A stretch of 34,443 nt of DNA, from NCBI GenBank assembly GCA_031279975.1, contig JAITHL010000210.1:1-34443 (forward strand), given 5' to 3'. Under the pieces are notes generated by a model, which did no database searches, was not told the DNA's origin, and worked only from the letters and a program-made list of their open reading frames with translations. How positions within the stretch are numbered: the stretch's first letter is position 1; every line of letters begins with the position of its first letter. Shown here one piece after another: positions 1 to 34,443 of this stretch. A program made the position numbers and the translations under genes. This stretch comes from Treponema sp. GTDB lineage: Bacteria; Spirochaetota; Spirochaetia; Treponematales; Breznakiellaceae.

Positions 1-109
1 GGTCTTCCCTTTCGGGACGTTCCCTCCCGTTTTGCTTAAACCGGCTCCGGCTCCCTAATCCCGTCAGACTAAGGATACCACTTCTCTCATAAAGCATAAA
101 TTCTCCCAA

Positions 110-267
110 GCTATCCGGCAAAGCCGGATAGCGCCGCAACGCCCCCGCCGGGGTGGTTCCGCTACGCGGAACCATTAGGGAGTTTTGGGCAACACCCAAA
201 ACTCCAGGCCAATTCGGCGTTGCCGGATTGCCCGCCCCCCGGTCCCCCCTTCAGTTGTTGACAGTGC
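110..267. repeat. GC-rich composite palindromic repeat (REP-like), copy 1
   Basis: A cluster of perfect hairpins: a 10-bp stem with an AAA loop (110-119/123-132), TGGTTCCGC with its complement (154-162/166-174), and an 11-bp stem GGAGTTTTGGG (179-189/195-205). They are bounded by blocks shared with the repeats at 12647-12712 and 28626-28711: ACGCCCCCGCCGGGG near 139 and a 33-nt block at 234-266 that differs from 28677-28709 at only two positions. The right part lies inside the 3' end of ftsH. Bases 1-109 show no gene I can support. Confidence 0.8.
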
Positions 268-2211
268 TTCCCTGGTTTTGATAATCGCGGTGAATTCCCG
301 TTCATCAATGGTTTCTTTTTCCAAAAGCCGGACCGCCACGGTATCTAACAGGGGCCGGCATTGGTTCAACTGTTCCTTTACCCGCGTATAGCGCCCTTCC
401 ACCATGCGGGCTATTTCCTCATCAATGTACTGCTGGGTCGCTTCTGAGTATTCCCGGTGGAACGCGGGTTCAAAACCCGCGCCGCCGCCCAGCATACCCG
501 CCCCCCGCTGCGTAAGGGCGACGTGTTTAAAGCGTCCGCTCATCCCGTAATCGGTGATCATCTTCCGGGCTATATCGGTAACTTTGGTTAAATCATTGGC
601 CGCGCCGGTGGAGATTTTGCCGAATATCAGGTCCTCCGCGGCCCGGCCGCCAAGAAACACGTCGATCTTGCCCAGCAGTTCCTCTTCGGTCATAAGATAA
701 CGGTCCTCCACGGGCATTTGCAGGGTGTATCCCAGGGCGCCGAAACCCCGGGGAATAATGGATATTTTCTGTACCGGGTCGGAACCGGGGGTGAAGGCGG
801 CGATCAGGGCGTGGCCGGTTTCATGGTAGGCCACAATGCGCCGTTCTTCCGGGGATATAAGCCGGTTTTTCTTTTGCAGCCCCGCCACGGTTTTTTCAAT
901 GGCCTCTTCAAAGTCCTTCTGTTCCACCGCGGTCCGGTTTCCCCGGACCGCAAGCAAGGCCGCCTCGTTCACGATATTCGCCAGGTCGGCCCCGGCAAAG
1001 CCTGAGGTAATCCGGGCTAGGGCCGCCAGGTCCACCTGGGGGGAAAGTTTTACCCCCTTGACGTGTATCCGTAAGATCGCCTCCCGGCCCAGAAGGTCGG
1101 GCCGGTCCACCAGCACCTGCCGGTCAAACCGCCCCGGACGCAGCAAGGCCGGGTCCAGCACGTCGGGCCGGTTGGTGGCCGCCAAAATGATGAGGCCGCT
1201 GGTGGCGTCAAAGCCGTCCATTTCAACCAGGAGCTGGTTCAAGGTCTGTTCCCGCTCATCATTGCCCCCGGAGACGGCGTTGATACGGCTTTTCCCGATG
1301 GCGTCCAGCTCGTCGATAAAGATAATGCACGGGGCCTTTTCCCGGGCCTGCTTAAAGAGGTCCCGGACGCGGGCCGCGCCGACGCCGACAAACATCTCAA
1401 CAAAATCAGCGCCGCTCATGCGGAAAAACGAAACCCCCGCTTCTCCGGCCACGGCCCGGGCAAGCAGAGTTTTTCCCGTGCCCGGGGGTCCCACCAACAG
1501 GACCCCCTTGGGAATTTTCCCGCCTATGTCGGTGTATTTCTTGGGGTTTTTGAGAAAATCCACCACCTCCATCAGCTCTTCCTTTGCCTCGTCAACCCCG
1601 GCCACGTCGTGAAAACGGGTCGCAATATCCCCTTCGGCCACGATGACCGCCCGGTTCTGCCCCACGGAGAGCACGTTTCCCCCGATATTCCCCAGGCGCT
1701 TGAGCAAGACCCGCCAAATAAAGAAAAAAAAGGCAATGGGAAGCACCCAGCTAAACAGGATGTTGAGCACCGTGCTCCCCTCGCGGGAGACCGCATAGTA
1801 GGAAACCCCCTGGGCGTCCATCAATTTGATGATCTCCGGGTCCCCGATGGGGACGGTCCGGTAGGCCGAGCCCGGGGAAGACGCATAGGGGTTCCGAAAG
1901 GGCATGCCCGGAGCCGTTTCCCGCCGGAGGCTGGTAAAGCCGGTAAAGTAGGTGTCCGACAACTCTACCCGTTTAATCTCCCCCGATGCGATCTTGGCCT
2001 TGAATTCCGAAAAATCGATGGTCGGGTTTACCCGGTTAAGGAACACATAGTTAAAAAGACTCATCCCCATAACCAGGATCAGGATATAGATAATTGAAAA
2101 TTTCCATCCCCCAAACTTCTTAGGGTCCGGCAGTTTCGGCCCGCCGAAGGGGAATGGGGCCCCGGATTTTTTCTTTTTCTTTTGCGGGTCTTCCGGCCCA
2201 TAGTTGCTCAT
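175..2211 (-). CDS. ftsH: ATP-dependent zinc metalloprotease FtsH
   Basis: Membrane-anchored AAA+ protease that degrades misassembled membrane proteins and some soluble regulators. 678 residues are read. A Lys-rich N-terminus (residues 11-15) precedes a first membrane helix near 38-57, a periplasmic domain, and a second helix near 147-170. The AAA module shows Walker A GPPGTGKT (241-248), Walker [10 protein letters not shown] (about 296-304) and the second region of homology [19 protein letters not shown]. The zinc site is HETGH (463-467). The ATG at 2211 is chosen because GAGGAG lies seven bases upstream; an upstream in-frame ATG at 2361 would add 50 unconserved residues. The last 27 or so residues (from STTEGG to the stop) are translated from the palindromic repeat at 110-267 and are not FtsH-like. 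Divergent from galK. Family assignment is certain. Confidence 0.97.
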
Positions 2212-2313
2212 GCGCTGCTCCTCGGGCAGCAGATAACCGGGCGCCCCCCGCCCGCTTCTTCGCTGTTCTCTGCCCTCGCTGTTAATACTAGTAAGTTTTT
2301 GGAAAAATTGATA

Positions 2314-2329
2314 TATACTCACCAGTATA
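2314..2329. promoter_or_regulatory. Palindrome in the ftsH-galK divergent gap
   Basis: TATACT-CACC-AGTATA is a perfect 6-bp inverted repeat ending directly before the galK start codon. Each arm resembles a -10 hexamer, so it could be an operator or back-to-back promoter elements. I see no good -35 at the right spacing for galK. Confidence 0.3.
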
Positions 2330-3697
2330 ATGAAACGAAACGGGCTGCTGGATTTTTTCAATTCGCCAAAGGGGGGGGAGCTGCTTGAGTCCCTCTACGG
2401 CCCGCCGGGACCCGCCCAGGCCCGAAAACGCTACGCGGCCCTGGTTGAGGGCTTGCTGGGCATGGCCGCCCGCCCGGTCCGGGACGCCCAAGGCAGGGCG
2501 GTTCCGGGCCTTCCCGGCGAGCGGGAGGACCTCTGGCTCTTTTCCGCCCCAGGGCGGACTGAACTGGGGGGAAATCATACGGACCATAACCGGGGCAAGG
2601 CGCTCGCGGCGGCGGCGCATCTGGATATTGCGGCGGCCCTTGCCCCGCGGGGGGATCATCTGGCGGTCCTCCGCTCCGCCGGCTATCCTGATACCCTGGT
2701 TGATCTGACGGATACCGCCCCCCGGCGGGAAGAACGGGGGACAACGGCGGCGCTGATCCGGGGGACCGCCGCGGGATTTGCCGGGCGGGGCATAAGGGTC
2801 CGGGGTTTTAGCGCCAATGCCGGTTCCACCATCCCAGCCGGCGCCGGGCTGGCCTCTTCCGCCGCCCTGGAGACGCTGATCGGCCAGATATTCAACACTT
2901 TTTCCGGCGGCCCAAGGCTTTCCCCGCTGGAAATAGCCCGGATAGGGCAGCGGGCCGAGCAGGAGTACTTCGGCAAGCCATCGGGTTTGATGGATCAAAC
3001 CGTCTGCGCCCTGGGCGGGGCCCTGGGCATTGATTTCGCGGACCCCCAGGAGATTGCATGTACGCCCCTTAGGGCGGACTTTCTTTTTCCGGGATACGCC
3101 CTCTGCGTGGCGGATACCCGGAGCGGCCACGCGGACCTTACGGATGAGTACGCCGCCATCCCCGCGGAAATGGCAGCGGCGGCCCGGTTTTTCGGGAAAA
3201 CCGCCCTGCGGGAACTCACCCTGGAGGACCTCATGGCGCAAGCGCCGGAACTGCGCAAACGCCTGGGGGATCGCCCGCTGCTGCGGGCCATACACTTCTT
3301 CAATGAAAACAAGCGGGTGGACGCCATGCGGGAAGCCCTGGAAAAAACAAGCGCCGCCCTTGACCCGGCGGAACAACAGCGGGCCTGGGAAGGGTATCTG
3401 GCCTTGGTAAACGAGTCGGGGGATTCCTCCTGCCGGCTCCTGCAAAACAGTTACGCCCTCGGAAGGCCCCAGGAACAGGGCATACCCCTGGCCCTGGAGC
3501 TTTCCCGGAAGCTGCTTGCCCCCGCCGGGGCCTGGCGGGTCCATGGTGGCGGGTTTGGGGGAACTATCCAGGCCTATATCCCCCCGGGCGCTTTAGACGC
3601 CTACCGGCAGGGCATGGAAGCGGTATTCGGCGCCGGGGCGGTTACGCCCCTCCATATCCGCCCAAGCGGTTCCCAGGCCGTAGCGCCCCAGCCGTGA
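2330..3697 (+). CDS. galK: Galactokinase (GHMP kinase family)
   Basis: Predicted to phosphorylate galactose to galactose-1-phosphate (Leloir pathway), cytoplasmic. 455 residues. The galactokinase signature is near residues 74-90 ([17 protein letters not shown]), a variant of the textbook GRxNxIGEHxDY in which Asn and His replace Glu-His-x-Asp-Tyr spacing residues; I associate this variant with Firmicutes-like galactokinases. The GHMP ATP-binding motif [10 protein letters not shown] is at 171-180 and the third motif GGGFGGT at about 406-412. The N-terminus has about 65 residues before the signature, longer than E. coli GalK. No clear Shine-Dalgarno precedes the ATG. The stop codon overlaps the start of the next gene (GTGA), so the two are translationally coupled. 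No other Leloir genes are nearby, so another GHMP sugar kinase specificity is possible. Confidence 0.85.
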
Positions 3698-5058
3698 ATA
3701 CCGGCGATCCCTTCCTGGCGGATGCCATCCGGGAAGCCTTCCACTATCAAAACCGTTTTGCCGGCTCCACCATGGTGTTCAAGATCGATTTCCCCGTTAC
3801 CGAGGATCCGGCCTTTCCCCTGCTCATGCGGGATTTGGCGCTCCTGGCCAAAACCGGGTTTCGGATTGTGATAGTCCCCGGTGCAAAGGAATGGATAGAC
3901 GCGGTCCTGCGGGAATACGGCATCGTCTCTTCCTATGTGGGGGCCAAGCGGCTTACCACCGCCGCGGCGCTTCCCTTTGTGGAAATGGCGGCCTTTCATG
4001 TGGCGACCCGCTTTATAACCGGACTGTCCGCGGACCGGGTGGACGCGGTTATTGGCAATTTTATCCGCGCCCGGGGGCTTGGGGTCCTCCAGGGGATCGA
4101 TATGGAGCATACCGGCAGGGTGGATAAGGTATTTGCCGAATCCATCACCCGGATACTCCAGTTCGGCATGGTCCCCATACTGCCCTGCATCGGCTGGAGC
4201 CCCGCGGGAAGGCCCTACAATGTATCCAGCGATGAAATCGCCCTGGAGGTTTCCGCCGCCCTGGGGGCAATAAAACTCTTTATCCTGTCGGTCCACGAGG
4301 GAATCCAAAGTACCCGCTACCGGATTCCAGAACCGGCGCTGGCCGGAACGGACGGGCGGGTCCTCAGACTCACCCCCCAGGAGGCGGCGGCGGTCTTAGC
4401 CCTGGCCGGCGGATCGGCGGAAACGGATCAGGCGGGGGCGGATAAACCCCTGGCTGATCTCCGCCTGGCCCTGCGGGCCTCCCGCGCGGGGGTGGAACGG
4501 GCGCACCTCATCGATGTCCGGCAGGGCGGGGCCGTGCTGCGGGAACTCTTCTCCAACCTTGGGGCGGGGGTCATGGTGTACGCTGACGAATATGAATCCA
4601 TCAGGCCCCTAAAACGCCCGGATATTCCCGACGTCCTCAGGCTTATGGAACCCCTGATGCGGCGGGGCGCGCTGCTCCGCCGGGACAGCGCGGATATACA
4701 GGAAAAAAAGGATGATTATGCGGTATTTGTTATCGACGGTTCGGTCCATGCCTGCGCCGCGCTTCATGATTGGGGCGAAGGCCAGGGAGAAATCGCCGCC
4801 CTTGCCACGGACCCCGCCTTTGCGGACCTGGGGCTGGGCCGCCGCATGGTCCGCTACTGTATCGAACAGGGTATACAGCGCGGCCTGCGGCGGGTCTTTG
4901 TGCTGACAACCCAGACCCACGATTGGTTTGAGGCCCTGGGCTTTACCGAGCGCCCGGTGGAAAGCCTGCCGGAGCGGAAACGGAACGCCTACGACCGGAA
5001 CCGGAAAAGCAAGGTCTTTGCCTTGGAACTCCCGGATATGCGGCGGACAGACAGCTAG
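3694..5058 (+). CDS. argA: Amino-acid N-acetyltransferase (N-acetylglutamate synthase)
   Basis: Catalyses acetyl-CoA + glutamate to N-acetylglutamate, the first step of arginine synthesis. 454 residues. The N-terminal two thirds is an amino-acid-kinase-fold domain (IVIVPGAKEWIDAVLREYG near 55-75, IPLP-type centre around PILPCIGWSP). The C-terminal third is a GNAT acetyltransferase with the acetyl-CoA loop DLGLGRRMV and the ArgA-type end (WFEALGF, then LPERKRNAYDRNRKSK). Start is GTG at 3694, overlapping the galK stop by four bases. The AAK-GNAT architecture is that of classical ArgA; the kinase domain usually serves for arginine feedback. Why it is coupled to a galactokinase is not clear from the sequence. 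Confidence 0.9.
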   Translation: MNTGDPFLADAIREAFHYQNRFAGSTMVFKIDFPVTEDPAFPLLMRDLALLAKTGFRIVIVPGAKEWIDAVLREYGIVSSYVGAKRLTTAAALPFVEMAAFHVATRFITGLSADRVDAVIGNFIRARGLGVLQGIDMEHTGRVDKVFAESITRILQFGMVPILPCIGWSPAGRPYNVSSDEIALEVSAALGAIKLFILSVHEGIQSTRYRIPEPALAGTDGRVLRLTPQEAAAVLALAGGSAETDQAGADKPLADLRLALRASRAGVERAHLIDVRQGGAVLRELFSNLGAGVMVYADEYESIRPLKRPDIPDVLRLMEPLMRRGALLRRDSADIQEKKDDYAVFVIDGSVHACAALHDWGEGQGEIAALATDPAFADLGLGRRMVRYCIEQGIQRGLRRVFVLTTQTHDWFEALGFTERPVESLPERKRNAYDRNRKSKVFALELPDMRRTDS

Positions 5059-5086
5059 GAGCCTGTTGCGCCGGCATTATTAAAAG

Positions 5087-5505
5087 GGTCCGTTGATTAC
5101 GCGGATTGACGGTACTAATATCCGCGTTAATCAGTGAAAATCCGCGTTAATCCGTGGACCCGCGTAACAAGGTCCGCTGATTAACACTGATTACACGGAT
5201 TGCCGCTGATTACGCGGATTGACGGTACTAATATCAGCGTTAATCAGTGAAAATCAGCGTTAATCTGTGGGCCCGCGTAACAAGGTCCGCTGATTAACAC
5301 GGATTGCGCTGATTACCGCTGATTACGCTGATTTGACGGTACTAATATCAGCGTTAATCAGTGAAAATCAGTGTTAATCTGTGGACCCGCGTAACAAGGT
5401 CCGCTGATTACCGCTGATTACGCTGATTTGACGGTATTAATATCAGCGTTAATCAGTGAAAATCCGCGCAATCCGCGGACTATGTTGAAAAACCTGATTT
5501 AATCA
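5087..5505. repeat. Tandem intergenic array of AATCAGCG/ATCCGCG-type repeats
   Basis: Four units start with GGTCC at 5087, 5171, 5284 and 5398 (spacing 84, 113, 114). Each carries a conserved GACGGTACTAATATCAGCG and GTTAATCAGTGAAAATC block and ends near GACCCGCGTAACAA. The first two unit types interchange GCTGATTA and GCGGATTA. The array is flanked by a perfect 15-bp direct repeat AGGAGCCTGTTGCGC at 5057-5071 and 5516-5530. No coding sequence is supported here. Confidence 0.9.
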
Positions 5506-5515
5506 GCGTTTCCCC

Positions 5516-5665
5516 AGGAGCCTGTTGCGCTTGCGGGTTTTTCCGGCGCTTTGTACCGAAAAAACCACGATTTATGGGCTCCTTTGGCGGTTTGCGGGGT
5601 AAAAAACCGCCTGTCAGGCGATTTTTGCGATTTTAAGCGCGAAGCGGAACAAACTGCCAGGCGCG
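5516..5665. repeat. Degenerate palindromic element upstream of potA
   Basis: Starts with the AGGAGCCTGTTGCGC boundary, of which AGCCTGTTGC recurs downstream of fliM. Contains hairpin GGCGGTTT/AAACCGCC (5586-5593/5604-5611) followed by the palindrome CGCCTGTCAGGCG (5608-5620). It looks like a diverged member of the three-armed element family. The potA leader must run through or start inside it; I see no convincing promoter. Confidence 0.5.
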
Positions 5666-5683
5666 CGGAGGGTTTTGTTTTTT

Positions 5684-6784
5684 ATGGAAGAAGTATTATT
5701 GGTCCTGGAGGGAATTACCAAACGCTTTGGGGATACGGAGGCCCTGCGGGGCATAGACCTTGCGGCGCGCCGGGGGGAGTTTATCACCCTGCTGGGCCCA
5801 TCGGGGTGCGGCAAGACCACGACGCTCCGCATCATCGCGGGGCTTGAGGACGCCGATGCGGGCAGCGTGTACCTCGAAGGCAAAGACATCAGCCGGCTGG
5901 AACCGGAAAAGCGGGACCTGCACATGGTGTTTCAAAACTACGCCCTCTTTCCCCACATGAATGTGGAGAAGAACATTGCCTACAGCCTGCGCGTCAAACG
6001 CCGGCCCCGCCGGGAGATACGGGAACGCTGCGCCTGGGCCCTGGACCTGGTACAGTTGACGGGGTATGAAAAGCGGCTGCCCCAAGAACTTTCCGGCGGG
6101 CAGAAGCAGCGGGTGGCCCTGGCCCGGGCACTGGTAAACCGGCCTCCGGTGCTGCTGCTGGATGAACCCCTGGGGGCCCTGGATTTGCAGCTCCGCCGCC
6201 GTATGCAGCTTGAACTCAAGGAACTGCAAAAACGGCTGGGGATTACCTTCATCTATATAACCCACGATCAGGAGGAGGCCCTTACCATGTCGGACCGTAT
6301 CGCGGTGATGCGGGACGGGCGTTTTGAGCAGCTCGCGGCGGCCGGCGAGGTCTATGAACGGCCCTGGACCGCATTCACCGCCCGTTTTGTGGGGAACGCC
6401 AACCTGCTCCGCGCCCGGCTCCAAGGCCGGGAACAGGACGCCCAGGGGAACCGGCTGCTCGCCCTGGAACATCCGGCGGGGCGCTGCTTTGCCCTGGACA
6501 ACGATGCCTCCCAAAACGCGGCCCCGGGGGATGAACTGATCCTGGCGGTCCGCTCGGAACATATCGGGCTGAACAGCCCCGCCGGACGCGGCTTAAACGC
6601 CGTTGTGCAAACCAAGAGCTTTTCCGGGGGCCAGCTCCGTATCGGCCTGGCCCTGCGGGACGGGCAGGGCCGGCCCTGCGGGGAAGTAACCGCAAGCCGC
6701 CACGGTATGGACGCTTCCCTTGGGGCGGGAGACGCGGTCCGCCTGGACTGGGAACCCCGCCGGGCCGTGGCGGTGCGGGACTAG
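5684..6784 (+). CDS. potA: Spermidine/putrescine ABC transporter, ATP-binding subunit
   Basis: ATPase that powers polyamine import with PotB and PotC. 366 residues. Walker A GPSGCGKTT (38-46), Q-loop at Q84, ABC signature LSGGQ (136-140), Walker B LLLLDEP (about 156-162) and switch His194 in YITHDQEEAL are all present. The C-terminal 110 residues form the TOBE-like regulatory domain of the PotA/CysA group. The ATG at 5684 is chosen because GGAGGG at 5667-5672 is 11 bases upstream; a TTG at 5675 would be too close to it. First gene of a four-gene operon in which potB follows after one base and later genes overlap. Substrate is inferred from the PotD partner. Confidence 0.93.
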   Translation: MEEVLLVLEGITKRFGDTEALRGIDLAARRGEFITLLGPSGCGKTTTLRIIAGLEDADAGSVYLEGKDISRLEPEKRDLHMVFQNYALFPHMNVEKNIAYSLRVKRRPRREIRERCAWALDLVQLTGYEKRLPQELSGGQKQRVALARALVNRPPVLLLDEPLGALDLQLRRRMQLELKELQKRLGITFIYITHDQEEALTMSDRIAVMRDGRFEQLAAAGEVYERPWTAFTARFVGNANLLRARLQGREQDAQGNRLLALEHPAGRCFALDNDASQNAAPGDELILAVRSEHIGLNSPAGRGLNAVVQTKSFSGGQLRIGLALRDGQGRPCGEVTASRHGMDASLGAGDAVRLDWEPRRAVAVRD

Positions 6785-6785
6785 C

Positions 6786-7655
6786 ATGAAACGCCGTTGC
6801 CCGCTCGGGGGAAGGGGAAGCCCGCCCCTGTCCCTCCTGCCCCTGTATATGTTTACCCTGGCCTTTGTGCTTGTTCCCTTCATATATATGATCCTCCTGA
6901 GCTTCATGACCCGGGACGGCGCGTGGGGGGTAAGCCGGATATGGACCCTCCGCAACTATCTGCGCATCGGCGCGGAGGAATACCGGGAGACCTTCGGCCA
7001 GTCCCTCCGCCTCGCCTGTTCCAGCACCCTGATAACGGCGCTGGTCGGCTATCCCTTCGGCTATTTTATGGCCCGCCTGGCCGCTCCCTGGAAACAGCGG
7101 GTCATGCTGCTGCTCATCATCCCCTTTTGGACCAGTTCCCTCATGCGGCTCTACGGCTGGATCATTTTGTTCCGGGCCAACGGCCTCCTGGACGCCCTGC
7201 TGCGGGCCCTGGGCCTGCGGGATGAGCCGTTGCGCCTGCTCTACAATTACCCCGCGGTGGTGCAGGGGATGAGCTACGCCTTGCTGCCCTTCATGATCTA
7301 CGCGGTCTATTCCAGCGCGGAAAAACTGGACCGGAGCCTTATCGAGGCGGCCCGGGACCTGGGGGCACCGCCCCTTAGGGCCTTTCTCACGGTGAGCTTC
7401 CCCCTTACCCTGCCGGGGCTTTTTTCCGGCGCGGTCCTTACCTTTATTCCGTCCATGGGGCTTTTCTTTGTGGCCGACATTCTGGGGGGCAACAAGGTGG
7501 CGCTGGCCGGGAGCCTTATCCACCAGCAGATTATCCGGGCCCATGACTGGCCCTTTGCCGCGGCCCTCAGCGTCGTCCTCACCGCCCTGACGGGGCTGTG
7601 CCTCTGCCTGTACCGCCGGATAAGCCGCTCCCCTGAGCTGGAGGGGTTGATTTGA
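6786..7655 (+). CDS. potB: Spermidine/putrescine ABC transporter, permease B
   Basis: Inner-membrane permease of the polyamine importer, 289 residues. Hydrophobic segments begin at about residue 20 (LSLLPLYMFTLAFVLVPF) and about six span the membrane. The EAA loop that contacts the ATPase reads EAARDLGAPPLRAFLTVSFP. Start ATG one base after the potA stop; an upstream in-frame start would lie inside potA. Ends in TGA overlapped by the potC start (TTGA). Confidence 0.93.
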   Translation: MKRRCPLGGRGSPPLSLLPLYMFTLAFVLVPFIYMILLSFMTRDGAWGVSRIWTLRNYLRIGAEEYRETFGQSLRLACSSTLITALVGYPFGYFMARLAAPWKQRVMLLLIIPFWTSSLMRLYGWIILFRANGLLDALLRALGLRDEPLRLLYNYPAVVQGMSYALLPFMIYAVYSSAEKLDRSLIEAARDLGAPPLRAFLTVSFPLTLPGLFSGAVLTFIPSMGLFFVADILGGNKVALAGSLIHQQIIRAHDWPFAAALSVVLTALTGLCLCLYRRISRSPELEGLI

Positions 7656-8506
7656 AAAGCCCGCCGCGTTTCTGGCGGAAACTCTACCTGGCGGCGGTCC
7701 TTGGGGTGATGTACCTGCCCATCATCCTGGTGATCCTCTATTCGTTTAACCAAAGCCGCCTCAGTTTCCAATGGCAGGGCTTTACCTTCAAATGGTACGC
7801 TGAACTCTTCGCCGACCGGACCATGTTCGCGGCCCTCCGCAGCAGCCTGATCCTGGCCCTCTCCTCAAGCTGCCTCGCGACCCTGATAGGCGCCCTGGGC
7901 GCGGCGGGCGGCGCGGCGCCGAAACGGAAAGGCCGGCGGGGCCTTATTGAAAGCCTTTCCATACTGCCGATCATAATGCCGGAGATTATTTTGGGGATGC
8001 TCTTCCTGGCCTATTTCAAACTGCTCCGCCTGCCTCCGGGGATGATCACGCTGATCATCGCCCACACGGCCTTTTGTATTCCCTATGTGTATCTGATCGT
8101 CCGCGGCCGGCTTGCGGGGATGGACAAAAGTTATACGGAAGCGGCCCGGGACCTGGGGGCGGGTCCGGTCAGGGCCTTTATGGGCATTACCCTGCCCCTG
8201 CTTCGGCCCGCGATTATTTCCGGCATGCTGCTCTCCTTTGCCATGAGCTTTGACGACCTGATTATCAGTATTTTTGTTACCGGCCCCCATACCAACACCC
8301 TGCCCATACGGATATACTCCCAACTGAAAACCGGCGTAAGCCCCAAAACAAACGCCCTGTGCAGCCTGCTCTTTATCGTAAGCGCCTTGTTGGGTATACT
8401 TTCCCTCTATATGGCTGGGAGGTCCCCGGCGCCGGGCTTGCGGGGCGGCGGCGTCCTGGGCCGGGGAAGGCTCCGGGCCAAACGTATAAGGAGTGTTAAA
8501 AAATGA
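7652..8506 (+). CDS. potC: Spermidine/putrescine ABC transporter, permease C
   Basis: Second permease, 284 residues, with about six membrane segments and the EAA motif EAARDLGAGPVRAFMGITLP. Start is TTG at 7652 overlapping the potB stop, with GGAGGGG ten bases upstream. The C-terminal tail after the last helix is long, basic and Gly/Arg-rich (from about residue 255). The stop TGA is shared with the potD start ATGA. Confidence 0.92.
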   Translation: MKSPPRFWRKLYLAAVLGVMYLPIILVILYSFNQSRLSFQWQGFTFKWYAELFADRTMFAALRSSLILALSSSCLATLIGALGAAGGAAPKRKGRRGLIESLSILPIIMPEIILGMLFLAYFKLLRLPPGMITLIIAHTAFCIPYVYLIVRGRLAGMDKSYTEAARDLGAGPVRAFMGITLPLLRPAIISGMLLSFAMSFDDLIISIFVTGPHTNTLPIRIYSQLKTGVSPKTNALCSLLFIVSALLGILSLYMAGRSPAPGLRGGGVLGRGRLRAKRIRSVKK

Positions 8507-9549
8507 AAAAATTGTGCGCGCTGATCGCGATCCTGTCCGTTATTGCGGGGGGATGCAAAAAAAACAGCGCCGCCGAAAAGGGCGGCGAAACCTTGACCCT
8601 CTTTACCTGGGCCGAAATGTTCCCCCCGGAACTGCTGGAGGGCTTTACCCAGGACACGGGCATACCCGTCAACTATGTTAATTTTTTGGAGAACGAAGAC
8701 ATGCTGTCCCGGCTGGAGACTTCCGGCGGCTACGACCTGGTGGTAGCCGACGACTATATCATCGAAACGGTTATTGAAAAGGGCCTGGCCGCCAAATTGA
8801 ACAAGGGCCTCCTGAAAAACTACGGCAATATCAACCCCCTCTACCAAGAACAATTCTATGATAGAAGGGATGAGTACACCGTTCCCTACGGCGCCGGGGT
8901 GCAGACCATTGTGTACGATCCTGAGCGGGTATCCATCAACATCCAGGGCTACGCGGACCTTTTGGACCCCTCTTTGCGGAACCGGATCGGCATTATCGAG
9001 AACTACCGGGTTATCAACGGCCTTGCCCTTAAAATGCTGGGGAAGAGCTACAATACGGAAAATATCGCGGACATCCGGGCCGCGGGGGAAAAGCTGCTGG
9101 AACTGGCCCCGAATATCCGCCTGATCAAGGACGACCGGCTGGAAGAGGAGTTGCTTTCCGGGGAAATCGACGCGGCGGTTATGTATACCTCCCAGGCCAA
9201 CATGGCGTCGATGGTAAAGCCTGAACTGAAACAGGTCTTCCCCCAAGAGGGTATCGGCTTTGGTATTATGGCCTTTTTTATCCCCGCCGCAACGCGGAAC
9301 AGCGGCGCGGCCCACGCCTTTATCGATTATGTGCTGGACCCGGCGCGGGGCGCGGCGTGTTTTGAATTTATAAACTACTACAGCACCTACAGCGCTTCGG
9401 ACCCGCTGATCAAGGAGGAGTACCGGGAGTTCCTGAGCCTGCCCTCGAACTTCAACAGCAGCTTGGAGCTCATTCAGAACATCAGCGCCGAAGCCTTGGA
9501 GGAACAGGATCGTATCTGGACCGCCTTCCAAAAGGCCGCGGGCCAATGA
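8503..9549 (+). CDS. potD: Spermidine/putrescine-binding lipoprotein
   Basis: Substrate-binding component, 348 residues. A lipoprotein signal (MKK, hydrophobic core, lipobox AGGC with Cys18) anchors it to the membrane. The mature chain follows the PotD/PotF pattern: LTLFTWAEMFPPELLEGF near the start, YDLVVADDYIIETVI, and VPYGAGVQTIVYDP. AAGGAG precedes the ATG. Overlaps potC by four bases. Last gene of the pot operon, followed by a terminator-like hairpin. Polyamine rather than another organic ligand is inferred from family resemblance. Confidence 0.92.
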   Translation: MKKLCALIAILSVIAGGCKKNSAAEKGGETLTLFTWAEMFPPELLEGFTQDTGIPVNYVNFLENEDMLSRLETSGGYDLVVADDYIIETVIEKGLAAKLNKGLLKNYGNINPLYQEQFYDRRDEYTVPYGAGVQTIVYDPERVSINIQGYADLLDPSLRNRIGIIENYRVINGLALKMLGKSYNTENIADIRAAGEKLLELAPNIRLIKDDRLEEELLSGEIDAAVMYTSQANMASMVKPELKQVFPQEGIGFGIMAFFIPAATRNSGAAHAFIDYVLDPARGAACFEFINYYSTYSASDPLIKEEYREFLSLPSNFNSSLELIQNISAEALEEQDRIWTAFQKAAGQ

Positions 9550-9554
9550 GCCGG

Positions 9555-9612
9555 GAGCCGGCCCCCCGCGGGCCGCCGCCCTCCCTGGGCCGGCTCGCAT
9601 TGTATTTTTATT
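9555..9612 (+). terminator. Probable terminator of the pot operon
   Basis: Perfect 9-bp stem GAGCCGGCC (9555-9563) with GGCCGGCTC (9588-9596), a GC-rich loop, then a T-rich run to 9612. Confidence 0.5.
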
Positions 9613-9628
9613 TCCCCTATACTATACT
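9600..9628 (+). promoter_or_regulatory. Candidate sigma-70 promoter for the VanZ-Wzz-Wza genes
   Basis: TTGTAT (9600-9605), 17-bp spacer, TATACT (9623-9628). A second TATACT overlaps at 9618. The predicted start of transcription is only a few bases before the ATG at 9638, so the mRNA would be nearly leaderless. Confidence 0.4.
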
Positions 9629-9637
9629 CAAGGGAAA

Positions 9638-10030
9638 ATGATGGCGCCCTATCCTGTTCTTATTACCAAGCTGCCCGCCCTGCTAACCGGGACGGCGATT
9701 TGGCTCCTCTCTTCCCAGAGTACGCTTCCCCAGCCCAAGGGCATCTTGGGCTTTGATAAATTCCAGCATCTTGCGGCCTATATGGTTTTTACCTGGACCG
9801 CCGGGCTCTGGTTTTCCCCGGACCAATGGCGGCGGCGGCCCCTGGCCGTCCCGCTCCTCACCGCGGGCATTGGTTCCCTGTACGGCCTTATCGATGAAAT
9901 ACACCAGTCCTTTGTTCCCGGACGGGATTGTAACGGCTGGGATTGGATCGCCGACACCCTGGGAGCCCTTCTGGGAAGCGGGGCCCGGTGTCTGATCCTA
10001 TGGCGCCAAGGGAGGTTCCATGAAAGATGA
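9638..10030 (+). CDS. VanZ-like family membrane protein
   Basis: 130 residues, several hydrophobic segments. The family hallmark is seen: FDKFQHLAAYMVFT near residues 40-53 and YGLIDEIHQSFVPGRDCNGWDWIADTLGALLGS near 83-115. VanZ-like proteins are small envelope proteins, named after a teicoplanin-resistance protein; the function of this subgroup is generally unknown. Here it overlaps the next gene by 11 bases and sits at the head of a polysaccharide-export block, which suggests an envelope or exopolysaccharide role. Start could also be the ATG at 9641. Confidence 0.85.
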   Translation: MMAPYPVLITKLPALLTGTAIWLLSSQSTLPQPKGILGFDKFQHLAAYMVFTWTAGLWFSPDQWRRRPLAVPLLTAGIGSLYGLIDEIHQSFVPGRDCNGWDWIADTLGALLGSGARCLILWRQGRFHER

Positions 10031-11030
10031 CGCCGATGGGGAAGAGATAAGCCTCATCGATCTGTTCTCGGTCATTTGGCGGAGAAAATGGTTCATTATC
10101 ATTGTGTGCCTTACGGCCGCCATCGGCGCGGCGGGTTTCAGTATTATTTCCCTGGTCTTGCCGCCGGAAAAATCCCCCCTGCCCAATGTGTATACCCCTA
10201 AGGCGCTCATGCTGATCAATAACGCCGGTTCCAGCGGCGGCGGGCTGGCCTCTATGCTCAGTTCCTCCGGCCTCGGCGGGCTTGCGTCCCTGGCGGGGGT
10301 CAGCGTGCCCGCCGGCTCAACCTTCAGCCAGCTGGCGGTGTATCTCACCGGCACCAACACCCTGCTGGACGCGGTGGCGGATGAATTCGGCTTCATAGAA
10401 CGGTACAAGATACAAAAGTTTGTCCGGGCGGAAAGCCGGAAGGCCCTGCAAAAAAATTTGACCGCCGAATTTGACGACAAGAGCGGGGTCTTCAGCATCA
10501 GCTTTGAGGATACGGACCCCCTCTTGGCCCAGCGGGTGGTGAACTACTGCGTAGCCTTTTTAGAACGCCGCTTTGATGAGCTGGGGGTGGATAAAAACAA
10601 ATTGGAAAAGGAAAATTTGGAAAAAAACATTGAAAACACCCTGAAGGAAATAAAGAACCTGGAAAACCAGAGCCGCCAATTAGAACGTTCCGTATCCGCG
10701 CCCCGCGCTTCCCTGGCCCTGCCCGCCATCACTACGGATTTAACCCGGATCACCATGGAATTGGAAGCCCAGCGCCAGGTGTATACCCAGCTCAAGGTGC
10801 AGTATGAGATACTCAAGGTAACCATGTCCAGCGAAAAACCGGTCTTTCAGACACTTGAACTAGCGGAAATACCGGATCAAAAGTCCGGCCCCAGCAGGGG
10901 CTTACTGTGCGTCATTGTGGTCTTTGGGGCCTTCTTTTTAGCGGTTTTTACCGTATTTGTAATAAACGCCGTTGAAAATATCCGCAAAGACCCGGAGGCC
11001 ATGGCAAAAATACGGGGCCTTCCAGCATGA
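10020..11030 (+). CDS. Wzz/chain-length-determinant family protein
   Basis: 336 residues. ISLIDLFSVIWRRKWFIIIV starts the first membrane helix (about 20-45), a periplasmic domain with a charged coiled coil (about 185-240, ENLEKNIENTLKEIKNLENQ) follows, and a second helix lies at about 290-315. This is the polysaccharide co-polymerase layout without a C-terminal tyrosine-kinase domain. A Ser/Gly-rich stretch (SSGGGLASMLSSSGLGGLAS) lies in the periplasmic part. Overlaps the VanZ-like gene and, by ATGA, the exporter gene downstream. Expected to set chain length or assist export of a surface glycan. Confidence 0.85.
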   Translation: MKDDADGEEISLIDLFSVIWRRKWFIIIVCLTAAIGAAGFSIISLVLPPEKSPLPNVYTPKALMLINNAGSSGGGLASMLSSSGLGGLASLAGVSVPAGSTFSQLAVYLTGTNTLLDAVADEFGFIERYKIQKFVRAESRKALQKNLTAEFDDKSGVFSISFEDTDPLLAQRVVNYCVAFLERRFDELGVDKNKLEKENLEKNIENTLKEIKNLENQSRQLERSVSAPRASLALPAITTDLTRITMELEAQRQVYTQLKVQYEILKVTMSSEKPVFQTLELAEIPDQKSGPSRGLLCVIVVFGAFFLAVFTVFVINAVENIRKDPEAMAKIRGLPA

Positions 11031-12607
11031 AGCGGCCCGCCTGCGGGCTGCTTTGCCTCTGCGCCGCGCTGCTTTGCCGGAGCGGGGGGCTCTACGCACA
11101 AACCAGCGCCCAGATGCAGCAGTTGCAGCAGCGCCAGCAGCAAAGCGGCGCGGGGGGAACGGGCCTGCTCCCCGAGGCCGCCATGACGGACCCGCTCCTG
11201 CCGAACCCCCAGCTGGCCCGGTCAAGCCCTGAATACCGGGTAACCCCTGGGGACGTATATTCCTTGACCTATGCCGCGGGCAGCACCCCGGTAGTCTATC
11301 AGATTGTGGTGGACACCAGCTACCGTATCCGGGTTTCCAATCTGGGGGTGATCAACGCCGCGGGGAAAACCTTCCAGCAGGTAAAACGGGAAGCGGAAGC
11401 CGTGGTTGCCAATAACTATCCCCTCAGCGGCGTACAGCTGCTCATGGTCGCGCCCGCCGCGTTTAAGGTCTCTATCAACGGCGAGGTGCAAGAAGCCCAG
11501 GAACGGATTGTTTGGGCCCTGGCCCGGCTTTCCGCCATAGTGGACAAGGAGACCCTCACCAATTATGCGTCCATCAGGAACATCACCATCACCTCGGCCA
11601 ATAAACAGACCAAAACCTACGATCTCTTTAAGGCCCGGCGCTTCGGCGATATGCAAGAGGACCCCTATGTCAGGCCCGAGGATGTGATCACGGTAAACCG
11701 GGTGGAACGGACCGTGCAGATCACCGGGGCGGTGGAAAGGCCGGAAACCTATCAACTGCTGCCGGAGGACAACCTCGCCGCCCTGATCAGCTACTATGCC
11801 GGCGGCTACACCCCCCTGGCGGACCCCAGCCGCATCGAGGTAATCCGCTATGTAGACGGCGGGCGGGATTCGGGGAACAAAATCTTCCTTTCCGCCGCCG
11901 ATGTGCAAAACGATTATTCCCTGCATAACCAGGACCAGATTTATATCCCGGCCATAATTGACTTAATGCCGGTTATGTTTGTGGAAGGGGCCATTACCAA
12001 TTACGACGCCAGCCAGGGGGCGGTTACGGCCCCTTTCCAGCAGGAGGCCGCGGCTGAATTGGCCGCCGCGACCAGAATCACGGTCCGTTTTAACGCGGGG
12101 GAAAATTACGCATCCTTGATACAGCGGAACCAGCGGTGGTTTTCCGCCATATCCGATACCCAGAACGCCTATGTTATCAGGCAGGGGGAGCGGATTCTCA
12201 TCAACCTCAACCCCATGCTCTACGATTCCAGTTACCGCAGCGATTATTATTTGGAAGAAAACGACACCCTCGTCATCCCCTTCAGGCAGTACTTCATTAC
12301 CGTCGCCGGGGCGGTAATACGGGCGGGCCGCTATCCCTATATTCCCGACCGGAACTGGGAATACTATATCGCCCTGGCCGGCGGCTTCGAGCCCACCAAG
12401 AATACGAAACAGGATGTCGCCATTGTGGATATTACCGGCAGAAAGCTGAGTAAAAACGACGCCATAACCCCGGAAACGGTGATTACCGCCACAACAAACC
12501 ACGGCCTCTACTATTTCAACCAATTCGCGCCGATAGTTACCACCATACTGACCGTGGTAAGCACCACGCTTTCCATTCTCGCCGTAACGGGGGTGCTCGC
12601 CCGGTAA
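11027..12607 (+). CDS. Polysaccharide export protein with SLBB domains (Wza-like)
   Basis: 526 residues. Signal peptide at 1-26 (hydrophobic core ACGLLCLCAALL, cleavage likely after LYA); no lipobox Cys at the cleavage site. The poly-export domain begins at SPEYRVTPGDVYSLTY (about 66). At least two SLBB-like blocks follow (VQITGAVERPETYQLLPEDN and ITVAGAVIRAGRYPYIPDRN). A Gln-rich stretch QMQQLQQRQQQS follows the signal. The final 25 residues are a hydrophobic helix, as in outer-membrane Wza proteins. Translationally coupled to the Wzz-like gene. Probably forms an outer-membrane glycan channel; spirochaete outer membranes are compatible with that. Confidence 0.87.
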   Translation: MKRPACGLLCLCAALLCRSGGLYAQTSAQMQQLQQRQQQSGAGGTGLLPEAAMTDPLLPNPQLARSSPEYRVTPGDVYSLTYAAGSTPVVYQIVVDTSYRIRVSNLGVINAAGKTFQQVKREAEAVVANNYPLSGVQLLMVAPAAFKVSINGEVQEAQERIVWALARLSAIVDKETLTNYASIRNITITSANKQTKTYDLFKARRFGDMQEDPYVRPEDVITVNRVERTVQITGAVERPETYQLLPEDNLAALISYYAGGYTPLADPSRIEVIRYVDGGRDSGNKIFLSAADVQNDYSLHNQDQIYIPAIIDLMPVMFVEGAITNYDASQGAVTAPFQQEAAAELAAATRITVRFNAGENYASLIQRNQRWFSAISDTQNAYVIRQGERILINLNPMLYDSSYRSDYYLEENDTLVIPFRQYFITVAGAVIRAGRYPYIPDRNWEYYIALAGGFEPTKNTKQDVAIVDITGRKLSKNDAITPETVITATTNHGLYYFNQFAPIVTTILTVVSTTLSILAVTGVLAR

Positions 12608-12646
12608 GAAGCGGCGGACAGGGCATAGACGCGGATACCGGCGGGC

Positions 12647-12712
12647 GGGGGGACCGGGGGGCCTTTCGGCCCCCCGGCGGGGGCGTTACGGGGGCAGAGC
12701 CCCCCGTTGGGG
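12647..12712. repeat. GC-rich palindromic repeat (REP-like), copy 2
   Basis: Nested hairpins: CCGGGGGGCC with GGCCCCCCGG, and GGGGGC-AGA-GCCCCC. It is the near-exact reverse complement of 28631-28692. Sits between the exporter gene and the glycosyltransferase, where it could act as a transcription attenuator or 3'-end stabiliser. Confidence 0.85.
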
Positions 12713-12734
12713 AACAGAGAGAAAGGAGTATTGT

Positions 12735-14198
12735 TTGCGCGTCGTATTAGTTCATTACCATCTGCGCCGGGGAGGCGTTACTTCGGTGGTACTGCGGCAG
12801 GCAAAGGCCCTCATGGAAGGAGGGGATGAGGTCCTGGTGCTTGCCGGAACCCCGCCCCCCCATGCCGGCGGGGAAGCGCCCATAACCCTGATACCGGAAC
12901 TGGAATATGACCGGCTGCGCCCCGCGGCTGAACGCGGCGCGGTCCTGGAAGACGGACGGCGTTTGGCCGTCGCCATCGCCGCCGCCATACACCGGCGCTG
13001 GGCCGGCGGGGCCGGCATCCTCCACGCGCATAACCCCCTGATCAAAAAGAACGCGGCACTGCTTCCAGCCCTGCGGATACTCCAGGAACAGGGGATGCGC
13101 CTCCTCTTGCAGAACCACGATCTGGCGGAAGACTTTCGGCCCGATGTATACAGCGAAGGAACCGCCTACCTTGAAAATTGCCATTACGCGGCGGTAAACA
13201 GCCGGGATTATGCCTTCCTGCGCCAGGCGGGTTTACAAGACGCGGGCTTGCATCTGCTTCCCAATGAAACCGCGCCGGTCCAGGCCGTCCCAGGGCTGGA
13301 CCGGAAACGCTATCTCTATCCGGTCCGGGCAATCCGGCGTAAAAACATCGGCGAGGCCCTGCTGCTCTCCTGCTTTATCCCCCAAGGCAGAACCGTGGCC
13401 GTAACCATGCCGCCTAATTCAGAGGAGGATTGGAGGATATACCGGCGCTGGGCGGTCTTTGCTGAAGAACACCGCCTGCCCATGGAATTTGAAGCGGGCG
13501 CCGGCAAGGATTTCGGCTCCCTGCTCGGCGGCGCTTACGGCGTGCTTACCACCTCAATTAAAGAAGGCTTTGGGTTTTCCTTTCTGGAACCCTGGACCGC
13601 CGGACGGGCGGTTGTCGGCAGGCGTATCGATCATGTGTGCCGGGATTTTGAAGCGGCGGGCGTTGTGTTTCAAAAACCCCAGGAGGCGGAGGGGGAATCC
13701 CTCTACCGCTCCCTTGAAATACCGGTGGAGCGCCTTGACTTTCCGGCCCTGCAAAGCCGGATGGAACAGGCCTTCAGAGCCGTCTATACGGCCTTTAATG
13801 AGCAGCCGCCGGATTGGGCCCTGCAATCCATCACTGAAACCCTGCGGGGCCTGAAAACCATCGACTTTGGCCGTTTGGATGAGGATTTTCAGGCCGGCGT
13901 CATCCAAAGCCTCCTGTCCAGCGAACAGGCGCGCCGGGACATTGCCGGCCTCAACCCCTTTTTAGCGGGACTGGCGGACTGGCGGCCCGATGAGGAGCTT
14001 ATCGCGGCTAACCGGGAACATATCGCCCAGTCCTACGGCAGAGCGCGTATCAGCGCGCTGCTGCGGAAGACCTATACCGCTGTTTTGAACGCCAGCGTAA
14101 CCCATAGCCTTTCAAAGAGCCGCCTGCTGGAACTGTACCTCAATCCCCTGAATTTTTCCTTGATAGGATGCAGCCAAGCATGTATGACGCAGCCCTAA
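12735..14198 (+). CDS. Glycosyltransferase, GT4-like
   Basis: 487 residues. A GT-B fold glycosyltransferase is suggested by the N-terminal VVLVHYHLRRGGVTSVVLRQ, by LHAHNPLIKKN (about 97) and by the E-x7-E-like motif EGFGFSFLE near residue 276, typical of family GT4 nucleotide-sugar enzymes. Start TTG at 12735 has GAAAGGAG eight bases upstream. The last 130 residues are an extra helical region that I do not recognise. It likely builds the glycan exported by the neighbouring Wza-like protein. Donor and acceptor cannot be read from sequence. Overlaps the HAD gene by 31 bases. Confidence 0.8.
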   Translation: MRVVLVHYHLRRGGVTSVVLRQAKALMEGGDEVLVLAGTPPPHAGGEAPITLIPELEYDRLRPAAERGAVLEDGRRLAVAIAAAIHRRWAGGAGILHAHNPLIKKNAALLPALRILQEQGMRLLLQNHDLAEDFRPDVYSEGTAYLENCHYAAVNSRDYAFLRQAGLQDAGLHLLPNETAPVQAVPGLDRKRYLYPVRAIRRKNIGEALLLSCFIPQGRTVAVTMPPNSEEDWRIYRRWAVFAEEHRLPMEFEAGAGKDFGSLLGGAYGVLTTSIKEGFGFSFLEPWTAGRAVVGRRIDHVCRDFEAAGVVFQKPQEAEGESLYRSLEIPVERLDFPALQSRMEQAFRAVYTAFNEQPPDWALQSITETLRGLKTIDFGRLDEDFQAGVIQSLLSSEQARRDIAGLNPFLAGLADWRPDEELIAANREHIAQSYGRARISALLRKTYTAVLNASVTHSLSKSRLLELYLNPLNFSLIGCSQACMTQP

Positions 14199-15067
14199 GG
14201 GCCCGGTTCATCCAGTTGATTCAGAACGCCTCGCCGCCCATGACGCCCCGGCCTCCCCCGGCTCTGCCGCCGGACCTGGAAGCCCTGGCCCATCCCCCAG
14301 AGCCGGACAAAGCAGCGCGGGATATCCGCGCCGTCTTGTTTGATGTGTACGGCACCCTCTTCACCTCCGCCGCCGGGGATATTGGCGTCTTTGAAACCGC
14401 CCCGGCGCCGGAAGGGGGCTTCGCAAACCCGGAACGCCGCGCCTTCTTCCGCGCCCAGGTGGAACGGCTCCACCGGGAAGCCTCCGCAAAAACCGCCTAT
14501 CCCGAAATCCGCGTTGAGGAGGTCTGGAAGCCCTATCTTGACCGGCTTGCCGGTCAAGGCCAGGCCCTGCCCATGACACCATGGGAATTCGCCCTGCGGT
14601 ATGAACTGGCGACGAACCCGGTGTATCCCATGCCCGGCGCCAAGGCGATTCTACAGGCCCTGGGGCGGGCGGGATACGCCCTGGGCATTATCTCCAACGC
14701 CCAATTTTTTACCCCCCTTCTCTTTGAGGCCCTCATGGGGGAAAGCGCCCAGGCCATCGGGTTTGATCCAACACTCTGCGTTTATTCCTATGAAGCGCTG
14801 GAGGCAAAACCTTCCCCGGGCCTGTTCGACCGGGCCCGGAAAGGGCTGGCCGCGCTGGGCATAGCTCCTCAAGAAACGCTCTATGTTGGCAATGATATGC
14901 TCAAGGATATTGCGCCCGCCCGGTCCATGGGATTTACCACAGCGCTCTTTGCCGGGGACGGCCGTTCCCTGCGCCTGCGGGAGGGCAATGCTCAGACCCA
15001 AGGCATGAGGCCCCGCCGCGTTATCCGGCGGCTTGAGGACCTTGCCGGCTGCTTTGCCCTTCCCTAA
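14168..15067 (+). CDS. HAD-superfamily hydrolase
   Basis: 299 residues. HAD motif I is FDVYGTLF (about residues 58-65, nucleophile Asp59), motif II is the IISNAQF region (Ser) near 176-182, a conserved Lys lies in ALEAKPSPGLF, and motif IV is YVGNDMLKDI. The first 50 Pro-rich residues precede the conserved domain and are unusual, so a start downstream of 14168 is possible. The overlap with the glycosyltransferase implies co-expression and a sugar-phosphate phosphatase role in glycan synthesis, which is inference. Confidence 0.8.
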   Translation: MQPSMYDAALRARFIQLIQNASPPMTPRPPPALPPDLEALAHPPEPDKAARDIRAVLFDVYGTLFTSAAGDIGVFETAPAPEGGFANPERRAFFRAQVERLHREASAKTAYPEIRVEEVWKPYLDRLAGQGQALPMTPWEFALRYELATNPVYPMPGAKAILQALGRAGYALGIISNAQFFTPLLFEALMGESAQAIGFDPTLCVYSYEALEAKPSPGLFDRARKGLAALGIAPQETLYVGNDMLKDIAPARSMGFTTALFAGDGRSLRLREGNAQTQGMRPRRVIRRLEDLAGCFALP

Positions 15068-15117
15068 GGGTTTAAGCCGTCCGGGGGAAACGCCGACCAT
15101 AAAACAGGGGATCATAC

Positions 15118-15354
15118 ATGCCTTTCCAAGAATTAAGGGAACTGATAGTCCAGGTTGTTAGCTCATGGCAGGTAATCGCGGTTACCCTGGTAGTTATCCT
15201 CTACTTTTCCCTGGTTTCCTATGTAACCAAAGTACACTACCGCCCCCATACGTCCGCCGCGCCGAAGGGGAAAAGGCGGAAAGCCAAGAAAGCCGCGCCG
15301 GAGAGCGATGTAATAAGCGCCGACTCGGATGATCTCGGCTTAGAAGGGGAATAA
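15118..15354 (+). CDS. Small single-span membrane protein, unknown function
   Basis: 78 residues. One hydrophobic helix (about 17-37, VIAVTLVVILYFSLVSYV) followed by a Lys/Arg-rich cytoplasmic-like segment (KGKRRKAKK) and an acidic tail (ESDVISADSDDLGLEGE). AGGGGA lies before the ATG. I do not recognise it. The codon pattern and composition agree with neighbouring genes, so it is likely real. Confidence 0.65.
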   Translation: MPFQELRELIVQVVSSWQVIAVTLVVILYFSLVSYVTKVHYRPHTSAAPKGKRRKAKKAAPESDVISADSDDLGLEGE

Positions 15355-15429
15355 GCGGGGCCGCCGGGCCGATACGGGCGTCCGCCGCCGGCGTTATACG
15401 GTAAGAGAGACCGGCCCCCGGTACTTCCA

Positions 15430-15564
15430 TAGCCCATTGCCAGAAGATATTTCGTTGTTTTTATTCACAAAGGCAACAATATACGCGGTTTTCCCCGCTC
15501 CTTTCACAGTATCCCCCTCCCAATCCCCTGCCTTCTCTTCCACTATGGCTGGCCGGTGTTCTAT
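15430..15564 (-). pseudogene. IS30-family transposase remnant
   Basis: The minus strand encodes IEHRPAIVEEKAGDWEGDTV followed by KGAGKTAYIVAFVNKNN, which matches the start of the IS30 catalytic domain (the GDWE-DTV block with its first catalytic Asp). Frame is lost after about 40 residues, where a second frame may continue as FLLAM. No terminal repeats or remaining domains are seen. An isolated fragment of a dead insertion sequence. Confidence 0.65.
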
Positions 15565-15575
15565 GGATACAATAA

Positions 15576-15761
15576 TCAGGCCAAAACATTGACGTTCTGC
15601 CCCATATTGGGGTCGACTATCCACTGGACACTCCGCATCAGCTTTGCCAAGCCCGCAGCCTGTTCCTTCATGGAATTAAGACCCATAGCCGCTACTTTTA
15701 TTGACCCGCTCTCCCGCACTTGCGCCTGGCTCATATTTGTTGAAAGTGATTGTATATTCAT
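15576..15761 (-). CDS. YjfB-family putative motility protein
   Basis: 61 residues starting MNIQSLSTNMSQAQV and ending DPNMGQNVNVLA, the pattern of the short YjfB family (start M-I-x-S-L-S, end DPNLGQ-N-D). The family is common in flagellated Firmicutes and spirochaetes and has no firmly known function. No clear Shine-Dalgarno; an in-frame GTG at 15785 is an alternative start. The IS30 fragment lies directly downstream on the same strand. Confidence 0.6.
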   Translation of the reverse strand: MNIQSLSTNMSQAQVRESGSIKVAAMGLNSMKEQAAGLAKLMRSVQWIVDPNMGQNVNVLA

Positions 15762-15979
15762 AGTATTATCATAGAAATATTTCACAAAAAAATCAATATC
15801 CCGCGTTGCGGCATAATTTATCTAACCATAAAATCACCGGGGTAACGGTAAAACCCTGCCGCGCCGCAGACCGGAAGGCCTCCAGGGTTAGATTCTTTAT
15901 TTTGACGCTTCTGCTTTTCCGGTTAGATTTTATGATGACGCATTTTACTAAAAACGAAGAAAACGCCTGTTTTTATCCA

Positions 15980-16030
15980 AATATTTCATACATAAATGTA
16001 TTTTCCTCGAACAAATTTGTATGAAATATT
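15980..16030. promoter_or_regulatory. 13-bp inverted repeat upstream of the nif promoter
   Basis: AATATTTCATACA (15980-15992) and its exact complement TGTATGAAATATT (16018-16030), separated by 25 bp. It encloses a shorter palindrome TACAT-AA-ATGTA (15989-16000). It lies about 230-280 bp upstream of the sigma-54 promoter. A classical NifA site is TGT-N10-ACA; the nearest match here has 11 spacer bases, so it is not a NifA consensus. The stretch 15762-16358 contains no convincing gene. Confidence 0.45.
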
Positions 16031-16041
16031 AGTTACGCGAG

Positions 16042-16153
16042 GCGGTTGCAAAATTGCAATTTTGCAACCGCTGCTTCTAAAAAAGCATGTTTCGCAGCCC
16101 TTAGGCGAGAAAACGCAAGAGCCAGCGCAAAAACAACCGGGTTTTGCAGCGCC
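16042..16153. repeat. Three-armed palindromic element, copy A
   Basis: A 30-nt perfect palindrome (16042-16071, half site GCGGTTGCAAAATTG), then a core with GTTTCGCAGCCCTTAGGCGAG, then an arm GCGCAAAAACAACCGGG-TTTTGC. The core AAAAAAGCATGTTTCGCAGC is shared in reverse orientation with copy B between nifK and nifE. Confidence 0.8.
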
Positions 16154-16253
16154 TCTCAATACCCATAATCGCAACGCTCTATAGCCATCCCCTAAATTGC
16201 CGTTTTTTATGGGTTTTTTGGCTTATAATCCCGGAATTCCTTCTTAAATTTAG

Positions 16254-17183
<930 letters not shown>

Positions 17184-17200
17184 CGCGAATTTGGAGGAAC

Positions 17201-17557
17201 ATGATGGTAATGATACGAGCAATTATAAGACCGGAAAAGGCGGAGGAAGTCATGGCCGCCCTCATGGCTGATGGCTTCCCGGCGGTAACCCGGATGAACG
17301 TGTCGGGCCGGGGCAAACAGCGGGGAATAAAGATCGGCGAAGTAAGCTACGATGAAATCCCCAAGGAACTGCTCTTGATGGTTGTTAAAAACACGGACAA
17401 GGATTTTGTGGTCAAGAGGATACTGGAAGCGGCCAGGACAGGAAAGGGTTCCTATGGGGATGGAAAAATTTTTGTCTCCCCGGTGGAAGAGGTGTATACC
17501 GTCAGCTCGGGGATAAAAGAAGAACCCGGTCCAGGTTCGGGAGGCGAAGCCCTATGA
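17201..17557 (+). CDS. nifI1: PII-like nitrogen regulator NifI1
   Basis: 118 residues. PII fold marks: MIRAIIRPEKAEEVMAAL at the start, T-loop region around GRGKQRGIKIGE, and the GDGKIFVSPVEEVYTV block near 87-101. NifI1 with NifI2 binds dinitrogenase and switches it off in response to ammonium via 2-oxoglutarate and ATP, as known in methanogens. GGAGG is just upstream; the start may be the ATG at 17201, 17204 or 17210. The Gly/Pro-rich tail (EEPGPGSGGEAL) extends beyond the fold. Overlaps nifI2 by four bases. Confidence 0.95.
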   Translation: MMVMIRAIIRPEKAEEVMAALMADGFPAVTRMNVSGRGKQRGIKIGEVSYDEIPKELLLMVVKNTDKDFVVKRILEAARTGKGSYGDGKIFVSPVEEVYTVSSGIKEEPGPGSGGEAL

Positions 17558-17934
17558 AGGAAGTAATGGCCGTCATTAGGATGAACATGATGAACAAAAC
17601 TAAACGGGCCCTGGCCGATGCGGGGATCAGTTCCCTTTACGCTAAAGAGTGTCTGGGCCGGGGCAAGGGTACTATAGAAATACCCCGCTATGTGGAGGGC
17701 GCGGCCGAGCGTTACCAGGATATGATCCAGGAATTGGGAGTGGCGGGGCGGCTTATACCAAAGCGGATGATCAACGTCGTTGTGCCGGACAAGCTGGTAA
17801 AGACCGTGGTCAATACGGTGATCAGCGTAAATAAAACCGGAAGAAGCGGGGACGGGAAAATTTTCGTCATGCCCGTTTCCGAATCCTGGCGGGTCCGTAC
17901 CGGCGAGTCCGGCGACGATGTGCTGGATTTGTGA
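17554..17934 (+). CDS. nifI2: PII-like nitrogen regulator NifI2
   Basis: 126 residues. Opens EVMAVIRMNMMNKTKRALADAG, carries the NifI2-type long T-loop with GRGKGTIEIPRYVEGAAERYQD and RLIPKRMINVVVPD, and ends GDGKIFVMPVSESWRVRTGESG. Partner of NifI1 in direct post-translational control of nitrogenase. ATG overlaps the nifI1 stop. Placement between nifH and nifD is diagnostic for cluster II/III nif operons of anaerobes. Confidence 0.95.
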   Translation: MKEVMAVIRMNMMNKTKRALADAGISSLYAKECLGRGKGTIEIPRYVEGAAERYQDMIQELGVAGRLIPKRMINVVVPDKLVKTVVNTVISVNKTGRSGDGKIFVMPVSESWRVRTGESGDDVLDL

Positions 17935-17955
17935 GGCCATTTTTAAGGAGAAATA

Positions 17956-19593
17956 ATGTCACCAGTTTTTGAAGCGCCCGGCGCCGCTGAATTCAAGGCG
18001 GAACTGCTGGAAAGGTATCCGCCCAAGGTCGCTAAAAAAAGGGCGAAACAAATTATTGTCAACAAGGTTGAAGATTCGGGGGAAGTCCCGGAGATACTGG
18101 CAAACGCCAGAACCGTTCCGGGGATCATCACCATGCGGGGCTGCGCCTACGCGGGATGCAAGGGGGTGGTACTGGGGCCCACCAGGGACATACTCCAGAT
18201 TACCCACGGTCCCATAGGCTGCGGTTTCTACAGTTGGCTTACCCGGCGCAACCAGACCAGGCCCTACGGCGCTTCCGATCCGAATTACATGACCTACGCC
18301 ATGTCCACGGATCTCCAGGAAGAGGAGATCATCTTTGGGGGAGAAAAGAAACTGCGGGCCGCCATTGACGAGGCGGTGGCCCTGTTCCACCCCAGGGCCA
18401 TAGGCATCTTTGCCACCTGCCCGGTGGGGCTTATCGGCGACGATGTTCACGCCGTGGCCAGGGCCATGGAAGAAAAGTACCCGGATATCAACATATTCGG
18501 TTTTTCCTGCGAGGGCTACAAGGGCGTAAGCCAGTCGGCGGGGCACCACGTGGCGAACAACAAGGTCTTTACCGATGTGGTGGGCCAGATTGACAAGCCG
18601 AAGGACGGGGAGTTCCGCTTCAATATCCTGGGGGAATACAACATCGGCGGCGACGCCTTTGAAATCGAGCGGCTGGTCAAGGACTGCGGCCTTACCCTTC
18701 ACTCAACTTTTTCGGGGAATTCGACCTACGATGAATTTGCCAGCGCCCAGACCGCGGATCTCAACGTGGTCATGTGCCACCGGTCCATCAACTATCTGGC
18801 GGAAATGATGGAGAAAAAATACGGCATACCCTGGTTCAAGGTGAACTTTGTGGGCGCCGCCGCCACCTCAAAGTCCCTGCTCAAAATCGCGGGGTATTTT
18901 GAGGACAAGGGTTTGCTTAAAAAGACCGAAGAAGTCATCGCCAGGGAAACGGAAGAAGTAGAAAAGGCGCGGCAGGATGTGCGTTCCCGCTGCGAGGGCA
19001 AGACGGCGGTCCTCTATGTAGGCGGCTCCAGGGCCCACCATTACCAGGAACTCCTCAAGGAAATCGGCGTCAACATACTTTCCGCGGGCTACGAGTTTGC
19101 CCACCGGGACGACTACGAAGGCCGCAGGGTCATACCGGGCATCGTGGTGGACGCCGATTCCCGGAACATCGAGGAACTTAAGGTTGAGCCTGACCCGGCC
19201 AACTACCGGCCCCGTATAAGCGGAGAAGAAAAGGCCAAAAGGGAAGCGGCGGGTTTTGCCTTTAACGACTACGACGGCATGATGAGCGATATGCCCAGCA
19301 GAACCCTCATCATCGACGATTGCAGCCACTACGAGCTTGAAGAACTGCTGGACCGGTATCATCCCGATCTGGTCTGCGCGGGGATCAAGGAAAAGTACGT
19401 GGTCCAGAAGCGGGGAATCCCTATGAAGCAGCTCCACAGCTACGATTACATGGGGCCCTTCGCGGGTTACCGGGGGGCGGTTAATTTTTACCGGGAAATC
19501 GACCGGCTCCTCAACTGCAATGTTTTTAAATTCGTCAAAGCCCCCTGGGACGAAAGCCCCGAGCTTTCCGCCTCCTACGGATACAACGGGTAA
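17956..19593 (+). CDS. nifD: Nitrogenase MoFe protein alpha chain
   Basis: Carries the FeMo-cofactor and half of the P-cluster. 545 residues. P-cluster ligands Cys63, Cys89 and Cys155 (RGCAYAGCKG, HGPIGCGF, FATCPVGLIGDD). FeMo-co ligands Cys274 (MCHRSINY) and His494 (LHSYDYMGP). Gln193 and His197 (VSQSAGHH) match the catalytic Gln191/His195 of Azotobacter. An insertion of roughly 50 residues around 385-440 (HRDDYEGRRVIPGIVVDADS onward) is the Clostridium-type feature. AAGGAG precedes the ATG. The ligand set and cofactor-pocket text argue for Mo rather than V or Fe-only nitrogenase. Confidence 0.97.
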   Translation: MSPVFEAPGAAEFKAELLERYPPKVAKKRAKQIIVNKVEDSGEVPEILANARTVPGIITMRGCAYAGCKGVVLGPTRDILQITHGPIGCGFYSWLTRRNQTRPYGASDPNYMTYAMSTDLQEEEIIFGGEKKLRAAIDEAVALFHPRAIGIFATCPVGLIGDDVHAVARAMEEKYPDINIFGFSCEGYKGVSQSAGHHVANNKVFTDVVGQIDKPKDGEFRFNILGEYNIGGDAFEIERLVKDCGLTLHSTFSGNSTYDEFASAQTADLNVVMCHRSINYLAEMMEKKYGIPWFKVNFVGAAATSKSLLKIAGYFEDKGLLKKTEEVIARETEEVEKARQDVRSRCEGKTAVLYVGGSRAHHYQELLKEIGVNILSAGYEFAHRDDYEGRRVIPGIVVDADSRNIEELKVEPDPANYRPRISGEEKAKREAAGFAFNDYDGMMSDMPSRTLIIDDCSHYELEELLDRYHPDLVCAGIKEKYVVQKRGIPMKQLHSYDYMGPFAGYRGAVNFYREIDRLLNCNVFKFVKAPWDESPELSASYGYNG

Positions 19594-19617
19594 GCGGCGG
19601 TTCCGCCCCCTAAAAAA

Positions 19618-19838
19618 CCGCATTTTCGTAGCCTTTAGGCTGAGAAAATGCAAGGTCTGGCCGCAAAGCAACCGGCTTTGCGGCCAGACGCTCTATAGCG
19701 GGCCTGTCCGGAAACCCGGTTGGTTTCCGAACAGTCTTTGCGGTTTCTCGCCCTTATGGGCGCGGATTAAAGTCCGGCAAAACCGCGGTTCTCAGCGGTT
19801 GCTGCCGAAAAACTGAAGTTTGGCGGCAGCCTCTCTAT
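19618..19838. repeat. Double three-armed palindromic element between nifD and nifK, copy C
   Basis: Contains three strong hairpins: GTCTGGCCGCAAAG (19655-19668) paired with 19676-19689 around loop CAACCGG; CTGTCCGGAAACC (19704-19716) with 19722-19734 around CGGTT; and GCTGCCG (19801-19807) with CGGCAGC (19824-19830) around a CTGAAG loop. Core stems GCGGTTT/AAAACCGC lie between. It appears to be a forward partial copy followed by a reverse full copy. It ends just before the nifK ribosome binding site and widens the usual short nifDK gap to 256 bp. Confidence 0.85.
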
Positions 19839-19849
19839 AAGGAGTGATC

Positions 19850-21226
19850 ATGTTACTAAAACATACGCCCAAGGAGCTTGCAGAGCGGAGCGCTCTTACC
19901 ATAAATCCCGCCAAGACCTGCCAGCCCGTGGGGGCCATGTACGCGGCCCTGGGGATTCACAAGTGCCTGCCCCACAGCCACGGGTCCCAGGGCTGCTGCG
20001 CCTATCACCGGAGCGCCCTTACCCGCCATTACACCGAGCCGGTCATGGCCAGCACTTCTTCTTTTACCGAAGGCTCTTCGGTATTCGGGGGCCAGTCCAA
20101 TTTGCTGGAATCGATCAGCAACATCTTTGCCCTCTATGATCCTGACATTATCGCGGTGAACACTACCTGCCTTTCGGAAGTCATAGGGGATGACCTCACC
20201 CAGATCATCAACCGCGCCATAACGGACAACAAGATTCCGCCGGGCAAAAAGGTGCTGTACGCCTCGACTCCCAGCTTCAAGGGTTCCCACGTTACCGGTT
20301 ACGCCAACATGTTGAGCGCCATGGTACAGAACTTTGCCGCGAACAGCGGGAAGAAAAACAACGCGGTTACGATACTGCCTTCGTTTATCGAACCGAGCGA
20401 CATGACGGAAATAAAACACATCGCCGAAGAACTGGGGCTTGAGTACATCATGTACCCCGACACTTCGGGGGTGGTGAACGCCCCCATGGACGGCACGTTC
20501 CGCATGTACCCCAAGGGAGGAACCGCCAAGGAAAAAATCATCGCCAGCGGGGACAGCCGCCTTGCCCTTGCCCTGGGCCGGACCGGTACATTTCAGGCGG
20601 CCCAGCTTCTGGACAGCAAGTGTAAGGTTAAGCCCCTGATCATGGATCTTCCTATCGGCATTAGCGCCACCGACGCCTTCGTGGACGCCCTGCGGAAAGC
20701 CGCCGGGGTTACCGTGCCCGAGAGCCTCAGAACCGAGCGGGGGCAGCTGGTGGACGTACTCTGTGACAAGGCCCAGTACCTCTACGGCAAAAAGGTTTCC
20801 CTCATGGGCGACCCCGACACGGTTCTGGGGCTTGCGCGGTTCTGCGCCGACGCGGGCATGCGGGCGCTGCACGTTGTTACCGGCACCCCCGCGGGGGCCA
20901 AGTGGGAACGGGGAATCAGGGAAATTGCCGGGGGCGGCGTTACGGTAAAATCCGGGGCCCAGGCGGATCTTTTTTACCTGCACCAACTGCTGCAGAACGA
21001 AAAGCCGGATCTCCTTTTCGGCAACACCTACTGCAAATACATTGCCAGGGACATGGACATTCCCCTGATACGCTGCGCCTTTCCCATATACGACCGGATA
21101 GGCCATTCCTATGTGCCCCTTACCGGATACCGGGGCGGCCTCCACCTCCTCATTACAATTCTGGACAAGATACTGGACCGCCAGGACAGGGACGCGGCGG
21201 AAGAAGAGTTTGAGCTTGTTATGTAA
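19850..21226 (+). CDS. nifK: Nitrogenase MoFe protein beta chain
   Basis: Completes the P-cluster with NifD. 458 residues. P-cluster ligands Cys24 (AKTCQPVGAMYAALG), Cys49 (HGSQGCCAYHR) and Cys107 (VNTTCLSEVIGDD), with Ser142 (STPSFKGSH) at the redox-dependent ligand position. The N-terminal extension of Azotobacter NifK is absent, giving the short clostridial form. AAGGAG (19839-19844) lies five bases before the ATG at 19850; a GTG at 19844 overlaps that site and is less likely. Separated from nifD and nifE by palindromic elements, so its expression may be set post-transcriptionally. Confidence 0.97.
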   Translation: MLLKHTPKELAERSALTINPAKTCQPVGAMYAALGIHKCLPHSHGSQGCCAYHRSALTRHYTEPVMASTSSFTEGSSVFGGQSNLLESISNIFALYDPDIIAVNTTCLSEVIGDDLTQIINRAITDNKIPPGKKVLYASTPSFKGSHVTGYANMLSAMVQNFAANSGKKNNAVTILPSFIEPSDMTEIKHIAEELGLEYIMYPDTSGVVNAPMDGTFRMYPKGGTAKEKIIASGDSRLALALGRTGTFQAAQLLDSKCKVKPLIMDLPIGISATDAFVDALRKAAGVTVPESLRTERGQLVDVLCDKAQYLYGKKVSLMGDPDTVLGLARFCADAGMRALHVVTGTPAGAKWERGIREIAGGGVTVKSGAQADLFYLHQLLQNEKPDLLFGNTYCKYIARDMDIPLIRCAFPIYDRIGHSYVPLTGYRGGLHLLITILDKILDRQDRDAAEEEFELVM

Positions 21227-21340
21227 GCCAGCCGCAAAAACCGGCTGTTTTTGCGCCGGCCCCCGCGGTTTTTCGCATAAGGGCTGCGAAACATGCTTTT
21301 TTTAGCAATAGCGGCCGCAAAATCGCTGTTTTGCGGCCGC
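21227..21340. repeat. Three-armed palindromic element between nifK and nifE, copy B
   Basis: Begins directly at the nifK stop. Arm GCCAGCCGCAAAAA...TTTTTGCGCCGGC (21227-21260), a core TTTTTCGCATAAGGGCTGCG, then a perfect 12-bp arm GCGGCCGCAAAA (21311-21322) with TTTTGCGGCCGC (21329-21340), loop TCGCTG. Reverse-complement orientation of copy A at 16042-16153. Confidence 0.85.
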
Positions 21341-21371
21341 CTCATGTGATAGTTTCCCCAAGGAGGCGGAA

Positions 21372-22739
21372 GTGGTAGAAATTTTAGACGCTCGAAAAAG
21401 ACAGGTTCTTGAAAAGGGGAAGGATTCATTCGCCCTGGAATGTGAGAAGGCCAGCGCCGCCGGTTCCGTAAGCCAGCGGGCCTGCGTTTTCTGCGGCTCC
21501 AGGGTCGTGCTTTACCCCATAGCCGACGCCCTTCACCTCATCCACGGGCCCATAGGCTGCGCCGCCTATACCTGGGAACTCCGGGGTTCCCTGTCATTGG
21601 GGCCTCAGCTTCACCGGATGAGCTTTTCAACAGACCTGAAAGAACGGGACGTTATCTACGGCGGGGAGAAGAAACTCTACGCCGCCCTCACCGAACTCAT
21701 AGACGAATACAAGCCCCGGGCGGCCTTTGTGTACTGTACCTGCATCATCGGCCTTATAGGGGACGATGTGGAGGCGGTCTGCGCCAGGGTTGAAAGGGAG
21801 CGGGGGATTCAGGTTGTCCCGGTTCATTCCGAGGGCTTCAAGGGAACCAAGAAGGACGGCTACAGGGCGGCCTGCGAGGCGGTATTCAAACTCACCGGCA
21901 AGGACGGGGATTCCCCGGTTTTCCCCTTCGGCATCAACATCCTGGGGGAATTCAACCTGGCCGGGGAAACCTGGATCATCAAGGATTACTACCGGCGCAT
22001 GGGGGTCGAAGTTGTCTCCTGCCTTACCGGTGACGGCAGGGTGGAGGAAATAGGCAGGGCCCACCGGGCGAAACTCAACGTGGTCCAGTGCGCGGGTTCC
22101 ATGACCTTCCTGGCCAAAATGATGCGGGAACGCTACGGCATTCCTTTTATCCGGGTTTCCTATTTCGGCATCGAGGATATGACTAAGGCCCTGTACGATG
22201 TGGCGGAATTTTTTGCTTCCCCGGAGATAAGCGAAAACACCCGAAACCTGGTGAGCGAAGAAGTTACGGCCCTGCTGCCCGGTCTTGAGGAATACCGGAA
22301 AGACCTGGAAGGCAAGAAGGCCGCCATCTATGTGGGCGGCTCCTTCAAGGCGTTCTCCCTGGTTAAGGCCCTGCGGCGCCTGGGGATGGAAACCGTGGTG
22401 GCGGGAAGCCAGACCGGATCGGCTGAGGATTACGAGTACCTCAAGGAAATCACCAGCGAGGGAACGGTCATCCTGGACGACGCCAACCCCCTGGAGCTTT
22501 CGGGTTTCATCCTGGAAAAGGGCGCGGATATTTTGATCGGCGGCGTAAAGGAGCGGCCCATTGCCTATAAGATGGGGATAGGTTTCTGCGATCACAACCA
22601 CGAGCGCAAGGAAGCCCTGGCCGGTTACGCGGGGATGCGTAACTTTGCGAAGGAAGTACACGCGTCGGTAACAAGCCCGGTGTGGAAATACGCCCCGGCC
22701 CGGATCAGGGCGGCGGGAGGAACGCGGCCATGTCCATAG
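21372..22739 (+). CDS. nifE: FeMo-cofactor scaffold protein NifE
   Basis: NifD-like half of the NifEN scaffold on which the NifB-derived cluster receives Mo and homocitrate. 455 residues. Cluster cysteines Cys38 and Cys41 (RACVFCGSR), Cys63 (HGPIGCAAYTW) and Cys122/Cys124 (YCTCIIGLIGDD) are visible. The NifD FeMo-co His region is replaced (GFCDHNHERKEALAGYAG), as expected for NifE. Start GTG at 21372 has AAGGAGG six bases upstream. The last 15 residues (ARIRAAGGTRPCP) look unconserved. Overlaps nifN by ten bases, so the two scaffold subunits are coupled. Confidence 0.95.
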   Translation: MVEILDARKRQVLEKGKDSFALECEKASAAGSVSQRACVFCGSRVVLYPIADALHLIHGPIGCAAYTWELRGSLSLGPQLHRMSFSTDLKERDVIYGGEKKLYAALTELIDEYKPRAAFVYCTCIIGLIGDDVEAVCARVERERGIQVVPVHSEGFKGTKKDGYRAACEAVFKLTGKDGDSPVFPFGINILGEFNLAGETWIIKDYYRRMGVEVVSCLTGDGRVEEIGRAHRAKLNVVQCAGSMTFLAKMMRERYGIPFIRVSYFGIEDMTKALYDVAEFFASPEISENTRNLVSEEVTALLPGLEEYRKDLEGKKAAIYVGGSFKAFSLVKALRRLGMETVVAGSQTGSAEDYEYLKEITSEGTVILDDANPLELSGFILEKGADILIGGVKERPIAYKMGIGFCDHNHERKEALAGYAGMRNFAKEVHASVTSPVWKYAPARIRAAGGTRPCP

Positions 22740-24154
22740 CGGAAACCGGGAACCCTGGTTCCATAAACTTTACGTCCACCAGGAACGCCTGCAAGCTCTG
22801 CGCCCCCCTGGGGGCATCCCTGGCCCTGCGGGGAATCGAGGGGTGTATCCCGCTGATCCACGGTTCTCAGGGCTGCTCAACCTACATACGGCGTTACGCG
22901 ATCAGTCACTTCCGGGAGCCCCTGGACATCGGCTCCTCGAATTTTACCGAGTCCGCGGCGATCTTCGGGGGCAGGGAAAATCTCTTTACCGCCCTGGACA
23001 ACCTGACCCGTTCCTATAAGCCCCAGGCCATAGGGATCACCTCCACCTGCCTCGCGGAGACCATAGGCGAAGACCTGCCCATGTACCTTAAACAGTACGA
23101 GGCGGAACGTTCCCGGGGGGGACGGAACAACGCGTGTCTTGAGCCGGTCATATTTTACGCTTCCACCCCAAGCTACCGGGGAACCCACATGGACGGTTTC
23201 CACGAGGCGGTGTACGCCGCCCTGTCCGCCCTGGCGGGGGAAGGCGCCGGGCCCGAAAAGGGCGCTCCCCCAAGGATCAACCTGATTTCAGGTCTTGTGT
23301 CCGCCGAAGACATTCGGGAACTCCACCGCATACTCAGATCCTTTACCGGTTCCCCGGACAGCCGGGGCCCTTGCCCCTATACCCTGTTCCCGGACTACTC
23401 CGAAACCCTGGACGGCCCTTCCTGGGAAACCTACCAGAAGCTGCCCCAAGGGGGAACCAGGCTCGATGACATCCGCGGGATGGGAAGGGCCGCCGGTACC
23501 CTTTACCTGGGCCGGCCTTCCGGCGCCGATGCCGGACGCTGGCTTTTGGATTGCCGGGGGGTTCCCCTTGTCAATGCGGAACTTCCCATAGGCATAGAAA
23601 ACTGCGATTCCTTTTTCGCGTCCCTGTCAGAACTTTGGGGCAGGGAAATCCCCGAAACATGGGCAAAAGAGCGGGGCCGCCTGGTAGACGCCTATATTGA
23701 CGGGCATAAGTACGTCAATGGGAAGCGGGCGGTCATTTACGGCGAGGAAGATTTTGCCGCCGCCCTTGCCTCTTTTCTCGATGAAATCGGCGTTGTTCCT
23801 GTTATCGCGGCCACCGGGGCGGAGAATTCAGGCTTCCGCGCCCGGCTGGGTCAGGCGCCGCGGAACACCAAAGAAAAAATGGAAATCATGGAGGATGCGG
23901 ATTTTGCGGGCATGCTGGAAAAGGCAAAATTCTTAAAGCCCGATTTTGTCATGGGCCACAGCAAGGGCCTCTACCTTGCCCGGAACTTAGGCGTTCCCCT
24001 GGTCCGCTGCGGCTTCCCCATTCACGACCGGATAGGGGGGCAGCGCATACTGCACCTGGGATACCGGGGAACCCTGAATCTTTTTGACCTGATCTGTAAC
24101 GCGCTTATGGAAGAAACCCAGGCGCGCCATGAAAACGGCTATACGTACCTCTAG
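22730..24154 (+). CDS. nifN: FeMo-cofactor scaffold protein NifN
   Basis: NifK-like partner of NifE. 474 residues. Cysteines Cys21 and Cys24 (RNACKLCAPLGAS), Cys49 (HGSQGCSTYIRRY) and Cys107 (ITSTCLAETIGED) correspond to the NifK cluster positions. The ATG at 22730 has GGGAGG ten bases upstream and overlaps the nifE end; starts further upstream would read nifE sequence out of frame. Not fused to NifB, unlike some clostridial NifN-B proteins: nifB is a separate gene that may overlap it. Confidence 0.95.
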   Translation: MSIAETGNPGSINFTSTRNACKLCAPLGASLALRGIEGCIPLIHGSQGCSTYIRRYAISHFREPLDIGSSNFTESAAIFGGRENLFTALDNLTRSYKPQAIGITSTCLAETIGEDLPMYLKQYEAERSRGGRNNACLEPVIFYASTPSYRGTHMDGFHEAVYAALSALAGEGAGPEKGAPPRINLISGLVSAEDIRELHRILRSFTGSPDSRGPCPYTLFPDYSETLDGPSWETYQKLPQGGTRLDDIRGMGRAAGTLYLGRPSGADAGRWLLDCRGVPLVNAELPIGIENCDSFFASLSELWGREIPETWAKERGRLVDAYIDGHKYVNGKRAVIYGEEDFAAALASFLDEIGVVPVIAATGAENSGFRARLGQAPRNTKEKMEIMEDADFAGMLEKAKFLKPDFVMGHSKGLYLARNLGVPLVRCGFPIHDRIGGQRILHLGYRGTLNLFDLICNALMEETQARHENGYTYL

Positions 24155-24206
24155 GGAAACTCCAGGCATCTGGAGGGTTGACCGGAGTATCGAGGGGAAC
24201 CGGCCT

Positions 24207-25469
24207 ATGGATTTTGACAAGCATCCCTGTTTTAACCCCGGGGTGAGGCACAGCACGGGCCGCATACACCTGCCGGTGGCGGAACGGTGCAATGTCCAGT
24301 GTAACTTCTGCAACCGCAAATACGACTGCGTCAACGAAAGCAGGCCCGGCGTTACCAGCGCGGTCCTTTCGCCCTTGCGGGCCCTGGATTATCTTGGCGC
24401 GGCGCTGCAAAAAACCGGCAATATTTCCGTTGTGGGCATTGCCGGCCCCGGCGATGCCTTTGCCGACGGGGAACTAACCTTTTCTACTATGAAAATGGTT
24501 CACGAGCGGTATCCGGACAAGCTCCTCTGCGTTGCCACCAACGGCCTGGGGCTTGGCCCTTACGCCGAAAGGCTGGCGGCCCTTGACGTTTCCCACGTAA
24601 CCATAACCTGCAACGCGGTGGATCCCGAAATCGGCGGGAAGCTCTACGCATGGGTTCGTTACGGCCCCCGGGTCTACCGGGGCGTTGAGGGGGCGGCCCT
24701 GCTGCTGGCGCGGCAGATTGAGGGCGTCAAGGCCCTCAAAGCCCTAGGGATTACGGTGAAGATCAACACGGTGATCGTTCCCGGCGTCAACGATGCCCAT
24801 GCGGTACAGGTAGCCAAAACCATGGCCGGCCTGGGCGCGGATATTCAAAACTGCATCCCCCTGAAGCCGGTGGAAGGAACGGCCTTTGAAAACCTGGACT
24901 CCCCCGGCGCCGGCGCCATGGCGGGCCTGCGGCTGGAGGCGGGCAAATACCTCAGGCAGATGTCCCACTGCGGCCGCTGCCGGGCCGACGCGGCGGGACT
25001 CATCGGCGATCAGAACCAGGCGGAAACCAGGGAACTTTTGGAAGCATCGGGGATGCCGAAGCCTAGCGCGGCAAGGCCCTATGTGGCGGCGGCTTCCATG
25101 GAGGGCCTCTTTGTGAACCGCCATCTTGGGGAGGCTTCGTCATTCCAGATATTTGCCCTGGAGAACGGAAAGCCGGTTTTGAGGGAACAGCGTCCGGCCC
25201 CGGCTGCCGGGACAGGGAGCGCCAGATGGGAAGCCCTGGCGGACGCCCTGGACGACTGCTTTGCGATCCTGTTCAGTAATTGCGGGGAAGGCCCCAAGCG
25301 CATCCTTGAAAAGCGGGGATTCGCGCTTATAGCGGGGGAGGGCCTCATAAGCGACATTGCGGACTATCTGCTCAAGGGGAAAAAGGTTCCCAGCCTGTAC
25401 CGCGTCAAGGCCGGCCGCTGCGGCGCGGGAGAAGGCTGTGCCGGCAACGGCGGCGGCTGCGGAGCCTAA
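24207..25469 (+). CDS. nifB: NifB radical-SAM NifB-co synthase with C-terminal NifX-like domain
   Basis: Builds the 8Fe precursor of FeMo-co with carbide insertion. From the ATG at 24207 it has 420 residues; this start has GAGGGG nine bases upstream. An in-frame ATG at 24129, inside the nifN end, gives 446 residues and cannot be excluded. The radical-SAM motif C-x3-C-x2-C is Cys28/Cys32/Cys35 (ERCNVQCNFCNRKYDC), preceded by HPCF. Further cysteines CGRCRADAAG lie near residue 274. From about 295 (AAASMEGLFVNRHLGEASSF) a NifX/NafY-like cofactor-binding domain follows. The extreme C-terminus is Gly/Cys-rich (CGAGEGCAGNGGGCGA), with three Cys that might hold a metal cluster. Confidence 0.95.
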   Translation: MDFDKHPCFNPGVRHSTGRIHLPVAERCNVQCNFCNRKYDCVNESRPGVTSAVLSPLRALDYLGAALQKTGNISVVGIAGPGDAFADGELTFSTMKMVHERYPDKLLCVATNGLGLGPYAERLAALDVSHVTITCNAVDPEIGGKLYAWVRYGPRVYRGVEGAALLLARQIEGVKALKALGITVKINTVIVPGVNDAHAVQVAKTMAGLGADIQNCIPLKPVEGTAFENLDSPGAGAMAGLRLEAGKYLRQMSHCGRCRADAAGLIGDQNQAETRELLEASGMPKPSAARPYVAAASMEGLFVNRHLGEASSFQIFALENGKPVLREQRPAPAAGTGSARWEALADALDDCFAILFSNCGEGPKRILEKRGFALIAGEGLISDIADYLLKGKKVPSLYRVKAGRCGAGEGCAGNGGGCGA

Positions 25470-25533
25470 TGAAGCCCCCTGGCCGCGAAACATAATCGAA
25501 ACATAATATCGAAACATAATAAGGAGTAAAACG

Positions 25534-25842
25534 ATGACTAAACCAAAACACCATGTACTGTTGTGCGCTTCCTTCAGGATGAACGGTATGCCCCAGGGGG
25601 TATGCGCCAAGGGAGGGGCGGGACAACTCGCGCAGCGCCTCCAGGAAGATCTGGCTGACCGGGGGCTTGCCGATGTGGCCGTGTCCTGTACAAGCTGCCT
25701 CGGAATCTGCGACCGGGGCCCCGCCCTGGTGGTGTACCCCGAGAACTGGTGGTTCGGCCATATCGACAGCGAAGAAGCCGTTGACGCGGTGATCGATTCC
25801 ATCGAGGCCGGAAGCCCCGCCCCGGAATACCTTGTTACCTAG
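25534..25842 (+). CDS. Thioredoxin-like [2Fe-2S] ferredoxin
   Basis: 102 residues. The cluster cysteines are Cys11 and Cys24 near the start (LLCASFRMNG, GVCAKGG) and the CTSCLGIC motif near 52-59, the pattern of Clostridium pasteurianum-type thioredoxin-fold [2Fe-2S] ferredoxins and Shethna-type proteins often found in nif clusters. AATAAGGAG precedes the ATG. Last gene of the nif operon; probably an electron carrier or cluster-assembly partner for nitrogenase. Confidence 0.9.
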   Translation: MTKPKHHVLLCASFRMNGMPQGVCAKGGAGQLAQRLQEDLADRGLADVAVSCTSCLGICDRGPALVVYPENWWFGHIDSEEAVDAVIDSIEAGSPAPEYLVT

Positions 25843-25845
25843 AAA

Positions 25846-26300
25846 GGCGCTGATTGCGTACCGGAGGTCCGGCGTCAAGCAGGGCCTCCGGTCAGAAATC
25901 AGCGTTGCCCTAGGAGTTTGCGGCGCTTCGCGCAATTCAACAGAAAAAACGCGCCAAAAGAGCGTTTTTTCCGTGATTTATGCTAAAACGAACCACGGAA
26001 GGCGCTGATGTAACGCGGATGATGTTTCTAATCATCCGCGTCATCCTTTTCATCAGCGCAATCAGCGGTTCCATGGAAACCGTTTTTTTACCGCAGATGG
26101 CGCGGATGTACGCAGATTAACGCTGATGCTGTTATCTTCATCAGCGTCATCATTTTAATCCGCGCAATCAGCGGTTCCATGGAAACTGTTCTTTATCGCA
26201 GATGACACGGATGTACACATATTTCCGGTAAACCCCGCTAATCCGCGCCGAACCAGATTTTCGTGATCCGCGTTAATCAGTGTAATCCGTGGACATTGTT
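25846..26300. repeat. Intergenic repeat block between fdx and nifV
   Basis: Contains a GGAGGTCCGGCG/CCTCCGG hairpin near 25868-25895, a bidirectional terminator-like hairpin (25943-25971), and two tandem units of about 106 bp in which GCGCAATCAGCGGTTCCATGG starts at 26056 and 26162. Its right end (26240-26310) carries the GATCCGCG/AATCAGTG type seen at 5087-5505 and runs into the 3' end of nifV. No gene is supported between 25843 and 26272. Confidence 0.85.
25943..25971. terminator. Bidirectional terminator between convergent fdx and nifV
   Basis: Perfect 10-bp stem GAAAAAACGC (25943-25952) with GCGTTTTTTC (25962-25971), loop GCCAAAAGA. A-tract on one side and T-tract on the other allow function on both strands, fitting its place between convergent transcription units. 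Confidence 0.5.
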
Positions 26301-27886
26301 AAAAAACCTGATTTAATCAGCTTTTTTCCAGACCGGGCCATCTCGGCGTTAACCGCATCGAGGCCGCATAACAGGAGAAGTTCCGCCACAGACGGGCCGA
26401 TCCGTTCCAGCGCGTAACAGCTCCCCGAAGGCGGCCTAATCTCCGTGTAAAGCCTGATCCTGCCGCTGTAACCGTTGACGGCAAGGGGGGAAAATTCCGG
26501 CTTCCATCCGCAAAGACGCCCCAGGGCTTCCGAAACCGCAAGGGCCGCGCTGTTTCCATTCCCGGAAATTTCCCCTGCCCTTTCTGCCGCGCCGTACACC
26601 CCAAGGACGGCGCTGACCTGGAATAGCTCCTCCAGGACCGCGCCGTTCCCGGTGAAGGTTTCGGTAAAGGAAAGGCGGATAAACGGGCCGGGAAATTCCG
26701 CCGGAAGTTTCCCCATGTCCGAAAGGATACAGAGGAATTCGGTGATTCCCGTAAGGGTTTCGCTGTCTTTTATTTTCTCCGCCGCCAGGGCAACGGTTTT
26801 TTCATCCAGCGCAAGGCCGCAGTAACGTTCCGCGAACAGGGCTGTTCCAGCCTTTCCCGAATGGCGGGAGAGGACTATTCGTTCTGGAACCGTTGCCCAC
26901 CGTTCCACGCCTGGAAGGGAGTAGGTTTCGGTATTCCTGGAAAGCCCTTGCTGGTGAATTCCAGAACCGTGGGAGCGGGTATTCCAGCCTGAGAGGGGCT
27001 TCATGGGCGAAAAGGCGCCGCCCGCCATCGCCGCCGCCATATTGATAAGCTCCGGGAATTTTTCGGGCTTAAGATTGGCATACAAGCCCAGTTCCCGGGA
27101 TCGCAGTTCGATGTTTGCCCCTACTTCCTCAAGGGCCGCATTGCCCGCCCGTTCCCCTATGCCGGACACTGAAAGCTCCGCCTGGCCGCAGCCCGCTGCC
27201 AGGGCCGCCAGGGTGTTTGCGCAGGCCAGGCCCATATCGTTATGGCAGTGGATGCTTAAAACCGCCCCCTCCCCTTCCAGGGCAAAAGCGGGTATGCGGG
27301 AGCAGAGGAACGCCGTCAGTTCCCTGACCTCCCCGGGGGATGAAGCGCCCAGGGTGTCGGCAATATTGACCCTCCGGGCCCCGGCGTCAAGAGCGGCCTG
27401 GCAGTATTCCAGGAGAAAATCCCGGTCCGCTCTGAAAGCGTCTTCCGCGCCTAACTCCATCTCCGTTACAAGTCCCGCGGCGAACGAAACCGCCCGCCGG
27501 GCAAGGACGATAAGTTCTTTTTCGGTTTTGCCGAGTTTCGCCTCGATATGTATCCTGCTTACCGGGAGGGAAATGTGGAGTATCCCCGGAATACCCCCTG
27601 AAAAGACCTTCGCCGATTTGTCAATGTCTCGGGGGATGCCCCGGCACATCACCGCGGCCAGGGGCCGGGGCAAAGGGTTTCCCGGTACCGCGAAGTTTTG
27701 CAATTCCCGCGCCGCGGTTTTACAGAACTCAAAATCGATCCCGCTTGAAAGGGGGAAGCCGGTCTCTATCACGTCCGCCCCGGCTTCCGCCAGGGCCATG
27801 GCTAGGGCAAGTTTTTCCTTCCCGCCAAAGCAGAATGCCTGATCCCCGTCCCGGAGGGTCGTGTCAAAAATTGTTACGCGCCGCAT
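26273..27886 (-). CDS. nifV: Homocitrate synthase / isopropylmalate synthase family, probable NifV
   Basis: Likely condenses acetyl-CoA with 2-oxoglutarate to homocitrate, the organic ligand of FeMo-co. 537 residues against roughly 380 for typical NifV. Catalytic-domain marks: DTTLRDGDQ (8-16), SLPVSRIHIEAKLGKTEKEL (about 106-125), LGAEDAFRADRDFL (NifV-like), metal His213 and His215 (HCHNDMGLA) and SGIGERAGN (241-249). Other blocks (ETGFPLSSGIDFE) are more LeuA-like. Residues about 393-515 form an extra domain with GNGNSAALAVSEAL, resembling the LeuA regulatory domain. The last 17 or so residues come from an intergenic repeat. ATG 27886 overlaps the HEPN-like gene by 23 bases. A LeuA or citramalate synthase role is the alternative. 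Confidence 0.75.
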   Translation of the reverse strand: MRRVTIFDTTLRDGDQAFCFGGKEKLALAMALAEAGADVIETGFPLSSGIDFEFCKTAARELQNFAVPGNPLPRPLAAVMCRGIPRDIDKSAKVFSGGIPGILHISLPVSRIHIEAKLGKTEKELIVLARRAVSFAAGLVTEMELGAEDAFRADRDFLLEYCQAALDAGARRVNIADTLGASSPGEVRELTAFLCSRIPAFALEGEGAVLSIHCHNDMGLACANTLAALAAGCGQAELSVSGIGERAGNAALEEVGANIELRSRELGLYANLKPEKFPELINMAAAMAGGAFSPMKPLSGWNTRSHGSGIHQQGLSRNTETYSLPGVERWATVPERIVLSRHSGKAGTALFAERYCGLALDEKTVALAAEKIKDSETLTGITEFLCILSDMGKLPAEFPGPFIRLSFTETFTGNGAVLEELFQVSAVLGVYGAAERAGEISGNGNSAALAVSEALGRLCGWKPEFSPLAVNGYSGRIRLYTEIRPPSGSCYALERIGPSVAELLLLCGLDAVNAEMARSGKKLIKSGFLTMSTDYTD

Positions 27887-28280
27887 GGGGAACCGGTTTC
27901 TTCTCCGCCAGCAGCGCCACCCGGTTGATGGCCTCGACAAAGCGGCCCACATCCCCCGGAGAAGGTTTCGTGATCCTGAAATCATCGAAGGAACAGATAT
28001 TCTGGAGGGAATCAAAGCGGCGCAACAAGGTTTCCAGATCTTCCGGCAAGGGCGCGAAGGTTTTTATCTCTTCAATAAAATCCTCCATGGTATGGCTGCG
28101 GGGCAGGATGCCCCGGCGGATAAAGAGGGCCATAAAGTATTTCTCGATACCCATGGCCGCGATGTTCTGTATGATTTCGGGAGTAAAAACTTCCGGCCGT
28201 TTCAGGCCCCCCAGTACCGCCCGGTGAAAACCCCGGCCATCCTCAAGAAATTGTTCCCACCCTTCCTTTTGCTTGTCCAT
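27864..28280 (-). CDS. HEPN-like domain protein coupled to nifV
   Basis: 138 residues, all-helical in appearance. The central segment MGIEKYFMALFIRRGILPRSHTMEDFIEEI (43-72) resembles HEPN domains (helix with conserved Glu/Lys, then P-x-x-H), and R56-G-I-L-P-R-S-H63 fits the R-x4-6-H motif of HEPN ribonucleases; the His context also resembles the nucleotide-binding, non-nuclease HEPN type. Start ATG at 28280 is set by the promoter seven bases upstream. The stop lies inside nifV, so both are one transcript. No partner nucleotidyltransferase is adjacent, which argues against a standard toxin-antitoxin pair. A role in the nif system is only inferred from position. Confidence 0.7.
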   Translation of the reverse strand: MDKQKEGWEQFLEDGRGFHRAVLGGLKRPEVFTPEIIQNIAAMGIEKYFMALFIRRGILPRSHTMEDFIEEIKTFAPLPEDLETLLRRFDSLQNICSFDDFRITKPSPGDVGRFVEAINRVALLAEKKPVPHAARNNF

Positions 28281-28287
28281 GGAAACA

Positions 28288-28316
28288 AGTGTATGAAGAG
28301 GGCTTTGTCCTGTCAA
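28288..28316 (-). promoter_or_regulatory. Sigma-70-type promoter of the HEPN-nifV unit
   Basis: On the minus strand TTGACA (28316-28311), 17-bp spacer, TACACT (28293-28288), then seven bases to the ATG at 28280. The transcript should start at or next to the ATG and be leaderless. No sigma-54 site is seen, so nifV may not follow the nifH promoter. Confidence 0.6.
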
Positions 28317-28401
28317 TCGCGCGCCATGCGTCATAATTTTTCTAATCCAAGAAGGGCGAAAAGGCCATAACAAAAATCCCGCTTTTTGTCCAGGACAATA
28401 G

Positions 28402-28517
28402 ACGTGTTCCAAAACCCGGTTGGTTTCGGAACACGTCCTGCGGTTTCTCTGGCTAAAGCCTTACGAAACCGCGTTTTTAAGCGGAAGCTGTTCTGAAACT
28501 GAAGTTTCAGAACAGCT
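28402..28517. repeat. Three-armed palindromic element, copy E
   Basis: The clearest member. Arm 1 is ACGTGTTCC (28402-28410) with GGAACACGT (28428-28436) around CCCGGTTGG. The core is GCGGTTTC (28440-28447) with GAAACCGC (28465-28472) enclosing GGC-TAAA-GCC. Arm 2 is AGCTGTTCTGAAAC (28486-28499) with its exact complement (28504-28517), loop TGAA. Lies between the HEPN-nifV unit and aroK, in a stretch (28281-28672) with no gene. Confidence 0.9.
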
Positions 28518-28625
28518 CTAATGTGTTGGCCGCGATAAATCCCCGGCAGCTTAAGTGATTAGCGGGCGCATGGGCCGTACCCCCCTGGGGTACGGCCCTT
28601 GCGCCCGCAACATGGTAACAAGCTA

Positions 28626-28711
28626 CCCCCTCAACGGGGGCTCTGCCCCCGTAACGCCCCCGCCGGGGGGCCTCAGGCCCCCCGGTCCCCCCTTAAGCTG
28701 TTGACAGTGGG
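28626..28711. repeat. GC-rich palindromic repeat (REP-like), copy 3
   Basis: GGGGGC-TCT-GCCCCC and CCGGGGGGCC-TCA-GGCCCCCCGG hairpins, followed by the block GTCCCCCCTTAAGCTGTTGA. Near-exact reverse complement of 12647-12712 and extends into the aroK coding 3' end; the same block forms the ftsH 3' end. Confidence 0.88.
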
Positions 28712-29245
28712 AGACTTCCCCCTGTTTAGCAGCGCTTCCTCTATCGCCCGGCCCACTGCTTGAGGAGTGCGGGACTCCCCGGAAATACACAGGTGCGCCA
28801 ACGCCTTGTACGCCCCGGCCCGCCGTTCATGGAGCAGGCGGTGGGCCTCCTGGGGATTCCCAGGGTCGAGAAAGGGGGGAAGCTCCCCGGCGGCATTTTG
28901 CGCGATACGGTTCCAGGCGGTTTCCGGGGAAATTTCCAGGTAGACCAAGGTCAGGGATTCCCGGCCTTGCAGCAGGGCCAAGGCCCGGCTGTTATCAATG
29001 AGGCCCCCGCCGGCGGCAATGACCGCTCCGGCCCCTGTTTCCAGCGCGGCATGCAGGCTTGCGGCCTCCGCTTGGCGGAACAGCCCGATGGATTCCCGGT
29101 AGAGGGTCCGGGGTGGTTTTCCGGTCCGCGCTTCGAGCCATACATCCAGATCGATAAACCGGGTCCCCAGGAGGTCCGCCAAAACCCTGCCGGCGCTGGT
29201 TTTCCCCGCGTGTTTCGGTCCCATTACAATAATCATATTGCCCAT
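28673..29245 (-). CDS. aroK: Shikimate kinase
   Basis: Phosphorylates shikimate at O3 in the aromatic amino acid pathway. 190 residues. Walker A GPKHAGKT (about 9-16), shikimate-binding FIDLD (30-34), RESIGLFRQAE and AAGGG, and a lid-like ERRAGAYKALA. The lid is HRLLHERRAGAY rather than the textbook R-x-P-L-Y, so a gluconate-kinase-like relative is a weaker alternative. Start could also be the ATG at 29236. The last dozen residues (from SPTVNSLRGDRGA) are read from the palindromic repeat. Stands alone on the minus strand. Confidence 0.85.
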   Translation of the reverse strand: MGNMIIVMGPKHAGKTSAGRVLADLLGTRFIDLDVWLEARTGKPPRTLYRESIGLFRQAEAASLHAALETGAGAVIAAGGGLIDNSRALALLQGRESLTLVYLEISPETAWNRIAQNAAGELPPFLDPGNPQEAHRLLHERRAGAYKALAHLCISGESRTPQAVGRAIEEALLNRGKSPTVNSLRGDRGA

Positions 29246-29303
29246 AGCCCTTAGTTTACTGAAGCCGCCGCAATAGCGCCAGGCGGTCCTCCGGTCCTGT
29301 TGG

Positions 29304-29363
29304 CTAGGGAAGCGCTGAATAACTTGACGCCGGACCTCCGGTCCGCAATCAGCGCTTCCCTAG
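29304..29363. repeat. Long inverted repeat between aroK and the tRNA
   Basis: CTAGGGAAGCGCTGA (29304-29318) pairs perfectly with 29349-29363. The loop carries GCCGGACCTCCGGTCC. The same loop phrase, with different stems, recurs at 32992-33041 and in variant form near 25868. Confidence 0.85.
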
Positions 29364-29405
29364 GGATCATCCTGGCCTTTACCTCCTTGGCGGCCATTTC
29401 AAGGG

Positions 29406-29523
29406 GCTGCGCGGCACGGTCAACAGCGTAAGGGGGCCGGGGAACCGGCTGAAGCCCGCAACATCCTGTTTCGGGCTTCAGTCCCGCCTTCGTCCGCTGA
29501 CGGCTTGGCTATGCCGCGCAAGC
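29406..29523. ncRNA. Candidate structured RNA or palindromic element
   Basis: A nested structure covers 118 bases: outer stem GCGCGGCA (29409-29416) with TGCCGCGC (29512-29519), extended by GCT/AGC; CAGCG (29424-29428) with CGCTG (29495-29499); AAGG-GGG (29430-29436) with CCC-g-CCTT (29483-29490); then two inner hairpins, GCCGG-GGAA-CCGGC (29436-29449) and TGAAGCCCG/CGGGCTTCA (29450-29458/29472-29480). The strand is unknown. It does not match SRP, RNase P, 6S or tmRNA motifs that I recognise. The stretch 29246-29596 has no gene. Confidence 0.35.
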
Positions 29524-29596
29524 CGCTGCCTTTCCATGCCGTCTTTTCCTCCCGTTGGCCGGCGCAAAAAATATTATTTTTTATGTTCTAAGCGCC

Positions 29597-29625
29597 TTGA
29601 CTCTTTTACCAAAAATTGGTATCTT
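29597..29625 (+). promoter_or_regulatory. Promoter of the initiator tRNA
   Basis: TTGACT (29597-29602), 17-bp spacer, TATCTT (29620-29625); transcription would start near 29632, six bases before the mature 5' end. Confidence 0.7.
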
Positions 29626-29637
29626 AGAAAGAGACAA

Positions 29638-29710
29638 CGCAGGGTAGAGCAGTTGGCAGCTCGTCGGGCTCATAACCCGGAGGTCGTAGGTTCGAGTCCT
29701 ACCCCTGCTA
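29638..29710 (+). tRNA. Initiator tRNA-fMet (anticodon CAT)
   Basis: A 73-base cloverleaf: acceptor CGCAGGG (29638-29644) with CCCTGCT (29703-29709), D-stem GAGC/GCTC, anticodon loop CTCATAA with CAT at 29671-29673, T-arm GTAGG-TTCGAGT-CCTAC, discriminator A at 29710. Initiator identity is shown by the unpaired position 1-72 (C opposite T) and the three consecutive G-C pairs (GGG/CCC) in the anticodon stem. CCA is not encoded. Confidence 0.95.
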
Positions 29711-29712
29711 GC

Positions 29713-29760
29713 GGCTTATAAGGCAGTGTACCGCAATGCCTTATAAGCCTTTTTTGTTTT
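29713..29760 (+). terminator. Rho-independent terminator of the tRNA
   Basis: Perfect 13-bp stem GGCTTATAAGGCA (29713-29725) with TGCCTTATAAGCC (29737-29749), then TTTTTTGTTTT. Confidence 0.9.
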
Positions 29761-29832
29761 GTTAGGGCGGCGGTCCTGGATAACCGGGGCCGTTAAGATT
29801 GTATGATTTTCTATAACTCAAGGCAAGACCGC

Positions 29833-29861
29833 TTGAGCTTCCCCTATAATAGTGCTATAAT
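29833..29861 (+). promoter_or_regulatory. Promoter upstream of the broken tRNA gene
   Basis: TTGAGC (29833-29838), 17-bp spacer, consensus TATAAT (29856-29861). It points to element F and the tRNA remnant and could also supply fliM. Probably the original promoter of a second initiator tRNA gene. Confidence 0.55.
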
Positions 29862-29877
29862 GAATCCCAATTACTTA

Positions 29878-29945
29878 ATTTTCGTAGCCTAAAGGTTGCG
29901 AAAATGTAGTGTCCGTCCATAAAGTAACCGGCTTTATGGACAGAT
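29878..29945. repeat. Partial three-armed palindromic element, copy F
   Basis: Core ATTTTCG (29878-29884) with CGAAAAT (29899-29905), then arm GTCCATAAAG (29915-29924) with CTTTATGGAC (29932-29941), loop TAACCGG. Matches the first part of the nifD-nifK copy, with a different stem sequence and the same loop. Confidence 0.8.
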
Positions 29946-29984
29946 ACCGCTCTTGGTTCTTAGCGGGCAGGATTGAACTATGCG

Positions 29985-30024
29985 CATAACCCGGAGGCCG
30001 CGGGTTCGAGTCCCGCCCCTGGCG
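29985..30024 (+). pseudogene. 3' half of a second initiator tRNA
   Basis: From the CAT anticodon to the discriminator position it matches the intact tRNA, with T-stem changes that keep pairing (GCGGG/CCCGC in place of GTAGG/CCTAC). The sequence before it (GGCAGGATTGAACTATGCG) cannot form a D-arm or a 5' acceptor strand, so the gene is truncated. Element F abuts the lost half. Confidence 0.75.
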
Positions 30025-30190
30025 GCGGTTTCCCCTGTCCGGCGGATTTTAGTATTCTAAAAAACTGAGCGGAAATGCCGACACTAAAAGAGGTTCTCCC
30101 AAGCTATGCTGATTTCGGACCTTGAGTCCGGCCAGGCAACCAGCATTGTCCCAAGGAGGCCGTTGAGCTTATAAAGTAGGACGATATACT

Positions 30191-31222
30191 ATGACGGAAA
30201 TACTGTCCCAGGATGAAATTGATCAGCTGCTTACCGCTATTAATACCGGGGACGCTCCGGAAACCCCGGATTATAAACCCATCGCGGATTCCCGGAAGAT
30301 CAAAATCTATGATTTTAAGCGGCCCGATAAATTCTCCAAGGAACAGATACGCACCGTTTCTATTATGCATGAAACCTTTGCCCGGCTAACCACCACCGCC
30401 TTATCGGCCCACCTGCGGAGCGTGGCCCATGTGCATGTGGCGTCGGTGGATCAACTTACCTACGAGGAGTTTATCCGGTCCATTCCAACCCCCACCACCC
30501 TGGGGGTTATCAATATGGACCCCCTGAAGGGAAACGCGATTCTGGAGGTTGATCCGGCCATCACGTTTGCCATGATAGACCGGCTGTTCGGCGGTACCGG
30601 CGAGGGAACCAAGTCCCAGCATGAATTGACGGATATAGAGAGTTCGGTTATCGAGGGGATTATCGTCCGTATCCTGGGAAACATGCGGGAAGCCTGGGCC
30701 CAGGTCATAGACCTGCGGCCCCGGCTTGGGCAGATTGAAACCAACCCCCAGTTCGCCCAGATCGTTCCGCCCACGGATATGGTGGTCCTGGTTACCCTGG
30801 AAACCAAGGTGGGGGATGTGGAGGGGATGATGAATTTCTGCATCCCCTATCTAACCATTGAACCGATAATCAGCAAGCTCTCCGTCCAGTTCTGGTATGC
30901 ATCCTCCCACCGGGCAAGCACCAACGAGAATTTTACGGTGATCAAGGATAAACTGACCAGCGTGGATGTAACGGTTACCGCGGAGATCGGCAGCATCTCC
31001 ATACCCATTAAGGACGTGCTGGCCCTGCAAGTGGGCCATGTGGTCCGGCTTGCGGATGTCCGGGTGGGGGACCCCTTTATTCTCAATATTGGGAATAAAA
31101 AGAAATATTACTGCCGGCCCGGGGTGCTGGGAAAGAAAATGGCCGTTCAGATAACCCGGAAGGCCGAAAACTTTGATCCGGAAGAATTTGAGGAACTCAT
31201 CTCAGAGGGAGATGAACTGTAG
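30191..31222 (+). CDS. fliM: Flagellar motor switch protein FliM
   Basis: C-ring protein that binds CheY-P and sets rotation direction. 343 residues. N-terminal CheY-binding motif LSQDEIDQLL (5-14), the middle domain with TYEEFIRSIPTPTTLGVINM and MIDRLFGGTGEG, and a C-terminal SpoA-like domain (ISIPIKDVLALQVGHVVRL, KMAVQITRKAE). Possible ribosome site AGTAGGA nine bases upstream. Normally fliM lies in a long flagellar operon with fliL and fliY/N; here it stands alone, between a tRNA remnant and exported proteins. Confidence 0.96.
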   Translation: MTEILSQDEIDQLLTAINTGDAPETPDYKPIADSRKIKIYDFKRPDKFSKEQIRTVSIMHETFARLTTTALSAHLRSVAHVHVASVDQLTYEEFIRSIPTPTTLGVINMDPLKGNAILEVDPAITFAMIDRLFGGTGEGTKSQHELTDIESSVIEGIIVRILGNMREAWAQVIDLRPRLGQIETNPQFAQIVPPTDMVVLVTLETKVGDVEGMMNFCIPYLTIEPIISKLSVQFWYASSHRASTNENFTVIKDKLTSVDVTVTAEIGSISIPIKDVLALQVGHVVRLADVRVGDPFILNIGNKKKYYCRPGVLGKKMAVQITRKAENFDPEEFEELISEGDEL

Positions 31223-31331
31223 AGCCTGTTGCTTTTGCGCGGGCTCTTGCGGTTTCTCAGGCTAAAGCCTTGCGAAACGCGCATTTTTAAGAGGCTGCCG
31301 CCGCAAAGCTGAAGTTTTGCGGCAGCCTCTG
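31222..31331. repeat. Three-armed palindromic element, copy D
   Basis: Starts at the fliM stop with AGCCTGTTGC. Core GCGGTTTCTCAGGCTAAAGCC then TTGCGAAACGC, then arm GAGGCTGCC (31291-31299) with GGCAGCCTC (31321-31329) around CTGAAG. As in the nifD-nifK copy, it ends about a dozen bases before TATAAGGAG of the next gene. Confidence 0.82.
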
Positions 31332-31352
31332 TAATTTATAAGGAGAATTGGT

Positions 31353-31883
31353 ATGAAAAAGACGCTGTTGATCCTGGCCTTTCTCGCGGTTTTGGGGGGG
31401 GCTGTTTTTTCCGCCGGGCCGGAGGACCACGCGGAGCCCATTAAAACAACCGCCATACTCCAGCTGGATATGGGAAACAAAGTAACCAATAACGAGTTGC
31501 AAAAAATGTTTACCGCCCTAACCGAGTCGTATTTAAAGAATAACTCCAGCTACATCCTGGCCTGCGAGGTATACCGGGAGCGGAACCAGCAAGACAGCTG
31601 CTCATCCCTGGCGCTTACCGAATTGGATTACGGCTCCTTTACCATTATGAACATACGGTATACCTTTTCCAACGGGTACTTTGAGTTTAAACTGTCCCGG
31701 TCCCCCTTTACCAATATTGTAAACAATGAGGCGGTCAATTCCATTGATTACAACGGACAGACGGGCAGGGAACTCTATATGCCCATCAATAATAAATTAC
31801 AAGAGGCGGTGTATGTTTCCAGGGGCTATGCCAAGATGCACGACAAAACCTCATCCGCCAGTTTTTACTTATTTAGATGGTAA
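31353..31883 (+). CDS. Exported protein, unknown function
   Basis: 176 residues with a signal peptide (MKKTLLILAFLAVLGGAVFSA, cleavage likely after FSA). The mature part is mixed alpha/beta with two Cys (ACEVYRERNQQDSCSS) that could form a disulfide. Ends in aromatic-rich SFYLFRW, which could be an outer-membrane-like or beta-barrel signal, though it is short. AAGGAG lies eight bases before the ATG. Seven bases separate it from the next gene, so the two are an operon. I do not recognise a family. Confidence 0.75.
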   Translation: MKKTLLILAFLAVLGGAVFSAGPEDHAEPIKTTAILQLDMGNKVTNNELQKMFTALTESYLKNNSSYILACEVYRERNQQDSCSSLALTELDYGSFTIMNIRYTFSNGYFEFKLSRSPFTNIVNNEAVNSIDYNGQTGRELYMPINNKLQEAVYVSRGYAKMHDKTSSASFYLFRW

Positions 31884-31890
31884 CGAGGGC

Positions 31891-32985
31891 ATGAAAAAAA
31901 TAGTCCTTTTCCTTGCGCTGGTGGTTTTCACGGCTGTTCTTGCCTTCCCCCAAAGCACCAGGAGGGCCCGGTTAAAATCAGCCCCGGCGCCGGCGGGCGC
32001 CGTCACCATAGTGCCCTCCGCGGCTTTGACTGAAATAGGGCATTATACCATCAAGATCGGGGAAACCAGCGGCCTTGGGCATCTGGTAACGGGCAGGGAA
32101 GTTACCGCCTGGACCAGCAGCACCCCCGCGACCGCGGCGGTGGACCCGAAGGGGAATGTAACCGGCCTAGCCCTTGGGAACGCCTTTATCACCATAAACC
32201 CCCGGGAGTACATCGCCATCGCGGTGGTTCCCCAGGAGGATTTTTTTGTTGTTCCCGATTCCCAGGCCGCGCCGCTGCCGGCCGGGAGCGGTATGGGCGC
32301 CGCAATCAACAATGTAACCGAATACAAAACCGAACCCACCTTCCGGCTGGCCTACCGGTTTAACAACCCGGGGGAGCTCAAGGGCCTCAGCGGGGGAAAC
32401 GGCGGGATAGATATTATCGGCAGGGGGGATAACTATACCTGGCTCTGGACGACCTATTGCCAGGGCGGATGGTTTTACGATCTAAACGGCGTTTCCCGGG
32501 AAATGGTAAACGGCTATCAAAGCGACGCCGCGTCAGGGGTTGAACTCACCGTAAAGCCCGAATTCATATATGATCAGGGGGTTCCCTACCTGCAATTACG
32601 GCACATCCTTCATAATAGGAACAATGCGCCGGTCAGCGGCCAAAGATTCGGCGCTTCAGCGGATATTATGATCCACAGCAATGATTACGCCTCGCTTATC
32701 CATACGCCTTACGGCGCCTATATGGCGGACTCGGAAACCGATCCGTCCCTTGAACTGATGTTCGTCGGCGAAACCGCCGAAGGCGTTACCCCTGTGGACA
32801 CCCTTTGGCTGGGCCAGTGGAGTAACGGCGATCATATCCGCTATATCTATGAAGACAGCCGGGATGATGTTACCGGCCTTGACAGCGCCATAGGGTTTTC
32901 CTATCAAAATATTGACCTTGCGGCCAATGAAACCAGGGAATTTATTGTGCGTTTTACCTTGGCGCGAAAAGAAATACTTCAGTAA
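31891..32985 (+). CDS. Exported protein with a Big_2-like domain
   Basis: 364 residues. Signal peptide (MKKIVLFLALVVFTAVLAFPQS), then a bacterial Ig-like block (VTAWTSSTPATAAVDPKGNV, TGLALGNAFITI, about 75-110), then a large beta-rich domain (GRGDNYTWLWTTYCQGGWFYDL to IGFSYQNIDLAANETREFIV) of unknown family. The ATG at 31891 is chosen because the signal peptide begins there; reads further upstream overlap the previous gene out of frame. Probably periplasmic or surface-exposed and paired with the previous gene. Confidence 0.75.
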   Translation: MKKIVLFLALVVFTAVLAFPQSTRRARLKSAPAPAGAVTIVPSAALTEIGHYTIKIGETSGLGHLVTGREVTAWTSSTPATAAVDPKGNVTGLALGNAFITINPREYIAIAVVPQEDFFVVPDSQAAPLPAGSGMGAAINNVTEYKTEPTFRLAYRFNNPGELKGLSGGNGGIDIIGRGDNYTWLWTTYCQGGWFYDLNGVSREMVNGYQSDAASGVELTVKPEFIYDQGVPYLQLRHILHNRNNAPVSGQRFGASADIMIHSNDYASLIHTPYGAYMADSETDPSLELMFVGETAEGVTPVDTLWLGQWSNGDHIRYIYEDSRDDVTGLDSAIGFSYQNIDLAANETREFIVRFTLARKEILQ

Positions 32986-32991
32986 AGCAGG

Positions 32992-33041
32992 GAACCGCTG
33001 AGTAACTTGACGCCGGACCTCCGGCCCGCAATCAGCGGTTC
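32992..33041. terminator. Inverted repeat between convergent genes
   Basis: GAACCGCTGA (32992-33001) pairs perfectly with TCAGCGGTTC (33032-33041); the loop carries GCCGGACCTCCGGC, as in the element at 29304-29363. No T-run follows. Likely an inserted palindromic repeat that may double as a transcription barrier. Confidence 0.5.
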
Positions 33042-33042
33042 A

Positions 33043-33960
33043 TTAGGCGCCCGGCGAAGGCCCCGCGGGCCTTAAGGAACTGCCGTATACCTCCTCCAGG
33101 GAGGGTATGGAGGGGGATGCCCCAGGCCGGGATACGGCTAGGGAAGCGGCTATGGAAGCAAGCCGCAGCGCCTCCGGCGGCGCGTCCCCCTGGAGGAGCC
33201 GGGCGATAAAAAAACCCGTGAAGGTATCGCCCGCGGCGGTGGTGTCCTTTACCGCGACATCGTAGATCCCGTGACGGTATTCCTCCGCGCCCTTCCGGTA
33301 AAAGGCCCCTTCCCTGCCCCGGGTAAGCGCTATTGCCGTTTGGGGAAAGCGCCCGGCAAGGGCCTCAAGCTGGTCCCGGCTATCCTCCGCGCCGCTTATC
33401 ATACGGGCTTCAATTTCATTGAGGATAATAAAATCCAGCTTATGCTTCAGCGCCTCGTGAACCGCATCGTTGGCAGGCGAAGGGTTGTACGCGATCCGCA
33501 GCCCCCGTTCAACGGCCATTTCCGCAATGGCGGAAACGCGGGAAATTTCATTTTGCAGGAGGAGGACATCCCCCTCCCCAAAACGCGCCAGGGTTTCCCG
33601 GGCCTGTGTTTCGGTAACCGACTCGTTGGCCCCGCCGAAGAGCAGTATGCAGTTCCGGCCTTCCCTGTCGACTTGAATGATCGCGTGTCCCGAAGGCGCG
33701 GCGGTTTTGCGTATCAAACCAACGTCTACCCCGCGCCGCCGCAGCGCCTCAAGGAGCGGCTCCCCATCCTCCGCGCCGCAGCATCCCGCGTGAAAGACCT
33801 GGGCTCCGGCGCGGGCAAGCGCGATGGACTGGTTAAGCCCCTTGCCCCCAACAAAGGTCTCCCGGTCCAGGGCCGCAAGGGTCTCGCCGGAACGCGCAAA
33901 GTGATCAACCCGGTACACATAATCAATATTGAGGGAGCCGAAATTCAAAAAACGCGCCAT
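33043..33960 (-). CDS. Ribokinase/PfkB-family sugar kinase
   Basis: 305 residues. PfkB signature 1 region GGKGLNQSIALARAGAQV (about 38-55) and signature 2 DTTAAGDTFTGFFIARL (about 238-254, catalytic Asp in AAGD) are intact. N-terminus LNFGSLNIDYVYRVDHF and the GCCGAEDG block resemble ribokinase. Probable substrate ribose or a related sugar or nucleoside; not resolvable by eye. Lacks neighbouring rbs transport genes. The stop lies at the edge of the palindrome at 32992-33041. Start ATG at 33960 is seven bases after a -10 element. Confidence 0.88.
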   Translation of the reverse strand: MARFLNFGSLNIDYVYRVDHFARSGETLAALDRETFVGGKGLNQSIALARAGAQVFHAGCCGAEDGEPLLEALRRRGVDVGLIRKTAAPSGHAIIQVDREGRNCILLFGGANESVTETQARETLARFGEGDVLLLQNEISRVSAIAEMAVERGLRIAYNPSPANDAVHEALKHKLDFIILNEIEARMISGAEDSRDQLEALAGRFPQTAIALTRGREGAFYRKGAEEYRHGIYDVAVKDTTAAGDTFTGFFIARLLQGDAPPEALRLASIAASLAVSRPGASPSIPSLEEVYGSSLRPAGPSPGA

Positions 33961-33966
33961 GCTCTA

Positions 33967-33995
33967 AGCCTAGGCCGCCCAATTCCGGCTGTCAA
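33967..33995 (-). promoter_or_regulatory. Promoter of the ribokinase-family gene
   Basis: Minus strand TTGACA (33995-33990), 17-bp spacer, TAGGCT (33972-33967), then six bases to the ATG at 33960, again a leaderless arrangement. Confidence 0.5.
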
Positions 33996-34096
33996 GATTG
34001 GGAGCGGGGAAAGCGCGCCATGGCAAATCCCGGCCTTCCGCTTGGCCCCGCGGAAGGTCTTACAGCTGTTTTCCATGATGATCATGGTTTTTTTTC

Positions 34097-34350
34097 CTTA
34101 GGGAAGCGCTGATTTATTCGGCGTTATCAAAAGGGACCGCGGATTAACGCTGATTACCACGGATTAGCACAGATTTTGTTACCGGTAATCAGCGCAATCA
34201 GCGGAAATCAGTGTAATCAGCGGTTCTCAGCGGACCTGGTAAACCGGGTATTATCAACAGGGACCGCGGATTTTCACGGATTAAGTGAGTTTTGTTACTA
34301 GAAATTGGCGTTAATCCGCGCAATCCGCGGACTTTGTTTAAAAATCCGGT
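34097..34350. repeat. Second AATCAGCG/ATCCGCG repeat array
   Basis: Begins CCTTAGGGAAGCGCTGA (stem of the 29304 element), then two units starting TTATCAAAAGGGACCGCGG at 34124 and TTATCAACAGGGACCGCGG at 34251, with GCGTTAATCCGCG and CAATCCGCGGACTTTG at the right end. Its right end matches 5480-5505 and overlaps the last codons of the edge gene. No gene is seen between 33961 and 34337. Confidence 0.85.
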
Positions 34351-34443
34351 TTAATCAGCGCCGGCCCTAACAGCTCTTTGAGAATATCCAAGGCGCTGAT
34401 TACATAGCCGGGGCAGACCGCTTCGACGCGGCCTGAGGCGAAC
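34338..34443 (-). CDS. 3' end of an unidentified gene (cut by the window edge)
   Basis: The minus strand reads FASGRVEAVCPGYVISALD, then ILKELLGPALIKPDF and stop (TAA at 34340-34338). Codon choice resembles the neighbours. The last residues, ALIKPDF, come from the repeat array. Too short to name. Confidence 0.5.
   Translation of the reverse strand, partial: FASGRVEAVCPGYVISALDILKELLGPALIKPDF

Follow-up and report, generated by a model that had tools for sequence, protein, structure and literature searches.

A small gene encoding a protein of predicted HEPN fold lies directly upstream of nifV, and overlaps it, in the nitrogen fixation (nif) region of a Treponema contig. Homologues of this gene recur beside nif genes in two phyla, and the encoded family lacks the RNase motif associated with canonical HEPN proteins. 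The preferred explanation, to which we give about an even chance on the strength of sequence comparison and structural modelling, is that nitrogen fixation has taken over a HEPN fold for non-canonical use, in an accessory or regulatory nif protein that would act by binding a ligand or a protein partner. The window, meaning the whole stretch of DNA that was analysed, comprises 34,443 nucleotides.

The HEPN-fold gene occupies positions 27864–28280 on the minus strand and encodes 138 residues plus a stop codon. Because 32 homologues could be aligned and dN/dS ranges from 0.11 to 0.23 among pairs with unsaturated dS, a sign of purifying selection, this open reading frame is, on comparative evidence, a real gene. 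It is followed on the same strand by a nifV-like gene (26273–27886) with HMGL-like and HCS_D2 domains, 537 residues long when counted from the ATG at 27886. The stop codon of the HEPN gene ends at 27864, giving an overlap of 23 bases with the nifV start (27864–27886, minus strand). A first-pass annotation made from the DNA letters had described both this overlap and a helical product of 138 residues containing Arg56 and His63; the translation and the helices of the AlphaFold2 models described below agree with that description. The remainder of the cluster, nifH-nifI1-nifI2-nifD-nifK-nifE-nifN-nifB plus a ferredoxin-like gene, runs convergently toward the HEPN-nifV pair on the plus strand (16320–25842), with gene names assigned partly from reading of the sequence and from blastp between loci. 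The ferredoxin-like gene (25534–25842, 102 residues) adjoins nifB in most relatives, with 47–84% identity and a weak Pfam match, and its product is possibly another undescribed nif accessory protein.

The arrangement at the HEPN-nifV junction is shared well beyond the window. An overlap of exactly 23 bases recurs in 8 of the 14 pairs measured, which include Treponema relatives and two planctomycete loci (L132 and L135), and four further pairs overlap by 4 to 13 bases, start codons having been picked mechanically throughout this survey. No Shine-Dalgarno sequence is seen before the nifV ATG in the window, and its absence, together with the 23-base overlap, fits translational coupling of the two genes. 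The nifV product is assigned as a homocitrate synthase by context. It scores 291 bits against the NCBIfam model for 2-isopropylmalate synthase and 218 bits against the nifV model TIGR02660, below the cut-off in both cases, and its 537 residues make it longer than the 365-position nifV model.

A promoter-like sequence, TTGACA-N17-TACACT, is present upstream of the HEPN gene (28288–28316, minus strand), with 7 nt between the end of the −10 hexamer and the ATG. Its match at that position was equalled by 1 of 2000 shuffles. A second, weaker promoter-like site falls just within the HEPN gene (28279–28250). Because the HEPN and nifV genes overlap, the promoter at 28316–28288 would also serve nifV. 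The distance from the −10 hexamer to the start codon is 5 to 7 nt in seven spirochaete loci (the window, L014, L015, L024, L026, L029, and L169), and a Shine-Dalgarno sequence is absent before the HEPN start in the same seven; judged by position only, the HEPN transcript is therefore probably leaderless. No sigma-54 promoter was found upstream of the HEPN gene with the pattern used, and TGT-N10-ACA matches in L017 and L019 were set aside, there being no adjoining sigma-54 site. The interval that separates the HEPN promoter from a shikimate kinase gene contains four near-perfect hairpins (28401–28685), one of which may be a terminator, and a tRNA gene (Rfam RF00005) is found at 29638–29710. The first-pass annotation had raised the possibility that the HEPN protein cleaves nif hairpins. 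These hairpins lie upstream of the HEPN promoter and hence are not on the HEPN-nifV mRNA, and that proposal loses its footing.

Assignment of the protein to the HEPN fold, also proposed at first reading, is upheld by structure prediction and a fold search. Two AlphaFold2 models, built from 16 and 32 homologues, reached pLDDT values of 84.5 and 85.7. Helices are predicted at residues 7–25, 34–55, 80–92, and 108–126, with an additional helix (65–72) in an insert that separates helices 2 and 3, an element present in the HEPN superfamily as well. The top 18 matches in a search of PDB structures are all HEPN proteins, with TMt up to 0.75 and a probability of 1.00 for the first four, and both models match TT1696, TM0613, ST0689, AF0298, sacsin, and HepT first. 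None of the structural matches has an E value below 0.001. A PDB match to the designed bundle 6egc (E 0.0003) was rejected as helical-bundle similarity. At the sequence level, the Pfam HEPN model PF05168 gives the window protein 14.2 bits against a curated cut-off of 22 and is the only model to recur across the family (10 of 32 homologues, all below cut-off, best E 0.026); NCBIfam and PADLOC searches of the family returned no match of note. We take prediction to establish the HEPN fold of the 138-residue protein, and the family is likely to share ancestry with HEPN proteins.

The pattern of conservation in the family differs from that of a canonical RNase site. Glu46 (codon 28143–28145, minus strand), in helix 2, Pro60, and Cys96 (codon 27993–27995, minus strand) are kept in all 32 aligned homologues, and His63 (codon 28092–28094, minus strand), in the helix 2-3 insert, in 31 of them. 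Cys96 sits in the loop after helix 3 (residues 93–107 in the model), where the canonical Rx4-6H motif would be expected. No Arg or His is conserved among the 32 homologues across residues 80–107 of the window's protein, a segment in which Cys96 is invariant. The canonical RNase site thus appears to be absent, and Glu46, His63, and Cys96 are predicted to lie on elements lining the active-site cleft of the HEPN fold. Published HEPN anatomy suggests that the three would meet in one cleft. The first-pass annotation had singled out R56-x6-H63, but neither position nor conservation supports it as the HEPN RNase motif: Arg56 (codon 28113–28115, minus strand) marks the end of helix 2, His63 is in the insert before helix 3, and Arg56 is retained in just 22 of the 32 homologues.

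An unlikely but credible alternative is that the protein is an RNase with a different HEPN site, in which His63 of the insert and Glu46 would work with a basic residue elsewhere, Arg28 or Arg56, to cut nif or nifV mRNA in a form of post-transcriptional control. Such a site would draw on the near-invariance of His63, the invariance of Glu46, and the presence of Arg or Lys at position 28 in 28 of the 32 homologues. It also has a parallel in the AF0298-like HEPN-T proteins, represented among the top structural matches by AF0298 itself (2hsb), whose insert carries a conserved His that has been proposed to be used, and which retain a basic residue in the motif region (PMC3710099). That last feature is where the parallel fails, as the family studied here does not conserve a basic residue where the motif Arg would be, with positions 87, 88, and 102 varying among the 32 homologues. 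The incomplete conservation of Arg56 and the position of the intergenic hairpins upstream of the promoter also weigh against cleavage of this kind.

The distribution of the gene supports recruitment to nitrogen fixation, as the first-pass annotation had suggested, and its linkage to nif is strong. Homologous HEPN loci lie beside nif genes in 26 of 35 cases, drawn from the window's family, other Spirochaetota, and Planctomycetaceae of termite guts, and the typical arrangement is [nifA]-HEPN-nifV-mod. Co-occurrence with nifD is significant in two families, with P of about 1e-11. Within the window's family, 200 genomes include 12 with the HEPN gene, 17 with a true nifD, and 10 with both (Fisher P 5e-11); the two holders that lack nifD (G108 and G109) are incomplete assemblies in which the HEPN gene directly precedes nifV. 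In the planctomycete family, the HEPN gene is present in 13 of 119 genomes, 12 of them with nifD (P 2e-11). In eight planctomycete loci, one of them a contig-end fragment, the gene comes after a nifA-like activator (for the four of these activators that were scanned, the best NCBIfam match is TIGR01817, below its cut-off), and it precedes nifV in five, with molybdate transport genes then following in several. Six of the 10 loci from other Spirochaetota fall within nif clusters, in varied arrangements with mod, nifB, a ferredoxin-like gene, nifV, and nifA, including the orders nif-mod-HEPN-nifV and nifB-ferredoxin-HEPN-nifV. The gene is also found in two complete genomes, apparently of cultured strains. 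Three candidate matches were discarded, one in Halobacteriovoraceae (L022) as a short open reading frame without the residues of the family, and two as too weak (G000:C82, E 0.015; G302, E 0.007).

The association is not universal in either direction. Many nif clusters have no HEPN gene, even within the window's family (G018, G045, G121, G149, G174, and G183), and the gene is therefore not essential to nitrogenase. Nine HEPN loci are not beside nif genes. Four of these belong to genomes that bear nifD (G142, G200, G202, and G203); the other five are in G299, where a nifD search gave no match, and in G383, G396, G468, and G600, and the family may therefore have another or a broader role. Among the loci not beside nif, L170:8722-9863, from one of the last four genomes, places the HEPN gene next to a gene with a Nitro_FeMo-Co (NifX/NafY-like) domain, with an ammonium transporter nearby, and three planctomycete loci (L017:7097-8411, L019:5746-7012, and L020:2448-3656) place it after ribulose-phosphate epimerase, the nif genes being on other contigs. 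The planctomycete nifD sequences (L077-L081 and L109-L120) are 75–80% identical to spirochaete nifD, which suggests that the nif cluster has passed from one phylum to another. An open reading frame at L177:221-487, with repeated VSIHAPARGAT, looks like a translated CRISPR array.

The same loci bear on a narrower proposal, that the HEPN protein is a dedicated partner of homocitrate synthase, binding NifV to stabilize it or set its activity, with the gene overlap fixing the ratio of the two. We consider this rather improbable. Such a partnership is favoured by the overlap, which is 23 bases long in 8 of the 14 loci measured and is found in two phyla, and by the position of the HEPN gene directly upstream of nifV in 10 of 10 close orthologues (at least 50% identity) from the window's family. 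Pairwise distances of the HEPN protein also track those of NifV most closely (r 0.85, compared with 0.75 for NifE and 0.70 for NifB), a correlation that shared species history can also yield. The pairing is broken, however, in G200, G202, and G203, where the HEPN gene follows rpe, away from nifV; in G119, which has no room for nifV downstream of the HEPN gene; and in L173, where two mod genes intervene between the HEPN gene and nifV. That a toxin or defence gene came to rest in the nif locus by chance is very improbable, for although toxins are common among HEPN proteins (PMC3710099; PMC7641770), Pfam finds no nucleotidyltransferase among the neighbouring window proteins, in keeping with the first-pass annotation, PADLOC defence models give no match, phages, plasmids, and viral contigs have none at the sensitivity used, the canonical motif is absent, and nif linkage recurs in two phyla.

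Comparison with known systems sets the family apart from its closest structural relatives. It resembles the HEPN-T family PF05168 (TT1696, 1ufb; TM0613, 1o3u; ST0689, 1wol; AF0298, 2hsb; human sacsin HEPN, 3o10) in fold, length, and small stand-alone form, and shares the conserved insert His with AF0298-like members, but differs in its sub-cut-off Pfam score, in having no basic residue conserved across the motif region, in its invariant Cys96 there, and in its nif linkage. The MNT-HEPN toxin-antitoxin systems (HepT/MntA, type VII) have the HEPN fold in common with it, whereas the gene studied here has no adjacent nucleotidyltransferase, its neighbours in relatives being nifV, nifA, mod, and rpe, its product has no Rx4-6H motif, and the TM-scores are lower (about 0.35–0.5). 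MtlR of the mannitol operon belongs to the HEPN superfamily, often has a domain without the RNase motif, and has a proposed regulatory role (PMC3710099). It likewise places such a domain in a metabolic operon, although the operon and subfamily differ and a sequence match was not found. NifW, NifQ, and NifX/NafY are also small proteins encoded near nif genes; Pfam and NCBIfam searches gave no match of the HEPN family to any of them.

Under the preferred reading, that of an accessory or regulatory nif protein, the HEPN protein would be co-translated with NifV and would use its HEPN cleft to bind either a protein partner or a ligand, such as a nucleotide, a metal, or a thiol-reactive signal. It would thereby regulate or assist the step at which molybdenum and homocitrate, the components that set FeMo-cofactor apart, are supplied, or alternatively would modulate NifA, which is encoded next to the HEPN gene in planctomycetes. 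Molybdenum-homocitrate supply and NifA control are pointed to by the neighbours of the HEPN gene. The protein may serve as a nucleotide or ligand sensor. A bolder version, which we regard as doubtful, holds that the RNase cleft has been rebuilt around Glu, His, and Cys as a metal-, homocitrate-, or redox-sensing site, and that the protein would represent a new, dedicated component for molybdenum-homocitrate delivery or control in the nitrogenase systems of spirochaetes and planctomycetes.

No paper joining HEPN with nifV was found in the open-access literature searched, where a HEPN domain and nitrogenase appear together only in a survey of viral NAD and ADP-ribose systems. The family has the HEPN fold but not the RNase motif, and its nif context was not found described for HEPN proteins in that literature. 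If the preferred reading is true, this would be one of the rare HEPN domains recruited to core metabolism rather than to defence. What is known of accessory nif genes comes mostly from proteobacteria. Retained next to nifV, mod, and nifA in two phyla, this small gene is a candidate for a component still missing from the picture of nitrogenase supply or control among the nitrogen fixers of termite guts.

Follow-up and report, generated by a model that had tools for sequence, protein, structure and literature searches.

The stretch of DNA analysed here (the window) comprises 34,443 nt of a Treponema sp. contig, in which 392 bp separate an aroK-like ORF from a tRNA-Met gene. The single ORF of at least 60 amino acids listed in this gap has 61 amino acids and extends into the tRNA. 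A possible new structured RNA had been predicted at 29406-29523, and the strong fold attributed to this stretch was confirmed: on the plus strand it reaches -69.6 kcal/mol, compared with a shuffle mean of -49 (sd 4.07, z -5.06), and none of 200 dinucleotide-preserving shuffles was as stable. The GGAA-loop hairpin (CCGG-GGAA-CCGG, 29437-29448) and the long second hairpin (29449-29481) are both present on the plus strand as described. The limits of the stretch had to be redrawn, since the conserved core occupies a different interval and its RNA-like strand is the minus strand (Table 1). Between 29240 and 29780, one promoter-like site was detected, which is the tRNA's own and lies on the other strand from the element, and no terminator-like site was found. 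At gathering scores, the neighboring tRNA was the sole Rfam 15 match in the whole window; at E<=10 in 29240-30100, only weak matches overlapped the locus, the best with an E value of 1.2.

Table 1. Features of the aroK/tRNA-Met gap and its borders (window positions; strand left empty where none applies).
Feature	Positions	Strand	Basis or remark
aroK-like ORF	28673-29245	-	ORF list
GC-rich palindromic repeat end, reaching into the aroK-like ORF at its 3' side	28688-28709		also a direct repeat with 234-266
Flanking GC-rich repeat end	29415-29436		inverted copy of 28688-28709, 91%
P3, near-perfect long hairpin (second hairpin of the original prediction)	29449-29481	-	inverted repeat, sequence
Conserved core: P1, P1a, P2 with insertion, P3	29453-29571	-	match to model R1
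ACAGGATGT at the tip of P3	29461-29469	-	sequence
P1, 3' strand (GCGGAC)	29492-29497	-	sequence, model alignment
P2	29499-29543	-	stem GACGGC (29538-29543) / GCCGTC (29499-29504)
Palindrome-like insertion within P2	29505-29537	-	sequence, model alignment
P1a hairpin CCGGCC-AAC-GGGAGG, with one of the two tandem G.A pairs altered	29548-29562	-	sequence; P1a defined by covariation
P1, position of 5' strand (UUUUGC)	29564-29569	-	model alignment, sequence
tRNA-Met (CAT)	29638-29710	+	strand opposite to the element; not the family's usual arrangement

The folded stretch had also been considered distinct from both repeat families of the window, and this did not survive comparison: it contains an inverted copy of the GC-rich repeat end that reaches into the aroK-like ORF, and 17 further places in the genome are full or partial copies of it (E<=0.0012). 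GC-rich palindromic repeats at 12648-12704, 28550-28709 and 234-266 have ends and loops in common, with other palindromes apparently nested in them. A second palindrome family (AGGGAAGCGCTGA...TCAGCGCTTCCCT) is found at 25856-25914, 29306-29364 and 32989-33047, one copy sitting between the folded stretch and aroK. Degenerate CGCTGATTA / GCGGATT units are repeated in direct and inverted orientation at 5080-5464 and 34124-34369. Some of the 3' part of tRNA-Met recurs 314 nt downstream of the gene (29982-30031, plus strand; 80% over 50 nt with 29668-29717), and this incomplete copy received no ARAGORN call.

A DNA search of relatives recovered copies in 7 of 39 genomes, the window's own included, and the relatives' copies share GCCGRCCAACGGGAGGAAAAG (minus strand of the window), bordered by stems whose two sides change together. 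The covariance model R1 was built from an alignment (A1) of nine sequences that excluded the window copy and included one sequence (L012) from the window's genome, with double changes at 11 of 18 pairs. With filters off, R1 matched the window at 29571-29453 on the minus strand (52.0 bits, E 6.5e-10), the second-best place in the window having an E value of 1.3; with filters on, the window copy was matched over 29453-29577 (62.1 bits, E 3.4e-10). Searches with R1 covered Spirochaetota and the fetched loci, and those of the taxonomic family and the phylum used stricter filters and genomes drawn from larger groups. Matches were obtained in 74 of 118 genomes and 43 of 56 genera of the window's taxonomic family, and in 70 of 392 genomes drawn across the phylum. 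Of these 70, 8 belong to the window's family (own included), 53 to the remaining families of its order, 8 to the rest of the class and 1 to the rest of the phylum. Carriers among the matches listed include Breznakiella homolactica, Brucepastera parasyntrophica, Gracilinema caldarium (MAG) and Treponema zioleckii, along with many MAGs of gut and environmental origin. Pattern matches in Micromonospora, Streptomyces and Opitutia (L147, L149, L150) gave no R1 match, and were therefore taken as chance; the exact 21-nt core pattern had no matches in viral_contigs. One MAG titled Deltaproteobacteria contains R1 matches of 72.9 bits at two contig ends (L135, 31-130, minus strand; L158, 12-111, plus strand), with identical core sequence and no nearby tRNA, reflecting either spread beyond the spirochaetes or contamination. 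In another genome (G012), which has no R1 match, 11 places match the P3 hairpin alone with ACAGGATGT, set in a different recurring mosaic (for example L037, L044, L048, L052, L055, L057, L059, L060 and L062).

The core of the family, about 100 nt in length, consists of a stem, P1, enclosing hairpins P1a and P2, followed by hairpin P3. P1 has six pairs and is extended in many copies. P1a has the consensus CC-GA-CC-NNN-GG-GA-GG with a tandem G.A that is nearly invariant (kept in 98-101 of 104 distinct copies), while its C-G pairs switch to G-C or A-U; P2 has seven pairs and a loop that is mostly NGGA, and the P3 loop is CA[G/C]GANG. Over 28 pairs in the four helices, the 104 distinct matches contained 551 double-change cells versus 144 in shuffles and at most 140 when the partners were slid, and none of 500 shuffles reached any of five covariation measures. 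Because this alignment (A2) was fitted to the model, its count leans towards structure, and 48 sequences hand-picked for spread (A4) were therefore aligned with MAFFT without the model and folded unguided, their limits being taken from the model matches. RNAalifold returned the same four helices, with double changes at 17 of 22 pairs. Comparison with related genomes, proposed earlier as a check, thus revealed abundant compensatory change. On the opposite strand, the tandem G.A would read C.U; together with the constant orientation relative to tRNAs, this indicates that the RNA strand is the minus strand of the window.

The exposure of GGA in the hairpin loops of P2 and P3 raises the idea, drawn from sequence, that the family might act as a decoy for CsrA in tRNA trailers. 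The E. coli CsrA consensus RUACARGGAUGU (PMC8668096) is matched by ACAGGAUGU in P3, and GGA is found in the P2 loop of 93 of the 104 distinct copies and in the P3 loop of 75. However, GGA gives way to CGA in 21 of the 104 P3 loops and in 6 of the 104 P2 loops, a substitution that would be unexpected at a CsrA site; this weakens the decoy explanation, which we regard as the least probable of those considered.

To describe placement, we used 200 distinct matches out of 228 R1 matches at 154 loci, which were best-scoring or pattern-selected; copies identical with their flanks were removed, and the copies from the window's own genome were not part of the set. Most of the matches (139/200) were located 13-93 nt downstream of a tRNA on the same strand, and these tRNA-linked copies span 27 anticodon types, Ser and Met being the commonest. 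A further 26 followed a same-strand tRNA at a distance of 111-400 nt, a group that includes second copies in tandem. No tRNA was present upstream of 27, and in 8 the upstream DNA was too short; none of the 200 had solely an opposite-strand tRNA nearby. Eleven of the 27 tRNA-less matches, at seven loci (L117, L146, L152, L154, L161, L166 and L173), were instead behind tmRNA on the same strand, which ended 62-75 nt before the nearest copy, and for 16 of the 200 neither a tRNA nor a tmRNA was found. Five copies occur within one tRNA gene cluster, mostly tRNA-Ser (L041, G018:C6 13796-14869), where some follow a single tRNA as tandem copies.

The tRNA-linked copies are usually flanked by sequences derived from the tRNA next to them; positions in the tRNA (C56, T54, 63-66 and so on) follow the conventional numbering. 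An inverted copy of the T-arm of the local tRNA, 9 nt or longer, preceded P1 in 128 of 139 copies, versus 284 of 2780 control comparisons in which the tRNA was specific for a different amino acid. After P3, 12 nt or more of the 3' end of the local tRNA was directly repeated in 114 of 139 copies, versus 13 of 2780 in the same type of control. The direct copy reached at least 9 nt in 121 of 139, starting at C56 in 91 of these 121, and the tRNA end was 19-20 nt from C56 in 88 of 139. The inverted arm extended to T54 in 122 of 130, and was faithful over positions 56-63, fading from 64. In 45 of 115 copies the duplication continued at least 15 nt beyond the tRNA, and in 42 of 115 it ended within 5 nt. 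The inverted arm and the direct copy could pair with each other, giving a closing stem (P0) of at least 8-9 bp. Covariation in P0 was considered as proof that this stem is selected, and was rejected, as no compensatory changes were found at positions 56-64 in 125 copies; a 12-nt version of P0 (117 copies) gave six apparent compensatory cases, none of them before position 65, in the region where most arms come to an end.

Comparison of three species of one genus (G063, G094 and G122) revealed both filled and empty sites. The element was found behind tRNA-Arg(TCG) in G063 and G094 and was absent in G122, was found behind tRNA-Trp in G122 and absent in G063, and was found behind tRNA-Leu(CAG) in G063 and absent in G122. 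The filled tRNA-Trp allele contained a 40-nt duplication, with one difference, that starts at C56 and extends into the trailer, together with an inverted tRNA copy of 16 nt. When tRNA-Thr(CGT) and its element from G122 were searched against G094 (unaligned), the match spanned the tRNA alone, which fits another empty site. An empty site may also represent a loss, and with three species gain and loss are not separable. Mean core identity was 0.677 within one genome between copies at different amino acids (70 pairs), and copies that share an anticodon in different genomes averaged 0.618 (323 pairs). The nearest neighbor of a copy was in the same genome at another anticodon in 19 of 93 cases and at the same anticodon in 16 of 93. 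Because it was in another genome in 40 of 93 cases at another anticodon, and in 18 of 93 at the same anticodon, spread within a genome is one signal among others.

From these observations, we infer that the family is a tRNA-targeted mobile RNA element. The element would enter behind a tRNA, with the T-loop as one boundary; the target would be duplicated from C56 into the trailer, so that the tRNA stays intact, and the element would take up the target's T-arm in inverted form at its 5' end. P0, formed by the arm and the direct copy, would then close the RNA. A resident reverse transcriptase as the necessary motor, in a SINE-like manner, was not supported: RVT_1 was found in 10 of 28 genomes tested and was absent from the element-bearing genomes G052 (100% complete), G042 (100%) and G461 (99%), although a past or transient enzyme may have acted. 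A resident Y1 transposase as the necessary motor was likewise not supported, Y1_Tnp being found in 10 of 28 genomes tested, with four matches in the window's genome, and absent from the element-bearing genomes G042, G014, G340 and G461. It is conceivable, though we consider it doubtful, that the RNA guides itself, its 5' arm serving as a guide of about 9-18 nt, complementary to the T-arm at the insertion point, and being rewritten for each target. If so, a gene-less structured RNA of about 100 nt could spread into almost every tRNA or tmRNA gene, entering at the T-loop and duplicating a long piece of the target, which would be a previously undescribed kind of transposition.

The flanking copies also bear on whether the element has a use for its host. 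The arm matched positions 56-63 of the local tRNA at 92-100% in every age class. In 31 copies, the first 12 nt of both trailers no longer matched; the direct copy in these had an identity of 0.94-1.00 over positions 63-66 and 0.81-0.84 over 67-73, and the arm an identity of 0.94-1.00 over 56-63, in an analysis of 119 of the 139 copies in which positions 56-62 located the direct copy, and are thus uninformative for it, and from which 19 of 139 without such a copy were dropped, so that lost copies are uncounted. This retention of the arm and the direct copy over P0, despite diverged trailers, suggests a use of the RNA beyond selfish movement. Since the arm could also pair with the tRNA, a regulatory role is a serious rival explanation, in which the element is a cis-acting regulator of tRNA or tmRNA maturation whose copies are gained and lost for their usefulness, not for selfishness. 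Pairing of the anti-T-arm with the upstream tRNA would spoil that tRNA, whereas pairing with the element's own 3' copy would leave it free, and the core, by sensing a protein or ligand, would set the balance between the two pairings. The strong conservation and covariation of the core agree with such a role, as do the faithful arm and the better-kept part of the direct copy. However, the lack of compensatory changes in P0 speaks against it, as does the variation among sister species in the sets of tRNAs that bear the element. In addition, a terminator-like hairpin lies between the tRNA and the core in 23 of 139 copies, versus 2 of 695 shuffled trailers, indicating that the element is not always well sited for read-through from the tRNA. 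On balance, we consider a regulator gained and lost for its usefulness to be unlikely.

The copies in the window's own genome (2.62 Mb in 249 contigs, 78% complete) present a different picture from the tRNA-linked ones. DNA similarity search located 18 similar places (E<=0.0012), counting that of the window, and R1 matched 13 places at E<=0.001, of which the window copy is one; these numbers rule out a single-copy RNA gene, as which the locus had been proposed to be checked. The description as a new structured RNA therefore applies to the family, which has compensatory changes and no Rfam 15 match, and not to this locus as a single-copy gene: scattered copies are numerous, yet the compensatory changes are abundant. 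The own-genome copies are mosaics, whose pieces recur with different GC-rich palindromes before, after or within them. All 13 sit within GC-rich palindromes away from tRNA 3' ends, and in the DNA retrieved around them no tRNA or tmRNA gene on the same strand precedes any of the 13, one copy (C239) starting at a contig end. GTAGTCC precedes P1 exactly in 6 of the 13 copies and in near form in 4, and GTAGTC follows P3 exactly in 4 and in near form in 4; copies with GTAGTCC before P1 and no tRNA were also found in G002, G124 and G098 (the last at a contig end). We infer that in the window's genome a sub-lineage left the tRNAs and now resides in GC-rich palindromes.

The window copy itself lacks the GTAGTCC and GTAGTC flanks. 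Its P1 is weakened because the two strands pair through G-U-rich pairs and one mismatch, P2 carries an insertion, P3 has grown into a longer near-perfect hairpin, and its scores are middling beside the 113 bits of the best family copies. These features mark it as a likely relic of the dispersed sub-lineage, and it probably no longer works as an RNA. It lies upstream of tRNA-Met and on the opposite strand, so that the target-derived arrangement does not apply, and no direct repeat of the tRNA 3' part is present. Palindrome insertions in the P2 loop like that of the window copy were also seen in the tRNA-linked copies L124, L170, L183, L266 and L071.

The mosaic structure of the own-genome copies, nested in GC-rich palindromes, together with the four Y1 transposase matches in the same genome, would be consistent with a palindromic intergenic DNA repeat of the REP or MITE type, for which the hairpins matter in DNA only and RNA is irrelevant. 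Such a repeat would have no need of a tandem G.A kept in nearly every copy, nor does it account for a branched, covarying structure or a constant strand relative to tRNAs; moreover, several element-bearing genomes lack Y1_Tnp. We therefore consider a purely DNA-level repeat very unlikely. The reading that we favor, to which we assign a joint probability of roughly 0.7, is that the window copy is a decayed, dispersed member of a structured RNA family of tRNA and tmRNA trailers, widespread in Spirochaetota, which we take to be mobile.

Rfam 15 contained no match to the core of the window copy or of six relative loci, group I and group II introns included; weak matches of other families overlapped some copies, all below gathering scores. 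The rtT RNA is encoded in tandem repeats behind the E. coli tRNA-Tyr gene tyrT, the repeats copying the tRNA 3' end. The spirochaete element is similar in its position downstream of a tRNA gene, in the copy of the tRNA 3' end and in the presence of an RNA there. However, the tyrT repeats concern one tRNA and are not known to have such a core, whereas the element is found with 27 anticodon types and tmRNA and has an inverted arm, and the Rfam model RtT gave no match at E<=5 in the six relative loci, nor at E<=10 in 29240-30100. The dispersed copies within palindromes, in the window and its genome, resemble repeats of the REP, BIME and MITE type; unlike those, the family is branched, has conserved G.A pairs and lies behind tRNAs in relatives.

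Integrative elements use the T-loop and the 3' end of tRNA and tmRNA genes by means of tyrosine recombinases (PMC2647930). Features in common with those elements are a direct repeat that begins in the T-loop and takes in the 3' part of the tRNA, an intact tRNA and the use of tmRNA. In contrast to them, the spirochaete element has a structured RNA core of about 100 nt and a target-specific inverted arm, and its duplication often continues through the trailer; with the core, the arms and the trailer copy as its only parts, it is too short for an integrase gene. Dada DNA transposons and other eukaryotic elements target small RNA genes (PMC3706591). The targeting of multicopy small RNA genes is shared with Dada, but Dada elements are eukaryotic transposons, whereas the element described here is short, bacterial and without a visible gene. 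The nearest systems, namely the tyrT/rtT repeats and the integrative elements of tRNA genes, share single features only. No description of the family was found in the literature, which was covered mostly outside subscription journals, and this structured RNA family of spirochaetes is apparently undescribed.

We found no precedent for an RNA of tRNA and tmRNA trailers that is accompanied by both inverted and direct copies of its target. A palindromic intergenic repeat of one genome can here be traced to an RNA that is at home elsewhere. Either the family moves in a way that is new for so small a non-coding element, or it adds a new level of control to tRNA and tmRNA maturation, and both readings are testable in Breznakiella homolactica and Brucepastera parasyntrophica.
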